Source: Bacteroidia bacterium (GTDB lineage Bacteria > Bacteroidota > Bacteroidia > J057). Taken from it: DNA of 64,000 nt. The notes below the pieces were generated by a model. The model was given only the letters and a program-made list of their open reading frames with translations. It was not told the DNA's origin and ran no database searches. Position 1 is the first letter of the stretch. Every line of letters begins with the position of its first letter. Positions 1 to 64,000 of this stretch are shown here, piece by piece. Both the position numbers and the translations under genes were made by a program. The stretch lies in NCBI GenBank assembly GCA_033391075.1, contig JAWPMV010000001.1, positions 4,898,001 to 4,962,000 of the forward strand, in the 5' to 3' direction.

Positions 1-445
1 TCGCCTGAAACTCTGTTCTTTTCAGCCAGGATTCTGAATAGGGTTTCCGTAAAAAGGAACTGTTCTGGTCATGGGTGCGGGTATAGCTAAATTCATCGAG
101 ACAGATGACTATGTTTTTGATCCGGTATCCCGTATTCGCTAATTGTTTCATGTCCTCCATCCACTCATAAGGCAAGCCCATAGAATAGGTCATATTGTAA
201 TACTTCCCGCTACGCATCTTTCGGCTATCTATATTCCCTACTTTCGAAGAACCAAAAATGAAGGAATCAAAGTCCCGCTTCTCTTCACTCAACCATTTCA
301 TTTTTGTAAAACGTTGATTGGGCTCTATTACCTGTTGGCTAAAGTCTTCCCGGAATATTCCAAAGGGATCAACCACATAGATCATCACAGGCATCAGCAG
401 TAATGGCAGGGTGAACAACAATATGGATCGGAGAAATGCTTTCAT
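1..445 (-). CDS. SGNH/DltD-like acyltransferase partner protein, partial
   Basis: This gene runs off the left edge of the window; 148 N-terminal codons are visible. The ATG at 445 shares its A with the TAA stop of the upstream acyltransferase gene (TAATG), so the two are probably translationally coupled. Residues 5-24 form a hydrophobic signal-anchor, followed by a VVDPFG stretch. Residues 62-68 read FIFGSSK, in which the GSS serine resembles block I of SGNH-fold proteins of the DltD/AlgX/AlgJ type. Such proteins commonly sit next to MBOAT enzymes and complete O-acylation of an exported polymer outside the membrane. The assignment rests on this motif and on the neighbour; the rest of the domain, including the Asp-His part of the triad, lies outside the window. 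Confidence 0.75.
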   Translation of the reverse strand, partial: MKAFLRSILLFTLPLLLMPVMIYVVDPFGIFREDFSQQVIEPNQRFTKMKWLSEEKRDFDSFIFGSSKVGNIDSRKMRSGKYYNMTYSMGLPYEWMEDMKQLANTGYRIKNIVICLDEFSYTRTHDQNSSFLRKPYSESWLKRTEFQA

Positions 446-1965
446 TAGAATTGGAAATAGATAAAGGATTGTGGACTGGCGCCGTAGTTGAAAATGAGGT
501 AAATCACCGTATAATAGAACATCCACCTACCCAGCCTCGGCAAGAAACTGAGTTCGAGAATGTATGCTCGATTTCGTTGTAACCATTCAAATACAAAGAA
601 TGCCAATACCCAGGGCATAAATTTGGCCTGAGCCAAAGGATCGGGTAAAGCAAATAGATCAGCACTGAACATGGCCCCGATGTATTGAGCGGCATGGCCA
701 ATAGATTCTGCCCGGAAAAATATATCTGTCAGTACGACAAAAGCGAATGTGATACAACCGCTGACTCCTGTCCACAGCAAAGGATGAAATTTCTTCTTCA
801 ACTTCCTCCGCCTTTTCTTTGTCAGGGTCTCGTAAGCCAGTGCAAGCGCATGTAAGAAGCCCCACATGACAAAGGTATAATTAGCTCCATGCCACAATCC
901 ACTGGTCGTAAAGGTGAATAGAATCGCAAAGAGGATCCCATAAGTGCCCCAGTTACGTCTCTTCAAAGCGATAGGAGTATAGATGTAGTCGATAAACCAG
1001 GTATTGAGAGAGATGTGCCAACGTCTCCAGAATTCGGAGATGGAAGAAGAGAAATAAGGCAACTTAAAATTATCAAGCAGCTTAAAGCCCAAGAGCCTCG
1101 CAGTACCTATGGCTATATCCGAATAGCCACTGAAGTCACCATATACCTGTACAGCAAAATAGATTCCTCCCAGCAACAATACACTCCCGGATAGTTCTTC
1201 ACTGGAGCCAAAGATCTGATTGGCATAAATCGCACAATTGTCTGCGATTACGATCTTTTTGAATAAGCCCCATAAGATTTGTTTCAAAGCTCCGCGTGAA
1301 GCTTCATAATCAAATTTCCTTCTTTTGGAAAATTGAGGAAGCAGATTGGACGCCCGTTCGATAGGCCCGGCCACCAATTGCGGAAAGAAACTCACGAAGG
1401 TGAAAAAGGAAACCGGATCTTTGGAGGGTTCCAATTTTCTCCGGTAAATATCCAGGGTATAGGAAAGGGTCTGAAAAGTATAAAAACTGATCCCTACCGG
1501 AAGGATCAATTGCAAGCTGCTGTAATGCAGATTTAATCCAAAAACAGAGAAAGCATCAATAAAAGACTCGATGAAAAAATTGAAATATTTGAAGAGTCCC
1601 AACATGCCGAGGTTCAGCCCCAGACTTATATATAGCAAACTCTTTCTCCGCTTCGCCTCTTCTGTCTTTCCCAATTGCAGGCCGACCCAATAGTCTGTAA
1701 TACTGCTCAATGCGATCAGGCCCAGAAAGCGCCAATCCCACCAACCATAAAAAGTATAGCTGGCAATGAGTAATAGGATATTCTGGCTTTGGATGCTTCG
1801 GCTCCCTTCAAATGGGCTCGAAACAGCTCCAGATAGCTTCTGGCCTGTATCAGCCGCTATGAGCTGTTTGCCTGTAAACCAAAGACGGACATCTTTCCAG
1901 GTAAACCAATAGAGCAGAAAGACTATTGGGAAAAATATGGCAAAGGTTAGTGAATTGAATAACAT
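445..1965 (-). CDS. MBOAT family O-acyltransferase (AlgI/DltB-like)
   Basis: This is a 506-residue polytopic membrane protein of the membrane-bound O-acyltransferase family, close to the usual AlgI length of about 470-520. The family signature SEFWRRWHISLNTW lies near residue 310. The SGLWHGANYTFVMWG segment near 355-370 carries the invariant catalytic His. PVGISFYTFQ and FPQLVAGPIERA are further AlgI-like landmarks. The protein should move an acyl (often acetyl) group across the inner membrane for modification of an exopolysaccharide or cell-wall polymer. The overlapping downstream gene supplies the likely periplasmic partner. A polar stretch at about residues 30-60 after the first membrane segment is longer than in typical AlgI. 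The acylated polymer cannot be told from the sequence. Confidence 0.93.
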   Translation of the reverse strand: MLFNSLTFAIFFPIVFLLYWFTWKDVRLWFTGKQLIAADTGQKLSGAVSSPFEGSRSIQSQNILLLIASYTFYGWWDWRFLGLIALSSITDYWVGLQLGKTEEAKRRKSLLYISLGLNLGMLGLFKYFNFFIESFIDAFSVFGLNLHYSSLQLILPVGISFYTFQTLSYTLDIYRRKLEPSKDPVSFFTFVSFFPQLVAGPIERASNLLPQFSKRRKFDYEASRGALKQILWGLFKKIVIADNCAIYANQIFGSSEELSGSVLLLGGIYFAVQVYGDFSGYSDIAIGTARLLGFKLLDNFKLPYFSSSISEFWRRWHISLNTWFIDYIYTPIALKRRNWGTYGILFAILFTFTTSGLWHGANYTFVMWGFLHALALAYETLTKKRRRKLKKKFHPLLWTGVSGCITFAFVVLTDIFFRAESIGHAAQYIGAMFSADLFALPDPLAQAKFMPWVLAFFVFEWLQRNRAYILELSFLPRLGRWMFYYTVIYLIFNYGASPQSFIYFQF

Positions 1966-1998
1966 AAATTCAGTTTGGCTGAATATTCATACCAGACT

Positions 1999-2028
1999 CA
2001 AATTTATTTCATTAACCGAAATTTACAA
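1999..2028 (-). promoter_or_regulatory. Bacteroidota-type promoter of the MBOAT operon
   Basis: On the minus strand a TTG (2028-2026) is followed after exactly 19 bases by TAAATTTG (2006-1999). This matches the Bacteroides primary sigma consensus (-33 TTG, -7 TAnnTTTG). The start codon at 1965 would then have a leader of roughly 30 bases. Confidence 0.6.
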
Positions 2029-2083
2029 TTCAATAATTATACAATTTAATACATCGATTATTAAACGCTTTCCATAAAGAATA

Positions 2084-2112
2084 AGCCAGCTTGAAAAGAA
2101 TTCAAACTGGCT
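2084..2112 (-). terminator. Probable terminator of the haloperoxidase-fusion gene
   Basis: AGCCAG and CTGGCT arms (2084-2089 and 2107-2112), extended by TTGAA/TTCAA, form a hairpin about 25 bases past the stop codon at 2136. The following T tract on the minus strand is weak (TATTCTTTA), so termination strength is uncertain. Confidence 0.55.
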
Positions 2113-2135
2113 CAGGAAGGTATGGTATTAAATTT

Positions 2136-5100
2136 TTATTCCGGAATCTGAATGGTAAAGGAGTTATTAAACCTCCAGTAAAAATTGAGATCAATCGCAT
2201 TGATAACTCCATCCAAATTGAAATCTGCGCCACTGGAGCCATATTGAAAGATCGATCCATTTTGCACTTTCCAAAAGAGGTTCTTATCAATGGCATTGAT
2301 ATTTCCATCTCCATTGGCATCCCCGGCCCAGAGTGTCATAATTCCATTATCATTTTTTCTGGCAAGCCCCCCCAGAGAATATACATCTGTAGTGGGTAAG
2401 GTAAAATCGATAGAAGTGGCGGTGGATAGATTGACAGGGCTGGCTGTCATTACACCGAGATGGTTGTAGTGTTTGATACTGATATAATAGGACTCTGCAT
2501 TCAGGTTATTGAAACTGATTTGCAGCTTACCGGTTTCGTCTATCATGTCTCCATCCCTTTGTACCAAAACCGCTTTTTCACTTATGATAATTGTTGGATC
2601 GTCCTTATCTCTCAATTCGACTTTCATCCAATCTACCACAGCATCTTCATTGGTAGGCACTAAAACATCAGCATCTACTTCTGTCCCGAGTCCATAGGGA
2701 TCAAGATTCCCCAGGAGTCCATCAGTTCGATAGAAATCATCCATCGAACCTGCCCCTGCATCATAAGGCCCTTCAAGGATAGATTTGAGGCTGAACTGAA
2801 TCTGTCTTTGATTGAAGATGCTATCACTATAGGCGAATGCATCTTCTCCGACTTCTATACCCATAAATCTTCCCGGGATATCATCAAGAGAGGGATGAAT
2901 TCCTCCCCAAATACGACTCAGGCTACATTCGTCTGAAGCATCTCTATAAGTCGCCCATTGAAGTCGGATATCCATACTAGGTCCGTCCTCGAAAACGAGA
3001 AATTCATTTTGCTCACAAAGAAATTCGCCCATTCCTCCCGGAAAATATTCATCTCCGGTCATGAAGGTCATCACTTCTGCTGCTGCCCGAGAATAGGTAC
3101 TATGACCTGAAACATATCCTGCAAAAGGGGGCGTAACGAAGGTAGGTCTTTGATAGGGCATCCAGTTTTCGGCCAGTATCCAATCGACTCCTGCCACATC
3201 TGAATCCGGATTAAGGATTACGTCTGGTCCTCTCCATCCATATATTTTTACTTTACCGACATGCTCATTGGCAGGTCCGGCTAAAGGATCGCCGATTTCC
3301 ACCATTTCAATCAAGCCCGGATAAAGGGGAATGCCGCCCGGATCATAATTTGGTCCAGATGGATTGCTGCTTTGACCTCTTCTGGCCATATAGCGTAAAG
3401 CAGAAACCGGTCGTATATAATCGTACCAGCCCTTCACACTCCATGCAGTTATGGCAGCATCATGCATGGTCCCTCCCAGGGTGAAGTAGGTTTTGATGTC
3501 CCATTCCAAATCGGAAAGCACTTCGCCTTGTCCCCTCCACTTTTTTACCAAATCCGGATGATCACTTACATAATTGAGTATTGTAAACCAATGTCCGGGA
3601 GGAGTTTCACTATCAGGTCCATCTGCCCAGAATTCGGCCAGTACCCGTGCATAATCTCCTCGGGGAACCATTTGGCTCACATATGGAGCTCCGGTTCTAG
3701 GATTTATTGTTCTTCCATTTCCAATAACTCCCCCATCGTTAAAATCATAGAAGCCACTATGCCCGGCGAAATCTGTCGGCATGTCAGCTACCGCAATGTT
3801 GCCGATAGCAGCGGGTGAAATGTCCCACATGACTCCATCTGTTGGGTCCAGGTGAGAACTCCAGGCAGCCACCATACTAAAAGCCTCCTTATAGATATCT
3901 GAGTCAGGCGTAATACTTAGCGTATCCAATTGAGGTGGCGTACCGGGATCATGGAATACCTTATAGGCATTTCCATCCCGGGAATAATCTGTACGATCTT
4001 TTCCTTCCAAAGCGAAAGCAGAAACATCTCCCCATTCGGGACTCAAAAAGTCTGGGATCTTCCCCGAAGTAACATTGCCCGACTGGTCGATAAAGACATC
4101 AAAGGCGATCGGTTGCCATCGGTTAGGATGGCTTAAATTTGGATTACCGGGCTCCTCTATTTCTATAAATTGATTGACGGGCTGGTAATGGGTATTTGCA
4201 TAATCATTTACTTCATTTGAAGCATCCTGTAAGCCAAAAGCAATCACGCGATCGGCTATGTAGTTACCGAGTTCGGCAGGTCCTCCTGCAACATAATCCG
4301 TGGAAGTATTTGAGGGATCATATCCCAAATCTCTCATCACCAGATCCGCCAGATAGAGGGAATGGTTTTTTCCGGGCGAATTTTGAAAGCGATGATTGAT
4401 GATTCTAAAGGCGGCATAACTCATGGCCTCTTCCTGCGCTGCTACTGTATCTGCTACCGCAGACATTCCACTGAAAGCAATACTGAATCCGTCTACGGTA
4501 TTCCCCAGAAAGTATTGCAGAGATGAGGTATCTAAAACTGCCCAGGCATCATACATAGCAGCAGTGATGTGGTGTAGGTTTCGGGCGTGAACAGTAGGTC
4601 TGGCAAAGTCCTTACGGATGCTTTCCAGTAAAACTTCATTCCATTTTCTAGCTACTGTATTTCCCGGGACACAAATCTCTTCCCCTATTCTTGCTGCTCC
4701 CTTTTCCTCTAAATTTCCATCAATCAAATCATCCAGGCCATCCTGATCTCCATCTGTCCCTCCGTCCGTATCAAGAGGATCAATTTTCCCATCTCCATTC
4801 GTATCAAAATACCCGAAAGTTGTCGAGGACAAATCAAAGGGACCAGTGCCATCGTTTGCCGCATTGCTACTTTCCAAATCTGCATAATCCGGAAGATTAT
4901 CTGAATCTGAATTAGTAGGATTTATTAAGCTTGCCTGATCATTCAAATCATCTATAAAAGCATCTCCATCAGCGTCCGTACCTCCAGCTTCTGTTACATC
5001 CCATACTCCATCATTATCGGTATCCAGGTCCAGGTGGTTTTGAATTCCATCTCCATCGACGTCCAGGATTGGATCAATTTCAAGGCTCAAGGCATACATA

Positions 5101-7280
5101 GCTCCTAAACAATCCGCAAGATCATCCACAGCATTACTGCTCGTACCCTGGATTTTGATGCCTGGAACTCCTGACCCAATATCAATGATTGTAATTTCTT
5201 CTGATACTTCGGGGGAAACAGCAATCATAGAAAGGAAACATTGCTGCCCCGTAGTCAGGGAGGGACTTGTATATTCGCTATTATTAAAATTGAGGATAAA
5301 ATTCTCATTTGCGCCATTCAGGTCTCCATCTGCGATTACATCTTTTACCTTGATCTTCTGACCAATCGACAAACCATAAGTAGACAGATCTACCAATTGG
5401 GTGGAGGTTCCTCCATCATCCGGAATTTGAAAGGCAGCCAAATCCAACTTAAAAGCTCCCACTTTCAATTCTACTGAATCCGGGATTCCATCATTATCAT
5501 CATCATAATCCAGGTTGGGAAATTCATCCACATTTTCCGCTATACGAACTACAATAGAATCCGTATGTGCATCTGAATTATTGTCTGTTACCGTCAAAAT
5601 TACCGTATAGGTTCCGGTAGTGGTATAGGTATGCGAAGGAGTCGCTCCGCTTCCGGAATTTCCATCCCCGTAGGTCCAGCTATAGCCAAGTCCTGTTCCC
5701 AAGGGGTCCCTCGAAGTACTTCCATCAAAGTTTATCGTAGCGGGTGCAGGATAAGCTTCTGTACGATCTGCGAGGGGAATGGCTTTCAATACATTTTCTT
5801 CCAGGATCTTATGAAACTGGTCAATTGCCAGATTCTCTAATTTATCGACAATCCCACTTGGCCACCGAACAATCACGGAATCCAGATCCGTACTACTTCC
5901 GATCCCAAAATGCTGACTAAAAGTATTCATTACCCCATAGCCTTCTCCGGAACGTACTTCTCGTATCTGCTTTCCCCAGGGGCCATATATTTCTATCCTC
6001 GCACCGATCCCATTGATATTGCTCTGCCTTCCCTCCAGGTCGATAACTATGAAATGATTGCTGTTTCCATTATTTAAAAACATATCATCATCCACCGAAC
6101 CCAGGGAATTGAATCCAGACCCATGACTGGCATAGATATCCAGAAAACCATCATGGTTAAGGTCTCCCACTGCGAAAGAGTGAATATCATTTGCTCCAAA
6201 AGGATTTAGGGCAAGTGAAAAGGTTCCATCTCCATCATTATAAAACAGATAATGCTCTTCTCCCGAATACAAAAGATCCACATAGCCATCATTATTGAAG
6301 TCTCTGAAGAAGGCCTGAATTCCTGTGAGAGAAGCTGCTGCATTGAGGGTGGGTAGAATCCCACTGCCAGCCGTATTGTCGGTGAAGGATCCATCGCCAT
6401 TGTTAAGAAAGATCTGGCAATCAGCTCCGTGATTATTGACAAAAGCATCCATATCGCCATCATTGTCAATATCTGCAAAATCGGTGGTCCAGGTTTGGGC
6501 ACCTATTTGTAAACCGGCGGATAAAGCGACATCCGTAAAAACATTATTGCCATCGTTTTGCAGGAGTTTATTTATTCTCCTCAAATCCGAGGAACTTGAC
6601 ACTCCCTGGCGGCATTTGGAAAGGTACATATCCAGGTCTCCATCATTATCATAGTCGGTCCAAATGGAAGCATAATTACCGCTATTATCACTGGGAGGAG
6701 AAGTAGTTTCAATCAGGGAATTGTTCATGCTAAATGATCCGTTCCCATTATTCTCATACTTTCGGCTATCTGCCTCATCATGACAGGCAAAAATATCCAC
6801 CCAGCCATCATTGTTGATATCGACAAAATTGCTACCCTGTACAAAGATGTTTGAATTGGAAAGTATGGAGGTTGTAAACTGACCCAGATTATTCCCCTTG
6901 ACCAGTTTGATATTATTGTAGGCTCCTCCAGCTATCAGGTCATTGATCCCATTGTGATCGACGTCTGCTACGCAAAGTGCCCATTCTGTACCATTGTTTA
7001 GTTGCCCATAATTCTGGGTGGTAAAACTTTGACCGGCGGCATTCTGAAAAGAGATTTTTAAGCTGAGGCGATCATCCAGGTGAATGATATCGTCCTTGCC
7101 ATCTCCATTCATATCTGCGATTCCCATAGGAGCTCCGCTAAAGATTCCACTGGGAATCAGATTGCTACTATTGCTAAATGAAACCGGCGTATTCTGCGCA
7201 TTTATGCTTTCATTCGGAAATAAAAAAAGGATAGAAAGGAATACTAGAGAAAAAAGAGAATGGGTAGAATTAGTGAACAT
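2136..7280 (-). CDS. Giant exported FG-GAP/ASPIC-UnbV/PKD/vanadium-haloperoxidase fusion
   Basis: This 1714-residue protein begins with a signal peptide (about 1-28, ending NAQ). Residues 40-410 carry at least seven Ca-binding FG-GAP/VCBS repeats of the type DxNxDGxxD. An ASPIC/UnbV domain follows (about 415-495; GIGARIEIYGP, VRWPSG), then a PKD domain (about 510-585). A thrombospondin-3-like acidic stretch with DYDDDNDGIPDS and further DxDxDG repeats extends to about residue 870. Residues 880-1500 resemble vanadium-dependent haloperoxidases/PAP2 phosphatases: PFAGYVSGHSTYSRA near 1383 matches the vanadate-binding SGH loop, and IWGGIHPSLDD near 1460 carries the axial His motif. The last 66 residues hold two dockerin-like loops (DANGDGNINAID, ADFNLDGVINAID) instead of a usual T9SS sorting domain. 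Halide oxidation and phosphatase activity are both possible. Confidence 0.85.
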   Translation of the reverse strand: MFTNSTHSLFSLVFLSILFLFPNESINAQNTPVSFSNSSNLIPSGIFSGAPMGIADMNGDGKDDIIHLDDRLSLKISFQNAAGQSFTTQNYGQLNNGTEWALCVADVDHNGINDLIAGGAYNNIKLVKGNNLGQFTTSILSNSNIFVQGSNFVDINNDGWVDIFACHDEADSRKYENNGNGSFSMNNSLIETTSPPSDNSGNYASIWTDYDNDGDLDMYLSKCRQGVSSSSDLRRINKLLQNDGNNVFTDVALSAGLQIGAQTWTTDFADIDNDGDMDAFVNNHGADCQIFLNNGDGSFTDNTAGSGILPTLNAAASLTGIQAFFRDFNNDGYVDLLYSGEEHYLFYNDGDGTFSLALNPFGANDIHSFAVGDLNHDGFLDIYASHGSGFNSLGSVDDDMFLNNGNSNHFIVIDLEGRQSNINGIGARIEIYGPWGKQIREVRSGEGYGVMNTFSQHFGIGSSTDLDSVIVRWPSGIVDKLENLAIDQFHKILEENVLKAIPLADRTEAYPAPATINFDGSTSRDPLGTGLGYSWTYGDGNSGSGATPSHTYTTTGTYTVILTVTDNNSDAHTDSIVVRIAENVDEFPNLDYDDDNDGIPDSVELKVGAFKLDLAAFQIPDDGGTSTQLVDLSTYGLSIGQKIKVKDVIADGDLNGANENFILNFNNSEYTSPSLTTGQQCFLSMIAVSPEVSEEITIIDIGSGVPGIKIQGTSSNAVDDLADCLGAMYALSLEIDPILDVDGDGIQNHLDLDTDNDGVWDVTEAGGTDADGDAFIDDLNDQASLINPTNSDSDNLPDYADLESSNAANDGTGPFDLSSTTFGYFDTNGDGKIDPLDTDGGTDGDQDGLDDLIDGNLEEKGAARIGEEICVPGNTVARKWNEVLLESIRKDFARPTVHARNLHHITAAMYDAWAVLDTSSLQYFLGNTVDGFSIAFSGMSAVADTVAAQEEAMSYAAFRIINHRFQNSPGKNHSLYLADLVMRDLGYDPSNTSTDYVAGGPAELGNYIADRVIAFGLQDASNEVNDYANTHYQPVNQFIEIEEPGNPNLSHPNRWQPIAFDVFIDQSGNVTSGKIPDFLSPEWGDVSAFALEGKDRTDYSRDGNAYKVFHDPGTPPQLDTLSITPDSDIYKEAFSMVAAWSSHLDPTDGVMWDISPAAIGNIAVADMPTDFAGHSGFYDFNDGGVIGNGRTINPRTGAPYVSQMVPRGDYARVLAEFWADGPDSETPPGHWFTILNYVSDHPDLVKKWRGQGEVLSDLEWDIKTYFTLGGTMHDAAITAWSVKGWYDYIRPVSALRYMARRGQSSNPSGPNYDPGGIPLYPGLIEMVEIGDPLAGPANEHVGKVKIYGWRGPDVILNPDSDVAGVDWILAENWMPYQRPTFVTPPFAGYVSGHSTYSRAAAEVMTFMTGDEYFPGGMGEFLCEQNEFLVFEDGPSMDIRLQWATYRDASDECSLSRIWGGIHPSLDDIPGRFMGIEVGEDAFAYSDSIFNQRQIQFSLKSILEGPYDAGAGSMDDFYRTDGLLGNLDPYGLGTEVDADVLVPTNEDAVVDWMKVELRDKDDPTIIISEKAVLVQRDGDMIDETGKLQISFNNLNAESYYISIKHYNHLGVMTASPVNLSTATSIDFTLPTTDVYSLGGLARKNDNGIMTLWAGDANGDGNINAIDKNLFWKVQNGSIFQYGSSGADFNLDGVINAIDLNFYWRFNNSFTIQIPE

Positions 7281-7653
7281 GTACGTCAGTGTTGAAGAAC
7301 GACCGAATGAAAAAGATTAAACCCATTGGGGATAGGTAGCTTCAAATTTGCACCTATACCACCAAGCCCATAAACTATCCCATACAATTCCCGATATTTT
7401 TGTCGAAAACTTCGGTTCCAAGCATACAAAACTAATTTCAACTTTTCGTAATTATGGAGTTCTCTGCCTGAACTGTGATCATTAATCACTCAAAGGTTGA
7501 AAGCTTGAAATAATGGCATAAATGAATTTCATTTTTCAGAAATATTCTACTCAAAACAGCATGCTTCCTAAGGCTGTAAGAATTTTGGGCTTTTGGCTAA
7601 AATTCCCGAATCTCTGTTCATGAATCCCTTTTATTTATTCGACCTAAAATGAA
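7281..7653. other. Intergenic gap without a recognisable gene
   Basis: About 370 bases separate the haloperoxidase-fusion start from the M36 peptidase terminator. They hold the 5' region of the former gene. I found no convincing TAnnTTTG promoter, no RNA gene, and no open frame with believable protein character. Confidence 0.5.
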
Positions 7654-7677
7654 AAGGCCACCTTTACAGGCGGCCTT
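7654..7677 (-). terminator. Rho-independent terminator of the M36 peptidase gene
   Basis: AAGGCCRCC and GGYGGCCTT arms (7654-7662, 7669-7677) with a six-base loop are followed on the minus strand by TTTTCATTTT. It sits about 30 bases past the stop codon at 7705. Confidence 0.85.
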
Positions 7678-7704
7678 CTACGTTTGGCGTGTGTCAGTGA
7701 TTGA

Positions 7705-10623
7705 TTATCGAATCAGTAGTTTTTCGATTTTGCTGAATCCGGCACTCTGTACCTTGACAGAATATAAGCCAGCACTCAATTTGGCCATATCCAGTTCAAT
7801 ACTTCCCTGGACTTCATCTTTATCAAATGACTGGGCAAGTACCTTACGGCCCATTTTATCAAAGATGGATATATCTACTTTGCTTTTGAGCTCTACTCCC
7901 AGAATATCTATCAGAAGGGTCTCCTGATCGAGGGGATTAGGGTAAAGAACTAAAGCTGGATTTGCATAGGGATCGAGTTCTGCTGTAACCTTATCAGAAT
8001 AGCTGAACTGTCCATCGTAATCTATCTGCTTGAGTCGATAGGTATAGGTGATTCCGGCTTTCACATCTTTATCTACAAAGCGATAGATATGCCCTTGATC
8101 CGTATCTCCTAATCCATCTGTCCAGCCGATTTTTTCGAAGCTTTGAGATTGCTCTGAAAATCTTTCTACTTCGAAGCCCTGATTGTTTTGTTCTAATGCG
8201 GTCTCCCAATTCAGTTGGATATCCTGATTGAAACTTTTTGCATTAAAGCTGAGCATTTCTACAGGGAAAATACCTGGAGGCAAATCAAAGGCTTCCGTTC
8301 CATCAGAGCGACTGGCACTACTTCCTTGAGAGGCACTAAATCCGAGCCCTCTTCTTGCAAAAGTTTGCCAAATGAGGGCTTCATTGGCTCCACCATAATT
8401 GGCTTGATCTGCGGCAAGAATTGCATCTCTCATATCAACAAATCCCGGTGAACAAGGCTGAAGCTTCAAACCGTCGATCACCAATTGGATGGCTATATTA
8501 TTTCCACCAGTACCTGAGTAAAGGTCCGTATCATACCCATGTTGATCGATAAGATTCCAATAGAGATCATAAAGCATAACTGCGAATACAGATCCTACTC
8601 CATGCGGAACTGAAAGACCGGGATCGGCAATATCTCCATAGGTATGAGGATTAACAGCCATATCCGTAGAATAGGGATAGGTTCTGATACCGTCTCCCGT
8701 TACAGGTTCTTCCAGGGCATAGGTACCAATTCCTCTTGCAGTTGCATTTGTATGGGAAGGAAGATGTGTCAAAACAATTCCAAACCAATCGGACCATCCT
8801 TCTCCTGCCTGCTCATCATTTTGTAAACAAGAACTATTTCCTGCACCACCGGTCAGTCGGATAGAAATACCATGTCCGTATTCATGGGCAATGATTCCAT
8901 TATCAAAATCTCCATCAATAAAGTCGCCGGCCGGTTTCATTGTAGCATTTACCGTATTTCCATTATTGATCTCTGTTTTCATCAAGTCTCCATCTGCCTC
9001 ACTTACCATTACAGCAGGTATGCTTACGAAGAATAATCCCAAAATTCCGGTATTTGGAGAACTAGGAGCCCCTGCGCCATCTTTGATAATAATGACTCCA
9101 GCTGCACCTTCATCCTGAGCGTTTATGACCTGGGTATAAAAAGAACAGCTCCCACTTTCGTCGATCAATACAATCTTTCCATTCATGGCTCCCCCATTCA
9201 CAGCTGTCCCACAAAGCTCTGTAGGATTTGCACTTCCGTCATCGGCAAGTATTACCTCTTCGGTAATATTATAAAGGCCAGGAGCATTTACATCTGGTAC
9301 ACTGGCATAGGTAGCTGCAATTCCAACAGGACTATTAACTATAACTTCTCCGGCATCAGAATCTCCCCATAGAAACATTTGCATTCTTCCACTTCCTCCA
9401 TCAGTCGGGGTCGCAAAGTTTGCATTATTCAGACCGCCCCCGTCCTGGGCATCTGCCAATACCTGGTCGCCATCAGCTCCTCCATTTCCATAGTTGTTTT
9501 CCTGAAAATTTCCACTCGCCTCATCAAATCCATATTGGTAGAAAACATCATGTATGATATTATTCCAGTAAAAGAGGTTAGTGATAACGGCACTTTCATT
9601 CGGAACCGGGCTATTTGCAGTTATGTCCTGGTTAAAGTCGAGGTTAAAATCAAAATCAAGGCTGGCACCTCCATCAGGTCTGTCGCCACCAGAGTTGTTC
9701 GCATCTCTATCCTCCTGGGCATATACATTGTTCCCTTGAGTAGTAGTATATTCTGCTCCATCAGCTCCATCCGTATCATGCCAGCCAAAAGGAGAAGCTG
9801 TGGCATCTGCAGGATTTACTTCCAGGCTTCTGCTTCCGTGATTCGGGCTTTCAATTCCCAGTGGATACACCCGATAAGAATCAGGAGCGTTTATTTTTTC
9901 GACTTTTACAGGAGCGGCATGCATGAGAGACTGTGCCCCCAGATCAAGGCTATGCTTGATATTTGATTGGACTTCAGCGTCAAAGCTACAGTGCAATACC
10001 TGATCCCGACTTCCTAAAATTGTTCCATTCTCAGCATCTACCTGAATGGCCCACCATTTACTGGCATCTTTCAAATAGATTTGAACATTCCATGCAAGTC
10101 TTGTAGCCCCATTACTATTTACATACATCTGTTTCGCGCTGATCGGCTCAAGGGCTATTTCCCCTTGATCAAACAAACTCTCCAGGCCGGGAGCTGTAGA
10201 GGCAGAAATGAGTTGAGGATCACCCAGAGGAATTTCAAATTGAATAGCAGCATTGCTTACAGCTTGAGAAGCGCCTATCTGGTCATTGCCACTAAGCACG
10301 TCCTTGAGATTCGGAACAAAGCTGCTCCCCATACTCAGGACGTTTCCATGTTCATAAATATTGATATTGAGAATAGCGGCTTCGACATCTATTCCCTGGT
10401 AGGTTTGTTTCCAGTAGATGTGATGCAGGCCCGAACGTTCAGAATATAAATGATTTTGGAGTTGCCAGTCATCAAGATCGGAAGCTTGCAAACCTAGTTT
10501 ATCAAGGTTCTCTCGAATATAGGCTTCTGCTTGTTCTTCTATGTTTTGAGCTGAAAGTTGGTTAAGAGTAGAAAGAGTAAGGAATAAAAGTAGAGTAGGA
10601 AAAAGCGTTAAATATTTTCTCAT
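7705..10623 (-). CDS. Secreted M36 (fungalysin-type) metallopeptidase with PA insert and T9SS sorting domain
   Basis: The 972-residue precursor starts with a signal peptide (1-26, ending LSAQ). An FTP/PepSY-like propeptide region runs to about residue 220, and the M36 catalytic domain spans about 270-770. The zinc motif IIAHEYGHGIS lies near residue 577, and the downstream GEGWSDWFG carries the third zinc-ligand Glu of the family. A protease-associated domain (about 430-550; GKIVLIDESGSCSF, AGVIIIKDG) is inserted in the catalytic domain, as in many bacterial fungalysins. The C-terminus has a fibronectin-like segment and a type A T9SS sorting domain (LVLYPNP to KIEKLLIR). It should be exported through T9SS and degrade extracellular protein. 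It is a single-gene unit with its own terminator. Confidence 0.95.
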   Translation of the reverse strand: MRKYLTLFPTLLLFLTLSTLNQLSAQNIEEQAEAYIRENLDKLGLQASDLDDWQLQNHLYSERSGLHHIYWKQTYQGIDVEAAILNINIYEHGNVLSMGSSFVPNLKDVLSGNDQIGASQAVSNAAIQFEIPLGDPQLISASTAPGLESLFDQGEIALEPISAKQMYVNSNGATRLAWNVQIYLKDASKWWAIQVDAENGTILGSRDQVLHCSFDAEVQSNIKHSLDLGAQSLMHAAPVKVEKINAPDSYRVYPLGIESPNHGSRSLEVNPADATASPFGWHDTDGADGAEYTTTQGNNVYAQEDRDANNSGGDRPDGGASLDFDFNLDFNQDITANSPVPNESAVITNLFYWNNIIHDVFYQYGFDEASGNFQENNYGNGGADGDQVLADAQDGGGLNNANFATPTDGGSGRMQMFLWGDSDAGEVIVNSPVGIAATYASVPDVNAPGLYNITEEVILADDGSANPTELCGTAVNGGAMNGKIVLIDESGSCSFYTQVINAQDEGAAGVIIIKDGAGAPSSPNTGILGLFFVSIPAVMVSEADGDLMKTEINNGNTVNATMKPAGDFIDGDFDNGIIAHEYGHGISIRLTGGAGNSSCLQNDEQAGEGWSDWFGIVLTHLPSHTNATARGIGTYALEEPVTGDGIRTYPYSTDMAVNPHTYGDIADPGLSVPHGVGSVFAVMLYDLYWNLIDQHGYDTDLYSGTGGNNIAIQLVIDGLKLQPCSPGFVDMRDAILAADQANYGGANEALIWQTFARRGLGFSASQGSSASRSDGTEAFDLPPGIFPVEMLSFNAKSFNQDIQLNWETALEQNNQGFEVERFSEQSQSFEKIGWTDGLGDTDQGHIYRFVDKDVKAGITYTYRLKQIDYDGQFSYSDKVTAELDPYANPALVLYPNPLDQETLLIDILGVELKSKVDISIFDKMGRKVLAQSFDKDEVQGSIELDMAKLSAGLYSVKVQSAGFSKIEKLLIR

Positions 10624-10701
10624 AAAGGGAGTATAATGTCCTCAGTCAAAGAAGCAGGTAAAAAAGTATGAGAAAGGAAGGTGTATTTGGGGTTGGCTTG
10701 T

Positions 10702-10709
10702 CAAATATA
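10702..10709 (-). promoter_or_regulatory. Possible -7 element of the M36 peptidase promoter
   Basis: TATATTTG on the minus strand fits the Bacteroidota -7 consensus TAnnTTTG about 80 bases before the start codon. An upstream TTTG is present but only 15 bases away, shorter than the usual 19-21, so the -33 element is not secure. Confidence 0.4.
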
Positions 10710-10773
10710 AGAAAGAATTATCTCCAAATAAAGGAAAATACACAAATCGGAATAAATATCAGCCTGAATGGTT

Positions 10774-11145
10774 TTAAGGAGACCTTTTCTTTTTCGGCTT
10801 CCACAAATAAATGATGAGCCCTAATCTCATTTGAAACTGGCTCCGCTTTTGGGTAAGGGTGCTACTAATTTCGGGATTTACTCCTTCTGTTGGCAGGGAA
10901 CGAAATTGGGATAGTCGTAGGAGATCAAGCTGAAGATTCAGGCTTATTCTTCCGTCTTTGCTCTTAAATTTTGCGAGTAGGTCTTTATGGAAATTTTTCT
11001 CTTCGGTCGAACTGGGTGTATGCACACTATCTATATCCGTGCTCGTTTTCACCCATCCATTGAATTTCAATTTCTGAGCGTGTAATGCATGAGGTATACA
11101 TAAAATCCCTCCTAACAGGAAAGCAAGGATGATAAATGATTTCAT
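10774..11145 (-). CDS. Small exported protein of unknown function
   Basis: I do not recognise this 123-residue protein. It has a clear signal peptide (about 1-23, hydrophobic core FIILAFLLGGILCIPHAL, ending LHAQ). The mature part is lysine-rich: LKFNGWVKTSTDID, a polar middle, then alternating segments such as RISLNLQLDLLR and FQMRLGLIIYLW that look like amphipathic beta-strands, ending in a basic KPKKKRSP tail. The strand pattern could fit a fragment of a small outer-membrane or periplasmic beta protein, but no family is evident. It starts 15 bases after the stop of the DUF839 gene and is the last gene of that operon. Confidence 0.65.
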   Translation of the reverse strand: MKSFIILAFLLGGILCIPHALHAQKLKFNGWVKTSTDIDSVHTPSSTEEKNFHKDLLAKFKSKDGRISLNLQLDLLRLSQFRSLPTEGVNPEISSTLTQKRSQFQMRLGLIIYLWKPKKKRSP

Positions 11146-11160
11146 AGTTTTCGTTTAGGC

Positions 11161-12567
11161 CTAAGCCCTATCCATCCAGGGACCCTGGATTGCAAGCGTT
11201 AATCCGACATGCTGAATATTCACAAAGAGAGTCGAGCCATCTGGAGAAAAGGTTGCACCTGCAAATTCGGAGGGATAGCCCACATTTTCTGCAATCACAT
11301 AGAAATGCCCATCTGGGGTAATGCCAATCACACGTGGATTTTCTTTATCCTCACAGACTACAAGATCTCCTTTTGGAGACATAGTCAGGTTGTCGCAATT
11401 TTCTACCAGGCGGGTATTGTTAGGTTCTACAAATAGCTCGAGCACTCCCGGCTCTGCCAATTCGCGGGAATCCCCTTCATATCTACTCGGGATATACCTC
11501 CAGATTTGGCCGGTTTTGTCTTTCCCACCAGATGTACAGGCAAAAAAGCATTCACCTTCTCCAAACCAAACACCTTCTCCCCTGGCAAAACGGGCAGCAC
11601 CTGCTTCATAGGCCCGGTATCGAAGATCATCATAAGGAGAATCAATTCCGTCTACATCTATCCACTCTACTGCATACTTTACTCCCGGATCAATTTTAGG
11701 AGCATCCATTCCTTCCCAGTTTCGCGTATCGCAACTTTCATATTCTCTGAGCTTCATGGCTTGCAGCTTGCCTCCATTATGAAGCTTTCCTTCCTGAGCG
11801 GGAAGAAAACGATAAAAGACCCCATCATTACGGTCTTCGGTTTGGTACACGATACTTGTACGGGGATCTACCCCTACTGCTTCATGCTGAAAACGTCCCA
11901 TATCCTTGAGGGGGATAGGATCAGCTAAAGCAATATCCGCAGTTGCAGGAACCTCAAAGGGATATCCATGATCTTTCTCCAGTCTCATTCCTGCTCTGTC
12001 TACCGTTTCTTCACAAGAAATCCAGGTATTCCAGGGCGTAGGTCCTCCGGCACAATTACGGGTAGTTCCTGCCAGAGATAGAAACTGCTTTTCTATTTTA
12101 TTCTCTTTGGTATTGTAAACGAAAGTGGTTGTTCCTCCCAAACAGGGAAGTTCCCTTCGGCCCATATCATACATCTCGTTTTTTGCCAATTTAGAGAGGA
12201 GTTTATATCCTTCTCCAAATGGTCCCAACTCCCTCATTTCCGGGCTAACTTCATGATTCCGTACGACAATAGTGCTCCCTTTAGGACCCATAAAAGTAGC
12301 CATGCCATCCGGCTTACCCGGTAGCAAGAAACCATCATCCATGACCATGCCTTGTTCACTGATGATTTTATAGCTAAACCTTTTGGGGAGATTCATGATC
12401 CCATCCCTGTCATTGTGCAGGGGACCATAGCCTCTTTTTCTAAAAGGTTCGGGAGTAGAAATTGCCATATTGGTATTACAGGCAAAACTTTGTAAACCGG
12501 AAAAACCCAGACTTACGAGTCCTGCATACCTTAGAAATTGCCTCCGGGATAACTGATCTTTTTTCAT
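11161..12567 (-). CDS. PhoX/DUF839 family protein with Tat signal
   Basis: The 468-residue protein begins with a twin-arginine signal, SRRQFLRYAG (residues 7-16), followed by a hydrophobic core and SFAC with Cys30. It is therefore exported folded and may be lipidated. The rest matches the PhoX/DUF839 beta-propeller family: VVRNHEVSP, a TRNCAGGPTPWNTWISCEE block (typical of PhoX, whose Cys helps bind the metal cofactor), HEAVGVDPRT, and a C-terminal NLTMSPKGDLVVCED and SPDGSTLFVNIQ. PhoX enzymes are calcium/iron alkaline phosphatases, but many DUF839 members have no tested activity. The gene lies 30 bases after the M19 dipeptidase gene and is probably cotranscribed with it. Without a visible Pho box, regulation by phosphate cannot be claimed. 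Confidence 0.88.
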   Translation of the reverse strand: MKKDQLSRRQFLRYAGLVSLGFSGLQSFACNTNMAISTPEPFRKRGYGPLHNDRDGIMNLPKRFSYKIISEQGMVMDDGFLLPGKPDGMATFMGPKGSTIVVRNHEVSPEMRELGPFGEGYKLLSKLAKNEMYDMGRRELPCLGGTTTFVYNTKENKIEKQFLSLAGTTRNCAGGPTPWNTWISCEETVDRAGMRLEKDHGYPFEVPATADIALADPIPLKDMGRFQHEAVGVDPRTSIVYQTEDRNDGVFYRFLPAQEGKLHNGGKLQAMKLREYESCDTRNWEGMDAPKIDPGVKYAVEWIDVDGIDSPYDDLRYRAYEAGAARFARGEGVWFGEGECFFACTSGGKDKTGQIWRYIPSRYEGDSRELAEPGVLELFVEPNNTRLVENCDNLTMSPKGDLVVCEDKENPRVIGITPDGHFYVIAENVGYPSEFAGATFSPDGSTLFVNIQHVGLTLAIQGPWMDRA

Positions 12568-12597
12568 TGTCTCTTAAGGGTATATACGAAAAAACTG

Positions 12598-13839
12598 CTA
12601 AAGAGATGAGTTGCGGGCAATCTCTTCCACTTTCCTCCAAACTCTGAATACGTTTTTATAACAAATCTTCTTTATATCTTCTTCAGAATAGCCTCTATTC
12701 AGGAGCTCTGCAATCAGATTGGGGTAATCTGAAACATCCTTTAATCCTAAAGGCAAACTATCACCTACGCCATCAAAATCAGATCCGAATCCTACATGAT
12801 CCACTCCTACGAGTTTGATAACATGCTCGACATGATCTGCGGCGACTTTTACATCTGAATATATAGAACCATTTTCCTCGAAATACTGTTTACCAAAATC
12901 TTCCTGCTCCTCTTCGGTCATATCTCTTCCCAGGCTTTCCTGATGTGCTGATAAAGCGGCTCTCATGTCAGTAGATCTTTTACGAGAAACACTGTCAAGG
13001 AAGGTAGATCCAAAATTGATCTGAATAACTCCCCCATTCTTAGCCAAAGCCTTGATCATATCATCACTCATGTTACGCTCAAAGCCGGGCGTATAATATC
13101 TGCAGGAAGAATGAGAAGCGATAGCGGGAGCTTTGGTCAACTTCATTACGTCATAAAAAGCGCTATCAGATACATGGGAAATATCTACCATGATGCCAAC
13201 GCGATTCATTTCTTTTACAACCTCTTCTCCAAAAGGACTCAATCCATTCCAGGTGCGGGTAGTATCATAAGAAGAATCACTGATTCTATTTACCAATGAA
13301 TGGGTAAGGGTAATATAGCGGATGCCTCTTTCATAGAAATATTCGACATTCTCGATATCATCTTCAATGGGTGATCCATTTTCCATTCCCATTGGAAGAG
13401 AAATTTTTCCTGCTTTGAAATTGGCTTCAACTTCATCAGCAGTTTTTGCCAAGGCATATTGATCCGGATATCGTTCGACAATCTCTTCGACCATATCGAT
13501 TAGGCTATCGGCTTCGGCTTTGCTTCTACCCGATTCCTCCTGATAACGGGAAGGAACATATATAGACATAAAAGGAGCATCTAAGCCCCCTTCTTTCGAA
13601 CGTACATAATCGAAATCTCCTCCCTCTGTTCTTTTTGAAACATCCAGAAATTCTTTTTCCAATCTAAAATTCCTCACACGCATCCGATAAGGAAGGTCCA
13701 CATGTCCATCTGTAAGGATAGTAGACTGAGCCAGCTTGAGGGCTCGCTCTTCCAGATTGGGAGTTTCTGTTGAAGGATTTTCGCAGGAAATAATAAGCAG
13801 GCTTAAAAAGCCAAGGAGAATGAAGCGTAGATTAGACAT
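12598..13839 (-). CDS. Membrane dipeptidase (peptidase M19), lipoprotein
   Basis: The 413-residue protein is an amidohydrolase-fold dipeptidase of the renal dipeptidase family. Its signal peptide ends in the lipobox LLIISC (Cys19). The zinc motif DGHVDLP gives His46 and Asp48. GMENGSPIED supplies the bridging Glu region, YITLTHS and SHSSCR carry the further metal-site His, and VDHVGFGSDFDGVG is the conserved Asp loop near the C-terminus. It should hydrolyse dipeptides, including those with D- or imino-acid residues, at the cell envelope. It sits between a hydroxyproline dehydratase-like gene (65 bases upstream) and the DUF839 gene (30 bases downstream), which suggests peptide scavenging. Confidence 0.93.
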   Translation of the reverse strand: MSNLRFILLGFLSLLIISCENPSTETPNLEERALKLAQSTILTDGHVDLPYRMRVRNFRLEKEFLDVSKRTEGGDFDYVRSKEGGLDAPFMSIYVPSRYQEESGRSKAEADSLIDMVEEIVERYPDQYALAKTADEVEANFKAGKISLPMGMENGSPIEDDIENVEYFYERGIRYITLTHSLVNRISDSSYDTTRTWNGLSPFGEEVVKEMNRVGIMVDISHVSDSAFYDVMKLTKAPAIASHSSCRYYTPGFERNMSDDMIKALAKNGGVIQINFGSTFLDSVSRKRSTDMRAALSAHQESLGRDMTEEEQEDFGKQYFEENGSIYSDVKVAADHVEHVIKLVGVDHVGFGSDFDGVGDSLPLGLKDVSDYPNLIAELLNRGYSEEDIKKICYKNVFRVWRKVEEIARNSSL

Positions 13840-13904
13840 GTTTTAGCTGTATTGTAATCAGGCTTAAAATTACAGTTTATGCAGGAGAATTCCAGATGCT
13901 CGGA

Positions 13905-14942
13905 CTATCTTAGGATGAAACCATCGCCCAATGGGTCTCTGGGATCGATCAAGAACTCATGTTTTCCTGTGATAAATGCCCGGCCTTCCACTTGAGGAAT
14001 GATTGCAGTAAAGCCCCCAAAGCTGGTCTCTTCAATAACCGATCCCCAGAATTGAGTACCCAGGATACTTTCTATCAACATTTGATCACCGAGTCCTGCT
14101 TCTCCTCTTGCATGATGAATGGCCATTCTCCCACTCACGCCTGTACCTGTAGGACTGCGGTCAACTTCCCCCTCTGCAAAAACGCAGACATTTCGGCTAT
14201 CGGCCATACTATCCTCATTCGGCTCACCTATGAAGATGGTACCATATAAAAAACTCAGATCCTCTTCAAAAGGATGCTTGATCAAATCAGAGCTTTCCAT
14301 TACTGCTCGTTTGATTTGCATGCCTTTATCAATCAAATCTCTGAAATCTTTTCCACTCAGACCTACTCCGGCATCTTCTGCTTTTACATAGGCATAGAAA
14401 GCACCCCCAAAAGCGAGGTCATAGCGAATCTTTCCCATACCTGCTACTTCTACTTCCTGATCAAGTGCTACAACAAAGGAGGGCACATTTTGAAAATAAG
14501 CACTTTGGATTTCCCCAAACTTTACCCGGACAAAGGCTTTTACCAAACCTGCTGGCGTATCAATCGTTACGGGATTGTCTCCTTCTTCTTTTTTGATCAG
14601 GCCTGTTTCTGCGGCCAGGGTAGCCAGTGCAATAATCGCATGACCACACATTGTACTATAGCCTTCATTGTGGAGGAAAAAGGTCCCAAAGTCAGCCTCG
14701 GGGCTCACAGGAGGCGTAAGAATCGCTCCATACATATCTGCATGACCGCGGGGTTCCCACATAAGGGCCTTACGCAGCATATCCCAATTATCTCTGACAA
14801 AAGCACGGTATTCCAGGATATTCCCTCCTTTTAGTTCAGGAAAGCCAGACATAATAACACGGAGGGGTTCTCCCTCGGTATGCATATCCAGTGTAGTGAT
14901 CTTTCTCCAGGATTCAGGGGCATTAAAGAGAGGGAATTGCAT
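13905..14942 (-). CDS. Proline racemase family, probable trans-3-hydroxy-L-proline dehydratase
   Basis: This 345-residue protein belongs to the proline racemase superfamily (TLDMHTEGEPLRVI at the N-terminus). Racemases and 4-hydroxyproline epimerases use two Cys. Here the first, Cys99 in TMCGHA, is kept, but the second position is Thr265 in DRSPTGTGVSGR. A Cys/Thr pair is the known signature of trans-3-hydroxy-L-proline dehydratases such as human L3HYPDH, which remove water to form pyrroline-2-carboxylate. Racemisation is therefore unlikely. It is the first gene of the apparent operon 14942-10774, whose M19 dipeptidase could release hydroxyproline from peptides. No pyrroline-2-carboxylate reductase is visible nearby. 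Confidence 0.85.
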   Translation of the reverse strand: MQFPLFNAPESWRKITTLDMHTEGEPLRVIMSGFPELKGGNILEYRAFVRDNWDMLRKALMWEPRGHADMYGAILTPPVSPEADFGTFFLHNEGYSTMCGHAIIALATLAAETGLIKKEEGDNPVTIDTPAGLVKAFVRVKFGEIQSAYFQNVPSFVVALDQEVEVAGMGKIRYDLAFGGAFYAYVKAEDAGVGLSGKDFRDLIDKGMQIKRAVMESSDLIKHPFEEDLSFLYGTIFIGEPNEDSMADSRNVCVFAEGEVDRSPTGTGVSGRMAIHHARGEAGLGDQMLIESILGTQFWGSVIEETSFGGFTAIIPQVEGRAFITGKHEFLIDPRDPLGDGFILR

Positions 14943-15072
14943 AAAAACTTAGATGAATTGGGATTGAATTTTCGGCAATTTAAGCTAAAAATTATATCAG
15001 AACCCACTTAGTCTCTGGCATTTATTAAAAGCCAGCTTTCCTTTTTTAAAATAAATGGCCAACTTCGCGCCC

Positions 15073-15166
15073 TGACATTACAGGTGACAGAATGTCATTT
15101 GGTCATGTCAAATCCCGCGAATGCGTCAATTCTGTCAGAATATCTATGATTGGCACATTTTTCGAA
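15073..15166 (+). promoter_or_regulatory. groESL control region: nested TGACA repeats and sigma-54-like promoter
   Basis: A perfect 13-bp palindrome TGACA-GAA-TGTCA (15085-15097) is nested inside an outer inverted repeat TGACAT/ATGTCA (15073-15078, 15105-15110) on almost the same centre; a further TGTCA lies at 15133-15137. Downstream, TGGCACATTTTTCGA (15151-15165) resembles a sigma-54 -24/-12 element: GG, then ten bases, then GA where the consensus has GC. It lies about 60 bases before the groES start. No CIRCE element is present. Confidence 0.5.
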
Positions 15167-15224
15167 AAACGTTCTCAACGTAAGAATTGATAAAAAGTTT
15201 CAAACCCTAAATTGTTACAAAATA

Positions 15225-15500
15225 ATGGCATTAAACATTAAACCCCTGGCTGACAGAGTGTTGGTAGAACCAGCACAAGCAGAAGAAAAAACGGCTTCGG
15301 GTATTTACATTCCCGATACAGCCAAAGAAAAACCACAAAAAGGTACTGTTGTAGCTGTAGGTCCTGGCAAGAAAGACGAGCCTACTACTGTTTCAGTTGG
15401 TGATACTGTGCTCTATGGAAAGTACTCTGGTACTGAGATCAATGTAGAAGGAACAGATTACCTCATGATGCGTGAATCTGACATTCTCGCTATTATCTAG
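15225..15500 (+). CDS. groES: Co-chaperonin GroES (Hsp10)
   Basis: The start is set at the ATG at 15225, giving a 91-residue protein that begins [16 protein letters not shown] as GroES normally does; an in-frame ATG 75 bases upstream would add unrelated residues. The mobile loop [19 protein letters not shown] and the C-terminal [14 protein letters not shown] are diagnostic. GroES caps the GroEL cavity in the cytoplasm during ATP-dependent protein folding. groEL follows after 39 bases in the same operon. The upstream region carries nested TGACA/TGTCA repeats and a sigma-54-like element. Confidence 0.98.
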
Positions 15501-15536
15501 CATTCTTTATACTTAACACAAAGAAAAATCATTTAG

Positions 15537-17192
<1,656 letters not shown>

Positions 17193-17203
17193 TCATAAAA
17201 CAG

Positions 17204-17232
17204 AAAGGCTGCCAATTAGGCAGCCTTTTTTG
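17204..17232 (+). terminator. Rho-independent terminator of groESL
   Basis: AAAGGCTGCC and GGCAGCCTTT arms (17204-17213, 17219-17228) with loop AATTA and a run of T follow the groEL stop codon. Confidence 0.93.
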
Positions 17233-17319
17233 TTTAAGGATGTGGGATTGTGTATCTTATAAAAAGAGCTTAAGGCATTAAGGCCTAAGCTATTACTCGC
17301 TAACCAACATCCTTATATT

Positions 17320-17454
17320 ATGAATGCGCTGGGAATCATTTTGACTCTGGCTGTCGTAGCTGGGGGATTCTATTTCGCCTACTGGGCCATTAAGCGAACA
17401 CTGGCAGACGATGCCGGAAAAAATCGTCGCCAAAGAAGATCCAGTAAAAGGTGA
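17320..17454 (+). CDS. Small single-pass membrane protein, 44 residues
   Basis: This short gene begins MNALGIILTLAVVAGG. Residues 3-24 form one uninterrupted hydrophobic helix with small and aromatic residues (GGFYFAYWAI), followed by a strongly basic tail (KNRRQRRSSKR) that predicts a cytoplasmic C-terminus. I do not recognise a family. It lies between the groEL terminator and the Fur-family gene on the same strand, with its own upstream gap. The clean helix plus positive tail supports a real small membrane protein. No function can be inferred. Confidence 0.55.
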   Translation: MNALGIILTLAVVAGGFYFAYWAIKRTLADDAGKNRRQRRSSKR

Positions 17455-17538
17455 TATGAGGAGGGCTTATCTGGTGAAGAGGAACGCCTTTTGCTTTTTT
17501 TTTAGTATCTTGACGGGCTTTGAAAAATTAATGTTTTT

Positions 17539-18015
17539 ATGCCAGATCTCCCTCCTATTAAACAACAGGAACGTATCCAGGAGGTAAAACAGATCTTTTC
17601 GGATTATCTCGATAGAAAAGGACAGAGAAAGACTCCAGAAAGGTTTGCCATCCTGGAAGAGATTTATAGTCGCTCGGATCATTTCGACGTGGAGTCTCTG
17701 TACATCCACATGAAGAATAAAAACTACCGAGTGAGCAGGGCTACTGTTTACAATACCCTGGATCTTCTTGTAGAATGTGATCTGGTCAAAAGACACCAGT
17801 TTGGCACCAGCCAAAGCCTTTTCGAAAAGTCATACGGATACAAGCAACACGATCATCTCATCTGCACATCCTGTGGTAAGGTGATGGAATTCTGTGACCC
17901 ACGTATCGGGGAAATTGAAAACACAATCGGCAACATCCTCAATTTTAAGGTGAGCCATCATTCATTTACCATCCACGGCATATGTAGTACATGCTCGGAG
18001 GATAAAACACAGTAA
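17539..18015 (+). CDS. Fur family transcriptional regulator
   Basis: The 158-residue protein has the typical Fur layout: a winged helix in residues 20-95 ([37 protein letters not shown]) and a metal-binding dimer domain ([17 protein letters not shown], then [13 protein letters not shown]). The two CxxC pairs form the structural zinc site. In this phylum such regulators may be Fur, PerR or Zur; the sequence does not decide which. The start at 17539 leaves a short [10 protein letters not shown] lead. The STAS gene follows after 20 bases and is probably cotranscribed. Confidence 0.92.
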
Positions 18016-18035
18016 CAGAAAATAAGAATAGAACA

Positions 18036-18377
18036 ATGGAGTTTACGTTCAAAGAAGACAATAAAATAGGAGTATACGAATTGCAGGGAAATCTTATCGG
18101 AGAAAAAGATGGAATCACCATCACCGAGTCTTTCACAGAGCAACTTGACAATGGGTTGAAAAACTTTGTTATCGATTTGCAGAACCTGCAACATATCAAT
18201 AGTAGCGGTTTGGGGGTACTCATTACCCTCCTGACAAAAGCCAGAAAATCCGGAGGCGAAGTGACCTTGTCCAATCCTTCTGATTATATCAAAAACCTTT
18301 TGCTGATCACAAAACTCAATACCATCTTTCAAATCCACTCTACTAAGGAAGAAGCGATGGAAGTTTTCAGCAAATAA
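18036..18377 (+). CDS. STAS domain anti-anti-sigma factor-like protein
   Basis: This 113-residue protein is a single STAS domain. The loop LQHINSSGLGVLITLL (residues 51-66) matches the SpoIIAA phosphorylation site DSSGLGV, with Ser56/Ser57 as the phosphorylatable position. The C-terminus LLLITKLNTIFQIHSTKEEAM is typical of bacterial anti-sigma factor antagonists. Family members bind a serine kinase/anti-sigma factor when unphosphorylated. No RsbW/SpoIIAB-type kinase is visible in this window, so its partner is encoded elsewhere. It lies between the Fur-family gene and purA on the same strand. Confidence 0.9.
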   Translation: MEFTFKEDNKIGVYELQGNLIGEKDGITITESFTEQLDNGLKNFVIDLQNLQHINSSGLGVLITLLTKARKSGGEVTLSNPSDYIKNLLLITKLNTIFQIHSTKEEAMEVFSK

Positions 18378-18458
18378 GCTATGAAAAGAAAGGAATTTAG
18401 TTTTCCTTTGCGCTTTCGTTCGGGTCAAGCTTTTGGCCTTATTCACTTTTTCACATAA

Positions 18459-19748
<1,290 letters not shown>

Positions 19749-19755
19749 ATAAAAG

Positions 19756-19777
19756 CCCCGCATTAGCGGGGTTTTTT
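19756..19777 (+). terminator. Rho-independent terminator of purA
   Basis: CCCCGC and GCGGGG arms (19756-19761, 19766-19771) with loop ATTA are followed by six T. Confidence 0.95.
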
Positions 19778-20214
19778 GTTTAGGTGTTCTTAGCATCGCT
19801 GTCACCTTTAGCCACTGGTCTCACCCTGACCGAAGCGGAAGGGCCTACATCTTTACCCTCCTCTTTTCTTAGTCTTCTTTTGGGTTGGGGAAAGGAAATG
19901 AAGGAAGACTTAGGTCCCTCGACAGCGCTCGGGATTACACGGATTTGTGTGCTTACCTAAACTGTCATCCCGGCCTAAACATGAGTGCCGGGATCTCTAG
20001 CATATGGGTTTAGCTAGAGGTCCCGGACATCTTGTAGATTCCAGGATGACATGATATATGATTGAAAAGGATACAAAATCAAAACTCTTATCACCCAAAG
20101 CGAAGTGGAATTACTTACCAAAGCATCACTTCTCCAATCTTAATTCCTTGTTCCTTGTTCTTCATTAAATTCAGCTCCCTCCACGGAGCTCGGGATGACA
20201 AGGATTTGTGTGTA
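19778..20214. repeat. Intergenic repeat cluster between purA and the sulfatase gene
   Basis: This gap holds no gene. It contains a long inverted element at 19963-20051: outer arms TGTCATCCCGG and CCAGGATGACA, inner arms GCCGGGATCTCTAGC (19987-20001) and GCTAGAGGTCCCGG (20013-20026). Two partial copies of another unit, GCTCGGGAT-(g/t)-ACA followed by GGATTTGTGTG, lie near 19926-19951 and 20186-20213. Related elements occur at 51043, 54130 and 57863 in this window. Confidence 0.75.
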
Positions 20215-21675
20215 TCAATTACTAAAACCCTCCGGTCTCAACTTTCGCCATTCACTTCTTTTTCTGCGAGCCTTCTTACCTACTTCTGGCAGCACTTTCC
20301 AGCTATAGCCTTCTTCTCGAATCTCAAGAAAGCGACTCAACAACTGCTGTTGAAGGCTATCTGAAAGTTTGCGATTTACCCCAAATACATCATGCGTCTG
20401 TGAAAGATCTTCCGCCAGATTATATAACTCAAAATCCAGTAATTCGAGATTTTTTATATGTTCCATATCTGGCTTACTAAAGGGATGCGTATGCAAACTG
20501 CTATCCGGACTAGCTCCCATGATGCTAAATTCACCGATTCGCATAGCCATTTCAGGAAAGGTTCTATAGAAAAACCAGCTCAGGGGTTTCTCTCTATTCA
20601 ACTCCCCTACCATCAGCAAGGGTTTTAGACTTTTTCCTGCCAACTTATCTGCTTCAGGATGTTCTACTTCTACCAGTTCACAAATCGTTGGCATAAGATC
20701 AAGTAGACCCGCTACTTCAGATATTTCTTGCCCGGGATCAACAACTTTATCCCAACTGATAATCCCCGGAACCCTGATTCCTCCTTCATATACAAAACTC
20801 TTTCCTCCTAAGAGTTCTCCATTTGATCCTTTACGGTAAGAGCCATTATCCGAAGCGAAAAGGATAAAAGTATTCTTATCCAGTCCCATATCCTTTAAAC
20901 CGTTAAAAAGATGACCTATGGCTTGATCCATGTTCTCTATATTGGCAAGATATTCTGCGTTTTGTTGATCGTGATGATCCAGATATTTTTCCACCAGCTC
21001 GGGAGGTGATGCTACTTTTTTATGGGGTTCATGGAAAGGCAGATAAAGAAAATAAGGCCTATTGGACTCCTTTTCCCCCAACCAACTCAAGGCCTCTCTG
21101 ACCAGTATATCACAGGAATAGCCATGCTGTTCACCTACATTTTTCCCATTTCTAACAAAATTCACCGGATTCAAATGAGAAGGTTGCGCATTATTTTTTG
21201 TAGCAAAAAAATGATCAAATCCCTGATCATAAGGGGTAGGCTGTTTTTCCTCTTCATTGGGAATGAGATCACTTAAGTGCCATTTGCCGAAGAGTCCGGT
21301 TTGATACCCTTTTCTCTTAACAATCTCAGCAATTGAAACTATTTCTGATCTCAGGTGCATAGGGTGCACACCAGGCAGGTAATTGTAAATTCCAATCATA
21401 GAAGGGGATCGTCCACTCAGCAAGCCTGCCCGGGAAGGAGAGCAATTGGGTGCTGCCGCATAGAAGTCCGTAAAACGAATCCCGGAAGCAGCAAGGCTAT
21501 CCAGATTGGGGGTCAAAGCCTTTCCTCCATACACGCCCAGATCCCCATACCCAAGGTCATCCGCCAATAGAATAATAAAATTGGGACTAGTTGAGGGAGG
21601 AGTATGCTCAGGCGCTACTTTACAGGAAATAAACAGGAGTAGGCAAAACAGGAATGGGACGAATAAAGACTTCAT
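20215..21675 (-). CDS. Sulfatase (arylsulfatase family), lipoprotein
   Basis: The 486-residue protein is a type I sulfatase. The signal peptide ends in LLLFISC (lipobox Cys18). The metal-binding ILLADDLGYGDLGVYG begins near residue 35, and the catalytic motif CSPSRAG starts at Cys78, which must be converted to formylglycine. GLFGKWHLSD and FLYLPFHEPHKKV carry further active-site Lys/His, and FILFASDNGSYRKGS is the C-terminal metal motif. It should remove sulfate esters from glycans at the cell surface or in the periplasm. The formylglycine maturase is not evident here: the FGE-fold protein at 46017-47537 lacks the catalytic Cys. Confidence 0.93.
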   Translation of the reverse strand: MKSLFVPFLFCLLLFISCKVAPEHTPPSTSPNFIILLADDLGYGDLGVYGGKALTPNLDSLAASGIRFTDFYAAAPNCSPSRAGLLSGRSPSMIGIYNYLPGVHPMHLRSEIVSIAEIVKRKGYQTGLFGKWHLSDLIPNEEEKQPTPYDQGFDHFFATKNNAQPSHLNPVNFVRNGKNVGEQHGYSCDILVREALSWLGEKESNRPYFLYLPFHEPHKKVASPPELVEKYLDHHDQQNAEYLANIENMDQAIGHLFNGLKDMGLDKNTFILFASDNGSYRKGSNGELLGGKSFVYEGGIRVPGIISWDKVVDPGQEISEVAGLLDLMPTICELVEVEHPEADKLAGKSLKPLLMVGELNREKPLSWFFYRTFPEMAMRIGEFSIMGASPDSSLHTHPFSKPDMEHIKNLELLDFELYNLAEDLSQTHDVFGVNRKLSDSLQQQLLSRFLEIREEGYSWKVLPEVGKKARRKRSEWRKLRPEGFSN

Positions 21676-21686
21676 AGCGGCAATAA

Positions 21687-21719
21687 AAAAATCCGAATAT
21701 TCTTCAATATCCGGATTTT
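21687..21719 (-). terminator. Terminator of the ECF sigma operon
   Basis: On the minus strand AAAATCCGGATATT and AATATTCGGATTTT pair around a GAAG loop and run into TTTT, just after the stop codon of the PKD lipoprotein gene at 21753. Confidence 0.88.
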
Positions 21720-21752
21720 AAGGTTCATCCCCAATGGATCCCTGTTTCCATG

Positions 21753-22889
21753 TTAGGGATGAGAAACGGCGATAGAGGCTTCATCGAGCGTCAGTTCGAT
21801 GCTTTGCCCATCTTCAGCCCAAAGGGTCGCGACCGCTTCTAAGCGTAATTTTCTTGTGTTTTCTCCTCTTTCGTTTTTGTCATAAGCTTCTGATTCCAGG
21901 ATTTCAAAACGGCTCAGGCTTCGCTGGTCATTTTTATCTGATCGGTACACCTTTCCATCTTTATCCGTCCATTGAATCATAACTCGGCTGTACTGTGGGG
22001 AAGTAGGGCCTGACACCTGATTGATTTCATAGCTAAAGTTGCTATTACAACTGCCAGGATCGGTCCCTATATTTTTGCAAAGGGTTCTTTTACATCCACT
22101 TGCATCTGTTACTGTCAGACAAACTGTATAGTCTCCACTTCTGCCAAAGAAATAAGCAGGATTTCCCAAACTAGCTCCAAAACCGTCTCCAAAATCCCAT
22201 CTATGTCTTAAGGGGTATTGCCCCTCAGATTGGTCGAAGAAATTGACAAACCCAGTATTGGGGTCCCATTCATATTCAAAATCCACCTTACAGGATGCGC
22301 TGTCGAGAAAGATCTGATTGCAAATGATACTTACACAGCCATTGGAATCTACTGTCCGTAGACAAACCTCTGGAGTGAAACTGACGGGATCTACATACTC
22401 ATGTCGAGGATCTTCACTCATGCTGATTGAACCATCTCCAAAATCCCATTGACTGCTATCTACAGAGCTGGCAGGATTACTTTCAGACTCAAAGTCAACA
22501 ATGAAAATATCACTGACATCCTGGGCATTGCTGTACTCATAAGTTCCCATTTTCAGGGCTTCTTCGATATCCGGATTTTCTCCCTCAGTCAAAGCCTCAT
22601 TATTGTTGATCTCGATGCGCAGGACTTCTCCACAATCAAAGCAGGAAGGCCGCTGAAATTCTGCCCGATATACCAGGACATCTCGGTTACTGAGGGCGTG
22701 AGAGCTGGACATGTAATAGTCCTTTATACCGGCCTCTATATCCAGTTCTCCGGCTGAGGTATTTCCTCTAGCGAAAAAAACTACTTCCCCCATCATCTCC
22801 TCCGGTAGAGGGGTTTCTTCACAAGCGGCCAGCACCATAAAGCAGGCGAGTGAAAGAAGTATATGATATATATGATTCTTCATGCTCAA
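21753..22889 (-). CDS. PKD-domain lipoprotein
   Basis: The 378-residue protein has a signal peptide with lipobox MVLAAC (Cys near residue 23). After an N-terminal domain of about 125 residues (with a CFDCGEVLRIEI segment) come two Cys-bearing PKD-like modules: WDFGDGSISMSEDPRHEYV with EVCLRTVDSNGC, and WDFGDGFGASLGNPAYFF with TVCLTVTDASGC. A C-terminal beta domain follows. These modules are of the same four-Cys type as in the 998-residue protein at 24935-27931. It is the last gene of the ECF sigma operon, two bases after the barrel gene, and probably sits in the outer membrane facing outside or the periplasm. Function unknown; a ligand-binding or signalling role is inference. Confidence 0.82.
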   Translation of the reverse strand: MSMKNHIYHILLSLACFMVLAACEETPLPEEMMGEVVFFARGNTSAGELDIEAGIKDYYMSSSHALSNRDVLVYRAEFQRPSCFDCGEVLRIEINNNEALTEGENPDIEEALKMGTYEYSNAQDVSDIFIVDFESESNPASSVDSSQWDFGDGSISMSEDPRHEYVDPVSFTPEVCLRTVDSNGCVSIICNQIFLDSASCKVDFEYEWDPNTGFVNFFDQSEGQYPLRHRWDFGDGFGASLGNPAYFFGRSGDYTVCLTVTDASGCKRTLCKNIGTDPGSCNSNFSYEINQVSGPTSPQYSRVMIQWTDKDGKVYRSDKNDQRSLSRFEILESEAYDKNERGENTRKLRLEAVATLWAEDGQSIELTLDEASIAVSHP

Positions 22890-22891
22890 GC

Positions 22892-24199
22892 TTAATTGAG
22901 GAAGTGGTAGCGTAAAATGATCCGTGCGTTCAGATTGCGGTCAAAACTATTGATTCGATAGAATGCATTGTCCCTGACATCTTTCAATCCGTATTGAGTT
23001 TCCAAACCGATTTGCAAACCCTCACTCAAATGATAGAAGTAGCCCAATTGTAATCCATAATCTAAGTCCGAGAATCCTTGTTTGTACCCCCAGGCACGAT
23101 TTACAGGTCCGGGAGTGCTTTCGAAAGGATTGGATTCGAAGCGGGATACTTCTGATTGTACATTGATGAGGTAGCGGAAATAAGCTCCTCCTACTATTTT
23201 ACTTCTTGGTCCCGTATACCAGGCCAGCTGCAGAGGTATTTCGGCTTGATGTAAAGACAAGGCTTTAATATTGATTCCCTCTACCTGTGCACCAAAACTG
23301 AAGTCTGTACTAAGGAAGGTCGAATCTCCAGTCAATGCTGGCATTTGGGTATACCGCAATCCTGAAATGAATTCAAGTTGTGCGTTGAAACGCCTGCGAT
23401 AACTGATTCCTATGACAGGGCTCATCCCCAGGCTTTGGCCGGAGGAAGTCGGATCTTTGATTCCTTTATTGAGGGCAAAACCCAAATCCAAGCCCCATTG
23501 ATGTTTGGAACGGGCTGCCCTGCTTAGATAGCGGAAAGAAGGATTTGATTGGTCTTGCTCTTCCAGCTCAAAGGCTCTTTCGTTCAATACCCGGGCTTTA
23601 TATTCACTCTTTTGTTCCTTCTTCTTAAGGTCCAGTCCTACTCCTCGATCTTCCCTTGCCGCTAGCAGTTCTGATTGTTCTAACTCCAGCAAATCCAGCA
23701 CCCGATTTGTAGGGTTCGGATTTGTTTCTTCTGTTTCGATAAAACTTTTCTCGCTTCCTGAGTTAGCTGGCTGGGTTTTGCTTAATAGGGAGTTAGCCTT
23801 AGAAGTTTCTACGCGATTTATGGGAAAAGAAGCCGCAGGAAGTGCAGGCTCCCTTTCGATTTTTTCCACTTCTACTTCCACTGGCTCATTCCCTCTACCC
23901 TTATCGAGCAAGGCATTTTCAGGCGACTCCTTCTCATTCGCATCAACTTCAAAAGTAGAAGCAATTTCTGTATTAGGCTTTAACTTCTTAGCTGTATCCC
24001 TTGAGAAATAATACCCAAGGGTCGAGCCGGTGATGAGCAAGCCAATTAAGAGAAAGAGCCAGAGAAAACGTCTTCTCTTTCTTCCGCCCTGTGCTTCAAT
24101 CAGATCAGCTGCTGCCGACCAGTATTCCTCCTTCATAGGATACTGCCGATCGGCCAAGCTCTCTTTAAAGAAGCTATCTATGGGATGCTTTTCTTTCAT
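22892..24199 (-). CDS. Membrane-anchored protein with C-terminal outer-membrane beta-barrel-like domain; putative anti-sigma factor
   Basis: This 435-residue protein overlaps the sigma factor gene by four bases (ATGA). Residues 1-40 are a short cytoplasmic segment (DSFFKESLADRQYPM, EEYWSAAADLIEAQGG) like those of Bacteroidota anti-sigma-type proteins. A basic KRRR and one transmembrane helix follow (about 45-64). Residues 65-220 are a polar, Glu/Lys-rich linker. Residues 225-435 have alternating strands (WGLDLGFALNKGI, AQLEFISGLRYTQ, YGLQLGYFYHLSEGLQIGLETQYGLKD, ARIILRYHFLN) typical of porin-like barrels with a terminal Phe/Leu strand. The gene order sigma factor, this protein, PKD lipoprotein suggests it controls the sigma factor. 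An inner-membrane helix fused to a barrel domain is unusual. Confidence 0.75.
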   Translation of the reverse strand: MKEKHPIDSFFKESLADRQYPMKEEYWSAAADLIEAQGGRKRRRFLWLFLLIGLLITGSTLGYYFSRDTAKKLKPNTEIASTFEVDANEKESPENALLDKGRGNEPVEVEVEKIEREPALPAASFPINRVETSKANSLLSKTQPANSGSEKSFIETEETNPNPTNRVLDLLELEQSELLAAREDRGVGLDLKKKEQKSEYKARVLNERAFELEEQDQSNPSFRYLSRAARSKHQWGLDLGFALNKGIKDPTSSGQSLGMSPVIGISYRRRFNAQLEFISGLRYTQMPALTGDSTFLSTDFSFGAQVEGINIKALSLHQAEIPLQLAWYTGPRSKIVGGAYFRYLINVQSEVSRFESNPFESTPGPVNRAWGYKQGFSDLDYGLQLGYFYHLSEGLQIGLETQYGLKDVRDNAFYRINSFDRNLNARIILRYHFLN

Positions 24200-24771
24200 A
24201 GCATGTCTGCCTTTTGATTAATTAGTCCTTCCCGTATGAGTTTTTGTTTTAGCTCTTTCCGGGCAAAGGACACGTGCCATTTGGAGGTCCCAACTGAGAT
24301 CCCCAACAAATCGCCTATCTCCTGATGGCTATAACCATCTATCGCAAACAGATTGAAAACCTGCTTGCTCATAGGCGGGAGTTCCTGAATCATTTTTTCT
24401 ATTGCTTCAGCTTCCAGCTGGAGTTCTGCCTGATTGATCTCAAAGGCTGCTTCTTTCTGATCATCCATTCCATACTCCCAACCGGCTTGTATATGCGTTT
24501 TATAGCTTTTTTCTTTTCGAAATCGGTCAATGGCTGTATTGATAGCGATCCGGCGGATCCAAGCCAGGAATGGGGTGGAAGCATTTCGCTTGTGGTAATT
24601 GTTCAAAATCTTGAGAAAGGCCTCATTGAGAGCGGCAACCGCCTCTGATTCATTCCGAAAATATCGCATGCAAATCCCCATCAAAGCAGGAAAGCACATG
24701 CGATATAATTGCTCTTGTGCTCTCCTGTCTCCGCGCTTGCAGGCTTTTAATAATTTCGGATCAGGATTCAT
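24196..24771 (-). CDS. ECF-type RNA polymerase sigma factor
   Basis: The 191-residue protein has the two conserved sigma-70 regions of ECF factors: region 2 in residues 20-90 (EQLYRMCFPALMGICMRYF, FLAWIRRIAINTAIDRFRK) and region 4 in residues 125-180 (LPPMSKQVFNLFAIDGYSHQEIGDLL, then ISVGTSKWHVSFARKELKQKL). It should direct RNA polymerase to a small set of promoters, likely including its own. It is the first gene of an operon with the membrane-barrel protein and the PKD lipoprotein. The large PKD protein gene upstream is separated by a terminator, so it is at most a regulon member. Confidence 0.94.
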   Translation of the reverse strand: MNPDPKLLKACKRGDRRAQEQLYRMCFPALMGICMRYFRNESEAVAALNEAFLKILNNYHKRNASTPFLAWIRRIAINTAIDRFRKEKSYKTHIQAGWEYGMDDQKEAAFEINQAELQLEAEAIEKMIQELPPMSKQVFNLFAIDGYSHQEIGDLLGISVGTSKWHVSFARKELKQKLIREGLINQKADML

Positions 24772-24851
24772 TAATATGTCAAAACTTCCTTTTAAGCTAG
24801 ACTTTTTTCGAAAGCTTTTCCCCTATTTAATAAACAGAAAAGCTAAAAATT

Positions 24852-24887
24852 AAAAAAAGGATTAGACGGGATTACTCCCGCCTAACC
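24852..24887 (-). terminator. Rho-independent terminator of the seven-PKD protein gene
   Basis: On the minus strand GGTTAGGCGGGA pairs with TCCCGTCTAATCC (one bulge) and is followed by seven T. It lies about 50 bases past the stop codon at 24935. Confidence 0.85.
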
Positions 24888-24934
24888 TCAAGGCTACAAA
24901 TATGATTTGTTAATCATTCTACTTACTTTACTTT

Positions 24935-27931
24935 TTATCTCTTGATGATGAGTCTGTTCATACTTTCGCCATCTGCCTCTATCCTCAATAAATAGGTGCC
25001 ATCGAGTAATCCATTCAGGTCAAGTTCGATTCTTCTTTCTCCAATCACCTGCTCGATGTCTCGCTCGACCAATCTCTGTCCAACTAAAGTCGTAATCGAT
25101 ATTTTGATATCCTTCTGACTTTCCATTTTCAGTTCAAGATTGAGATTCCCTTCCGTCGGGTTCGGATAGACATTGAGTAATTCGCCAAAGCTGAATTGAG
25201 GAATACTAGTTGCACCTACTGCCAGCACTTCTGCTTCAAGCACCTGGAAGTCGGCTTCTTCAAATCTGGCATTTTGTGAAGTCAGATCTACCACCCATTT
25301 CTCTGAAAGCTTACCCGCGATTTCGACATAAATGTGATAGGTACCCAGAGCCAGATTCTTAAATTCGTAGTTTCCATCAGTACCGCTTACTGCATGAATC
25401 ACAGCATCTTCCTGTGCAGTCATTAAGAGGATAGAAACTCCTGGCATGCCTTCAAGATTCTTATTGGCTCCCTGACTAATCAATCCTCCGATAAATCCTG
25501 GTCCTCCTGGATTATTACCCGGGATCAATGAGACAGGAGGTAGAAAGAGGTTTTGATTGGTTACCACTACACTGCTTGCATTGTTCCATTGCATCACATC
25601 TCCCAGGTAAGTTGGCATATAGTTTTGGTAGAAAGGAGATGCTGGTAATAAGGCTGATTTCACCAGATAAGTTCCCGGTTGTACATTGAAAAAGGTGAAG
25701 AAACTCTGGCTGAGATAGGTGGAATCCACGGCTGTTAAGGTTCCGCCAGTTGTAGTAGTATCATGTCTGATCAGGTAGACGACTCCATTGTTGATCAGTT
25801 GACTGTCGGCAAAGACAGCTCCACTCACATGGAATCCGGAGTTTGGATTAGTAGTACCAATCACATGGCAAGTAGTAGCGGCACACTGACTACTGCTATC
25901 TATTACAGTCAGGCAGACCAGATATGGGCCCGGGCCTGAAAAGCTATGTTGAGGATTTGGCTGGTTGGTAGTAGTACTGTCTCCGAAATCCCAGAAGAAA
26001 TTCAAACCGGCATTGCCTCCCGGAATACCGGATGCACTCGTCAATTCAATAAAATCGAAGCTTCCGTTTCCGAGGTCCTGGTAGGTGAAGTCAGACACAA
26101 TTGCACACTGTCCGGGACCATTGCCTGTATTGCCTACATATACGCTGTCGCAGAAAGTAGCATTGCAATTGATCAAGCTATCTGTAACACTCAGACATAC
26201 ATAATAAACACCAGGATTTGCATAGGTATGCACGGGTGCAGCATTATTATCGGTATTGCCATCTCCGAAGTCCCAGCTATAGGTCAGGTTGGGAGAAGGA
26301 CAGAGGCTGTTGAAAGCGACTACTCCGGAACCGGTATTATGGGCGGAGAATGCAGCATCGCAGCCAAAGATTGTTGAATCCGGGATGGGGAAAACCATCT
26401 TGCAAATGGTATCCGCACAATTTGCAGAATTGATGCTCAGGCAAACCCAAAAACTATCGGGAGGCGTTTGATAGCTATGAACGGGATTCAAAGCATTGGA
26501 AGTAGTTCCATCACCTAAGTCCCAGAAGCTGCTGAAGTTTTGTCCCGTCGCAGTGCCGTCATAAGAAAGGTTAAGGAACTGAATGTTGCCATTGGGAAGA
26601 GGCAGGAAGTCGAAGTCCGCAAAACAATTGTTGTTTCCTGTTCCTCCTCCTACAGAAATTTGAGAACAAAATACGTCCTGACAACCGTTGTTGTCACTTA
26701 CGTATAGACATACATCATACAAACCGGGACCCGGGAATGTGTATTGAGGATTCGGTCCGGTAGCACTATCTCCTGTACCGAAAGTCCAGAAGAAGTTGGT
26801 GCCTCCTGTACTATCTGAATAGAATTGGTATTGGTTGTTTCCAAGGTCCTGCTCAAAGAATAAGGCGTAGCAGCTCCTGCCACCGACAGTAATGACCTGA
26901 CAGATTGTATCGACGCAATTGCTGGCAGAATCTTCAACGCTAAGGCAAATGGTGTAAGTACCTACCTGATAGGAGTTGTTGGCATTAGGTCCGGTAGCAA
27001 TAGTCCCATCTCCCAGATCCCAGGTATAGATAGCTGTGTTTGATTGATGGAAAGCAGAGAATGCGAATCCTCCGGCTGGTGTTGGAAAAATATTGAAGCC
27101 CGCAGTACATGTATTATTGTTCCCCAAAGTCAATGTGCTGCAGTAAGTATCGGTGCAAGCCCCTGTCGAAGTTGAATCTATAATGGTTAGACAAACCTGG
27201 TAGACACCTGCTGTCAAAGTAACTACCGGATTTTGTTGGTTGGAAGTCATTCCATTTCCAAAGTCCCAGCTATACAAAGCATTGGGTCCTGCAAATGAGC
27301 TATCTAAAAACTGATAAGTATCTCCCTGAAGGTTGAAATAGGCATACCCGGCAGCACAATTCCCTGAATTGTTTCCGATCCTTACAACATCACAAAAGAA
27401 ATCTGAACAACCCGCTGTACTATCGATGACAGCCAAACAAACCGTATAAACTCCTGGAGAGTTGTAGGTATGCGAGGGATTGGGATCAGAGGATGTCCCT
27501 CCATCGCCAAAGTCCCAGGAGTAATTCAGATTACCTTGTCCGAAAGAATTGAAATTTATGCTTGTCGTTCCGGGTGTTGATTGGTAGGCGAAGGCGGCTA
27601 CACAATTCCCCAGTCCCGTGCTGCAATCGATGTCTACTGTATAAGTGAGCTGATTAGGATTTACGGCTATCGTATCCGAGGAACAAGGACTCGAGACGAT
27701 GATCAACTGGGCATTGTAAAGAAGAACGGTGTCCTCATAAAAGCCCAATGAATCTGTATAGGTAGTTATAGAGTAATTCGGATTACCAATGGCTTCCAGG
27801 TTGATTGGAATTCCCGGCAAGGGGAAGCCATTTTGGCTCGCGTTTCCTGATATAATAGCAGCTTGTTGGGCGAATAGCCCTCCCGGCCACATCAGGGCAT
27901 ATATAAAAAGAGTTAACAGGTACTTTTTCAT
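24935..27931 (-). CDS. Exported protein with seven four-Cys PKD repeats and T9SS sorting domain
   Basis: The 998-residue protein has a signal peptide (1-21, ending LFAQ) and an N-terminal carboxypeptidase-regulatory-like domain (ISGNASQNGFPLPGIPINLE). Seven PKD-like repeats follow (about residues 110-700), each with a WDFGDG-type turn, a Y-x-VCL strand and four Cys in fixed positions, which suggests two disulfides per repeat. Two more regulatory-like beta domains follow (about 710-900; GTYLVKSALLP, DGNYEFKNLALGTYHIYVE). The C-terminus (LNVYPNPTEGNLNLEL to RLIIKR) is a type A T9SS sorting domain, so the protein is likely surface-attached or secreted. It may act as an adhesin or glycan-binding protein. 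The ECF sigma operon with a related PKD lipoprotein lies downstream. Confidence 0.9.
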   Translation of the reverse strand: MKKYLLTLFIYALMWPGGLFAQQAAIISGNASQNGFPLPGIPINLEAIGNPNYSITTYTDSLGFYEDTVLLYNAQLIIVSSPCSSDTIAVNPNQLTYTVDIDCSTGLGNCVAAFAYQSTPGTTSINFNSFGQGNLNYSWDFGDGGTSSDPNPSHTYNSPGVYTVCLAVIDSTAGCSDFFCDVVRIGNNSGNCAAGYAYFNLQGDTYQFLDSSFAGPNALYSWDFGNGMTSNQQNPVVTLTAGVYQVCLTIIDSTSTGACTDTYCSTLTLGNNNTCTAGFNIFPTPAGGFAFSAFHQSNTAIYTWDLGDGTIATGPNANNSYQVGTYTICLSVEDSASNCVDTICQVITVGGRSCYALFFEQDLGNNQYQFYSDSTGGTNFFWTFGTGDSATGPNPQYTFPGPGLYDVCLYVSDNNGCQDVFCSQISVGGGTGNNNCFADFDFLPLPNGNIQFLNLSYDGTATGQNFSSFWDLGDGTTSNALNPVHSYQTPPDSFWVCLSINSANCADTICKMVFPIPDSTIFGCDAAFSAHNTGSGVVAFNSLCPSPNLTYSWDFGDGNTDNNAAPVHTYANPGVYYVCLSVTDSLINCNATFCDSVYVGNTGNGPGQCAIVSDFTYQDLGNGSFDFIELTSASGIPGGNAGLNFFWDFGDSTTTNQPNPQHSFSGPGPYLVCLTVIDSSSQCAATTCHVIGTTNPNSGFHVSGAVFADSQLINNGVVYLIRHDTTTTGGTLTAVDSTYLSQSFFTFFNVQPGTYLVKSALLPASPFYQNYMPTYLGDVMQWNNASSVVVTNQNLFLPPVSLIPGNNPGGPGFIGGLISQGANKNLEGMPGVSILLMTAQEDAVIHAVSGTDGNYEFKNLALGTYHIYVEIAGKLSEKWVVDLTSQNARFEEADFQVLEAEVLAVGATSIPQFSFGELLNVYPNPTEGNLNLELKMESQKDIKISITTLVGQRLVERDIEQVIGERRIELDLNGLLDGTYLLRIEADGESMNRLIIKR

Positions 27932-27933
27932 TA

Positions 27934-27978
27934 GATAGGAGTCTTAATAAAGGTTTATTTCCGCGCGTTACTCCTATC
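27934..27978 (-). promoter_or_regulatory. 9-bp inverted repeat in the leader of the seven-PKD protein gene
   Basis: GATAGGAGT (27934-27942) and ACTCCTATC (27970-27978) are perfect inverted copies separated by 27 bases, the inner arm ending two bases before the start codon at 27931. It could be an operator or a leader hairpin covering the ribosome-binding region. Confidence 0.45.
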
Positions 27979-28076
27979 ACGTAACTGCTAGCTCTAAAGG
28001 TTGGGTCAATTTGAAAAAAATATAAAAAAAGCTTTCGCTCAGATTCTCAATATTTCAACAAAAAGGCAGGCTTTTT

Positions 28077-28148
28077 ATGAATTTGCAGGTCAAATGGATA
28101 GAATTTAAGCGAAGTGTTCAAAAACAACGAGCAACTGATCTATTTTGA
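28077..28148 (+). CDS. Candidate 23-codon small ORF directly before a strong terminator
   Basis: In the 351-base gap between the divergent PKD and subtilisin genes, a frame of 23 codons begins MNLQVKWIEFKRSVQ and ends two bases before a perfect 15-bp terminator hairpin. The peptide is basic with no recognisable motif. A dedicated terminator with no other upstream gene on this strand implies a short transcript here, either a small mRNA or a non-coding RNA. The rest of the gap is AT-rich with no further feature that I can support. Confidence 0.35.
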   Translation: MNLQVKWIEFKRSVQKQRATDLF

Positions 28149-28149
28149 C

Positions 28150-28182
28150 AAAAAAATGATTCGATTTTCGAATCATTTTTTT
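28150..28182 (+). terminator. Orphan terminator hairpin upstream of the subtilisin gene
   Basis: AAAAAAATGATTCGA (28150-28164) and TCGAATCATTTTTTT (28168-28182) are perfectly complementary around a TTT loop. A/T tracts on both sides allow action in both directions, but the minus-strand gene starts at 27931 and the plus-strand gene at 28283, so it terminates neither. Confidence 0.75.
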
Positions 28183-28282
28183 CTTGTATACCCATTCATT
28201 TTATAAAAAAAAAATCCTAGATTATAATTCTATTACTATTAATCACTCATTATAACACTATCATTTCTAATCAATTATTTTT

Positions 28283-29506
28283 ATGAAAAGACACACTATC
28301 CTACATCTTATACTAGGGATGCTGGCTCTCTCATTCCTGGTCTATAGTTGTTCCGATGAGATCCTATCTCCTACCCCTTCCAACAATGATGAATTAGCCG
28401 AACTTATTACTTATACTGACGGAGATGTTATTCCTGGACAGTATATTGTAGTTTATAAAGATGAAGTTAATGCTATTCCCAAAAGAGCAGTTAATGCTGA
28501 AAATTTCATAAAACTCAAGCAGGACATGAAAGTTCATGCAATGTCCGTTTTGAGTGAAAACAAAATTGGGAAAAAAGAGATTTCTCAAACCTATGTAAAA
28601 ACGATACAGGGTTTTTCTCTTCAACTTACAGGTGAAGAAGTAGAAAACCTTCGTCAAGACAACAGAATTTCCTATATCGAGCAAGATAGAATGGTACACG
28701 TTGCCATGGGAGGCCCTCCCGGAGGTGGTGGTGGCGGAAGCAGCCCACAGGTTACTCCCTGGGGGATCACCAGAGTAAATGGAGGTGTTGATGGTACGGG
28801 TAAAATTGCCTATATCATTGATTCCGGTATCGACGCTTCTCATCCAGATCTTAATGTTGACGTAAGTAAAGGATTCAATGCCTTTAGTAAAGGGAAAGAT
28901 GGTGATCTGACTTTTGATGGTAGCGGACATGGAACACATGTTGCCGGTACAGTTGGTGCTATTGATAATGAAATTGGAGTGATTGGTGTTGCTGCAGGCG
29001 CTACTGTAGTTCCCGTAAAAGTACTGAACTCAAGAGGTTCCGGTTCTTATTCTGGTGTTATCGCTGGAGTGGACTATGTAGCTACTCGTAGTGATTGTGA
29101 TGCTGCAAACATGAGTTTGGGAGGCGGTTTCTCTCAAGCTGTTAATGATGCAGTTGTAGCGGCTTCTTCTCAGTGCCCATTTGCATTGGCTGCTGGTAAT
29201 GAGTCTACCAATGCTTCCTCCAAATCTCCAGCTAGTGCTAATGGAAACAATATTTATACTGTTTCTTCAATGGCACAGGGTGATAATTGGTCCAGCTTCT
29301 CAAACTACGGCAATCCTCCTGTAGACGTATGTGCTCCTGGTTCAAGTGTATATTCTACCTACAACGGAGATGGTTACGCGACCCTGAGTGGAACTTCTAT
29401 GGCCTCGCCGCATGTTTGTGGTATTTTGCTACTTGGAAACGTAAGTACTAATGGAACTGTAAACGGTGATCCTGATGGTAATGCTGATCCAATAGCTGTT
29501 CACTAG
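28283..29506 (+). CDS. Subtilisin-like serine peptidase (S8), lipoprotein
   Basis: The 407-residue precursor has a signal peptide with lipobox LVYSC (Cys23). An inhibitor I9 propeptide spans about 50-140 (GQYIVVYKDEV, YIEQDRMVHVAM), followed by a GGPPGGGGGGS linker and the S8 domain. The triad is intact: Asp in YIIDSGIDASHPDL (near 180), His in GHGTHVAGTVGA (near 216) and Ser in SGTSMASPHVCG (near 371). AAGNES carries the oxyanion Asn. There is no T9SS sorting domain; the protein ends soon after the catalytic domain. It should be an envelope-bound, self-activating endopeptidase. It is transcribed alone. Confidence 0.95.
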   Translation: MKRHTILHLILGMLALSFLVYSCSDEILSPTPSNNDELAELITYTDGDVIPGQYIVVYKDEVNAIPKRAVNAENFIKLKQDMKVHAMSVLSENKIGKKEISQTYVKTIQGFSLQLTGEEVENLRQDNRISYIEQDRMVHVAMGGPPGGGGGGSSPQVTPWGITRVNGGVDGTGKIAYIIDSGIDASHPDLNVDVSKGFNAFSKGKDGDLTFDGSGHGTHVAGTVGAIDNEIGVIGVAAGATVVPVKVLNSRGSGSYSGVIAGVDYVATRSDCDAANMSLGGGFSQAVNDAVVAASSQCPFALAAGNESTNASSKSPASANGNNIYTVSSMAQGDNWSSFSNYGNPPVDVCAPGSSVYSTYNGDGYATLSGTSMASPHVCGILLLGNVSTNGTVNGDPDGNADPIAVH

Positions 29507-29527
29507 CAATAAAAAATCATAAATATA

Positions 29528-29555
29528 AAAAGGCGGTCCTTTGCGTCCGCCTTTT
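29528..29555 (+). terminator. Rho-independent terminator of the subtilisin gene
   Basis: AAAAGGCGG (29528-29536) and CCGCCTTTT (29547-29555) pair around a ten-base loop, 22 bases after the stop codon. Confidence 0.9.
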
Positions 29556-29578
29556 CTCTTTATTCTCTATATTTATTT

Positions 29579-31135
29579 ATGAAACTCAATTCGAAGCACT
29601 ATCTATTATTTCTTTCTTTTCTTGAAGGAGGTTCAGTTATGGCCTGTGAGCTAATAGGAGCCAAACTTCTGGCACCTTACTTCGGCACCTCTCTTTATAT
29701 ATGGGCAGCTGCCCTCGCTTTAACCCTGGGTGGCCTGACAAGTGGGTATTATCTGGGTGGGATTCTCTCCAAAAAATATTCTGGAAGTAATACGTTGCTG
29801 TATAAAGTACTCATTGCAGCTGGAGTTTTACTTTGTCTTATGCCTTTTACCAGTGAATTTATCATGGAAAAGTGTATAGGAATGTCACTGGAGATGGGTT
29901 CGATTATCTCCTTGCTGATTTTTATGTTTCCACCATTGGTTTTTATGGGAATGACTTCACCCATTATTATTAATCTTCTAACTGAAGAAGTGGATTCAGC
30001 AGGGAATAGCGCAGGAAATGTATATGCTATTTCAACTCTTGGAGGCATTAGCCTGACTTTTCTTATGGGTTTCTATGTAATCCCCGAATTTGGGCTTCAA
30101 ATGCCAGCGATCATTGTTGGCCTCATTCTGGCCCTTTTCCCAATGGTTTCTCTTCTAAGTACATCCCGAAAGAAAGAGGTAGGAATAGCGGGCTTACTTT
30201 TACTCATGGCTGTCTCTTTGAGTTCATGGACAGGTAAAAATTATACAGATGAATACAAAGTTCTCTATCAATCCGAAGGTATTTTGGGTCAGGTAAAAGT
30301 TGTTGATCACCCTTCTTATGAAATCACAGAGGATGCTCGAACCGGAAGGGCACTTATTGTCAATAATACCCTTCAAACCTATGTGGGTCTGGAAGATGAT
30401 ATGAAATACAGTATCTGGAGCTGGTCCCATTATTTCCCTACAGCTGCCTCTATCTTTCCCAAAGGAAGCAAAGTACTCCTATTGGGTTTGGGTGGTGGAA
30501 CGCTAGTCAAACAACTGGAACGCCTGGGATTTGATACGGATGTTGTTGAAATTGATCGGAGGGTACACGAAGTCTCGGTTCAATACTTTAACATGAATCC
30601 GGATATTCCCGTGATTATAGATGATGCTCGCCATTATATTAAAACCACCCCAAAAAAATATGATATAATCATTTTCGATACTTTTCTGAGTGAATCTGTT
30701 CCTGAACACTTATTAACAATAGAAGGCTTCGAGGATACGAAGAGGATATTAAAGCCCTCTGGTATGATTATGTGCAATTTTTATGGTTTTATAAAAGGAA
30801 ACAGAGGCCGGGCGGCCAGATCTGTATACAAAACATTTACGGAATCAGGGTTTACCACTGAAATTCTGGCGACTCCTGGTACTGAGTACAATCGCAACCT
30901 CATTTTCCTTGCAAGTTTTGAAAAAAAGGATTTTGATCTGAGTAATTATGAAGAACCTAATTATCCTAAAATTGAGGACTTGTATAGTTATTTCATCGAA
31001 CCCAAAACCCTGGATTTAAGTGAAGCAAAATTGCTCTCTGATGCAAAACCCCAGCTTTCCAAATTATATTCAAATGCATCCAGAGAATGGAAAAGAAGTT
31101 ATAATGCCTATTATAGAAAACATTTTTACAAATAG
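29579..31135 (+). CDS. Membrane-embedded spermidine synthase-like protein
   Basis: The 518-residue protein has an N-terminal half with about six to seven transmembrane helices (FLSFLEGGSVMACELIGAKLL, IWAAALALTLGGLTSGYYLGG, SLLIFMFPPLVFMGMTSPIII) and a C-terminal Rossmann methyltransferase-like domain (about 230-480). VLLLGLGGGTLVKQL followed by DVVEIDRRVHEVS is the nucleotide-binding motif, and DDARHYIKTTPKKYDIIIFDTF matches the catalytic loop of polyamine aminopropyltransferases. It belongs to the fused membrane/spermidine synthase family, whose real substrates are mostly unknown; polyamine synthesis is possible but not shown. The gene converges with the epimerase gene, leaving 12 bases between stop codons. 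Confidence 0.85.
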   Translation: MKLNSKHYLLFLSFLEGGSVMACELIGAKLLAPYFGTSLYIWAAALALTLGGLTSGYYLGGILSKKYSGSNTLLYKVLIAAGVLLCLMPFTSEFIMEKCIGMSLEMGSIISLLIFMFPPLVFMGMTSPIIINLLTEEVDSAGNSAGNVYAISTLGGISLTFLMGFYVIPEFGLQMPAIIVGLILALFPMVSLLSTSRKKEVGIAGLLLLMAVSLSSWTGKNYTDEYKVLYQSEGILGQVKVVDHPSYEITEDARTGRALIVNNTLQTYVGLEDDMKYSIWSWSHYFPTAASIFPKGSKVLLLGLGGGTLVKQLERLGFDTDVVEIDRRVHEVSVQYFNMNPDIPVIIDDARHYIKTTPKKYDIIIFDTFLSESVPEHLLTIEGFEDTKRILKPSGMIMCNFYGFIKGNRGRAARSVYKTFTESGFTTEILATPGTEYNRNLIFLASFEKKDFDLSNYEEPNYPKIEDLYSYFIEPKTLDLSEAKLLSDAKPQLSKLYSNASREWKRSYNAYYRKHFYK

Positions 31136-31147
31136 ACTTGGGTGGAG

Positions 31148-32113
31148 TTATACAGCTCCATTTTCTACAGTATAGGAAATCGATTTTGCCTTCTGTTGAG
31201 ATTCCTTCTTTTTCAACAGATCCTCCAAACAGCTTTCCATATCCTCATACAAAAATCGGTAATCCATCCTCAACAACTTTTCCGGATATACCTTCCGGCT
31301 TTTGAGAATCAATTCTGTCTCAGTACCCATAAAAATCGCTCCAAATTCCAGCAGCCATTTGGGTTGAGGTATAATAAAAGGAGGCTTAAGCTTTTCTCTG
31401 AGGAGGTGAAAGAAGTCCCTATTGCGGAGATAATTTGGAGCACAAAGGTTAAAGATTCCTTCCTTTTCCTCTTCCATCAAATGATCTATGGCCCGGCAAA
31501 AGTCATCTACATGAATCCAACTGATCCATTGCCTTCCATTGCCTTGAGGCGAACACAAGCCTTTTTTAGCTAGATCCCGCATCACAGGATAGGCACCTCC
31601 TTCATTTCCAAAAACAATGGCTGTTCTCAGGATCAGCTTCTTCGTTTCAGGGAGTTGGTAGCTTTCAAAAGCTGCTTCCCAGTCCTTGGCAACAAGGACC
31701 GAGAAGTCATCTGCAATCCTTCCCAGATGTTCCGTATTGTGAGGAGCATCACCTTCTGTGTGTTCGTATATGGTAGCTGTAGAGGAATTGATCCAGTATT
31801 TTGGGGCAGGTGAAAAGACCTGTAGCGCCTTGCCCAGAATATGTGTGCTATTGAGTCGACTGCTTCTTATGAGGGCTTTATTCTTTTCGGTATACCGGCA
31901 GTTTACACTTTTACCCGCCAGATTGATCAAGGCATAGGTGCCTTCCAGGAGGTAGCACCATTCCCCAAAACTCTCTCCATCCCAGTAGACTTCATTCGGG
32001 CCGAGGGGATTGCGGGTGAGGAGGTAAACTTCAAATCCTATTTCTGTAAAATAGGATTGTAATGCTCTCCCGAGAAAACCTGTTCCACCTGCTATGACGA
32101 TTCGTTTTTTCAT
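31148..32113 (-). CDS. TIGR01777 family NAD(P)-dependent epimerase-like protein
   Basis: The start is set at the ATG at 32113 because the protein then begins MKKRIVIAGGTGFLGRAL, the usual Rossmann N-terminus; a frame start 33 bases earlier adds unrelated residues. The 321-residue product is an extended SDR-like protein with GGTGFLG dinucleotide binding, YWDGESFG, ALINLAGKSVN, a WINSSTATIYEHTEG active-site region (with Tyr but no canonical YxxxK), and a C-terminal DUF1731-like part (FLYEDMESCLEDLLKKK). Family members such as E. coli YfcH have no firmly known substrate. It is cytoplasmic. Confidence 0.9.
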   Translation of the reverse strand: MKKRIVIAGGTGFLGRALQSYFTEIGFEVYLLTRNPLGPNEVYWDGESFGEWCYLLEGTYALINLAGKSVNCRYTEKNKALIRSSRLNSTHILGKALQVFSPAPKYWINSSTATIYEHTEGDAPHNTEHLGRIADDFSVLVAKDWEAAFESYQLPETKKLILRTAIVFGNEGGAYPVMRDLAKKGLCSPQGNGRQWISWIHVDDFCRAIDHLMEEEKEGIFNLCAPNYLRNRDFFHLLREKLKPPFIIPQPKWLLEFGAIFMGTETELILKSRKVYPEKLLRMDYRFLYEDMESCLEDLLKKKESQQKAKSISYTVENGAV

Positions 32114-32260
32114 GTGTAGCTTGTTTATATCTGCTAAACGAAACAAATATAATAAAGTTTCAGAAAATACTGAAAGTTATGAATTATATTTTCAAGCATT
32201 AGAATACGGGATTTCCCGGCGCACTTCCCAACCCAAGACCAAGGCTCGAAATGACAAAAG

Positions 32261-32290
32261 AAAAGCCCTCACCTATCGGTGAGGGCTTTT
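32261..32290 (-). terminator. Rho-independent terminator of the radical SAM gene
   Basis: AAAAGCCCTCACC and GGTGAGGGCTTTT (32261-32273, 32278-32290) are perfect inverted arms around a TATC loop, with T-rich DNA on both sides. A degenerate copy of the intergenic repeat family (GGCTCGAAATGACA) lies immediately to its left, near 32242-32256. Confidence 0.93.
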
Positions 32291-32317
32291 CTTTTATCCA
32301 AATGCAGCAGAATTCAC

Positions 32318-33856
32318 TTAGGCATGCTGCCGCTTACTTTTTTCCAAATAAGCATTGGGATTGTGGTATAAGGCTCCTTCCGGTAGCCATTCCCATAGGC
32401 CTTTTAAATCCTTTTTCACCATATCAACATAGAATTGAGGCAAAACCTGACTTTCTCCTTCAAAGAAATCCCTAAACTTTGAGTCTTCAATCAGGTTATT
32501 CCGAACTTTCTTGAAATATTTGATTCTACCGTATCCTTCATTTGAAATCGCCCGAATCACATTGAGGTATTTTGCAGTCCATACTTTGGAATGCGTAAAG
32601 CGGCGATAAACCGCTCTATTTGAAAAAGTGTATTCGGTCAAATCAATCACTTTATCATAAAAATCAACCCATTCATAATTCCTGGGTTTAAGATTCATGG
32701 CATGGTGATTATTCAAAAAGTGGAAGGGGAAAGGCAAAACCCGATTTTCCTGCTGGTATTCCAGGTTTAAAGGAGCGGCTTCTCCAAAGGAAGTCAGGAG
32801 TGAATATCCAGGAAAAGCTGCGGGAGACATATCCACAAAGCGCTTGGTCAGTTCGAAAGGTTCATCTCCCTCATCGCTATCCAATCCCAACACAAAATTG
32901 GTTTGCACATAGGGGATATAATCAAAAATCATGTTTACATGTTCAGAAACCCTATTCAATTTCTCTTCTCCTTCCCGACGTGCGGTACGAGATTTATTTC
33001 CCATATCGTACCAGGATTCTATCCCGGGTAGCATCCCTACAAACCCATTTTGCTTCAGCACCTTTAGGTGATCTTCTGTTAAAATCGAAAGACTACTTTC
33101 AGCTATATGTCTAATCTTTCCATTGGGAGCAACAGAAGCGATTGCCTCCATATAGTCATCGAAACGAACCCCAAAATTGGGATCATGCCATCCCACGATA
33201 GGGTCTTTAAATTTCCCCAACAAAAACTTGAGATCAGATTTCATAATCTCAAAGTCCAGGGGCTGGTATTTGACTACAGAATCAATACAAAAGGAACAGG
33301 TATAGGGACAACCCATACTTCCAATCATATTTACAAATTTGAGTAAAGGCGCTTTTTTGAGGGTTTGCTCGACAAATTTCCAGCGATCTCTCAAACTCGG
33401 CAGACTACGAGGTTGGTTCTTTGCGGCCAAATAGGTTCCTTCTTTTCCCTGAGATACACAATTATCCAGGATCTCATCCAGCACTTCTTCATTCGTAAAT
33501 CCTACTACATAATCAAAGTATTTCAGTGCATCTTCCGGATAACATCTTGCATGAGGCCCTCCTAACACCGTGACAACACCTTTTGATTGCAGAAGATTAC
33601 TAAGTGAATAAGCCAAAAAGGCAGCTTGAGTAAATCCACAAATAAATACCAGGTCCACATCTTGTGGAATTTCTTTTTCCAGATCTTCGAGTCCTGTAAA
33701 ACAGATAAGTTCTACATCATGTCCTCTTTGGTCGCACCAGGTGGCGATAACCTGTGGCATGATACTCGCAAAATTTGCATGCATAACTCTTGCCCATAGG
33801 GATTTATTAGGCCCCTTGCTAATAAGGTCAATGACCCCAACTTTTAATTTTGACAT
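32318..33856 (-). CDS. B12-binding-type radical SAM protein
   Basis: The 512-residue protein has an N-terminal Rossmann-like B12-binding-type domain (1-140; VDLVFICGFTQAAFLAYSL, VVTVLGGPHARCYPEDAL) without the DxHxxG cobalamin His. A radical SAM domain follows (about 180-400). The iron-sulfur motif SMGCPYTCSFCIDSV (CxxxCxxC) lies near residue 190. Further landmarks are DPIVGWHDPNFGVRFDDY, a MLPGIESWYDMG segment and FVLGLDSDEGDEP. The C-terminal 120 residues are basic and helical. It probably carries out a radical-based methylation, cyclisation or related modification, but no neighbouring biosynthetic gene points to a substrate. It forms a single transcription unit. Confidence 0.85.
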   Translation of the reverse strand: MSKLKVGVIDLISKGPNKSLWARVMHANFASIMPQVIATWCDQRGHDVELICFTGLEDLEKEIPQDVDLVFICGFTQAAFLAYSLSNLLQSKGVVTVLGGPHARCYPEDALKYFDYVVGFTNEEVLDEILDNCVSQGKEGTYLAAKNQPRSLPSLRDRWKFVEQTLKKAPLLKFVNMIGSMGCPYTCSFCIDSVVKYQPLDFEIMKSDLKFLLGKFKDPIVGWHDPNFGVRFDDYMEAIASVAPNGKIRHIAESSLSILTEDHLKVLKQNGFVGMLPGIESWYDMGNKSRTARREGEEKLNRVSEHVNMIFDYIPYVQTNFVLGLDSDEGDEPFELTKRFVDMSPAAFPGYSLLTSFGEAAPLNLEYQQENRVLPFPFHFLNNHHAMNLKPRNYEWVDFYDKVIDLTEYTFSNRAVYRRFTHSKVWTAKYLNVIRAISNEGYGRIKYFKKVRNNLIEDSKFRDFFEGESQVLPQFYVDMVKKDLKGLWEWLPEGALYHNPNAYLEKSKRQHA

Positions 33857-34332
33857 AGATATAGGTTGTAGGGTTTTGGTACTGGGTAGTAAAGAAGCAG
33901 TCTGGATTTCAGCTAGGAGATTATAGAAATCCGTCTTGTGTAAACTGAAAAATAGGAGAGGAGAATCTGTAAAGAGCTAAACTTATTCCGTAAAGCCAAA
34001 AATCAGCTACTTTTTGAATCGATTTTGACATAATAATTCCTTAGAATATCTAAAAAGACGCTATTTCTATCTAATAGGATGCATTTGGCGGGAAATAGAG
34101 CCAGGATATTGCGCTTGGGGAAGAAATTCTTCCTGCATATTGCTTCATCTGACATTTTTAGGAGAGAAATGGGAAAAGCTGCTGGCGATGGGGAAAAGGC
34201 CCTTAAGGCGGTCTGACTTAGAGCGGCTGGACCTGGGACCTGGCAGCATAAAAAACAAAAGCAGTCATAGCTGAACAAAGCGGAGAACTTCAATTCAGCA
34301 GTCAATTCTTTTCCTTATTTATTCTGAGGGGT
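33857..34332. other. Intergenic gap with an inverted repeat and a doubtful 45-codon frame
   Basis: The 5' side of the radical SAM gene carries GGATTTC/GAAATCC inverted arms (33904-33910, 33926-33932). On the plus strand a 45-codon frame at 34079-34216 begins MHLAGNRARILRLGKKFF and is basic; it has no recognisable family and could be chance. No promoter or RNA gene is secure. Confidence 0.35.
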
Positions 34333-34359
34333 AAAAAGGAGGAAAGTTTCCCTCCTTTT
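34333..34359 (-). terminator. Terminator of the oxygen-sensing kinase/regulator operon
   Basis: AAAAAGGAGG (34333-34342) and CCTCCTTTT (34351-34359) pair around AAAGTTTC, with the T tract on the minus strand just after the regulator stop codon at 34380. Confidence 0.85.
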
Positions 34360-34379
34360 CTTGAATTCTATGGAATAGA

Positions 34380-35438
34380 TTAAAATCTAATTCCTCTAAT
34401 TCCTTCCGGCTTCAAAATCTCTATTTCGCTTTGACGTGTATTGAGCAAGCCTTCTGATTTGAATTCAGATAGCACGCGGATGACACACTCTTTTGAGGTG
34501 CCAACTATGCTGGCCAAATTATCCCGGGAGAGAGAGATTTTAAATTCCTCCTTGTCTTGTTCCTGGTATTTATCGTAAAGACGCATGAGGGCATCTGCTA
34601 CACGTTTACGGACGGTATCATAGGCCAGATGAAGAAGTTGTTCCTCCTTTTCGGCCAAATCCCTAGATAGCAATCGAATAAATTTGTGAGAGACATCTCG
34701 ATTGTTGTACATCAGGGCAAGGAAATCTTCTTTAGGGATGAGGATAACTTCACTTTCTTCCAAAGCCATTGCAGAGTCCACATAGGGTGAATCTTTCAGT
34801 AAAGAATTGTAGCCAATAAAATCTCCGGCTTTGTATAAGCCTTCTACATATTCTTTGGCATCTTCATTGGTTTTGTAAGTCTTAATCCGACCGGAATTGA
34901 TAAAATAGAGATAGTAAGAATTGTGCCCTTCTTCAAAGATCAGGTCCTTGGGTTTATACATTCTTTTCTCCCGATCCTCCGCCAACATATCCAATGCTCC
35001 TTTCGCCCGAACCTCGTCTACAAACTGCGTCAGCTCCTCTTCATTTCCTACATTCAGGGAACTGATACTCTCAACCTTTTTCTTCCGCATCTCTATGGCA
35101 TCCAACAACTCTACATCTTCAAAAGGTTTGGTCAGATAATCATCTGCTCCAAGGTTCATCCCCTTCCGAAAATCAGCTTTTTCGGCTTTAGCAGTTAGAA
35201 AAATAAAGGGAATTCCAGCTGTTTTGGGATTTCTACTCAACATATGCAATACTCCATACCCATCTAACTCTGGCATCATGATATCACAAATGATGAGCTC
35301 AGGGTCCACCTCACCGGCAAGCTGGACACCTCTTTTTCCATGTTCGGCAGTCATGACTTCGTAGCCTGCCAGTTCCAGGATTTCCGCAGTATTCTCGCGC
35401 ATATCCGGATTGTCTTCTATCAGGAGGATTTTATTCAT
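34380..35438 (-). CDS. Response regulator fused to a CRP/FNR-type DNA-binding domain (FixJ-FixK hybrid-like)
   Basis: The 352-residue protein has a receiver domain (1-120; phospho-acceptor Asp52 in LIICDIMMPELDG, Thr82 and Lys104), a cyclic-nucleotide-binding-fold domain (about 150-260; IFEEGHNSYYLYFINSGRIK, YKAGDFIGYNSLL), a dimerisation helix and a Crp-type winged helix (about 285-345). The recognition helix TSKECVIRVLSEF (314-326) keeps Glu317 and Arg321, equivalent to the base-contacting Glu181 and Arg185 of CRP. There is no N-terminal Cys cluster, so it does not sense O2 through an FNR iron-sulfur centre. Its gene overlaps the FixL-like kinase gene by eight bases. It likely binds the TGAC-N4-GTCA sites upstream of the two neighbouring usp operons, including its own. 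Confidence 0.92.
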   Translation of the reverse strand: MNKILLIEDNPDMRENTAEILELAGYEVMTAEHGKRGVQLAGEVDPELIICDIMMPELDGYGVLHMLSRNPKTAGIPFIFLTAKAEKADFRKGMNLGADDYLTKPFEDVELLDAIEMRKKKVESISSLNVGNEEELTQFVDEVRAKGALDMLAEDREKRMYKPKDLIFEEGHNSYYLYFINSGRIKTYKTNEDAKEYVEGLYKAGDFIGYNSLLKDSPYVDSAMALEESEVILIPKEDFLALMYNNRDVSHKFIRLLSRDLAEKEEQLLHLAYDTVRKRVADALMRLYDKYQEQDKEEFKISLSRDNLASIVGTSKECVIRVLSEFKSEGLLNTRQSEIEILKPEGIRGIRF

Positions 35439-37098
35439 TAGCTTTTACCTTACGAGGAAACCTGATGGAGAATTCAGTTCCCTCATTTAATTTACTTTTT
35501 GCCTCTATCTCTCCATTCATTAATTCTACATGCCTTTTTACTATGCTTAGTCCTAGACCAGTTCCCTGGATATTGCCGGCATTTTTTGCCCTGAAAAATC
35601 GCTCAAACAGATGTTGCATCTCCTCTTCCGGAATTCCCATCCCTCTATCAATCACTTTGAGGAAGAGGCTGTCTTTGGTCAATTTGCTTAGCAATTGTAT
35701 CTGAGTGTTTTCGGCTGAGTATTTAACTGCATTAGACAGCAAGTTGATCAAAATATTTTGGGTCAGTTTAGGATCAAGTTGGACTTCTTCCTCCAAGCCT
35801 TCATGCTGGTATTCTATGATCTGCCCATCCTTCGCCTGGGTTTCGATATCTTCGCAAACTTCCTGCGCAAGGCTCCGGATATCAAATTCCTCGGTTTCCA
35901 ATTCTACTCTTCCTTCTTCCAATTTACTTAAAGAAAGGAAATCGTTCAGGATGGCTGTCAGGTTCTTTACATTGGATTTTATCCGATTGATATGTTTATC
36001 CCTCCGATTAGCATATTCCGTATTCTGATATTTCTCAAGAAGGTTCATGGAGGAAAGGATGGTAGCCAATGGGGTCCTGAACTCATGAGAAGCCATAGAA
36101 ACAAAGCGCGACTTAAGTTCATTCAACTCTCTTTCTTTTTTCAATGCCTCCTGGGTTTCTGCTTCGCTCAATCTCAGGGCTTCTTCTATAGTCTTTCGTT
36201 CCTGTATTTCTTTTTTCAGGCCATTGATTGCCTGAGCCAAAGCACTAGTCCTGGCTTCAACTCGCTGTTCCAATTCTTCTGAATACTTTTTCAGTTCGTT
36301 TTCAAATGTCTTCTGTTCAGAAAGGTCATGGACAATACCTGCATAAAAATGCCCGGCATGTGTTTCTACCTTGCTCACCGACAGATAAAAGGGGAATAAA
36401 CTTCCGTCTTTTCTTTTCCCTTCCACTTCTCGACCTATACCCACAATTTTAGCTCTGCCTGTCTTATGGTAATTGTCCAAATATCCATCGTGGGCAGAAT
36501 GATGAGGCTCAGGCATCAACATTTTTATATTGCGCCCTATCACTTCTTCCTTATCATAGCCAAACAGAAGGGCTGCTGCAGGATTCATAGATCCTACGAT
36601 TCCTCTGGGACTGATGGTAATCACTCCGTCAACCGCATTTTCAATCAGGGCAGAAAGGAGGTTTTCATTATCGTCAAGTGAATTTTGGATTTCGCCTTTT
36701 TCTGTCTGGTCAACAATATGGGCGATCACATAGGAACCTGCATCAATTTTTATCGGATTCAAGCTAATGTCCAGGGGCATTTCTTTACCCGTGCGGGTCA
36801 ATCCTTTTAACCGTTTTACCGAATTTTTCTTGCGAGGTCCGGGGGATTGCCAGAAGGAATCTACCTGGGCGCGGTGGCCTCTACGGTACTGTCCGGGTAT
36901 CAGCTCATCCAGCTTCATGCCCAACATTTCCTGGGGATCATACTCAAATAATTCCCCTGTTCGAGCATTGGCCATAACGATCCGCGAATCCTGATCAGAC
37001 ACCAGTATCCCTTCCAGAGAATGGTCAAAGAGGGCCTTGAGAACAAGGTCAATATCGACACTAATCGCGTTTAAAGGATCTCTTGGATGCTCTGACAT
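35431..37098 (-). CDS. FixL-like PAS-heme sensor histidine kinase
   Basis: The start is set at the ATG at 37098 (555 residues); a TTG 21 bases upstream is less likely. Two PAS domains (about 15-132 and 143-262) precede a coiled coil (about 263-330), a HisKA domain (phospho-acceptor His338 in FVSMASHEFRTPL) and an HATPase domain with DRGMGIPEEEMQ and GTGLGLSIVKR. PAS2 carries the FixL heme signature: MPEPHHSAHDGY with His203, then VGIGREVEGKRKDGS with Arg223. Their spacing of 20 residues equals that of the heme ligand His200 and O2-sensing Arg220 of Bradyrhizobium FixL. PAS1 resembles it but lacks the GIGR element. The kinase has no membrane segment. It should sense O2 (or NO/CO) and phosphorylate the overlapping REC-CRP regulator. 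Confidence 0.92.
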   Translation of the reverse strand: MSEHPRDPLNAISVDIDLVLKALFDHSLEGILVSDQDSRIVMANARTGELFEYDPQEMLGMKLDELIPGQYRRGHRAQVDSFWQSPGPRKKNSVKRLKGLTRTGKEMPLDISLNPIKIDAGSYVIAHIVDQTEKGEIQNSLDDNENLLSALIENAVDGVITISPRGIVGSMNPAAALLFGYDKEEVIGRNIKMLMPEPHHSAHDGYLDNYHKTGRAKIVGIGREVEGKRKDGSLFPFYLSVSKVETHAGHFYAGIVHDLSEQKTFENELKKYSEELEQRVEARTSALAQAINGLKKEIQERKTIEEALRLSEAETQEALKKERELNELKSRFVSMASHEFRTPLATILSSMNLLEKYQNTEYANRRDKHINRIKSNVKNLTAILNDFLSLSKLEEGRVELETEEFDIRSLAQEVCEDIETQAKDGQIIEYQHEGLEEEVQLDPKLTQNILINLLSNAVKYSAENTQIQLLSKLTKDSLFLKVIDRGMGIPEEEMQHLFERFFRAKNAGNIQGTGLGLSIVKRHVELMNGEIEAKSKLNEGTEFSIRFPRKVKANE

Positions 37099-37141
37099 AT
37101 GCTTATCTTTCTTTAGCAATTAAGATAAGGAAGAAGGAATA

Positions 37142-38023
37142 CTATTCCGCCTTTAGTTTTGCTTTTTTTGATCGATTTTTAAGTTTCCGACTATCTGCCT
37201 GAAAAACCCATACAGGTACTTTACTCTGAAAGGCCATATCCCAGGTTCTGCTCCCTCCAATAATTCGGTTAAAAATACTCCTATGATGAGTCAGCATGAC
37301 AATCAGATCGATCTCTTTCAGCTCAACATAAGCATTTAGGCCGGCTACAATATCATCATTGGTAACAATGTCAATACTAATAGGGCTATTTATGAGATCA
37401 TGTTGATAGGCTTCTTCCAGGATGCTTTTTTTATACACATCCAATTGCTCTCCTTCCCGTTGGATATGTACACAATGCACCTGGGCATCCAGGCTATTTG
37501 CCAGGTTTATCACCTTGTCCAATGCGAGGATATCTTCCTCTTCAAGATTGGAAGCATATGCGATTCTTTTAACCGGCGTATAAGCAGCACTCTCTGGAAC
37601 TACAACTACAGGACTATGGGTATTTTGGATAACTCTTGTAGCAGTTGTACCCAGAATCTTCCTGAGGGCTTTATTCTTTCCCCTCATCCCCATCACGATC
37701 AGGTCAGCATCCATAGCATCACTTTCTTCAAGAATTGCATCTACAGGCATCCCTGGTACGGTCTTAGCTGAAATATCCAGAAAATCTCCGTGCTCCAACT
37801 GGATGCGCTCTAATAACTTATTGATATGTGTCTCTGCAATTTCTCTAAAAGAATCTCCTAGTTGAGACAATAATTCAACAGGCATTTCGGGATCAGGAAT
37901 AGGAAGGGAGTATACATGAAAAATCATCAATTTATCCACTTCTTTATTCATCATTTCCAGGGCATATTCTAATGCCTTATGTGAAGCAAGGGAGAAATCG
38001 ACGGCGACGAGAATTCTTGACAT
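37142..38023 (-). CDS. Universal stress protein, tandem UspA domains
   Basis: The 293-residue cytoplasmic protein has two UspA folds. The first (1-143) begins MSRILVAVDFSLASHKALEYAL and keeps the ATP-binding pattern G-x2-G-x9-G-T (MGMRGKNKALRKILGTTATRV). The second (about 148-280) starts RIAYASNLEEEDILALDKV and is degenerate at the nucleotide loop. The C-terminus is very basic (KLKNRSKKAKLKAE). It is the first gene of the operon with the FixL-like kinase (43 bases downstream) and REC-CRP regulator. A TGAC-N4-GTCA site lies 80 bases upstream. Usp proteins help cells survive starvation or low oxygen; the link here is contextual. Confidence 0.93.
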   Translation of the reverse strand: MSRILVAVDFSLASHKALEYALEMMNKEVDKLMIFHVYSLPIPDPEMPVELLSQLGDSFREIAETHINKLLERIQLEHGDFLDISAKTVPGMPVDAILEESDAMDADLIVMGMRGKNKALRKILGTTATRVIQNTHSPVVVVPESAAYTPVKRIAYASNLEEEDILALDKVINLANSLDAQVHCVHIQREGEQLDVYKKSILEEAYQHDLINSPISIDIVTNDDIVAGLNAYVELKEIDLIVMLTHHRSIFNRIIGGSRTWDMAFQSKVPVWVFQADSRKLKNRSKKAKLKAE

Positions 38024-38049
38024 GATATTTATTATTGCTGTTGTTTAAG

Positions 38050-38114
38050 TAAAACTAGCAGCCAATTGAGCAAAAGGAGATGACCTCTCCAGATTCCAGA
38101 AGTGACTTTTGTCA
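38050..38114 (-). promoter_or_regulatory. CRP/FNR-type operator and promoter of the usp-kinase-regulator operon
   Basis: The palindrome TGACTTTTGTCA (38103-38114) reads ATGACAAAAGTCAC with its flanks on the minus strand. Its centre is 51.5 bp upstream of TAGTTTTA (38057-38050), a near-match to the TAnnTTTG -7 element. If transcription starts a few bases past this element, the site centre lies near -61, the class I activator position. Exactly the same geometry occurs at 40485-40549. Confidence 0.7.
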
Positions 38115-38120
38115 TTCTGA

Positions 38121-38151
38121 AAAAAATGGAGCCAGCCGGGCGGCTGACTCC
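38121..38151 (-). terminator. Terminator of the upstream usp operon
   Basis: On the minus strand GGAG-x-CAGCCG pairs with CGGCTG-x-CTCC (arms in 38128-38151) followed by a T run (38121-38126). It ends the operon 40469-38181 just before the operator of the next operon. Confidence 0.82.
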
Positions 38152-38180
38152 TTCACATGGCTTCCAAAAAACTGTATCGA

Positions 38181-39044
38181 TCACTTTTTCTCGACTTCCC
38201 GCTCATCAGCGGGTAAGGATAAGACGGGACATTCAAGATGATTGATAAGTTTTCCAGATACGCTACCTCTGAATATCTTTTCAAATGGACCTTTCTGGTG
38301 ATGGACAACACAAAGAAGATCGGCTCTTGAGTTGGTCATATAGTGTTGGACTCCCAATTCTACAGATTGATCGGCTTTGCCGTGAATCTGACAGGGAAGT
38401 GCCCAGCATAGTTTTTCAAATTGTCTCATTTTCTCGAGGGTCTCTTCCTGCACTACAAATTCCTTGACGGAGGCAATGTAAAGCAGGTGCAAAGTTGAGC
38501 CAAAGTTCTGGAGCAAGCGGATCAGATCCGTAAAAGGTTGCTTTGCATCTTCATTGAAGTCAGAGGCAAAGACCACATCTTTCAGGTAGAAATCTCCGAT
38601 CGGATGTTTAATGATAAGCACAGGAACATCGACAACATTGCTTACTTTCTGTGCATTGGATCCCAGAAACATCTCCTTTAATCCATCAGCCCCTTCAGAA
38701 CCCATTACAACCAAATCGATATCAAACTTATCTACCAATTGTTCAGCTCTATCCATCAAATCTCCAGATGAGTATATAGAGTTGATGCGGATACCGGAAT
38801 GCATATTTCGCTCGATTACCTTATTAAATTGTTCCATCATTGCCTCTTCTTTTTTAAGAAGATTGGGATGACAATCTTTTTCTTCATCGGTAAAAATGTT
38901 CCAGTCCGGATGGAGGTGAATACGATGGTACAAATAGATTTGGCCGCTGATTTTTCTTGCAAACTTTATGGCTGCTTGTAAAGCATATTCTGAATGATCA
39001 CTAAAGTCTGTGGGTACGAGGATATTTTTTATAAGCTTAGACAT
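38181..39044 (-). CDS. Universal stress protein
   Basis: The 287-residue protein has two UspA-type halves. The first begins KNILVPTDFSDHSEYALQAAI and has a nucleotide loop VMGSEGADGLKEMFLGSNAQKV (G-x2-G-x9-G-S). The second (about 150-280) starts DVVFASDFNEDAKQPF and ends in VHHQKGPFEKIFRGSVSGKL. The gene overlaps the preceding usp gene by eight bases and is the last of its operon. It differs clearly in sequence from the other two Usp proteins here, so this is an old family set and not a recent tandem duplication. Confidence 0.92.
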   Translation of the reverse strand: MSKLIKNILVPTDFSDHSEYALQAAIKFARKISGQIYLYHRIHLHPDWNIFTDEEKDCHPNLLKKEEAMMEQFNKVIERNMHSGIRINSIYSSGDLMDRAEQLVDKFDIDLVVMGSEGADGLKEMFLGSNAQKVSNVVDVPVLIIKHPIGDFYLKDVVFASDFNEDAKQPFTDLIRLLQNFGSTLHLLYIASVKEFVVQEETLEKMRQFEKLCWALPCQIHGKADQSVELGVQHYMTNSRADLLCVVHHQKGPFEKIFRGSVSGKLINHLECPVLSLPADEREVEKK

Positions 39045-39987
39045 AATCGAGTGTTTTAAATTTTTTGATACTAAAAGATGGAAGTTTTTCTACCTCATCA
39101 TGACGAGGTCTAAGGATCATAAGGGGAATATCAAGATTCAGTTCCAGGACTTTTTCACTGACACTTCCCAGGATTAAGTTGCCAAAGAAAGAGTGTCCAA
39201 AGGCTCCCATTACCAGGAGATCGGCCTTCAATTCTTTTGCAGCATCATATACATAGTGGCCGGGATTTACGTGCATATTTTCGACCAATTTCAATTCTAT
39301 ACCTTTCTCCCCATAGCCCAGCACATCCAGATAATGAAGAAAGAATTCTTCATGTGTTTCTCGAATTCGTTTCAGGATCAAATCTGGACGACCACCCAGT
39401 TGAGCCCTTACCCCTGAAGGCACATCGTATACATGAATCAGGCTCAATTTGACTTTAGCAGGTAGTTTTTCTGTCCAGTCCAGTACCTTTCTTAAGGCAT
39501 AGGTAGAAGTAGGAGAAAAATCTGTTGCCAGAGCGATGTGGGAAATTCTTTGCTTCTTTTTATGTGGGATAAAGAGAACAGAACCGGGACTCTTTCTCAG
39601 ATATCTCCTGGCTGAAATTCCGGATCCCTGGCTAGGTATCTTTCGCCCCAGTATGGCCAGATCTATCCCTTTTACTTCAGCCCAGTGCAACAATTGTTCT
39701 CCCGTCTTTCCTTCCAGTACATTACAGTCCACTTCAAACTCCCCGGGTTTCAGTTTCAGCTTTACTTCCTCTTCCAGACTTTTTTTCAGCCTTTCATCCA
39801 GGGGAGTAGCCTTCATTTCTCCTAATTCATCCATTACAAAACTGGGAAGGTCCAATTCTTTTACCACATGGGTACAATACACTTTTTCCGGTTTTTGGAT
39901 TCCCGCAAAGACCTTCAAATAATCCAATAAGTATAAATCTGTATTGGAGAGGTCCATACCGAGAAGGATTCTTTTAAATGCATTCAT
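39037..39987 (-). CDS. Universal stress protein, tandem UspA domains
   Basis: The 316-residue protein has a degenerate first UspA domain (KRILLGMDLSNTDLYLLDYL; ILGRKIPSQGSGISARRYL) and a second (about 150-305) with an intact loop, VMGAFGHSFFGNLILGSVSEKV (G-x2-G-x9-G-S). ISHIALATDFSPTSTYALRKV marks the start of the second domain. It overlaps the upstream small exported-protein gene by four bases and the downstream usp gene by eight, so the three are translated from one message, probably under control of the operator at 40538-40549. Confidence 0.92.
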   Translation of the reverse strand: MNAFKRILLGMDLSNTDLYLLDYLKVFAGIQKPEKVYCTHVVKELDLPSFVMDELGEMKATPLDERLKKSLEEEVKLKLKPGEFEVDCNVLEGKTGEQLLHWAEVKGIDLAILGRKIPSQGSGISARRYLRKSPGSVLFIPHKKKQRISHIALATDFSPTSTYALRKVLDWTEKLPAKVKLSLIHVYDVPSGVRAQLGGRPDLILKRIRETHEEFFLHYLDVLGYGEKGIELKLVENMHVNPGHYVYDAAKELKADLLVMGAFGHSFFGNLILGSVSEKVLELNLDIPLMILRPRHDEVEKLPSFSIKKFKTLDYV

Positions 39988-40469
39988 AATATAGAGCTTG
40001 TGTTGAAGGTTGATTCATTGATTCTGATAAGTCTCCGATTGAGGTGGTTTTCCATTTCAGCCTCGCAGGATTCATAGTAAAGAACCGTTTGCCCCTCTTC
40101 TATTTCATAGCTTATTTCCGCATAGTCGAGGTAGAGAAGGCAAAAACTTTCATCCTTATCCATGGCTCCTACATAAATGAGTTTGTCCTCTATCAATTCG
40201 AAAACCAGATATTCCGCAAAACCGGGCTTACAATATTCGCTGATCTTTAGGCGAACCTGGTTCCTATAAATCCATTCTCTTTTTACTTCTATCCACAACA
40301 TATCCGGCTCACCCAAATCCGTATCTCGATGCTCATTTACCCAAATCCCTTCTATTTTTTCTACATATTCCTCCAGAGCACCTGCAGGTTTTTCTTCAAA
40401 TCTGAAAGCTGTAAATAACAGTCCACCAAGAAGTAATGCTAAGCCGATATGTAAGGAGGTCTTTTTCAT
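39984..40469 (-). CDS. Small exported or membrane-anchored protein, first gene of a usp operon
   Basis: The start is set at the ATG at 40469: an in-frame ATG at 40487 lies inside the predicted -7 promoter element. The 161-residue product begins MKKTSLHIGLALLLGG, an uncleaved anchor or signal peptide (about 5-22), followed by a Glu-rich segment and a domain of alternating strands with three Cys (KISEYCKPGF, ESFCLLYLDY, YYESCEAEM). I do not recognise a family. It may be a periplasmic beta-sheet protein. It leads the operon with two usp genes and shares the FixK-like operator, so it is a candidate for induction under low oxygen. Confidence 0.75.
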   Translation of the reverse strand: MKKTSLHIGLALLLGGLLFTAFRFEEKPAGALEEYVEKIEGIWVNEHRDTDLGEPDMLWIEVKREWIYRNQVRLKISEYCKPGFAEYLVFELIEDKLIYVGAMDKDESFCLLYLDYAEISYEIEEGQTVLYYESCEAEMENHLNRRLIRINESTFNTSSIL

Positions 40470-40484
40470 TTTGATCTCTTTTCT

Positions 40485-40549
40485 CAAACATATAGGAGAG
40501 ACACTAATTCAAGAATGAGAGAGCGCAGAGGCAGGAGTGACTTTTGTCA
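40485..40549 (-). promoter_or_regulatory. CRP/FNR-type operator and promoter of the usp operon
   Basis: The palindrome TGACTTTTGTCA (40538-40549) reads TTGACAAAAGTCAC on the minus strand, close to a FixK/FNR box. Its centre is 51.5 bp upstream of TATGTTTG (40492-40485), a perfect TAnnTTTG -7 element. The distance is identical to that in the operator at 38050-38114. The divergent kinase gene starts about 75 bases on the other side. Confidence 0.75.
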
Positions 40550-40625
40550 ACCTCAGAAGAAAGTCCTAACTGTAAATGTGGAGTTGATTACGTTTTAAGC
40601 TAAAAAAAGCACTAATACATAGCCT

Positions 40626-42758
40626 ATGATTTGTGCAAGGCTAAGAAGAATGACATTTTTTTTTAACTTATTCATAGCTATGCACTTACACCATTCTTTA
40701 CTCCTGATCTTCATTTTCTTTGGCAGCTTTAGTTCGATTAAGGCTCAGCCAGAGATTGTAGATAGCCTGAAAAAGGTCCTTGCTGCTGAGCCTGAAGAAT
40801 CGGTTCGTATGGAAAGTCTGATTCAGCTTGCAGAACAGCTTCAATTTATTGAGCCGGCCAAAGGCATTGAACTTGCGCGAGAGGCAAGAGATATTGCCAC
40901 AAATAGAAAAGACACTTTTGCACTGGCTGGAGCCTTGTCTCGGATGGGCACCTGTTATGAAATCCTGGGGAACCTGGAGGAGTCAGAAAAAATCAGAAGG
41001 CAAGCTCTATCTCTTTATTTGTATTTAGGCAAATCAGTAGATATCGGGAAACAATACACCAATCTGGCTACAATCTTCGACGCCCGAGGAGATCTTGATT
41101 CAGCCATATACTTTAATGAAAAAAGTCTGCAATTGTATAGTGATGGGGGTACGGCTATGGATTCAGCAATCGTATTCAATAATCTGGGTATTGTGTATGA
41201 ACGTCTGGCAAATTATGCCCAGGCCGCGGATATTTATCTATGGGCCTTACGCAGTTTTGAAAAAGCTGGGCATGAATACTACACTTCATTTGCACATGCT
41301 AATCTGGGCAATATTTATTTGCTCATGGAAAATGAAAAAAAGGCAAAGTATCATTTTCAGCGATCACTTGTGATTAAGAAAAAGCATGAGGACCGTATAG
41401 GCCAGGCCATTGTTTACAACAACATGGCCAAGCTGTACAAATCTGAAACAGAAGTTGACTCTGCAATATTTTTCAACCAAAAATCTTTGGCAATCCGGGA
41501 AGAGTTGGGAGATACCCTAGGGATGATTGATGTTTATATAAATCTGGGAGCGATTTATCGCGATAAGGGGCTCCTGGCGAAAGGTATTCCTTATCTGCAG
41601 AAAGCCTATGACTTCGCCAGGTTGAAAGAAGTAAAGACCCAGGAGGCCAAAGCTGCTGTCCAATTGGGAAGAGCATACATTGATAGCGGGCAAAGAAAGA
41701 AAGCACTTATGCTGCTGGAAAAAGGACTTCTCAATTCCCTTCAGGGAGGAGAGCCAGAAACTCGTTTGTTGGCATATAAATCTTTGGCAAGTCTGTACCA
41801 AAAAGAAAGGAACCCGAAAGGATTTGAATTCTATGAAAAGGCTATTGAACTGGATGATAGTTTAAGAAACAATGAGGAAACTCGGAAAATCACCCGTCTG
41901 GAAATGCAGTATGAATTTGACAAGGAAAAGGAATTTCTTGAATTAGAGCAACAAAAACAGGAAATCGCCTTCAATGCTGAACTGGACCGCCAAAGATTTC
42001 AGAGAAACATAAGTTTGGGAGGAATCATTTCCGGCCTGATAATCCTCCTTTTGCTCTGGAGAAGCTACCGCATCCAAAAGAGAAACAGAAGTTTACTCCA
42101 AACCCAGAATATACAGCTCGAAGAGGCTTTGCGAGACAGAGAGAATCTTTTGAAAGAAATCCATCATCGGGTCAAAAACAATCTTCAGGTTGTATCCTCT
42201 CTTTTGAGTTTGCAATCGCGTTCGATAGAAGATCCTGTTGCCCTGGGTGCCATAGAAGAAGGGAGGAACCGGGTAAAGGCTATGGGCCTCATTCACCAAA
42301 ATCTATATCAGGAAGAATATCTGGTAGGGGTGAATTTGCCACAGTACATCGAAAAACTCACGGACAATTTGCTGGATTCTTATAAGCTTCATGAAAGCAA
42401 GATTCATATCAGCAGGAAAGTCGAAGAATTATCTATCGATGTAGACACCCTCATTCCTCTGGGGCTTATCCTCAATGAATTGATTTCCAATTCCCTTAAA
42501 TATGCTTTTGAAGGTCGGAATGAAGGCAACATCCATTTACACATCGGAAAAAGTAAGGAAGGACTTCTGGTAGAAGTTGCCGATGATGGTGTTGGACTAC
42601 CCAGAGACTTTAATCATGAGGAAAGCAAATCTATGGGCTATAAGTTGATCCGGGCTTTTGTGCAGAAAATGAAAGCGACTTTTGAAGTTATGTCTGATCG
42701 GGGTACACAGGTGAAAATTTTTCTTCCAGAAAACAATGCTCAATATCAAGTATCTTAA
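40626..42758 (+). CDS. TPR-containing sensor histidine kinase (HisKA_2 type)
   Basis: The protein has up to 710 residues, but the start is uncertain: the ATG codons at 40650 or 40680 give a cleaner signal peptide (hydrophobic core LLLIFIFFGSF, ending IKAQ). A periplasmic array of about seven to eight TPR repeats follows (residues 60-400; IVFNNLGIVYERLANYAQA, TSFAHANLGNIYLLM). Then come a coiled coil, a transmembrane helix (about 460-478), a HisKA_2 domain with LLKEIHHRVKNNLQVVSSLL (phospho-acceptor His near 513) and an HATPase domain (LILNELISNSLKYAF, VADDGVGLP). It senses an envelope signal through the TPR part. The LuxR-type regulator 21 bases downstream is its likely partner. Confidence 0.92.
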   Translation: MICARLRRMTFFFNLFIAMHLHHSLLLIFIFFGSFSSIKAQPEIVDSLKKVLAAEPEESVRMESLIQLAEQLQFIEPAKGIELAREARDIATNRKDTFALAGALSRMGTCYEILGNLEESEKIRRQALSLYLYLGKSVDIGKQYTNLATIFDARGDLDSAIYFNEKSLQLYSDGGTAMDSAIVFNNLGIVYERLANYAQAADIYLWALRSFEKAGHEYYTSFAHANLGNIYLLMENEKKAKYHFQRSLVIKKKHEDRIGQAIVYNNMAKLYKSETEVDSAIFFNQKSLAIREELGDTLGMIDVYINLGAIYRDKGLLAKGIPYLQKAYDFARLKEVKTQEAKAAVQLGRAYIDSGQRKKALMLLEKGLLNSLQGGEPETRLLAYKSLASLYQKERNPKGFEFYEKAIELDDSLRNNEETRKITRLEMQYEFDKEKEFLELEQQKQEIAFNAELDRQRFQRNISLGGIISGLIILLLLWRSYRIQKRNRSLLQTQNIQLEEALRDRENLLKEIHHRVKNNLQVVSSLLSLQSRSIEDPVALGAIEEGRNRVKAMGLIHQNLYQEEYLVGVNLPQYIEKLTDNLLDSYKLHESKIHISRKVEELSIDVDTLIPLGLILNELISNSLKYAFEGRNEGNIHLHIGKSKEGLLVEVADDGVGLPRDFNHEESKSMGYKLIRAFVQKMKATFEVMSDRGTQVKIFLPENNAQYQVS

Positions 42759-42779
42759 TTTATCCTACCCACACATCTT

Positions 42780-43397
42780 ATGAACCGCATTAAAATACTA
42801 GTCGTAGAAGACGATGTTTTTATTGCTCAGGATATCAGCGAACATTTGACAAGTCTTGATTATTGGGTTACTGGGGTAGCTTACCGGGCAGAAGAGGCCT
42901 ATGAGGAGCTAAAAAAAGAACTTCCAGATTTAGTCCTGCTCGATATTAATTTGGGGAAAGGAGAGGATGGGATATGTATTGCCCGGCACATCCAAAAAGA
43001 ATATCAAATTCCCTTTATTTTTCTCAGTTCTTATTCAAGTAGTTCAGTATTGGAAAGAGCAAAACCCACCCATCCGCTGGGATATATTGTTAAGCCCTTC
43101 AATGAACAGGACCTATATACCAGTATCGAAATCGGTCTGTATAATTATGCCCAACGTTGGCAACCTTCTAATTGGAATCCAGAGACCATCAACCGCAAAC
43201 TTGTCACCGAATTTACCCCTAAGGAAGTTGAAGTATTGCAGGATATTTTTGAAGGGAAGACCAATCGCCAACTTTCTCAAAAGCACCATATCAGCCTAAA
43301 TACAGTCAAGACCCATGTAAAACGGATCTATGAAAAGCTGGAAGTTCATGCCCGTTCGGAAGCCATGGCCAAGCTGAGAAACAAATTAGCCCGCTAA
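42780..43397 (+). CDS. LuxR/NarL-type response regulator
   Basis: The 205-residue protein has a receiver domain (1-125; acidic DD at 11-12, Asp55 in LVLLDINLG, Lys in YIVKPFNEQD) and a LuxR-type helix-turn-helix (about 140-200; FTPKEVEVLQDIFEGKTNRQL, HISLNTVKTHVKRIYEKL). It is the second gene of the operon with the TPR histidine kinase and should be phosphorylated by it. The regulated genes cannot be identified from this window. Confidence 0.94.
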   Translation: MNRIKILVVEDDVFIAQDISEHLTSLDYWVTGVAYRAEEAYEELKKELPDLVLLDINLGKGEDGICIARHIQKEYQIPFIFLSSYSSSSVLERAKPTHPLGYIVKPFNEQDLYTSIEIGLYNYAQRWQPSNWNPETINRKLVTEFTPKEVEVLQDIFEGKTNRQLSQKHHISLNTVKTHVKRIYEKLEVHARSEAMAKLRNKLAR

Positions 43398-43434
43398 GCA
43401 GGAAGCTCGCGGGCCATAGAAATTTACCTAAATA

Positions 43435-45042
43435 CTATTCTTTTATCCATTTTCGGTAAAAAGGAAGAAAGCCTTCTTTTTGCAACCGAAATACATAGAA
43501 ACCAGCGGGTAAAACAGATACATCTTTTTCCCAATTATCAAGCCATTCGGCAGATTCCTCCCAGATGAGTTTTCCATCAAGTCCTATGATCTGCATCAGG
43601 TATTTCCTCTTTTCCAAGGATTGATTTCCAATCGATATCAAATGGGAATTTCTGTCATAAGAAAATTCAATTTGATCCAGTTGCAGCTCATTCTCCCTCG
43701 CTAAAGGCCAGGCCCTTTCAAAGGTATATATAGCTCCCATTGCTGGCTTTGTCTCTCCATTTACAGTGTCTGCTCCCCAGGCTCCAACCATCACGAAATC
43801 TTGACTTATGCTTACTGCTGCACCAAAGAGATCTGAATCAGAACGTTCGGTTCCAGCCAGTTTTGCCTTTTCTGACCATTGTCCATTTCCATCCAACTCA
43901 AATACATGGGCAGCACCTGCAGCACTTATAAGGTTGCTTTGATTTCTATCGCAAGCAGCTGTGCCCGCTCCAATAATTGCTGCGCTACCCTCCATATCTA
44001 TGGAGGAACCAAATGAACCGCTGAAATCCGGATTAGAAGGAAAGACCTTCTGTTTTTCAACCCAGCTATCATTTTCCCATTTAAAAAAGTAGGCAGCTCC
44101 ATTCGCTCTGCCCAAAGTGGTAGCTAGGTCTGATTCTGCACGCGCAGCTCCTATCACAGCCCATTCACCATCCAAAGCAAGGCCAGAACCAAAAGAATCA
44201 AAAAAATCAGAATCAGAAGCTTCAATCCTTTGCAAATCAGCAAGGGTCATTTGTTCAAATTCACTTTCTGTTTCAAAATAAGTTCCGTACGCGATGCCGG
44301 TTGCCAAGGAAAGTTGATCGGCATCTTTGGGAGGAGCACCTATCATCAAGGCATAATTATCCAGAGCAACTACCGATCCGAATTCATCTCCATTTGCTCG
44401 ATCTTCAGCCACCAATTTTACCAGCTGAGTCCAGCTTTGATTTGCAGCTCGTTTAAAAATATAAGCTGCTCCAGCTTCGGGCATGGGGTTGGCTCCATTT
44501 TCATCGGTATCATTGCCGGGAGATCCTAAAAGAGCATAGTCGCCGGATAAGGAAAGAGATTTTCCCAGAAAGTCTCCATTGAGTGGATTTAGGCTTTTAA
44601 GGGTATCTTCAAGTACCCAAATATCATTGCTTTCTCTCCGATACACATAGGCTTTCCCAGCAGCTCCTGAACTACCCAAAGATTCATTGAAAGCACCAAC
44701 CAGAGCTAAATCGCCTTCAATATCTACCGAAAAGCCATAATAGCCCAGTCTTTGTCTTTCGGGAGAAACCAGTTTTTGGATTTCCTGCCAATCCCCATTT
44801 GCCTGCAGTTTGTAGATATAAGCGGAACCAGCTTCTGAAATGCGAGCACCTCCATTTTCATCATAGTCTGCCCACCAGGCCCCTGTGATCATAAAGGAAT
44901 CGGATATTGCTACTGAAATCCCCAGATTATCCCCGCCCCATTGATCAGCAGTTCCCAGTTTTTGTCCAAGGGTCCAAAGCTGGGCTGAGAGTTGAAGACT
45001 TGTAAGCAGAAATAAAAAAAGTGATAGAATAATTGTTCTCAT
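43435..45042 (-). CDS. FG-GAP repeat T9SS protein
   Basis: The 535-residue exported protein has a signal peptide (1-20, ending LSAQ) and about seven FG-GAP-type repeats (residues 25-420). These have the pattern F-G-x-S/A-V-A-(I/L)-x-x-D followed by A-(L/M/I)-(V/I)-G-A, for example FGSSVALDNYALMIGAP and FGAAVSISQDFVMVGAW, and should form a beta-propeller. The C-terminus (about 455-535; KYLMQIIGLDGKLIWEES to FYRKWIKE) has the beta-sandwich pattern of a type A T9SS sorting domain, although the YPNP motif is missing. It is the last gene of a three-gene exported-protein operon. A surface adhesin or structural role is likely. Confidence 0.85.
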   Translation of the reverse strand: MRTIILSLFLFLLTSLQLSAQLWTLGQKLGTADQWGGDNLGISVAISDSFMITGAWWADYDENGGARISEAGSAYIYKLQANGDWQEIQKLVSPERQRLGYYGFSVDIEGDLALVGAFNESLGSSGAAGKAYVYRRESNDIWVLEDTLKSLNPLNGDFLGKSLSLSGDYALLGSPGNDTDENGANPMPEAGAAYIFKRAANQSWTQLVKLVAEDRANGDEFGSVVALDNYALMIGAPPKDADQLSLATGIAYGTYFETESEFEQMTLADLQRIEASDSDFFDSFGSGLALDGEWAVIGAARAESDLATTLGRANGAAYFFKWENDSWVEKQKVFPSNPDFSGSFGSSIDMEGSAAIIGAGTAACDRNQSNLISAAGAAHVFELDGNGQWSEKAKLAGTERSDSDLFGAAVSISQDFVMVGAWGADTVNGETKPAMGAIYTFERAWPLARENELQLDQIEFSYDRNSHLISIGNQSLEKRKYLMQIIGLDGKLIWEESAEWLDNWEKDVSVLPAGFYVFRLQKEGFLPFYRKWIKE

Positions 45043-45067
45043 GTTAGTGAAATGAAAATTTGGAAAA

Positions 45068-46009
45068 TCAGTTAAGAATGAGGATGTGTTTGCTGAGCAG
45101 ATTTCCCTGGCTCAATCGAATGAGATATGAAGCTGCAGGAAGAGATTCTGGTAATTGGAATTGATGAATAAAGCCTGCGGATAATTGCACACGTTCCTCC
45201 TGAATAAGCAGATGCCCTTGCAGGTTATAGACTTCTATCTGTAAAGCTTGATTGGGTGCCAGGGCTTCCCAGCGAATATTGACTTGGTGGTCTGAATTTG
45301 GGTTAGGGTAAATGAGAGCTTCGCTTCCCAGGTCAATCCATATCTCTTCGATATGAGAATATTGGAGTGAACCATCCAGATCCACAGATTTCAATCGGTA
45401 ATAAGAATGTCCGACTAAAGGGCTTCGATCATAGTATTCGTAGGCTCGTTTATCCTGGCTATTACCCTGAGAGCCTATTTCCCCTATCACTTCGAAACTA
45501 GTCGCATCCGAGCTTCTTTCTATGAGATAGGCCGCATGATTCAATTCGAAGCCACTCACCCACTCCAGAAGGACCGCATCCTTTTTCAATCGTGCATCAA
45601 AGGAGAGAATTTCAACCGGAAAAGCTACGGATTGCAAGGTACTTAGGCTCCAATCTTGTGCATATCCATCATTTAGTCCTCCTCTAAACATTACCGTCAA
45701 ATCCTGTCCACTAAGGTTTAGTAATACTCTATCATCTGCATAGCCATCTCCAAAGCCTCCTCCAAAAGGGGCACTTGCCTTTAAGCCATTCAGGCTACTT
45801 TTGATTGCTTCCTGGCCGAAACCATCTTCTATTCCTGCCTGATAAAGTGTGGAAGTTGAAATCCCTTCAAGCGTTCCCAAAAATCGTCCATCTGTATAAC
45901 CTGTTCCCTCTCCGCCTTTATAGATCTGTCCACTGAGATCAGCAATGCATATCAGGCACAGAATAAAGGGCAGAGCGAATCGCCTGTATATCAATTGTAA
46001 AAATTTCAT
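45068..46009 (-). CDS. T9SS protein with three glycine-rich GDGYA repeats
   Basis: The 313-residue protein has a signal peptide (1-27) and an N-terminal part with three repeats of about 35 residues of the type GG-x-G-x-G-(Y/F)-x-D followed by L-x-L/G (GGEGTGYTDGRFLGTLEG, GGGFGDGYADDRVLLNLSG, GGLNDGYAQDWSLSTLQ). A fibronectin-like segment (FPVEILSFDARLKKDAVLLEW) and a T9SS sorting domain with LIYPNPNSDHQVNI end the protein. It starts seven bases after the FGE-fold gene, and the FG-GAP gene follows after 25 bases, so the three are cotranscribed. Function unknown; it is probably a surface component acting with its two neighbours. Confidence 0.83.
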   Translation of the reverse strand: MKFLQLIYRRFALPFILCLICIADLSGQIYKGGEGTGYTDGRFLGTLEGISTSTLYQAGIEDGFGQEAIKSSLNGLKASAPFGGGFGDGYADDRVLLNLSGQDLTVMFRGGLNDGYAQDWSLSTLQSVAFPVEILSFDARLKKDAVLLEWVSGFELNHAAYLIERSSDATSFEVIGEIGSQGNSQDKRAYEYYDRSPLVGHSYYRLKSVDLDGSLQYSHIEEIWIDLGSEALIYPNPNSDHQVNIRWEALAPNQALQIEVYNLQGHLLIQEERVQLSAGFIHQFQLPESLPAASYLIRLSQGNLLSKHILILN

Positions 46010-46016
46010 GGCTATG

Positions 46017-47537
46017 CTATTGAGGAACAGTTCTTACTCCACGGAAACCAACATCATTGAAATACCCTACATTCCCAATGGTTGCCGAACGACGATCATT
46101 GATCTGTAGACTTTCGGGTTCAGAAAACCAGGAACCTCCAAAGAGTCCTCCTCCTTCTCCTGTAATAGGCGGCCAGGTGATCGCATCAGCCTCCCCGGCA
46201 GCATCCAGATTGCCATCGCCATGTACTCCTTTATAATTTCTTCCTTGGGGCGTTCCTATCGTCACAGCCATTTCAGCGAGATTGCCACTCATTTCCATGA
46301 TCCCATAAAAGGTAGCTCCTACATCTTCCCGATTAGGGAATTGAGCACTGGCAGCAAATATGCCACTTCGGTAGGGGCCATCTTCGAAGATTGCAGAATG
46401 TATCCAATTGGCATTCCCAACTCCACTCACATGATTTACCAGAAGTTCATTTTCACTTCCTTTATTCAACAAATCATAGGTAAAACCGGTCTCTATTATA
46501 TCCACGCTTCCCCAGGCATATCCATTTGGAATGACAGCTCCTGGTCCTCTACAAGCCTTGACAAACTCCAATTCCGACATAGGGCGTAAACCCGACCAAT
46601 CCAAATAAGCCAATGTCTCTCCCCATAGGGGAAAACTCATGGGCACATAAGGATTGGAAGTATACGCTCCTCCGGTTCCTTCCCATTCAATATTATTTCT
46701 ATCTATCGGATTAGGCCCACGATGATCAAGATCTGTAATATCATTATTGGTTTGCTGAGCAGGTGTAAGGCTATTGAAGAATTGAATCCACTGTATTTGC
46801 GTAACCTCATACTTCATACAGTAAAATCCCTGGAAACCTTTCGGGAATTGAGCAGGAATAGGACCCTGTTGGTCACCAGCATCATGATCTACCGGAGAAT
46901 TATAATAAAGATTCCCATTAGTTATACCTACTTGTATGGCAGCTTCAGAAGTTATCAGATAGGGATTTGAGAAATTTAAAGGACCACTTCGTTCAAAGAT
47001 CTTTCCGACTTCCATTCCATTTCCCCCGCCCAATCTAAAATTACCTTGCGGTACATACACCATTTCAATCCCCATGACCTGCACCTCAACGATGTCATTA
47101 TCATTTACACCATCCACCCCATAGTTCCACCTAAGCAGGAGATTGTTCCAATCATTGTTTCCACTTCCATCCACATCCCGATACAGAAATGCACCAACTC
47201 CATCATCTGTATGTTTGATAATAGAACCCGGAACAGGCTTATGCCCATCCTGGACTGCATCCCCTGTCAGGTAATTCAAAGTTGCATGTTGCCAATCCCC
47301 ACTTCCTATACGGAACTTGACAAAGATCCAGGCCGCATCCCAGTTTGCAGGTCCTACATTGACTCGCCAGGAATTGTCCCAGCTGAGGTCAAATTTGATC
47401 AGGGTATAATCCTGGCCAGGGTTTTGGCCAGTTAGTTCAATGTTCTCGATCTGGAGATTATTGCCAAGAAGCATTCCCGGCAGAAAGAGTAAAAAGAAAA
47501 TAAGGAAGCTATTTCCCGTTTTGGTATCCGTTTTCAT
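46017..47537 (-). CDS. Exported formylglycine-generating-enzyme-fold (SUMF1-like) protein, lacking the catalytic Cys
   Basis: The 506-residue protein has a signal peptide (about 1-25), a beta-rich N-terminal domain (about 30-150) and a C-terminal SUMF1/FGE-fold domain (about 155-506): MVYVPQGNFRLGGGNG, FYCMKYEVTQIQWIQFFNSL, YLDWSGLRPMSELEFVKACRGP, GGSWFS and NDVGFRGVRTVPQ. In true FGE the conserved end reads GFRC, where the Cys is catalytic. Here it is GFRG, so sulfatase activation is unlikely. The fold is also used non-catalytically, for example in the T9SS component GldK. It is the first gene of an operon with two T9SS substrates. Confidence 0.85.
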   Translation of the reverse strand: MKTDTKTGNSFLIFFLLFLPGMLLGNNLQIENIELTGQNPGQDYTLIKFDLSWDNSWRVNVGPANWDAAWIFVKFRIGSGDWQHATLNYLTGDAVQDGHKPVPGSIIKHTDDGVGAFLYRDVDGSGNNDWNNLLLRWNYGVDGVNDNDIVEVQVMGIEMVYVPQGNFRLGGGNGMEVGKIFERSGPLNFSNPYLITSEAAIQVGITNGNLYYNSPVDHDAGDQQGPIPAQFPKGFQGFYCMKYEVTQIQWIQFFNSLTPAQQTNNDITDLDHRGPNPIDRNNIEWEGTGGAYTSNPYVPMSFPLWGETLAYLDWSGLRPMSELEFVKACRGPGAVIPNGYAWGSVDIIETGFTYDLLNKGSENELLVNHVSGVGNANWIHSAIFEDGPYRSGIFAASAQFPNREDVGATFYGIMEMSGNLAEMAVTIGTPQGRNYKGVHGDGNLDAAGEADAITWPPITGEGGGLFGGSWFSEPESLQINDRRSATIGNVGYFNDVGFRGVRTVPQ

Positions 47538-47778
47538 AAGCTAAGGGTTTAATATTTGTGTTTGTTCGGTACAAATAGCAATCCTCTGTTTTTTGAAACG
47601 TCACCCTATCGGGGGATTTTGGAGGGCAGGGATGAAGAATTGCCCAAGAATGTTCGACTGCTCCCTGCAAATACCTTTCGTTTCCCTGCATTTATTTGTC
47701 ATAAGCCTGATAAAAGCGGATCATCCCTCTTGAACTGCGTTAAGAGAGAGTATTCATATACATCAAAATCTAATTACT

Positions 47779-48906
47779 ATGAAACTTCTTAAACTCGGAT
47801 TTTCTCTATTCCTCCTCCTATCCCTTTCAGCCGGTTTTAGTCCGACATTTGGGCAGGGAAGTGTGACTTTACCTCCGGGAGCCAGCCAACAAAGTTCTGT
47901 TACGCAACATTTGGGACTTGTGTCTGTAACGATTGACTATAGCAGCCCGGGAGTAAATGGGAGAGAAGACAAAATCTGGGGACAATTGGTTCCTTATGGA
48001 TTGAATAATCTGGGATTTGGACCTTCAACCGCAGCTCCCTGGAGAGCAGGAGCCAATCAAAATACTGTTATTACCTTTAGCCATGATGTAAAAATTGGTG
48101 GAAAAGACCTGGCTGCCGGGACCTATGGATTGCATGTAATTGCAGAAGAATCTGGCGACTGGACCTGGATTTTTTCAAATAATTCTGAATCCTGGGGGAG
48201 TTTCTATTATGAAGAAGGAGAAGATGCACTTAGGGTAAAGGCAAGTCCTAAAGAAAATGATTTTACTGAATGGCTCACCTATGAATTTACAGATAGAGGT
48301 ACTGCTAGTACGACTGTAGAACTCCAATGGGAAAAGAAAAGCTTGCCAATGAAGATAGAGGTTCCCAATATGACCGATCTTTACTTGGCCAATATGCGCA
48401 ATGAGTTACGCTCAACCGCCGGTTTCTCCTGGCAAGGATTTAACTCAGCTGCCAATTACTGCCTGAACAATAATACCAATCTGGAAGAAGCACTTGCATG
48501 GATCGAACAAGGAATCTCAGCTCCTTTCATTGGCCAGGCAAATTTCCAGACCCTACAGACAAAGTCTCTTTTGCTTTATGCACTCCACAAAGACGAAGAA
48601 GCCAAGAAAACTATGTTGGCAGCTCTGGACCATGATGCCCAGCCTTTCACAAAATATCAGTTTGGCTCCGCACTGATCCAACAAAATAAGAATCAGGAAG
48701 CTTATGAGTTCTTCAAGAAGGTTTATGATCAAGACCCTGATGCCTGGATCTCCCATGCGGGAATGGGTGCTGGTTTGAGAGTAACTGGACAAAAGGAAAA
48801 AGCCATGAAACACTATAAAAAAGCCCTTGAGGGTGCTCCGGCACAGTGGAAGGCTGCTTTGGAAGCAAGAATCAAGGCCATGAATGAAGAAGAAGGCTCT
48901 AAATAA
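47779..48906 (+). CDS. DUF2911 and TPR domain exported protein
   Basis: The 375-residue protein has a signal peptide (1-25, ending TFGQ) and an N-terminal DUF2911 domain (about 30-200): VSVTIDYSSPGVNGRED, VPYGLNNLGFG, PWRAGANQNTVITFSHDVKIGGKDLAAGTYGLHVI and DWTWIFSNN. The C-terminal half (about 215-370) contains tetratricopeptide-like helices ending AMKHYKKALEGAPAQWKAAL. DUF2911 is common in Bacteroidota and has no established function. The gene is transcribed alone and followed by a hairpin. Confidence 0.88.
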   Translation: MKLLKLGFSLFLLLSLSAGFSPTFGQGSVTLPPGASQQSSVTQHLGLVSVTIDYSSPGVNGREDKIWGQLVPYGLNNLGFGPSTAAPWRAGANQNTVITFSHDVKIGGKDLAAGTYGLHVIAEESGDWTWIFSNNSESWGSFYYEEGEDALRVKASPKENDFTEWLTYEFTDRGTASTTVELQWEKKSLPMKIEVPNMTDLYLANMRNELRSTAGFSWQGFNSAANYCLNNNTNLEEALAWIEQGISAPFIGQANFQTLQTKSLLLYALHKDEEAKKTMLAALDHDAQPFTKYQFGSALIQQNKNQEAYEFFKKVYDQDPDAWISHAGMGAGLRVTGQKEKAMKHYKKALEGAPAQWKAALEARIKAMNEEEGSK

Positions 48907-48943
48907 CGTACTAACAAGATATCTCCTTCTTTTTATATAAGAC

Positions 48944-48968
48944 GTGGTGCGAATCCCATTCGCATCAC
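48944..48968 (+). terminator. Probable terminator after the DUF2911 gene
   Basis: GTGGTGCGAAT and ATTCGCATCAC pair (one G-T pair) around CCC and are followed by GCTTATTTT, a moderate T tract. Confidence 0.65.
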
Positions 48969-49008
48969 GCTTATTTTCATATAAAAGTTCTATCTTTCTA
49001 TATCATCT

Positions 49009-50139
49009 ATGCCGAAAACCAGTCTTTTCATAGGTAAACAAAAGCTCTTCTGGATCAATCTGGCTGTCTGGGTAATACTGACCTTGCTGGCCTTATTGAA
49101 ACAGGTCTACTATATGATGCGGGCTGGCAATGAATTTATGTGGGGGGATGAAATTTTGTGGACAAGCATGGATTATTTGAGCATGTGGATCCTTTCCTTT
49201 GCCATCTATGCCCTCTTCCTCCGTACTCACCGGATGGAGTTGAAACCCTTTTTAAGCATCCATCTGCCCCTCAGTATCCTCTTTGGTCTGGTAAATCTCG
49301 CACTTTCCCTTTTACTTACCATGGGGATCTCGCGTTTGATACGTGAGCCCAAAATGGCCTTCGGAGAAGCATTCATCCATAATATGCAGCAGTTCCTGAG
49401 TTTTTCCCTCAATGGACTGATTGTTTACTGGCTGGTTATGATTGGATTATTTGCCCTGAATTTTTATGCTCGCTATAAAAATCAGACCATCCTTTCTTTA
49501 GAATTGGAATCCCGCCTCAACCAATCGCAGTTGCAAACCCTCAAAATGCAGCTCCAACCCCATTTCCTTTTTAATGCCCTTAATACCATATCGATGATGG
49601 TTCGCAGTGAAAAAGGGCCCAAAGCTGTTCAGATGATTTCAGGTCTGAGTGATTTGCTGAGGGAAAGTCTGGCCCGAGAAGGAGAGCAATTTGTTGCCTT
49701 TGAAGAAGAGGTCAAACTTTTGAAGAAATATCTGGAGATAGAAGAAGTTCGATTTCAGGATCGACTCAGTGTCCATTTTGAAATTGATCCGGCAAGTAAA
49801 GAACTTGCTTTTCCCTCTCTCCTGCTACAACCCATCCTGGAAAATGCTTTTAAACATGGGATCGCACAAAGCCTGGAGGATGCAGTGCTTCGAGTAAAAA
49901 GCGAGGTCATGAAACAGGAACTGCATGTTTGGATTGACAATAGCGGCCCAACTCTTCCTGAAGACTGGGAGATGAATGAGCAAAAAGGAATAGGCCTGAG
50001 CAATACCTGTACGCGCTTGAAACAACTCTATGGGGAAGACTTTTCCTTCTCGGTCTTTAATTTGTCTTTGAGTGGTGTATCTACCCACCTGGTCATCCCT
50101 GCTCGTCCGATCTCTTCACCCTCAAGTAAAAGCCTATGA
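49009..50139 (+). CDS. LytS/YehU-type sensor histidine kinase
   Basis: The 376-residue protein has four transmembrane helices in its first 155 residues, a coiled coil, then the His_kinase domain. The phospho-acceptor motif LQPHFLFNALNTISMM lies near residue 185. The ATP-binding part has LLLQPILENAFKHGI and KGIGLSNTCTRLKQLYG. It lacks a large sensor domain, as is usual for this family in Bacteroidota. Its stop overlaps the start of the LytTR regulator gene by four bases (ATGA), so the pair is translationally coupled. Confidence 0.94.
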   Translation: MPKTSLFIGKQKLFWINLAVWVILTLLALLKQVYYMMRAGNEFMWGDEILWTSMDYLSMWILSFAIYALFLRTHRMELKPFLSIHLPLSILFGLVNLALSLLLTMGISRLIREPKMAFGEAFIHNMQQFLSFSLNGLIVYWLVMIGLFALNFYARYKNQTILSLELESRLNQSQLQTLKMQLQPHFLFNALNTISMMVRSEKGPKAVQMISGLSDLLRESLAREGEQFVAFEEEVKLLKKYLEIEEVRFQDRLSVHFEIDPASKELAFPSLLLQPILENAFKHGIAQSLEDAVLRVKSEVMKQELHVWIDNSGPTLPEDWEMNEQKGIGLSNTCTRLKQLYGEDFSFSVFNLSLSGVSTHLVIPARPISSPSSKSL

Positions 50140-50939
50140 GTTCCATTCGAACCCTCATAGTAGATGATGAATCAGAGGCTCGGGAAGGTCTGGAACTCCT
50201 TTTGAGTAGAGATGAAGAAGTGGATTTGATCGCCAAGTGTAAAAATGGTCTGGAGGCCATTCAACAAATCAATCAACTCCGTCCTGATCTGGTTTTTCTA
50301 GATATACAGATGCCTCAGATCAATGGCTTTGAGGTATTGAGTAGTTTGCCCAAAGATCGAATGCCGAAAGTGGTTTTTGTAACTGCCTATGATCAATATG
50401 CAGTTCAGGCCTTTCAGATTCATGCCATAGATTATCTGCTGAAGCCCTTTACGGACGAACGCTTTTACGATTGCCTGAAACATGCCAAGGAAAGGCTTCA
50501 CCAGGAGAGTACTTCTACGATTGATGAAAACTATCACGCCTTACTTGATGGATATAGAGAAAAACAGTCGGGTGAAAAAGATCAGATGATCCTAAGCTCT
50601 TTGGGCTCCGCCGATAAAAGAATGCTTATCAAGTCTGGAGGAAAAATTCATTTCATCGACTTCGCAGAAATTAGATGGATAGAGGCCTTTGACTATTATG
50701 TAAAAGTGCATACGGCAGATCGATTCTTTCTGGTAAGGGAAAGTATGAAGAAAATGGAAGTCAAACTTTCGCCCCACAACTTTATCCGCATCCATAAGTC
50801 CAGCATCATCAATCTCGAATTCATCAAGGAATTGGAACCCTATTTCAATGGCGAATACTATGTAAAGCTAAAAGAAGGGGAAAAACTGAAGCTCAGCAGG
50901 ACTTATAAGAAGAATCTTTTGGGGAGATTGGGGATGTGA
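50136..50939 (+). CDS. LytTR family response regulator
   Basis: The 267-residue protein has a receiver domain (1-125; DDE at 10-12, Asp56 in LVFLDIQMPQING, Lys in YLLKPFTDE) and a LytTR DNA-binding domain (about 165-267; IRWIEAFDYYVKVHTADRFF, LSPHNFIRIHKSSIINLEFI, LKLSRTYKKNLLGRLG). It forms a two-component system with the overlapping LytS-type kinase. LytTR proteins usually bind pairs of direct repeats about two helical turns apart; no such pair is evident just upstream of this operon. Confidence 0.95.
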   Translation: MSSIRTLIVDDESEAREGLELLLSRDEEVDLIAKCKNGLEAIQQINQLRPDLVFLDIQMPQINGFEVLSSLPKDRMPKVVFVTAYDQYAVQAFQIHAIDYLLKPFTDERFYDCLKHAKERLHQESTSTIDENYHALLDGYREKQSGEKDQMILSSLGSADKRMLIKSGGKIHFIDFAEIRWIEAFDYYVKVHTADRFFLVRESMKKMEVKLSPHNFIRIHKSSIINLEFIKELEPYFNGEYYVKLKEGEKLKLSRTYKKNLLGRLGM

Positions 50940-51042
50940 ATTAGCAGTTCCAAAACAAAATCTGTTTCATCTCGAGGATTGAATGGCGAGAAGGCTCATG
51001 CGTGCCGAGTAAGCTTGCCTTCCGATATACTCACATACTACA

Positions 51043-51142
51043 TGATCTCTCAGCACTCAATCCCTCGCGCCTCCAAGCTTCGAGATGACAGATGTATATT
51101 ATTGCTAGAGGTCCCGGCTCTATCATTTAGGCCGGGATGACA
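51043..51142. repeat. Copy of the dispersed intergenic repeat
   Basis: This non-coding stretch carries GATCTCTCAGC (51044-51054), CTTCGAGATGACAG (51079-51092), GCTAGAGGTCCCGG (51104-51117) and GGCCGGGATGACA (51130-51142). All four blocks recur in the other copies at 19963-20051, 54130-54360 and 57863-57964. Confidence 0.75.
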
Positions 51143-51161
51143 AAGGTTTTGTAAAAACAAA

Positions 51162-51183
51162 GGGGCAGATAATCATCTGCCCC
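51162..51183 (-). terminator. Terminator of the DUF4412 gene
   Basis: GGGGCAGAT and ATCTGCCCC (51162-51170, 51175-51183) are perfect inverted arms around AATC, 25 bases past the stop codon at 51209 on the minus strand. Confidence 0.85.
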
Positions 51184-51208
51184 TATATATTTTATATACA
51201 ATTGATGC

Positions 51209-52141
51209 TTATTTTTTCTCTCCGCTCCAGCGTCCTTGCATAGCTCTCATGTCCATAAAGGAATATCCTTCCAGGCTCATTTTCACATCCGCTTTTTCAT
51301 CTACATTCGTTACTACCATATCCACTTCCGTTCCGTTTTCATCTACCGACTTCACCTGCATGACAAATCCATTCATTGCCATTTGGTAGTCTTTGGTCTG
51401 AGTTGCCCCTCTTTGCTGACTGAGTGTTTTGAAGTAATTGAACATATTGAAGCTCTCATACTTGATTTCATCCGTAACCCAGTATTCTCCAGAGCCATCC
51501 TCTGCCTCATATACATATTTCACGCAGGGATAACCCGCGATATTCTTGGTCTCACTGGTTTTGGTGATTTTAAAATTTGGAGCATCTCCTTCCTGTTCAT
51601 TGGCCTGCTTATCCATTTCCTTGATCACCTGATCCTCAATATGCTGGAAATTGAACAACATGGCCGATTTTTCTTCAGGGATCATCATGAGGTAATAACT
51701 CTTTTCCACATCCAGTACAGAATTGAATTCCTGCATTTCGTCTTTTTTCTTGCCTTCTGCCTGCTTCATGATCATACCGATATGATTATTCTCAGTTGAA
51801 TACAACTGTGTCATATCCATAGGCTCTTTGGAATCAGTAGAATTTACTTTCCAGTCCACTTGAAAATTGAAGGAATAGGACTCATCCAAATCTTCAGGTT
51901 TTTCTGTACTCATCCCCCCAATATCACCCATGTCAAAAATAGATCTTCTCTTCTTCTTGGATTTATCTTTTCCATTTTTGGCTTCGTCCTCTGCAATACG
52001 CTCATCTATCTTTTCTTCGATTTTATCAGCCGCTTTTTTAGCCAGCCTATCTTCCAGTTTGCGTTTGAGCCTGTTGATTTGCGCCGAAGCATCAAACTGA
52101 ACAAAAAGGAAGATTCCCAGGAGTAATAATACTTTTTTCAT
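51209..52141 (-). CDS. DUF4412 domain exported protein
   Basis: The 310-residue protein has a signal peptide (1-20, ending SAQ) and a highly charged helical stretch (about 21-75; LKRKLEDRLAKKAADKIEEK, KNGKDKSKKKRR). The DUF4412 domain (about 90-300) follows, with SFNFQVDWKV, YYLMMIPEEKSAMLFNF, IAGYPCVKYVYEAEDGSGEYWVTDEI and GFVMQVKSVDENGTEVDMVV. The family is periplasmic and of unknown function, possibly a chaperone-like beta domain. It stands alone with its own terminator. Confidence 0.87.
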   Translation of the reverse strand: MKKVLLLLGIFLFVQFDASAQINRLKRKLEDRLAKKAADKIEEKIDERIAEDEAKNGKDKSKKKRRSIFDMGDIGGMSTEKPEDLDESYSFNFQVDWKVNSTDSKEPMDMTQLYSTENNHIGMIMKQAEGKKKDEMQEFNSVLDVEKSYYLMMIPEEKSAMLFNFQHIEDQVIKEMDKQANEQEGDAPNFKITKTSETKNIAGYPCVKYVYEAEDGSGEYWVTDEIKYESFNMFNYFKTLSQQRGATQTKDYQMAMNGFVMQVKSVDENGTEVDMVVTNVDEKADVKMSLEGYSFMDMRAMQGRWSGEKK

Positions 52142-52475
52142 CTTTTTTATGTGTTGATAAGGTGTTGTAATAATGGTTTTAAGTATACGCTCATTTCCTT
52201 GCTAGTTTAAAAACTAACAGGTATTCGATCGAAAGAAAAACACAAGGATTCCAGCCCAAATAAGCTGGTTTAATAGGAAGGCGCAATAAATTCTAAACGC
52301 AAAATACGAGCAAAAATTTCATAATCCAAAAGTCCGGACCCTGGTTATTGCTCTGAGAAATGCCAGATAATGCTTTCGATCAATCATGTAAAATAAGGAC
52401 TGCGAAAGCAGGATAAGGGTTGAAATAAATCCTAAAAAAATCAAAACCCACAAGCAAAAAAGTCGTAAAAATTAA
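52142..52475. other. Intergenic gap between divergent DUF4412 and PadR genes
   Basis: I see no gene here. An AT-rich inverted repeat TAGTTT/AAACTA lies near 52203-52217 and a CCAGC/GCTGG hairpin near 52253-52270. Neither has a clear role. The PadR promoter is at the right end. Confidence 0.5.
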
Positions 52476-52515
52476 TACATCGGTTTTTGATGCATCAGAA
52501 TTTTATATATATTTG
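52476..52515 (+). promoter_or_regulatory. padR-type gene promoter with overlapping palindromes
   Basis: TTTG (52486-52489), 18 bases, then TATATTTG (52508-52515) form a Bacteroidota-type promoter 16 bases before the start codon. A perfect palindrome TGATGCATCA (52488-52497) and inverted arms TACATC/GATGCA (52476-52481, 52489-52494) overlap the -33 element. They would suit autorepression by the PadR protein. Confidence 0.55.
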
Positions 52516-52531
52516 ATCAAAAGGCATAAAT

Positions 52532-52864
52532 ATGTATTCCAAAGAATTGGTAAAAGGAACGATCAAACCCATTATCCTGAAGATGCTTTCAGAGAAAGGA
52601 AGGATGTATGGCTATGAGATTGTTCAGGCAGTAAAGGCCCTTTCCCAGGGCAAAATCCATATCAAGGAGGGTTCACTCTATCCCATCCTGCATGCACTCA
52701 AGAAAGAGGGGGTTCTCGTAACAGAATCTCGGGAAGTAGGCGGAAGAACACGGAAATATTATTCCATTTCCCAGAAGGGGACTCCACAGGTAGAAGCCAG
52801 TCTGAATGAATTATCAGATTTCGTCCAAACCCTCCAACTCATCCTCAATCCTAAAGTTGCCTGA
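52532..52864 (+). CDS. PadR family transcriptional regulator
   Basis: The 110-residue protein is a typical small PadR winged-helix regulator: YSKELVKGTIKPIILKMLSE, MYGYEIVQAVKAL, IKEGSLYPILHALKKEGVL and the wing ESREVGGRTRKYYSISQKG, followed by a dimerisation helix. Such regulators usually repress their own operon and a membrane or transport function. The gene for a small membrane protein follows after one base, and the pair is probably expressed together from the promoter at 52486-52515. Confidence 0.95.
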   Translation: MYSKELVKGTIKPIILKMLSEKGRMYGYEIVQAVKALSQGKIHIKEGSLYPILHALKKEGVLVTESREVGGRTRKYYSISQKGTPQVEASLNELSDFVQTLQLILNPKVA

Positions 52865-52865
52865 T

Positions 52866-53333
52866 ATGCATAATCTAAAAGACTACGAAATAGCCCACAT
52901 GCGAGACTACCTGATCCAGCATGGACTGTCTTATGAAGAAGTTCAGGACGATATACTGGATCATTTATGTTGCGAGGTAGAGGATTTATTGAAAGAAGGC
53001 AAGGCCTTTGAAGAAGCTTTTGAAGAAGCCAAGGAGGACTTTAGCCCCCAGGAAATCGCAACTATACAATCGGATACCCTTTATTATCTCACCATAAAAA
53101 GAACCCGTATTATGATTAAAGGTATTTTTATTTCGGCTTATCTGGCCCTGGCCTTATTTGCCTTCAGTTTCGGCTTTGACTTCTTGTTTGGAGTCGCCCT
53201 TAATGATCCCCCTTTGGGAAATTTACTCTCTGGTCTCTTTAAATTTATGGGTGTATCAATTTTCAGCTTCGCTTTCTTGCCGCTCTTTGTCCTCTATGGA
53301 TACAAGCGTTTTATGAAGCAAGTGGCTGTCTGA
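52866..53333 (+). CDS. Membrane protein partner of the PadR regulator
   Basis: The start is set at the ATG at 52866, one base after the padR-type stop; earlier in-frame codons lie inside that gene. The 155-residue product has an N-terminal cytoplasmic helical domain (1-75; LKDYEIAHMRDYLIQHGLSY, DDILDHLCCEVEDLLKEG, a short DUF1700-like pattern) and two transmembrane helices (about 85-107 and 122-143). This arrangement is common next to PadR regulators. It may sense the membrane or modulate the regulator. I cannot name its function. Confidence 0.82.
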   Translation: MHNLKDYEIAHMRDYLIQHGLSYEEVQDDILDHLCCEVEDLLKEGKAFEEAFEEAKEDFSPQEIATIQSDTLYYLTIKRTRIMIKGIFISAYLALALFAFSFGFDFLFGVALNDPPLGNLLSGLFKFMGVSIFSFAFLPLFVLYGYKRFMKQVAV

Positions 53334-53370
53334 TCCCCTCACTTTAATTTCAAGTTACTCGGCAATTGCC

Positions 53371-53406
53371 AAAAGCCGGAAAGCCTATGCTTTCCCGGCT
53401 TTTTTC
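53371..53406 (+). terminator. Terminator of the PadR operon
   Basis: AAAAGCCGG-AAAGC and GCTTT-C-CCGGCTTTT arms pair around CTAT and end in a long T run, 38 bases past the stop codon. Confidence 0.9.
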
Positions 53407-53424
53407 TTTTCGCTAATTTGAGAT

Positions 53425-54102
53425 ATGCGTGAATTATCGGACAAGGAGATTATCAAATCCTGGGAGCTAAATGCCCGTCCCTGGAATCAAGCAATTGAAA
53501 ATAAAAGTATTGAGAGCCGAACTCTCCTTACCAATCAGGCAATTATAGATGCCATTTTAGATCAGGAACCGAAGAATTTCTGGGACTTGGGCTGTGGGGA
53601 AGGGTGGCTGAGCCGGGAAATCGCAAAAAAAGGAATCGCAACCTTGGGCACGGATGTAGTCCCGGATTTATTGGAGATTGCCCGAAAAAAAGATCATAGA
53701 GGAAGCTATACACTTCTGGCCTATGAAGAATTGGAGCATTTCAGCACTCCAGATGTTTTTGACCTCATCTGCTGTAATTTTTCTTTGATAGGTAAAGAAT
53801 CGGTCGAGCATCTATTTGTTCATATAGCAAGCTTTCTCGCTCCCCGAGGGAAATTTATTATACAGACCCTGCATCCCAAAACTTCCTGTGGAGAAGAGGA
53901 ATATGAGGATGGCTGGCGAAAGGGTTCCTGGGCCGGATTTTCAGAGGATTTTTGCAGAGCTGCTCCCTGGTATTTCCGGACGATCGATTCATGGAAGCAG
54001 CTTTACCTAGAAAATGGGTTTAGCTTAATTGATATTCGAGAACCTATCCATCCCAAGACGAACTTGCCAGCTTCCATTATTTTTATTGGGGAAAAAAGCT
54101 AA
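53425..54102 (+). CDS. SAM-dependent methyltransferase
   Basis: The 225-residue protein is a class I methyltransferase. Motif I FWDLGCGEGWLSREIAKKG lies near residues 52-70, the acidic TLGTDVVPDLLEIARK near 74, and motif IV FDLICCNFSLIG near 110, followed by LAPRGKFIIQTLHPK. The substrate is unknown; the best resemblance is to small-molecule methyltransferases of the Methyltransf_11/25 type. It stands between the PadR terminator and the repeat cluster at 54130, with no operon partner. Confidence 0.9.
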   Translation: MRELSDKEIIKSWELNARPWNQAIENKSIESRTLLTNQAIIDAILDQEPKNFWDLGCGEGWLSREIAKKGIATLGTDVVPDLLEIARKKDHRGSYTLLAYEELEHFSTPDVFDLICCNFSLIGKESVEHLFVHIASFLAPRGKFIIQTLHPKTSCGEEEYEDGWRKGSWAGFSEDFCRAAPWYFRTIDSWKQLYLENGFSLIDIREPIHPKTNLPASIIFIGEKS

Positions 54103-54129
54103 TCGCAAACAAGTCCTGTCAAACATCAA

Positions 54130-54360
54130 TCCTGTCATTCCGAGCCCCATCGAGGAACCTCATTCCTCTGCCACCTCCTTTTCTGGATCATTAATGGGTT
54201 GGGGAATGCCGTAGGCCCTTCGCAAGCTTAGGCTGACACGCGATGTGAGGCTTTATTATTCAATATATCCTGTCATCCCGGAAGCTATTAGCTATCCGGG
54301 ACCTCTAGCAAACATGATATAGCCAGAGATCCCGCCTCTTGAAGTAAGGCCGGGATGACA
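54130..54360. repeat. Dispersed intergenic repeat, two copies
   Basis: The 329-base gap before the thiolase gene holds a first partial copy (54132-54160; TGTCATTCCGAGCCCCATCGAGGAACCT) and a second full palindromic copy (54270-54360). The second has TGTCATCCCGG at the left, GGGACCTCTAGC and GCCAGAGATCCCG inside, and GGCCGGGATGACA at the right. No gene is visible here. Confidence 0.8.
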
Positions 54361-54431
54361 GCCTACTGCCAGCCCTCCTAGCAAGTCCTCCTACTTTTTT
54401 TTAAATTCCCGAATAATCCAAATAGATCAGC

Positions 54432-55709
54432 ATGAAAAAAGTTGTTGTCATAGACGGATGCCGTACGCCTTTTCTGCGTTCGGGGACCGATTATATGGAC
54501 CTATTGAGTTACCAACTCGGGGGCTTCGCTATCAAAGGACTACTCACAAAGACAGGAATTGAACCTGATAAAGTAGATAAGGTCATCATGGGAAATGTCA
54601 TTTCCAATGTCAAGACTCCCAATGTGGCCCGAGAAGCTGCACTCACTGCAGGCATTCCCAATACCACTCCCTGCCGAACCGTATCACAAGCCTGTATTTC
54701 TGCGAATCGGGCCATCTCTGATGGTGTGATGGAAATCATGACAGGTCAGGCAGATATCGTCATTGCAGGTGGGATCGACCATACTTCGGATACACCGATC
54801 CAGTTCCCCCGAAAAATGCGTAAAAAGCTATTCAAGGCCCAACGCATCAAAACCCTGGGCGACAACCTGAAATTTCTCACTTCTCTTAGGTTTTCAGATT
54901 TTGTACCCGAAAGGCCTCAGGTGGCAGAGTACACCACCAATCGAGTCATGGGACAGGATTGTGATATCATGGCAGCCCGATTTAAGGTGAGTCGAGAAGA
55001 ACAGGACGAATTTGCCGTTCGCTCTCATCAATTGGCTGCCAAAGCCCATGAGGACGGACACCTGCCTGAAGAAATGGTTGAAGTACAACTGCCCCCGAAA
55101 TTCAAAGCCATTGATCGCGACAATGGGATCAGGGGAAATAGTACAATTGAAAAAGTAGCCAGACTCCGACCTGCTTTCGATAAGAAGTTTGGTACCCTGA
55201 CTGCTGCAAATTCCTCTTTCCTAACCGATGGAGCTGCGGCCTGCTTATTGATGTCTGAGGAAAAGGCCAAAGAACTGGGATTTACTCCCAAAGCCGAAGT
55301 AGTAGATTTCGTATTTACCGGTCAGAGCCTGGATGACGAACTTTTGCTTGGCCCTACCTATGCAGTCTCCGAATTGTTGAAGCGAAACAAAATGAAGTTC
55401 GAGGATTTTGATGTCATCGAATTTCATGAAGCTTTTGCCGGCCAGATTCTTTCCAATATAAGAGCCTTGGCGGATGACGAATTTGCCAAAGAGCATCTGG
55501 ATAGGGAAGAAGCTGTGGGAGAAGTTCCTATGGAGAAATTTAATCTCTGGGGTGGCTCTCTCTCGATCGGCCATCCTTTCGGAGCAACCGGTGCACGCCT
55601 TGTTACTACTACTTCTAATAGATTGCAAAAAGAAGGAGGAACCTATGGGCTCTTAGCGGCATGTGCTGCGGGTGCTCACGGCCACGCCATGATCCTCAAA
55701 CGCATCTAG
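54432..55709 (+). CDS. fadI: Acetyl-CoA acyltransferase (beta-oxidation thiolase)
   Basis: The 425-residue thiolase has the nucleophile Cys88 in SQACISANRAISDG, the EFHEAFAGQ motif (near 337), GGSLSIGHPFGATGARL (catalytic His near 383) and the C-terminal Cys in LLAACAAGAHGHAM. It should cleave 3-ketoacyl-CoA with CoA, the last step of fatty acid beta-oxidation. It lies 22 bases upstream of a multifunctional enoyl-CoA hydratase/3-hydroxyacyl-CoA dehydrogenase gene, so the two encode the subunits of a FadI/FadJ-like (trifunctional-protein-type) complex. It acts in the cytoplasm. Confidence 0.94.
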   Translation: MKKVVVIDGCRTPFLRSGTDYMDLLSYQLGGFAIKGLLTKTGIEPDKVDKVIMGNVISNVKTPNVAREAALTAGIPNTTPCRTVSQACISANRAISDGVMEIMTGQADIVIAGGIDHTSDTPIQFPRKMRKKLFKAQRIKTLGDNLKFLTSLRFSDFVPERPQVAEYTTNRVMGQDCDIMAARFKVSREEQDEFAVRSHQLAAKAHEDGHLPEEMVEVQLPPKFKAIDRDNGIRGNSTIEKVARLRPAFDKKFGTLTAANSSFLTDGAAACLLMSEEKAKELGFTPKAEVVDFVFTGQSLDDELLLGPTYAVSELLKRNKMKFEDFDVIEFHEAFAGQILSNIRALADDEFAKEHLDREEAVGEVPMEKFNLWGGSLSIGHPFGATGARLVTTTSNRLQKEGGTYGLLAACAAGAHGHAMILKRI

Positions 55710-55731
55710 TCCTTGCTTTAATCAGAACCAC

Positions 55732-57846
55732 ATGAAATTTGAAGATTTTATCAGCATAGAGATTCAAGATGAAGTTGCCATCATATGGCTGGATCATCAA
55801 TTGGAAAGTATGAACATCGTCTCTCCCGAGGTCATACAGATATTTGGACAACTACAAGGAAAACTCGAAGCTCTGGATGGAGTTAAAGCTCACGTTTTGA
55901 TCAGTCGCAAGTCGGATTTTGTTGCCGGAGCCGACATCAAATCTTTCTCTATTGAGAAAGAAGGAGACTTCCGTCCCTTCCAGGCAGAAGGACATAAATC
56001 GCTGGACTGGATCGAGAACTATCATAAGCCTACTATAGCAGCTATCAATGGTGCCTGCCTGGGATTGGGTCTGGAAATGGCACTCGCTAGTCATGCCCGT
56101 ATAGCCAGTCGTTCTTCTCGCACCAAATTGGGCGTACCTGAGGTTCAGTTAGGGATATTGCCTGGAGGAGGAGGAACCCAAAGATTGCCTAGATTAATTG
56201 GGATTCAGAAAGGGCTGGATATGGCGCTTACGGGGAAAAATATTGATCCCTATCGCGCCAGGAAGTGGGGATTGGTAGATGAACTAACAGATGAGGGTAA
56301 GCTCCTGCAAGCGGCTATAAAGATGGCGAAGCGTTACGCAAAAAAGCCCATCGAACGCAAGTCCAGACTTTCATTCACCGAAAAAATCCTCGAAAGCTCA
56401 CTAGGGAGAGGCATTCTTTTTAGTCAGGCTAAAAAGATGGCACTCAAACAATCTCAGGGGAATTATCCTGCTATACCCGCTATTATCGATTGTGTAGAAA
56501 CCGGCTATAAAAAAGGCCTCAAAGCCGGCTATGAAAAAGAGTTGGAACACTTTGAGCGCTTAATGCTGACTCCGGAAAGTGCAGCCTTACGCTCGCTATT
56601 TTTCCTCACTACCGACAACAAAAAGAATCCTTATCAGGGAGCACGGGAAGTCGATACCCTGGCCATGATAGGAGCGGGATTTATGGGAGCAGGTATCGCA
56701 GAAATTACCGTTAAAAACGGAATCAATGTTCTCCTCAAAGACATCAAGCAGGAAATGATCAATGATGCCTTTAAGCAAATCTGGAAAGGCATCAAAAAAC
56801 GAGTCAAATTCAAATCTATCAGCAAGAATGAGGGAGAAATTCAAATGAATCGCCTGAGCGGTCAGTTGACCTATGAGAATTTCGAACATGCAGATATTGT
56901 GATAGAAGCTGTATTGGAAAAGATGTCTCTGAAGAAAATTATCATCGATGATATTCAGAAGCATGGCAAAGAAGAAGTCATCATTGCTACCAATACCTCT
57001 TCTCTTTCTGTAGTAGAAATGGCTTCACATGCCAAAAAGCCGGAAAACGTCATCGGCATGCATTATTTCTCTCCGGTTCCCAAAATGCCTTTGCTGGAGA
57101 TTGTGAAGACAGATAAAACGGCGGAAGATGTACTGGCCACTTGTTATGCGATAGGTTTGAAGCAAGGAAAAACCTGTATAGTCGTCAATGACGGTCCTTT
57201 ATTCTATGTCAATCGGATTCTGGCTCCCTATACCAATGAATGTTTGTTGATGCTGGAAGAAGGAATAGCCATAGAAGATGTGGATAGAGCACTCAAAAAG
57301 AAAGGATTCCCGGTAGGACCTATTACAGTTTTAGATCAGGTAGGATTGGATATTGCAGCTCATGTCACGGAAAGCTCCAGAGCATTCATCCAAGATCGAC
57401 CCGGCTTCGAAATATCTGAATCTGTTATCAAAATGGTGGCAGATGGCAGATTGGGTCGCAAGAATAAACAGGGCTTTTTCAAATACAATGAAAAGGGCAA
57501 GAAGCAGGGAGTTGATCCGGCAGCATATGCCTACTTCAAAGGCAATGGAAAACAAAGCCTGGATCGAAAAGAGGTTCAGGATAGAGCTTTGATGCTTATG
57601 CTCAATGAAGCTGTGCTTTGTTTGGAAGAAGGCATTATATCCGAACCAAAAGATGGAGATTTAGGAGCCGTTTTCGGTATTGGTTTCCCTCCTTTCACCG
57701 GAGGGCCGTTTAGAGCGATGGATCATTGGGGAATAAAAGAAGTGGTAGATACTATGAAATCACTTGAAGCCAAATACGGAGCACGTTTTAGTCCTGCGAA
57801 AACTTTGGTGGAGATGGCCGAGAAGGGAAGCTCGTTTCATGGGTAG
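55732..57846 (+). CDS. fadJ: Fatty acid oxidation multifunctional enzyme (enoyl-CoA hydratase/3-hydroxyacyl-CoA dehydrogenase)
   Basis: The 704-residue enzyme has an N-terminal crotonase domain (1-190; GADIKSF, NGACLGLGLEMALASHARIA, LGVPEVQLGILPGGGGTQRLP with both catalytic-site Glu regions), a linker, and an NAD-binding 3-hydroxyacyl-CoA dehydrogenase domain (about 303-490; MIGAGFMGAGIAEITVKNG, NTSSLSVVEMA, GMHYFSPVPKMPLLEIV with the catalytic His). Two C-terminal helical domains (about 490-700; VNDGPLFYVNRILAPYTNE) follow. It carries out hydration and NAD-dependent oxidation in beta-oxidation and pairs with the thiolase encoded upstream. Confidence 0.96.
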   Translation: MKFEDFISIEIQDEVAIIWLDHQLESMNIVSPEVIQIFGQLQGKLEALDGVKAHVLISRKSDFVAGADIKSFSIEKEGDFRPFQAEGHKSLDWIENYHKPTIAAINGACLGLGLEMALASHARIASRSSRTKLGVPEVQLGILPGGGGTQRLPRLIGIQKGLDMALTGKNIDPYRARKWGLVDELTDEGKLLQAAIKMAKRYAKKPIERKSRLSFTEKILESSLGRGILFSQAKKMALKQSQGNYPAIPAIIDCVETGYKKGLKAGYEKELEHFERLMLTPESAALRSLFFLTTDNKKNPYQGAREVDTLAMIGAGFMGAGIAEITVKNGINVLLKDIKQEMINDAFKQIWKGIKKRVKFKSISKNEGEIQMNRLSGQLTYENFEHADIVIEAVLEKMSLKKIIIDDIQKHGKEEVIIATNTSSLSVVEMASHAKKPENVIGMHYFSPVPKMPLLEIVKTDKTAEDVLATCYAIGLKQGKTCIVVNDGPLFYVNRILAPYTNECLLMLEEGIAIEDVDRALKKKGFPVGPITVLDQVGLDIAAHVTESSRAFIQDRPGFEISESVIKMVADGRLGRKNKQGFFKYNEKGKKQGVDPAAYAYFKGNGKQSLDRKEVQDRALMLMLNEAVLCLEEGIISEPKDGDLGAVFGIGFPPFTGGPFRAMDHWGIKEVVDTMKSLEAKYGARFSPAKTLVEMAEKGSSFHG

Positions 57847-57862
57847 GGCTTAATCAAATGAG

Positions 57863-57964
57863 TTGTCATCCCGAGCGAAGTCGAGGGACCTTGTATTTGG
57901 AGAGCTATAAATAATACACGATCTCTCAGCGCGCGCCCCAACGCACATCCAAACTTCGAGATGA
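57863..57964. repeat. Dispersed intergenic repeat between convergent genes
   Basis: TTGTCATCCCGAGCGAAGTC (57863-57882) followed by GAGGGACCT, then GATCTCTCAGC (57920-57930) and CTTCGAGATGA (57954-57964), resemble blocks in the copies at 51043 and 54130. Together with GCGCGCGC runs the unit can fold into a long imperfect hairpin. Confidence 0.7.
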
Positions 57965-57982
57965 GCGCGCGAATTTTTAATT

Positions 57983-58018
57983 AAAAAATCGCAGAGAAAG
58001 CAATGCTTCCCCTGCGAT
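57983..58018 (-). terminator. Terminator of the 1378-residue T9SS protein gene
   Basis: On the minus strand ATCGCAGGGGAAGC and GCTTTCTCTGCGAT pair imperfectly around ATT and are followed by TTTTTT, about 30 bases past the stop codon at 58051. A near-copy of this hairpin follows the paralogous gene at 62872. Confidence 0.82.
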
Positions 58019-58050
58019 AGCGCATATTTACTCTCAATTTAGTTTAACTA

Positions 58051-61000
58051 TCACCTGGCGAGCATGAATTTGCTTGTGTAGAGACTGTTATCAACTTGAA
58101 TAATTAGCTGATATGCGCCAGAGGCCCAATTCTGTGTTTGCAGGCTCATACTTGCCTGATTTTCGTCTAAGCTTGACTGATAAATGAGTTGCCCTTTCAG
58201 GTCGAATACCTGAAGTTCCCCCCTTGTAAAGGACCGCAGCAATTCGATAGTTAGCCGATCTGAAGCGGGATTAGGGTAAAGGCTTATTCCTTGAGCGAAA
58301 GGAGTAACATTGACTTCCAGGACTTTTGAATATTCATAGTTGCCATCGAAATCTATTTGCTTTAATCGATAGTAATTGCTTCCTGGCTGAGGCTCGAGAT
58401 GTCTGAACTCATAAGTATTTACTTCATCTGAAGTCCCAACACCTGAGACAAAGCCAATCTTTCCCCAAAGACTTCCTTCACTACTATGTTCAATCTCAAA
58501 TCCATCATTGTTGAGCTCGAATGCAGTGGCCCAATTCAAAAGAGTTGATTGTCCTAATACCTCAGCCTTAAACTCTAAGAACTCAACAGGAAAGATCGTT
58601 GGATCAAAGAGAAGAGATACCTCTCCGGGAATAGAATAATCGAGCCCCCATCCAGCTGGAAGAAGCGGATCGATTGTATTAAAGGTGCCCGTGATTGTTG
58701 TTGCTGTGAGAAAGGTAATACGGTCTCCCGTAGTGGGCACATAATTAATGACGGGCTTTAGGGTTCCTCCTGTACCTGAACCCAGGTTTGCAATTCCCCC
58801 TACATCCAGCCAATCATAATCTACTCCCTGCCTTGTCCCATCTATCTCAATCTCGAGGGTGGCATTTATAATATTCAGATCGCCGTCTGTTGTAACTATG
58901 CCAGGAGAGGATCCGGGGGAGAGAAGTCCTGTTATGGAAGTAACATTTGCAATCTCCCCTTCTATTTGCAGTATACTTCCCGGATTGGTATTAAATCTAT
59001 TATTACCTCTTATGGCAGATGAGCCTGTATTTGATACCTTAATTATTCCATTTGTAAAGTTGAAAATCGAATTATTACTGACTCCGACTCCCGGAATCGT
59101 ATTTCCGCTTCCTCCAACTTCCAAATAAGAGTTAAAATCATAGAAAAAGGTCCCTGAATTATGCTGCAATCCATTTAGGGCATTATCTATATACACCTCT
59201 GTCCCCCTGATTTCCGTATAGGCGCCATTAGACAAGAGTATCGCAGATCCATTAATCGAGTTTGTTCCCAGGGCTCCAATACGAACAATAATCTGAACAG
59301 TCGATGAGGTTATGCCTTTGAACTGTAATTGTCCGAAATTTGAACTGATCCCATGAGAATTGGTGTTATCTATGAGTAATGTAGGGTCCAGATCTGTTGT
59401 TCCTGAACCATTATCATTTATGGTAAAATTCCCCTGCCCTTCAAGTCTTATTCCAGCATCTCCTATCGGCCCACTTTGACCGATGAGTACATCGCCTCTA
59501 CTGAGAAAATCTGCAGACCTTGAAGCCAGGATAATACCATAGCTGCCAGTATTGTCTACAGAGAAGGTTCCATTGTTGGTCAATCTTCCATCAATATCTG
59601 CCCCTATTCCACTCGCACCATCCAAGGCTAGAGATCCTCCAAAATCGATGGTTAATCGGGTATCCGTTTCCATGACCAAAGACTTTCCCTCAGCTACAAT
59701 TCCATTCGCAATGACAGGATAGCTGGTTGAAGTTGGTATGATAATATCATCTGATGTTGTGGGTACTCTTACTGGCAACCAATTACAAGGGTTTTCCCAG
59801 GCAGTAGTACTTTCGCCCGTCCAGGTAAGCTTTCCTCGATTCGGGATAACTGGGCTATAAGAATAGGGGTTATATTCAATATCGATCAGATGCGTACATC
59901 CATTTCCTGATATCTTGAAATAGATATTTTCTTGATTTGTGGGAAAGTTGGTCAGGTCAAAGTTGAAGCTGTTGGTGGCTGCATCATAGGTCCCGACGGC
60001 TGTACTCAGACTTTCCTCCAAATACCAAGTGGTTCCATTGCTTAGGGGATCGAAGTCATTGGCAGCTCCTTCTTCAAATACAGGACTCAGCGCACAAACT
60101 CCGCTAGCTAGGACATGGATCAACAGGTCATTGTTGGTTAGGCCCGGAATGGGGTTTACTAACCCATATTGCAAAATGCCATTGTTTACAAGGCCCCCAG
60201 ATACCGTATGCGGATTGCTGGTCTTAAGCATCAGGTATCCTTCATTGAGAAAGCTCCCGCCTGACTTATTGATGCGATCATATAATTTCATGCTCGCACA
60301 AGCTTCATTATTTACGGTACTACTACTAGCATCAATCGAGGCCCCACCTACATTATCAACTCTGACTTTTCCGTCTCCTTTATTGGTAAAAGCAGCTCCG
60401 GCAACAATGCTTATTCCTGCATTGGTAATATTTCCGCCATTCTGCCCAATTATTAATTCTCCTGAACCCTGATTGTCAACATCTCCAGTCATGAACAATC
60501 CGTTATCTCCACAATTATCAATTTTTATGGTCCCCTCATTCGTTATTCCACCTGTAAACGCAACCATACTGATTCCATTTCCACCGACATTACCTATCCC
60601 TTGTCCAATCAATATTTCTCCATTCGCCCGATTGTTGACCTTCGGACCTCCCAATTCCATTGCAATAGCTGCAGAGCCTACCTTGTCTATTTTTATTTGT
60701 CCATCCGTATTATTGAAGACGGTATTGTTGTTTCGCACAAAAATCCCTGTTCCGGGAATGCTTCCTACCCCTTGCCCTATCTCAATGATGCCTCCTCCCA
60801 GATTATTAAATGAGCCCAGATCTTCGACTCTAATAGCTATCTTATCCAAAGCCGAACTCCCCGCTTGTGCACCCACAAAATTTATCCTGATTCTTCCTCC
60901 ATCATTGACAAAGGCAGAACCATTATCATCATTTATTATGCCTGACAATCCAATCTGAATTTCGCCTATCGTGATGGTACCCGTATTGGTGAAATCGGCG

Positions 61001-62187
61001 GTTTGCATGTTGCGGATTCCATTGTCAAGTACGTTCTTGATATTTACAGTCCCATTATTAATGAAATCAACATCATCATTTGTTCCGCTCAGTCTTTCGT
61101 TTCGGATTCCGTCAAGATCAACGGGCTTGGAACTGGCTCCCAGGTTGATGGTTCCATTGTTGGTGAAATCATCATAATTATAAATCCCGTGTCCATCTGC
61201 ATTGACAATCGTAATGATAGCACTGCCTCCTACGGTAGTCGTTACACGATTATACAAAGCATGGCTAGTTGTGTTTTCTATATTGAGCTTTCCACTGACG
61301 ATGAGGTCATCTTCATTTAGCAAGCCCATACCAGGGAGCTTATTACTGCTTCCCCCAATGTTTAAGGTTCCTCTACTTTGGATTCGGAATAAAGGAGATG
61401 CGGTTAAAATAAAGCGGTGAACAACTCCTGGATTTGTGCCGCCCGCATCTAGTACATTTACCGTTCCATCTTCAAGTTCAAAACTCGCTGCATTCAGGAT
61501 GCCTGCTGTATCAATAGAAGTAGAACTGGCTGTCCCGATATTTACGGTCGTACGTGAGGTGAACAAACCTGAATTTACTTCATCAAATTTTAAACTACCC
61601 CCAAAATTATAGATTCCATTATTCGCTGTATTGTCTATGTTAAGTAAGGTAAGCCCTCTAAAATCTCCGTCATTGATATCTTCGACATTCAGGCTACCTT
61701 TTTGTATATAGATTCCATGTGCACCGATGTTTCCACTATTTCCTATATAGGTCTTTGATCTGAGCAGTACATTAGCTGCATTGTCGTTAATGTGGATACC
61801 ATCCCCACCCACATTGTTGATATAGAGGTCTCCTTTATTGGTAAAGTTTCCTAATATATACATCCCATCTCCACCTGCTCCACTGATATTTAAGGTGCCT
61901 CCAATGACGATTTCCAAACTGGCTCCACTCTGGATGGTAACAGATTTAGCGCTGCGTGTATCCCCGATTTCAGGATAGCGGCCTGAGCCTACAGTAGGGA
62001 TAACGACATCATCAGTGGCTCCGGGAACTGCATTACCCGACCAGTTTGAAGCTCTTTCCCATAGTTCGTCTGTGGTTCCGAGCCAGGTTCTTGTTGCAGC
62101 TTCAAGACCTGTCGGGAAGAAGAGCAAAAGACTCAGGCAAAAAGTAGAAAATAAACGTAGCGTGATTACAGATGTACAATGTTTCAT
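58051..62187 (-). CDS. Large repetitive T9SS surface protein (beta-helix-like)
   Basis: The 1378-residue protein has a signal peptide (about 1-30, ending LEAA) and two large copies of a module that starts with a W-x-G-x-T-x(2-4)-W-E-x(1-3)-N-W motif and a DD-(V/I)-(V/I)-IPT turn (TWLGTTDELWERASNWSG near 33, LTWTGESTTAWENPCNWLP near 787). Each module continues into many short Asn/Gly-rich repeats of the type N-x-G-T/x-I-x-I-x-N-x-G, typical of parallel beta-helices. The C-terminus has a fibronectin-like segment (FPVEFLEFKAEVLGQSTLLNW) and a T9SS sorting domain (ISLYPNPASDRLTIEL). It is probably a surface adhesin. The protein at 62872-64000 is a close paralogue. Confidence 0.88.
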   Translation of the reverse strand: MKHCTSVITLRLFSTFCLSLLLFFPTGLEAATRTWLGTTDELWERASNWSGNAVPGATDDVVIPTVGSGRYPEIGDTRSAKSVTIQSGASLEIVIGGTLNISGAGGDGMYILGNFTNKGDLYINNVGGDGIHINDNAANVLLRSKTYIGNSGNIGAHGIYIQKGSLNVEDINDGDFRGLTLLNIDNTANNGIYNFGGSLKFDEVNSGLFTSRTTVNIGTASSTSIDTAGILNAASFELEDGTVNVLDAGGTNPGVVHRFILTASPLFRIQSRGTLNIGGSSNKLPGMGLLNEDDLIVSGKLNIENTTSHALYNRVTTTVGGSAIITIVNADGHGIYNYDDFTNNGTINLGASSKPVDLDGIRNERLSGTNDDVDFINNGTVNIKNVLDNGIRNMQTADFTNTGTITIGEIQIGLSGIINDDNGSAFVNDGGRIRINFVGAQAGSSALDKIAIRVEDLGSFNNLGGGIIEIGQGVGSIPGTGIFVRNNNTVFNNTDGQIKIDKVGSAAIAMELGGPKVNNRANGEILIGQGIGNVGGNGISMVAFTGGITNEGTIKIDNCGDNGLFMTGDVDNQGSGELIIGQNGGNITNAGISIVAGAAFTNKGDGKVRVDNVGGASIDASSSTVNNEACASMKLYDRINKSGGSFLNEGYLMLKTSNPHTVSGGLVNNGILQYGLVNPIPGLTNNDLLIHVLASGVCALSPVFEEGAANDFDPLSNGTTWYLEESLSTAVGTYDAATNSFNFDLTNFPTNQENIYFKISGNGCTHLIDIEYNPYSYSPVIPNRGKLTWTGESTTAWENPCNWLPVRVPTTSDDIIIPTSTSYPVIANGIVAEGKSLVMETDTRLTIDFGGSLALDGASGIGADIDGRLTNNGTFSVDNTGSYGIILASRSADFLSRGDVLIGQSGPIGDAGIRLEGQGNFTINDNGSGTTDLDPTLLIDNTNSHGISSNFGQLQFKGITSSTVQIIVRIGALGTNSINGSAILLSNGAYTEIRGTEVYIDNALNGLQHNSGTFFYDFNSYLEVGGSGNTIPGVGVSNNSIFNFTNGIIKVSNTGSSAIRGNNRFNTNPGSILQIEGEIANVTSITGLLSPGSSPGIVTTDGDLNIINATLEIEIDGTRQGVDYDWLDVGGIANLGSGTGGTLKPVINYVPTTGDRITFLTATTITGTFNTIDPLLPAGWGLDYSIPGEVSLLFDPTIFPVEFLEFKAEVLGQSTLLNWATAFELNNDGFEIEHSSEGSLWGKIGFVSGVGTSDEVNTYEFRHLEPQPGSNYYRLKQIDFDGNYEYSKVLEVNVTPFAQGISLYPNPASDRLTIELLRSFTRGELQVFDLKGQLIYQSSLDENQASMSLQTQNWASGAYQLIIQVDNSLYTSKFMLAR

Positions 62188-62531
62188 TCTTGTATTGCTT
62201 TAATGGAAAACTCAATTTTTAATGATAGATAATTGTGGTTTCGAGATTGGCTCGCCTGCATAGCATTGAGCTTGAGGACTTTCTTCTTCTTTAAAAATTT
62301 GAGTTTGGATTGTAGTGGAAGCTGCAGGGTGGGATTGGCAGCAGAAGGTAAAATAAGGTCTGGGCCATTGGGGCAGGCCGGATGAAGGTTTAATGCAGTG
62401 GTTTTGAAAACAGAAAGGTAGGCTTGATGGATGATCCTATAATAGTCCTGGCTAAAAATGAAGCCTAAAAACTCCCGCCAGGAGGGAGAAATTCCTTCTT
62501 TTATGTATTCATTTTTAGGGTCTTTACGCAT
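62184..62531 (-). CDS. Hypothetical 115-residue protein coupled to the large T9SS gene
   Basis: I do not recognise this protein. The frame ends in an ATGA overlap with the start of the 1378-residue gene, and its codon choice looks like that of the neighbouring genes, which supports real coding. The N-terminal half is amphipathic (SPSWREFLGFIFSQDYYRII, HQAYLSVFKTTALN); the C-terminal half is basic (KLKFLKKKKVLKL) with no signal peptide. It may be a leader gene or a small regulator. Three phased direct repeats lie 70-135 bases upstream of its start. Confidence 0.55.
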   Translation of the reverse strand: MRKDPKNEYIKEGISPSWREFLGFIFSQDYYRIIHQAYLSVFKTTALNLHPACPNGPDLILPSAANPTLQLPLQSKLKFLKKKKVLKLNAMQASQSRNHNYLSLKIEFSIKAIQE

Positions 62532-62572
62532 CTGGTTTTGAGTAAGGTTCTTCTTGTTAAAGAAGCTTTACA

Positions 62573-62580
62573 CAAATTTG
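62573..62580 (-). promoter_or_regulatory. Possible -7 element before the 115-residue and T9SS genes
   Basis: CAAATTTG on the minus strand matches TAnnTTTG in seven of eight positions. Its -33 region would fall at the nearest of the three direct repeats (62601-62612), as expected for an activator-dependent promoter. Confidence 0.45.
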
Positions 62581-62600
62581 ATAAGGGAAAGCCCATAGCT

Positions 62601-62665
62601 CTTTACCTATTGATCTTATTTCTGTACCTATTGTTCCCAATTCCTGAGAAATCCTTTACCTATTG
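62601..62665 (-). promoter_or_regulatory. Three helically phased 12-bp direct repeats
   Basis: CTTTACCTATTG (62601-62612), CTGTACCTATTG (62622-62633) and CTTTACCTATTG (62654-62665) are direct repeats starting 21 and 32 bases apart, two and three turns of the helix. On the minus strand they read CAATAGGTAMAG, and two of the three extend to GAACAATAGGTAMAG. They lie just upstream of the likely promoter of the surface-protein operon and look like a tandem activator binding site. The rest of the 340-base gap is unremarkable. Confidence 0.6.
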
Positions 62666-62800
62666 TTCGGCCTCACATATTTAATTGCTGATAATCAATG
62701 ATTTACATGTTCATTAATATTTTCATGTTAGGCAAGCAAATAAAAGAGGAAAGGTTTGTGGATTTAAATATCCGAATCAAAGAATCGCAAGGAGTAAAAC

Positions 62801-62834
62801 AAAAAACCGCAGAGAAAGCTAAGCTTCCCCCGCG
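62801..62834 (-). terminator. Terminator of the truncated T9SS paralogue
   Basis: On the minus strand CGCGGGGGAAGCTTAGC and the following CTTTCTCTGCGG form a hairpin ending in TTTTTTG, about 40 bases past the stop codon at 62872. Sequence and position mirror the terminator at 57983-58018. Confidence 0.8.
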
Positions 62835-62871
62835 ATTACGCACATAAAAATCTCAATTCACATAAATTTGC

Positions 62872-64000
62872 TTACTGAGAAATCAAGAATTTCCTTGAAT
62901 ATAATTTGTTGTCGAGTTGTAGCAGCAACTGGTAAGCACCAGCACCCCAAGTCTGAGTTTCCAAAGAAGTACTGGATTGATTCTTGTCCAATACGGTTTG
63001 GAATACGAGCTGCCCCTTAAGATCAAAGACTTGCAATTTCCCTCTGGAAAATGAATCCAAAAGCTTAATATTTACTCGTTCAGAAGCCGGATTAGGATAG
63101 AGGATCAATCCCACTCCAATTGGAGAGAAGTTTAGTTCGATTGAGGGAGAGTATTCAAAATTACCATCAAGATCAATTTGCTTCAGGCGGTAGTAATTCA
63201 TGCCTTTTTGAGGGTCTGCGTGCTGGTACTCGTAGCTACTGATTTGGTCGGTAGTACCCAGACCTTTTACAAATCCGATCTTTCCCCAGTCGCTGCTTTC
63301 GGTCCTGTGTTCAACTTCAAATCCATCATTGTTCAGTTCCTTAGCTGTTGCCCAATTCAGCTGCGAGCTTTGTCCTACAATTTTGGCCTCAAATTCCAGA
63401 AATTCTACGGGGAAGATGGCAGGATTGTAGAGCAGGGATACTTCTCCCGGAATTGAGTAATCCAATCCCCAACCAGCAGGAAGCGCAGGATTGGTTGAAC
63501 TAAATGTACCGCTAATGGTTGTAGCTGTAAGGAATACGATGCGATCCCCAGTAGTTGGGACAAAGTTGATCACGGGTTTTAAGGTCCCTCCAAGAGTAGC
63601 GGTTCCGGTAACATCAAGCCAGTCATAATCTACTCCCTGTGTTGTTCCGTCAATTTCGATCTCCAGGGTAGCAGAAGAAATGTTGAGATTATTGGGTGAT
63701 TCCAATTTACCAGGAGAATTGCCAGGGGCGATGGTTCCGTCAAGACTTGTAATTCCAAAGAGTCTTCCGTTTATCCGCATAGTCCCTCCTGAATTACTTA
63801 TTGTATTAGAACTTCTGTACAGGGCAGGAAAATTGGTATTGGAAATAATGATTTCTCCAGATGTATTGTTAAGGCTCCCAGCTGTGAAGATACCGTTTTG
63901 AGAAATGGTATTTCCCGAGCCTCCGATTTCTAATTTACCTCCATTGGTGTTGGAAAAACTGGTGGTAATGGTATTCAGGCGTAAGCCGGTAGCCACATGA
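62872..64000 (-). CDS. T9SS surface protein, C-terminal part (paralogue of the 1378-residue protein), partial
   Basis: The reading frame is open to the right edge of the window, so only the last 375 or so residues are seen and the true start lies outside. The visible part begins with Asn/Gly-rich beta repeats (GKLEIGGSGNTISQNGI). It continues with LEIEIDGTTQGVDYDWLDV, a fibronectin-like domain (FPVEFLEFEAKIVGQSSQLNW) and a T9SS sorting domain (LILYPNPASERVNIKL to SRKFLISQ). It aligns almost residue for residue with the end of the 1378-residue protein, which indicates a tandem duplication that includes the terminator. Confidence 0.9.
   Translation of the reverse strand, partial: HVATGLRLNTITTSFSNTNGGKLEIGGSGNTISQNGIFTAGSLNNTSGEIIISNTNFPALYRSSNTISNSGGTMRINGRLFGITSLDGTIAPGNSPGKLESPNNLNISSATLEIEIDGTTQGVDYDWLDVTGTATLGGTLKPVINFVPTTGDRIVFLTATTISGTFSSTNPALPAGWGLDYSIPGEVSLLYNPAIFPVEFLEFEAKIVGQSSQLNWATAKELNNDGFEVEHRTESSDWGKIGFVKGLGTTDQISSYEYQHADPQKGMNYYRLKQIDLDGNFEYSPSIELNFSPIGVGLILYPNPASERVNIKLLDSFSRGKLQVFDLKGQLVFQTVLDKNQSSTSLETQTWGAGAYQLLLQLDNKLYSRKFLISQ

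Follow-up and report, generated by a model that had tools for sequence, protein, structure and literature searches.

The FixL-FixJ-FixK cascade of rhizobia controls cbb3 oxidase genes at low O2. In the mycobacterial DosR-DosS/T system, heme kinases have universal stress proteins (USPs) as output, as in the system proposed here, but unlike the latter it senses heme ligands through GAF domains and its regulator is of the LuxR type. We analysed a locus of a Bacteroidia bacterium, located in a 64,000-nucleotide stretch of DNA (the window), that an earlier note had described as a FixL-like oxygen sensor coupled to a one-piece FixJ-FixK regulator, with a likeness to the DosR dormancy regulon; the latter is an analogy only. 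The locus resembles the rhizobial cascade in having a FixL-type PAS domain right before the kinase core and a CRP/FNR-type last step. It differs in that the receiver and the CRP module form one protein, the receiver is RpaB/PhoB-like, the CRP half is like Bacteroidota FNR, and the kinase falls short of the FixL family model. Stand-alone Bacteroidota FNRs share the recognition-helix pattern and the same dyad upstream of CcoN, which they often adjoin, but these are one-component proteins with a CxxC motif (16/21), whereas the fusion has a receiver at its N-terminus. The heme PAS domains of E. coli DosP and FG214 are similar in fold and sequence, and DosP has the proximal His and the Arg, but the output domains are different. 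HcpR1, a CRP/FNR protein with the motif TTGACnnnnGTCAA, has the same core dyad and spacing as the operator predicted below; it differs in regulating hcp and related genes, and the excerpt of its source mentions no receiver domain (PMC1274295). Among open-licence papers, at the level of titles and abstract openings, no account of a receiver-CRP regulator of cbb3 in aerobic Bacteroidota was found, which is weak evidence of absence.

Architecture and distribution of the locus

The anatomy is summarized in Table 1. The kinase and regulator reading frames share 8 bp, and the previously proposed arrangement of a PAS-PAS kinase overlapping a receiver-CRP/FNR gene with a USP upstream was borne out by Pfam, which recognized two further USPs beyond the first one. 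The 167-aa protein has no match in Pfam or NCBIfam at E<=0.01. Terminator-like hairpins in the region number five, versus a mean of 5.9 in shuffles, and the one between the two upstream USPs and the USP-kinase-regulator unit has the most pairs. The distal predicted operator site also faces a divergent gene at 40626.

Table 1. Features of the USP-kinase-regulator locus in window coordinates
Feature	Position	Strand	Basis or remark
Weak terminator-like hairpin	34340..34356	-	3' of regulator; not above shuffles
Response regulator, receiver + CRP/FNR module (proposed two-component FNR)	34380..35438	-	Pfam, 25-homolog alignment
Sensor kinase, PAS1 (class B)-PAS2 (FixL-type)-HisKA-HATPase_c, cytosolic	35431..37119	-	Pfam, motifs, PAS class and tree
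PAS2, predicted heme PAS, His210/Arg230 from TTG (203/223 from ATG)	36313..36657	-	Sequence, tree, fold (FixL/DosP best)
Tandem-domain USP, gene 1 of USP-kinase-regulator unit	37142..38023	-	Pfam Usp, two stretches
Predicted operator TGACTTTTGTCA	38103..38114	.	Centre 85.5 bp 5' of USP ATG (38023)
Terminator-like hairpin, 10 pairs + T run	38128..38151	-	Separates two upstream USPs from USP-kinase-regulator
USP	38181..39044	-	Pfam Usp
USP	39037..39987	-	Pfam Usp
167-aa protein, family not assigned, first ORF of upstream unit	39984..40487	-	Pfam/NCBIfam searches
Predicted operator, 12-mer identical to that at 38103	40538..40549	.	Centre 56.5 bp 5' of first ORF (40487)

The regulator contains the Pfam domains Response_reg (residues 4-116), cNMP_binding (159-244) and HTH_Crp_2 (278-348), the last in place of a LuxR-type HTH, which is not among its four Pfam families at E<=0.01. 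No other match in its own genome spans the full query. The phosphorylatable receiver pocket (D9, D52, T82 and K104) is invariant across 25 aligned homologs, and Asp52 is directly preceded by Cys51. In NCBIfam, the receiver is nearest to RpaB/PhoB types, FixJ is absent from the best 25 of 113 models, and the CRP equivalog scores 79.7 bits, below its cut-off of 266. The recognition helix VGTSKECVIRVL is of the FNR type (Glu..Arg), and its pattern is common to stand-alone Bacteroidota FNRs; the K-E-C-V-I-R segment keeps Glu181 without Arg180, in agreement with the CRP/FNR specificity rule for residues 180/181 given in the excerpt of PMC1274295. The regulator, whose only cysteines are Cys51 and Cys318, has no N-terminal cysteines to ligate a 4Fe-4S cluster. 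The idea of FixJ and FixK in one piece thus holds as logic but not as descent, since FixJ is not among the best 25 models, the FixL cut-off is not reached and the helix pattern is shared with Bacteroidota FNRs; judged by homology, the pair is not FixL, FixJ or FixK.

The receiver-CRP fusion was found in 44 of 296 genomes of the phylum. Its context was compared in two sets of loci: i) an evenly drawn sample of 47 loci, taken from the 43 genomes with a fusion match, our own genome apart, and ii) 80 named loci, the best-scoring ones of at least 579 tblastn relatives, which may include plain receivers. Loci in which no regulator ORF spanned 85% of the query (L161 and L188 in the former set; L044, L077 and L096 in the latter) were left out. 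A kinase is encoded immediately upstream of the fusion in 40/45 sampled loci and in 69/77 named loci from these best 80. Many genomes keep the regulator in this form, with the receiver joined directly to the CRP/FNR module and in translational coupling with the kinase. A FixL-type pocket is present directly in only 22 of 110 coupled kinases among the matches listed and the sampled loci. Within the same 110, 74 have a class-B PAS, in which the His is kept and the FixL distal pocket is absent, and 14 have neither, with a FixL-type kinase further upstream in 7 of these 14 loci. Classes A and B follow our own rule on aligned residues. Class-B domains were dropped as a non-heme control, because their best matches are heme PAS domains too.

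The FixL-type PAS domain of the kinase

The kinase ORF encodes 562 aa from a TTG start or 555 aa from an ATG at codon 8, and comprises, by Pfam, two PAS domains, HisKA and HATPase_c; motif reading identified the H-box His345, the N box and the glycine boxes. As stated in the earlier note, His203 and Arg223 of PAS2 (ATG numbering) are 20 residues apart, the spacing found in FixL of both S. meliloti (47/111 identities) and B. japonicum (45/114). The similarity to FixL is not due to chance: FixL and DosP account for all 13 PDB sequences that match PAS2 at E<=1e-8. In the PAS tree, PAS2 falls into class A with FixL and DosP, split from class B with branch support of 99/99. The suggested comparison with the FixL heme domain gave a TM score of 0.91 to 1d06, with FixL or DosP at all ranks from 1 to 30 of the fold search. 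The proximal His (helix F; 210/203) lines up with that of FixL, both His and Arg are unchanged in all 11 aligned class-A domains, and the distal positions keep the FixL Arg together with Ile/Leu/Val. At the positions of R206 and H214, two residues with roles in FixL, Asn and Lys are aligned. The His-Arg pattern occurs in FixL as claimed but is not unique to it, as DosP has both residues. The FixL-like sensor stands as a FixL-type PAS by sequence, tree and fold, but not as a FixL homolog, the kinase reaching 173 bits where the NCBIfam model of rhizobial FixL requires 850. According to the excerpt of PMC10468136, FixL/DosP-type PAS domains form a large cluster in which the His is the primary heme determinant. 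By these comparisons, PAS2 is probably a FixL-type, heme-binding PAS domain preceding the kinase core, and it likely binds heme and senses O2.

A predicted operator and the genes linked to it

In noncoding DNA, TGAC dyads were seen 80 times versus 4.0 expected and TGAT dyads 153 times versus 12.4, the excess peaking at a gap of 4. Of the 110 loci among the matches listed and the sample, 73 have TGAY-N4-RTCA upstream of the kinase-regulator operon and 37 lack it, and four scrambled dyads were found upstream of the same loci 0-3 times. The evenly drawn sample alone has the dyad in 26/40 loci (scrambles 0-1; other gaps 1-4), and the named loci, from the best 80 of at least 579, in 46/69 (scrambles 0-2; other gaps 3-8). 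Our own genome (9.49 Mb) has nine TGACWWWWGTCA sites versus six in a reversed control, and four of the nine are located in the two intergenic regions of this operon and upstream of FixI and CcoN on another contig. The AT spacer of TGACWWWWGTCA was picked after the window sites were known; the plain TGACN4GTCA count, which is not enriched genome-wide (60 versus 62 in the control), is the less biased yardstick. A strict search with an 18-base consensus returned one site only.

A candidate binding sequence for the regulator can be written as TGACAAAAGTCA. The alternative TTGATN4ATCAA was rejected as the operator: it is enriched in the genome (54 versus 13 in the control) but has only three intergenic matches in 81 loci, with no perfect match in the window and 73 matches with at most two mismatches versus 68 expected. 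It probably belongs to another CRP/FNR regulon. A preference for TTGAT, expected of fusions with Ser in place of Ile in the helix (FNR Ser212), was not seen in 10 Ser loci with 20 sites.

Among genes with an upstream gap, the dyad precedes CcoN in 15/17 cases, FixI in 6/8, HemN in 7/9, ScdA in 5/5 and USP genes in 31/44; CcoP, mostly operon-internal, has it in 1/24. It is not specific to these named targets, being frequent also before other genes of the loci (190/657). Genes for cbb3 oxidase and its assembly are linked in 16 of 45 sampled loci, and neighbours include a ScdA/hemerythrin gene and a radical-SAM gene that we assign to HemN, a heme enzyme independent of oxygen. The sites upstream of USP genes make USPs a likely output, as suggested earlier; that reading included neither the operator predicted here nor the connection to cbb3.

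Operator reader, signal and biological meaning

A common DNA site ties together the operon itself, USPs and cbb3, so the system looks like an FNR with a swapped oxygen sensor. We consider it quite probable that this is a two-component FNR, a soluble O2-sensing system in which the Fe-S sensor has been replaced by a heme-PAS kinase and a receiver. PAS2 would bind heme b via His203, and O2 on this heme, contacted by Arg223, would inhibit the kinase. The direction of regulation that we infer is that at low O2 the kinase would phosphorylate Asp52 of the regulator, and the CRP/FNR module attached to the phosphorylated receiver would bind TGAY-N4-RTCA. The predicted targets are its own operon, the neighbouring USPs and, on the other contig, two units of cbb3 oxidase, those of FixI and CcoN.

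The operator could instead belong to another, one-component FNR, with the receiver-CRP regulator a mere target that has a different regulon of its own. In genomes without the fusion, 19 of 25 CcoN upstream regions carry the dyad (scrambles 0-1/25 and 0-5/26 regions; left out were L233-L235 and L240, which have a split CcoN or do not belong to the class), which refutes the operator as an exclusive mark of the fusion and means that the motif alone cannot name its reader. The 21 fusion-free genomes with CcoN, which like the 8 of 43 fusion genomes compared with them were picked by hand and not at random, all have stand-alone FNR-like proteins. The best match has the E-x-x-I-R helix in 19/21 and an N-terminal CxxC in 16/21, and in 18/21 genomes such a protein is encoded within 10 kb of CcoN. 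Two of eight other CRP-like proteins inspected in our own genome, L301 and L302, retain both Glu181 and Arg185 and might read related sites. Still, we regard this explanation as unlikely: in our own genome, identity to the next CRP-like proteins is no more than 24-25%, none of the eight has the E-x-x-I-R helix (L304 being unaligned there), and the dyad is kept upstream of CcoN in 5/5 examined fusion genomes that lack a close stand-alone FNR.

The same circuit might respond through PAS2 to NO, redox state or heme availability rather than O2, as suggested by FixL heme domain structures with NO and CO bound (from structure titles) and by the ScdA/hemerythrin neighbour, which the dyad precedes in 5/5 cases. 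The strong tie to cbb3 oxidase and assembly genes, the link to the putative HemN and the FixL-like distal residues of PAS2 argue for O2 and make this alternative improbable to a similar degree. It is more doubtful still that PAS2 is not a heme domain here and that the kinase senses something else, perhaps through PAS1. Ligands may vary in the family, as about 40% of the FixL/DosP-type cluster is without the His in the excerpt of PMC10468136, and PAS2 differs from FixL at R206 and H214; against this, the His and Arg are invariant in class A and PAS2 groups with FixL/DosP by tree and fold.

Returning to the two-component FNR, we lean towards a wider reading in which a low-oxygen regulon (cbb3, USPs, heme synthesis) in much of Bacteroidota is read by interchangeable FNRs that have the same operator and recognition helix but different sensors: a one-component FNR with a Cys motif, or a receiver-FNR that takes its signal either from a heme-PAS kinase or from a phosphorelay of four proteins with a FixL-type kinase as its input. 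If true, the sensor would have been exchanged in nature while the regulon stayed the same. If our reading of the locus is right, the regulator family, operator and targets are directly testable, the logic of FixL-FixJ-FixK is cut to a single step, and the oxygen sensor of a global regulator would have changed from Fe-S to heme via phosphorylation, with the DNA code and the regulon kept.

PAS2 and the distribution of kinase-regulator pairs

The second PAS domain of the kinase (PAS2) is 42% identical (47/111) to FixL of S. meliloti and 39% identical (45/114) to FixL of B. japonicum, and all 13 PDB sequences matching it at E<=1e-8 are FixL or DosP. A tree of 103 rows places PAS2, along with 23 further class A domains (FixL-type pocket on aligned residues), beside two FixL, DosP and one class C domain; the branch parting this group from 72 class B domains (His kept without the FixL distal pocket) has support of 99/99, on a short alignment with unsettled bootstrap that does not establish class A as a single clade. 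The first PAS domain (PAS1) groups with class B on a long branch. The nearest fold to the AlphaFold2 model of PAS2 (11 sequences, pLDDT 85) is FixL 1d06 (TM 0.91, 1.4 A); FixL or DosP occupy ranks 1-30 of the fold list and the heme PAS of FG214 rank 31, with LOV and other PAS domains from rank 33 on. The fold of a model cannot by itself prove heme in PAS2; according to PMC10468136, heme binding in the FixL/DosP-type PAS cluster is determined primarily by this His.

The pairing of a FixL-like PAS kinase with a receiver-CRP/FNR regulator, proposed in the earlier note, is real and wider than was seen there. Of 296 genomes from the phylum, 44 contain a regulator relative (E<=1e-40), own genome counted and all of the window's class, the match in one (G017) being to the CRP half only. 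Within the own genome, one of 93 regulator matches covers the full query. The named loci are the best 80 of 579 stretches with a tblastn relative at E<=1e-3, among which plain receivers may be present; each of the 80 has at least 312/352 residues matched, and their titles are mostly Bacteroidota groups, some just "uncultured bacterium". One contig bearing the system is labelled Azovibrio restrictus MAG (L076), probably a binning error. Cys51, just ahead of the phospho-acceptor Asp52, is invariant across 25 homologs, and a redox effect on Asp52 phosphorylation is conceivable.

The kinase lies directly upstream of the regulator in 69/77 named and 40/45 sampled loci. These, with the window, give 110 coupled kinases, whose PAS domains fall into class A (22), B (74), C (5) or none (9). 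In seven of the last nine loci a kinase with FixL-type PAS is found 3.3-3.7 kb upstream, ahead of a lone receiver and a receiver-kinase, which makes a phosphorelay likely. Arrays of a kinase with two FixL-like PAS domains, lone receiver, receiver-kinase and receiver-CRP (L039, L040, L042, L045, L054, L060, L072) probably represent the system in phosphorelay form; at L060 the motif is absent from the first FixL-like PAS.

Predicted operator and its proposed alternative readers

The noncoding DNA of 128 loci (360 kb) was scanned for 4-mer dyads spaced by 4 bp. Two stand out, TGAC-N4-GTCA (80 seen, 4.0 expected) and TGAT-N4-ATCA (153 seen, 12.4 expected); no other dyad in the top 12 exceeds 11 sites, and a scan of gaps 0-12 peaks at 4. 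The combined TGAY-N4-RTCA precedes 73/110 kinase-regulator operons (scrambled dyads, 0-3), 26/40 in sampled loci by themselves, 12/22 in class A and 55/74 in class B. Where an upstream gap exists, it precedes CcoN (15/17), FixI (6/8), HemN (7/9), ScdA (5/5), universal stress protein (USP; 31/44) and 139-aa protein (13/14) genes, CcoP in just 1/24, and 190/657 other genes of the same loci (scrambled dyads far fewer, 2-9/657). Genes were labelled USP by their similarity to representatives and to those USPs of the window that Pfam confirms; the other labels follow a Pfam check of one representative per family; HemN denotes a radical-SAM match, and the 139-aa label has no supporting match. Two 139-aa proteins near the system gave no Pfam match. 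In the evenly drawn sample, a USP lies within about 10 kb in 22/45 loci and a cbb3 gene (CcoN/P, FixG/H/I) in 16/45.

The dyad precedes CcoN in 25/26 regions from genomes with the fusion; its value as a fusion-only mark is cut down by 19/25 regions from genomes without it. All 21 fusion-free genomes examined encode a stand-alone FNR-like protein, the best match carrying an N-terminal CxxC in 16 and the E-x-x-I-R helix in 19; in 18 such a protein lies <=10 kb from CcoN (a lower-ranked match in two). Among eight fusion genomes examined, five have no stand-alone match better than E=1e-19 and all five retain the dyad before CcoN; the remaining three have both proteins. Eight other CRP-like proteins read in the own genome show no E-x-x-I-R helix, one failing to align there and two keeping Glu181 and Arg185 with Ser between. 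The simplest reading is one operator with two alternative readers, the receiver-CRP/FNR fusion and the stand-alone FNR.

Own-genome sites and proposed transcription unit

An identical 12-mer occurs at both predicted intergenic operators of the operon and before CcoN, with one base changed before FixI. The 9.49-Mb genome holds 60 TGACN4GTCA sites, four of them in these upstream regions, which together span some 850 bp (0.005 expected by simple arithmetic). TGACWWWWGTCA has nine sites: besides the operon, FixI and CcoN ones, four are coding and one precedes a 115-aa protein, putatively of the membrane, that follows what by eye resembles a ribosome-hibernation-factor gene. TTGATN4ATCAA is found 54 times vs 13 for the reversed control (L124-L138), which suggests a second CRP/FNR regulon. 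The own-genome cbb3 operon lies away from the window on a 252-kb contig, adjoining by eye an apparent plasmid initiator gene, and may be plasmid-borne.

The minus strand encodes, in transcription order, a 167-aa protein, three USPs, the PAS-PAS-HisKA-HATPase kinase and the regulator, whose start shares 8 bp with the kinase stop. Because a hairpin, followed by the first operator, separates the first two USPs from USP-kinase-regulator, the latter is read as a separate transcription unit; terminator-like hairpins in the region show no excess over shuffles. By eye, the second operator also faces a divergent TPR-kinase-like ORF, followed by a response-regulator ORF.

Coordinates of features in the window and, with locus (L), genome (G) and contig (C) labels, elsewhere (G000, own genome)
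Feature	Position	Remark
Regulator	34380-35438 (-)	receiver + CRP/FNR module
Cys51 codon	35286-35288	
Kinase	35431-37119 (-)	PAS1-PAS2-HisKA-HATPase_c
First operator	38103	
Hairpin	38128-38151	10 pairs + T run
Second operator	40538	
TPR-kinase-like ORF	40626-42758	
Response-regulator ORF	42780-43397	
cbb3 operon	L139:6874-15637 and 16335-17642 (G000:C3)	
139-aa proteins	L050:6095-6511; L104:10152-10568	
Sole further noncoding TGACWWWWGTCA site	L201:1501 (G000:C1:3129539)	

Proposed circuit

The biochemistry of FixL serves as the template for the proposed circuit. Patterned on it and on gene and domain anatomy, PAS2 kinase would signal O2, rather than NO, to the regulator, which would act at the dyad as an activator rather than a repressor; PAS1 may also have a role. 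The FNR cysteines are absent from the regulator sequence. The system is a new variant of known parts.
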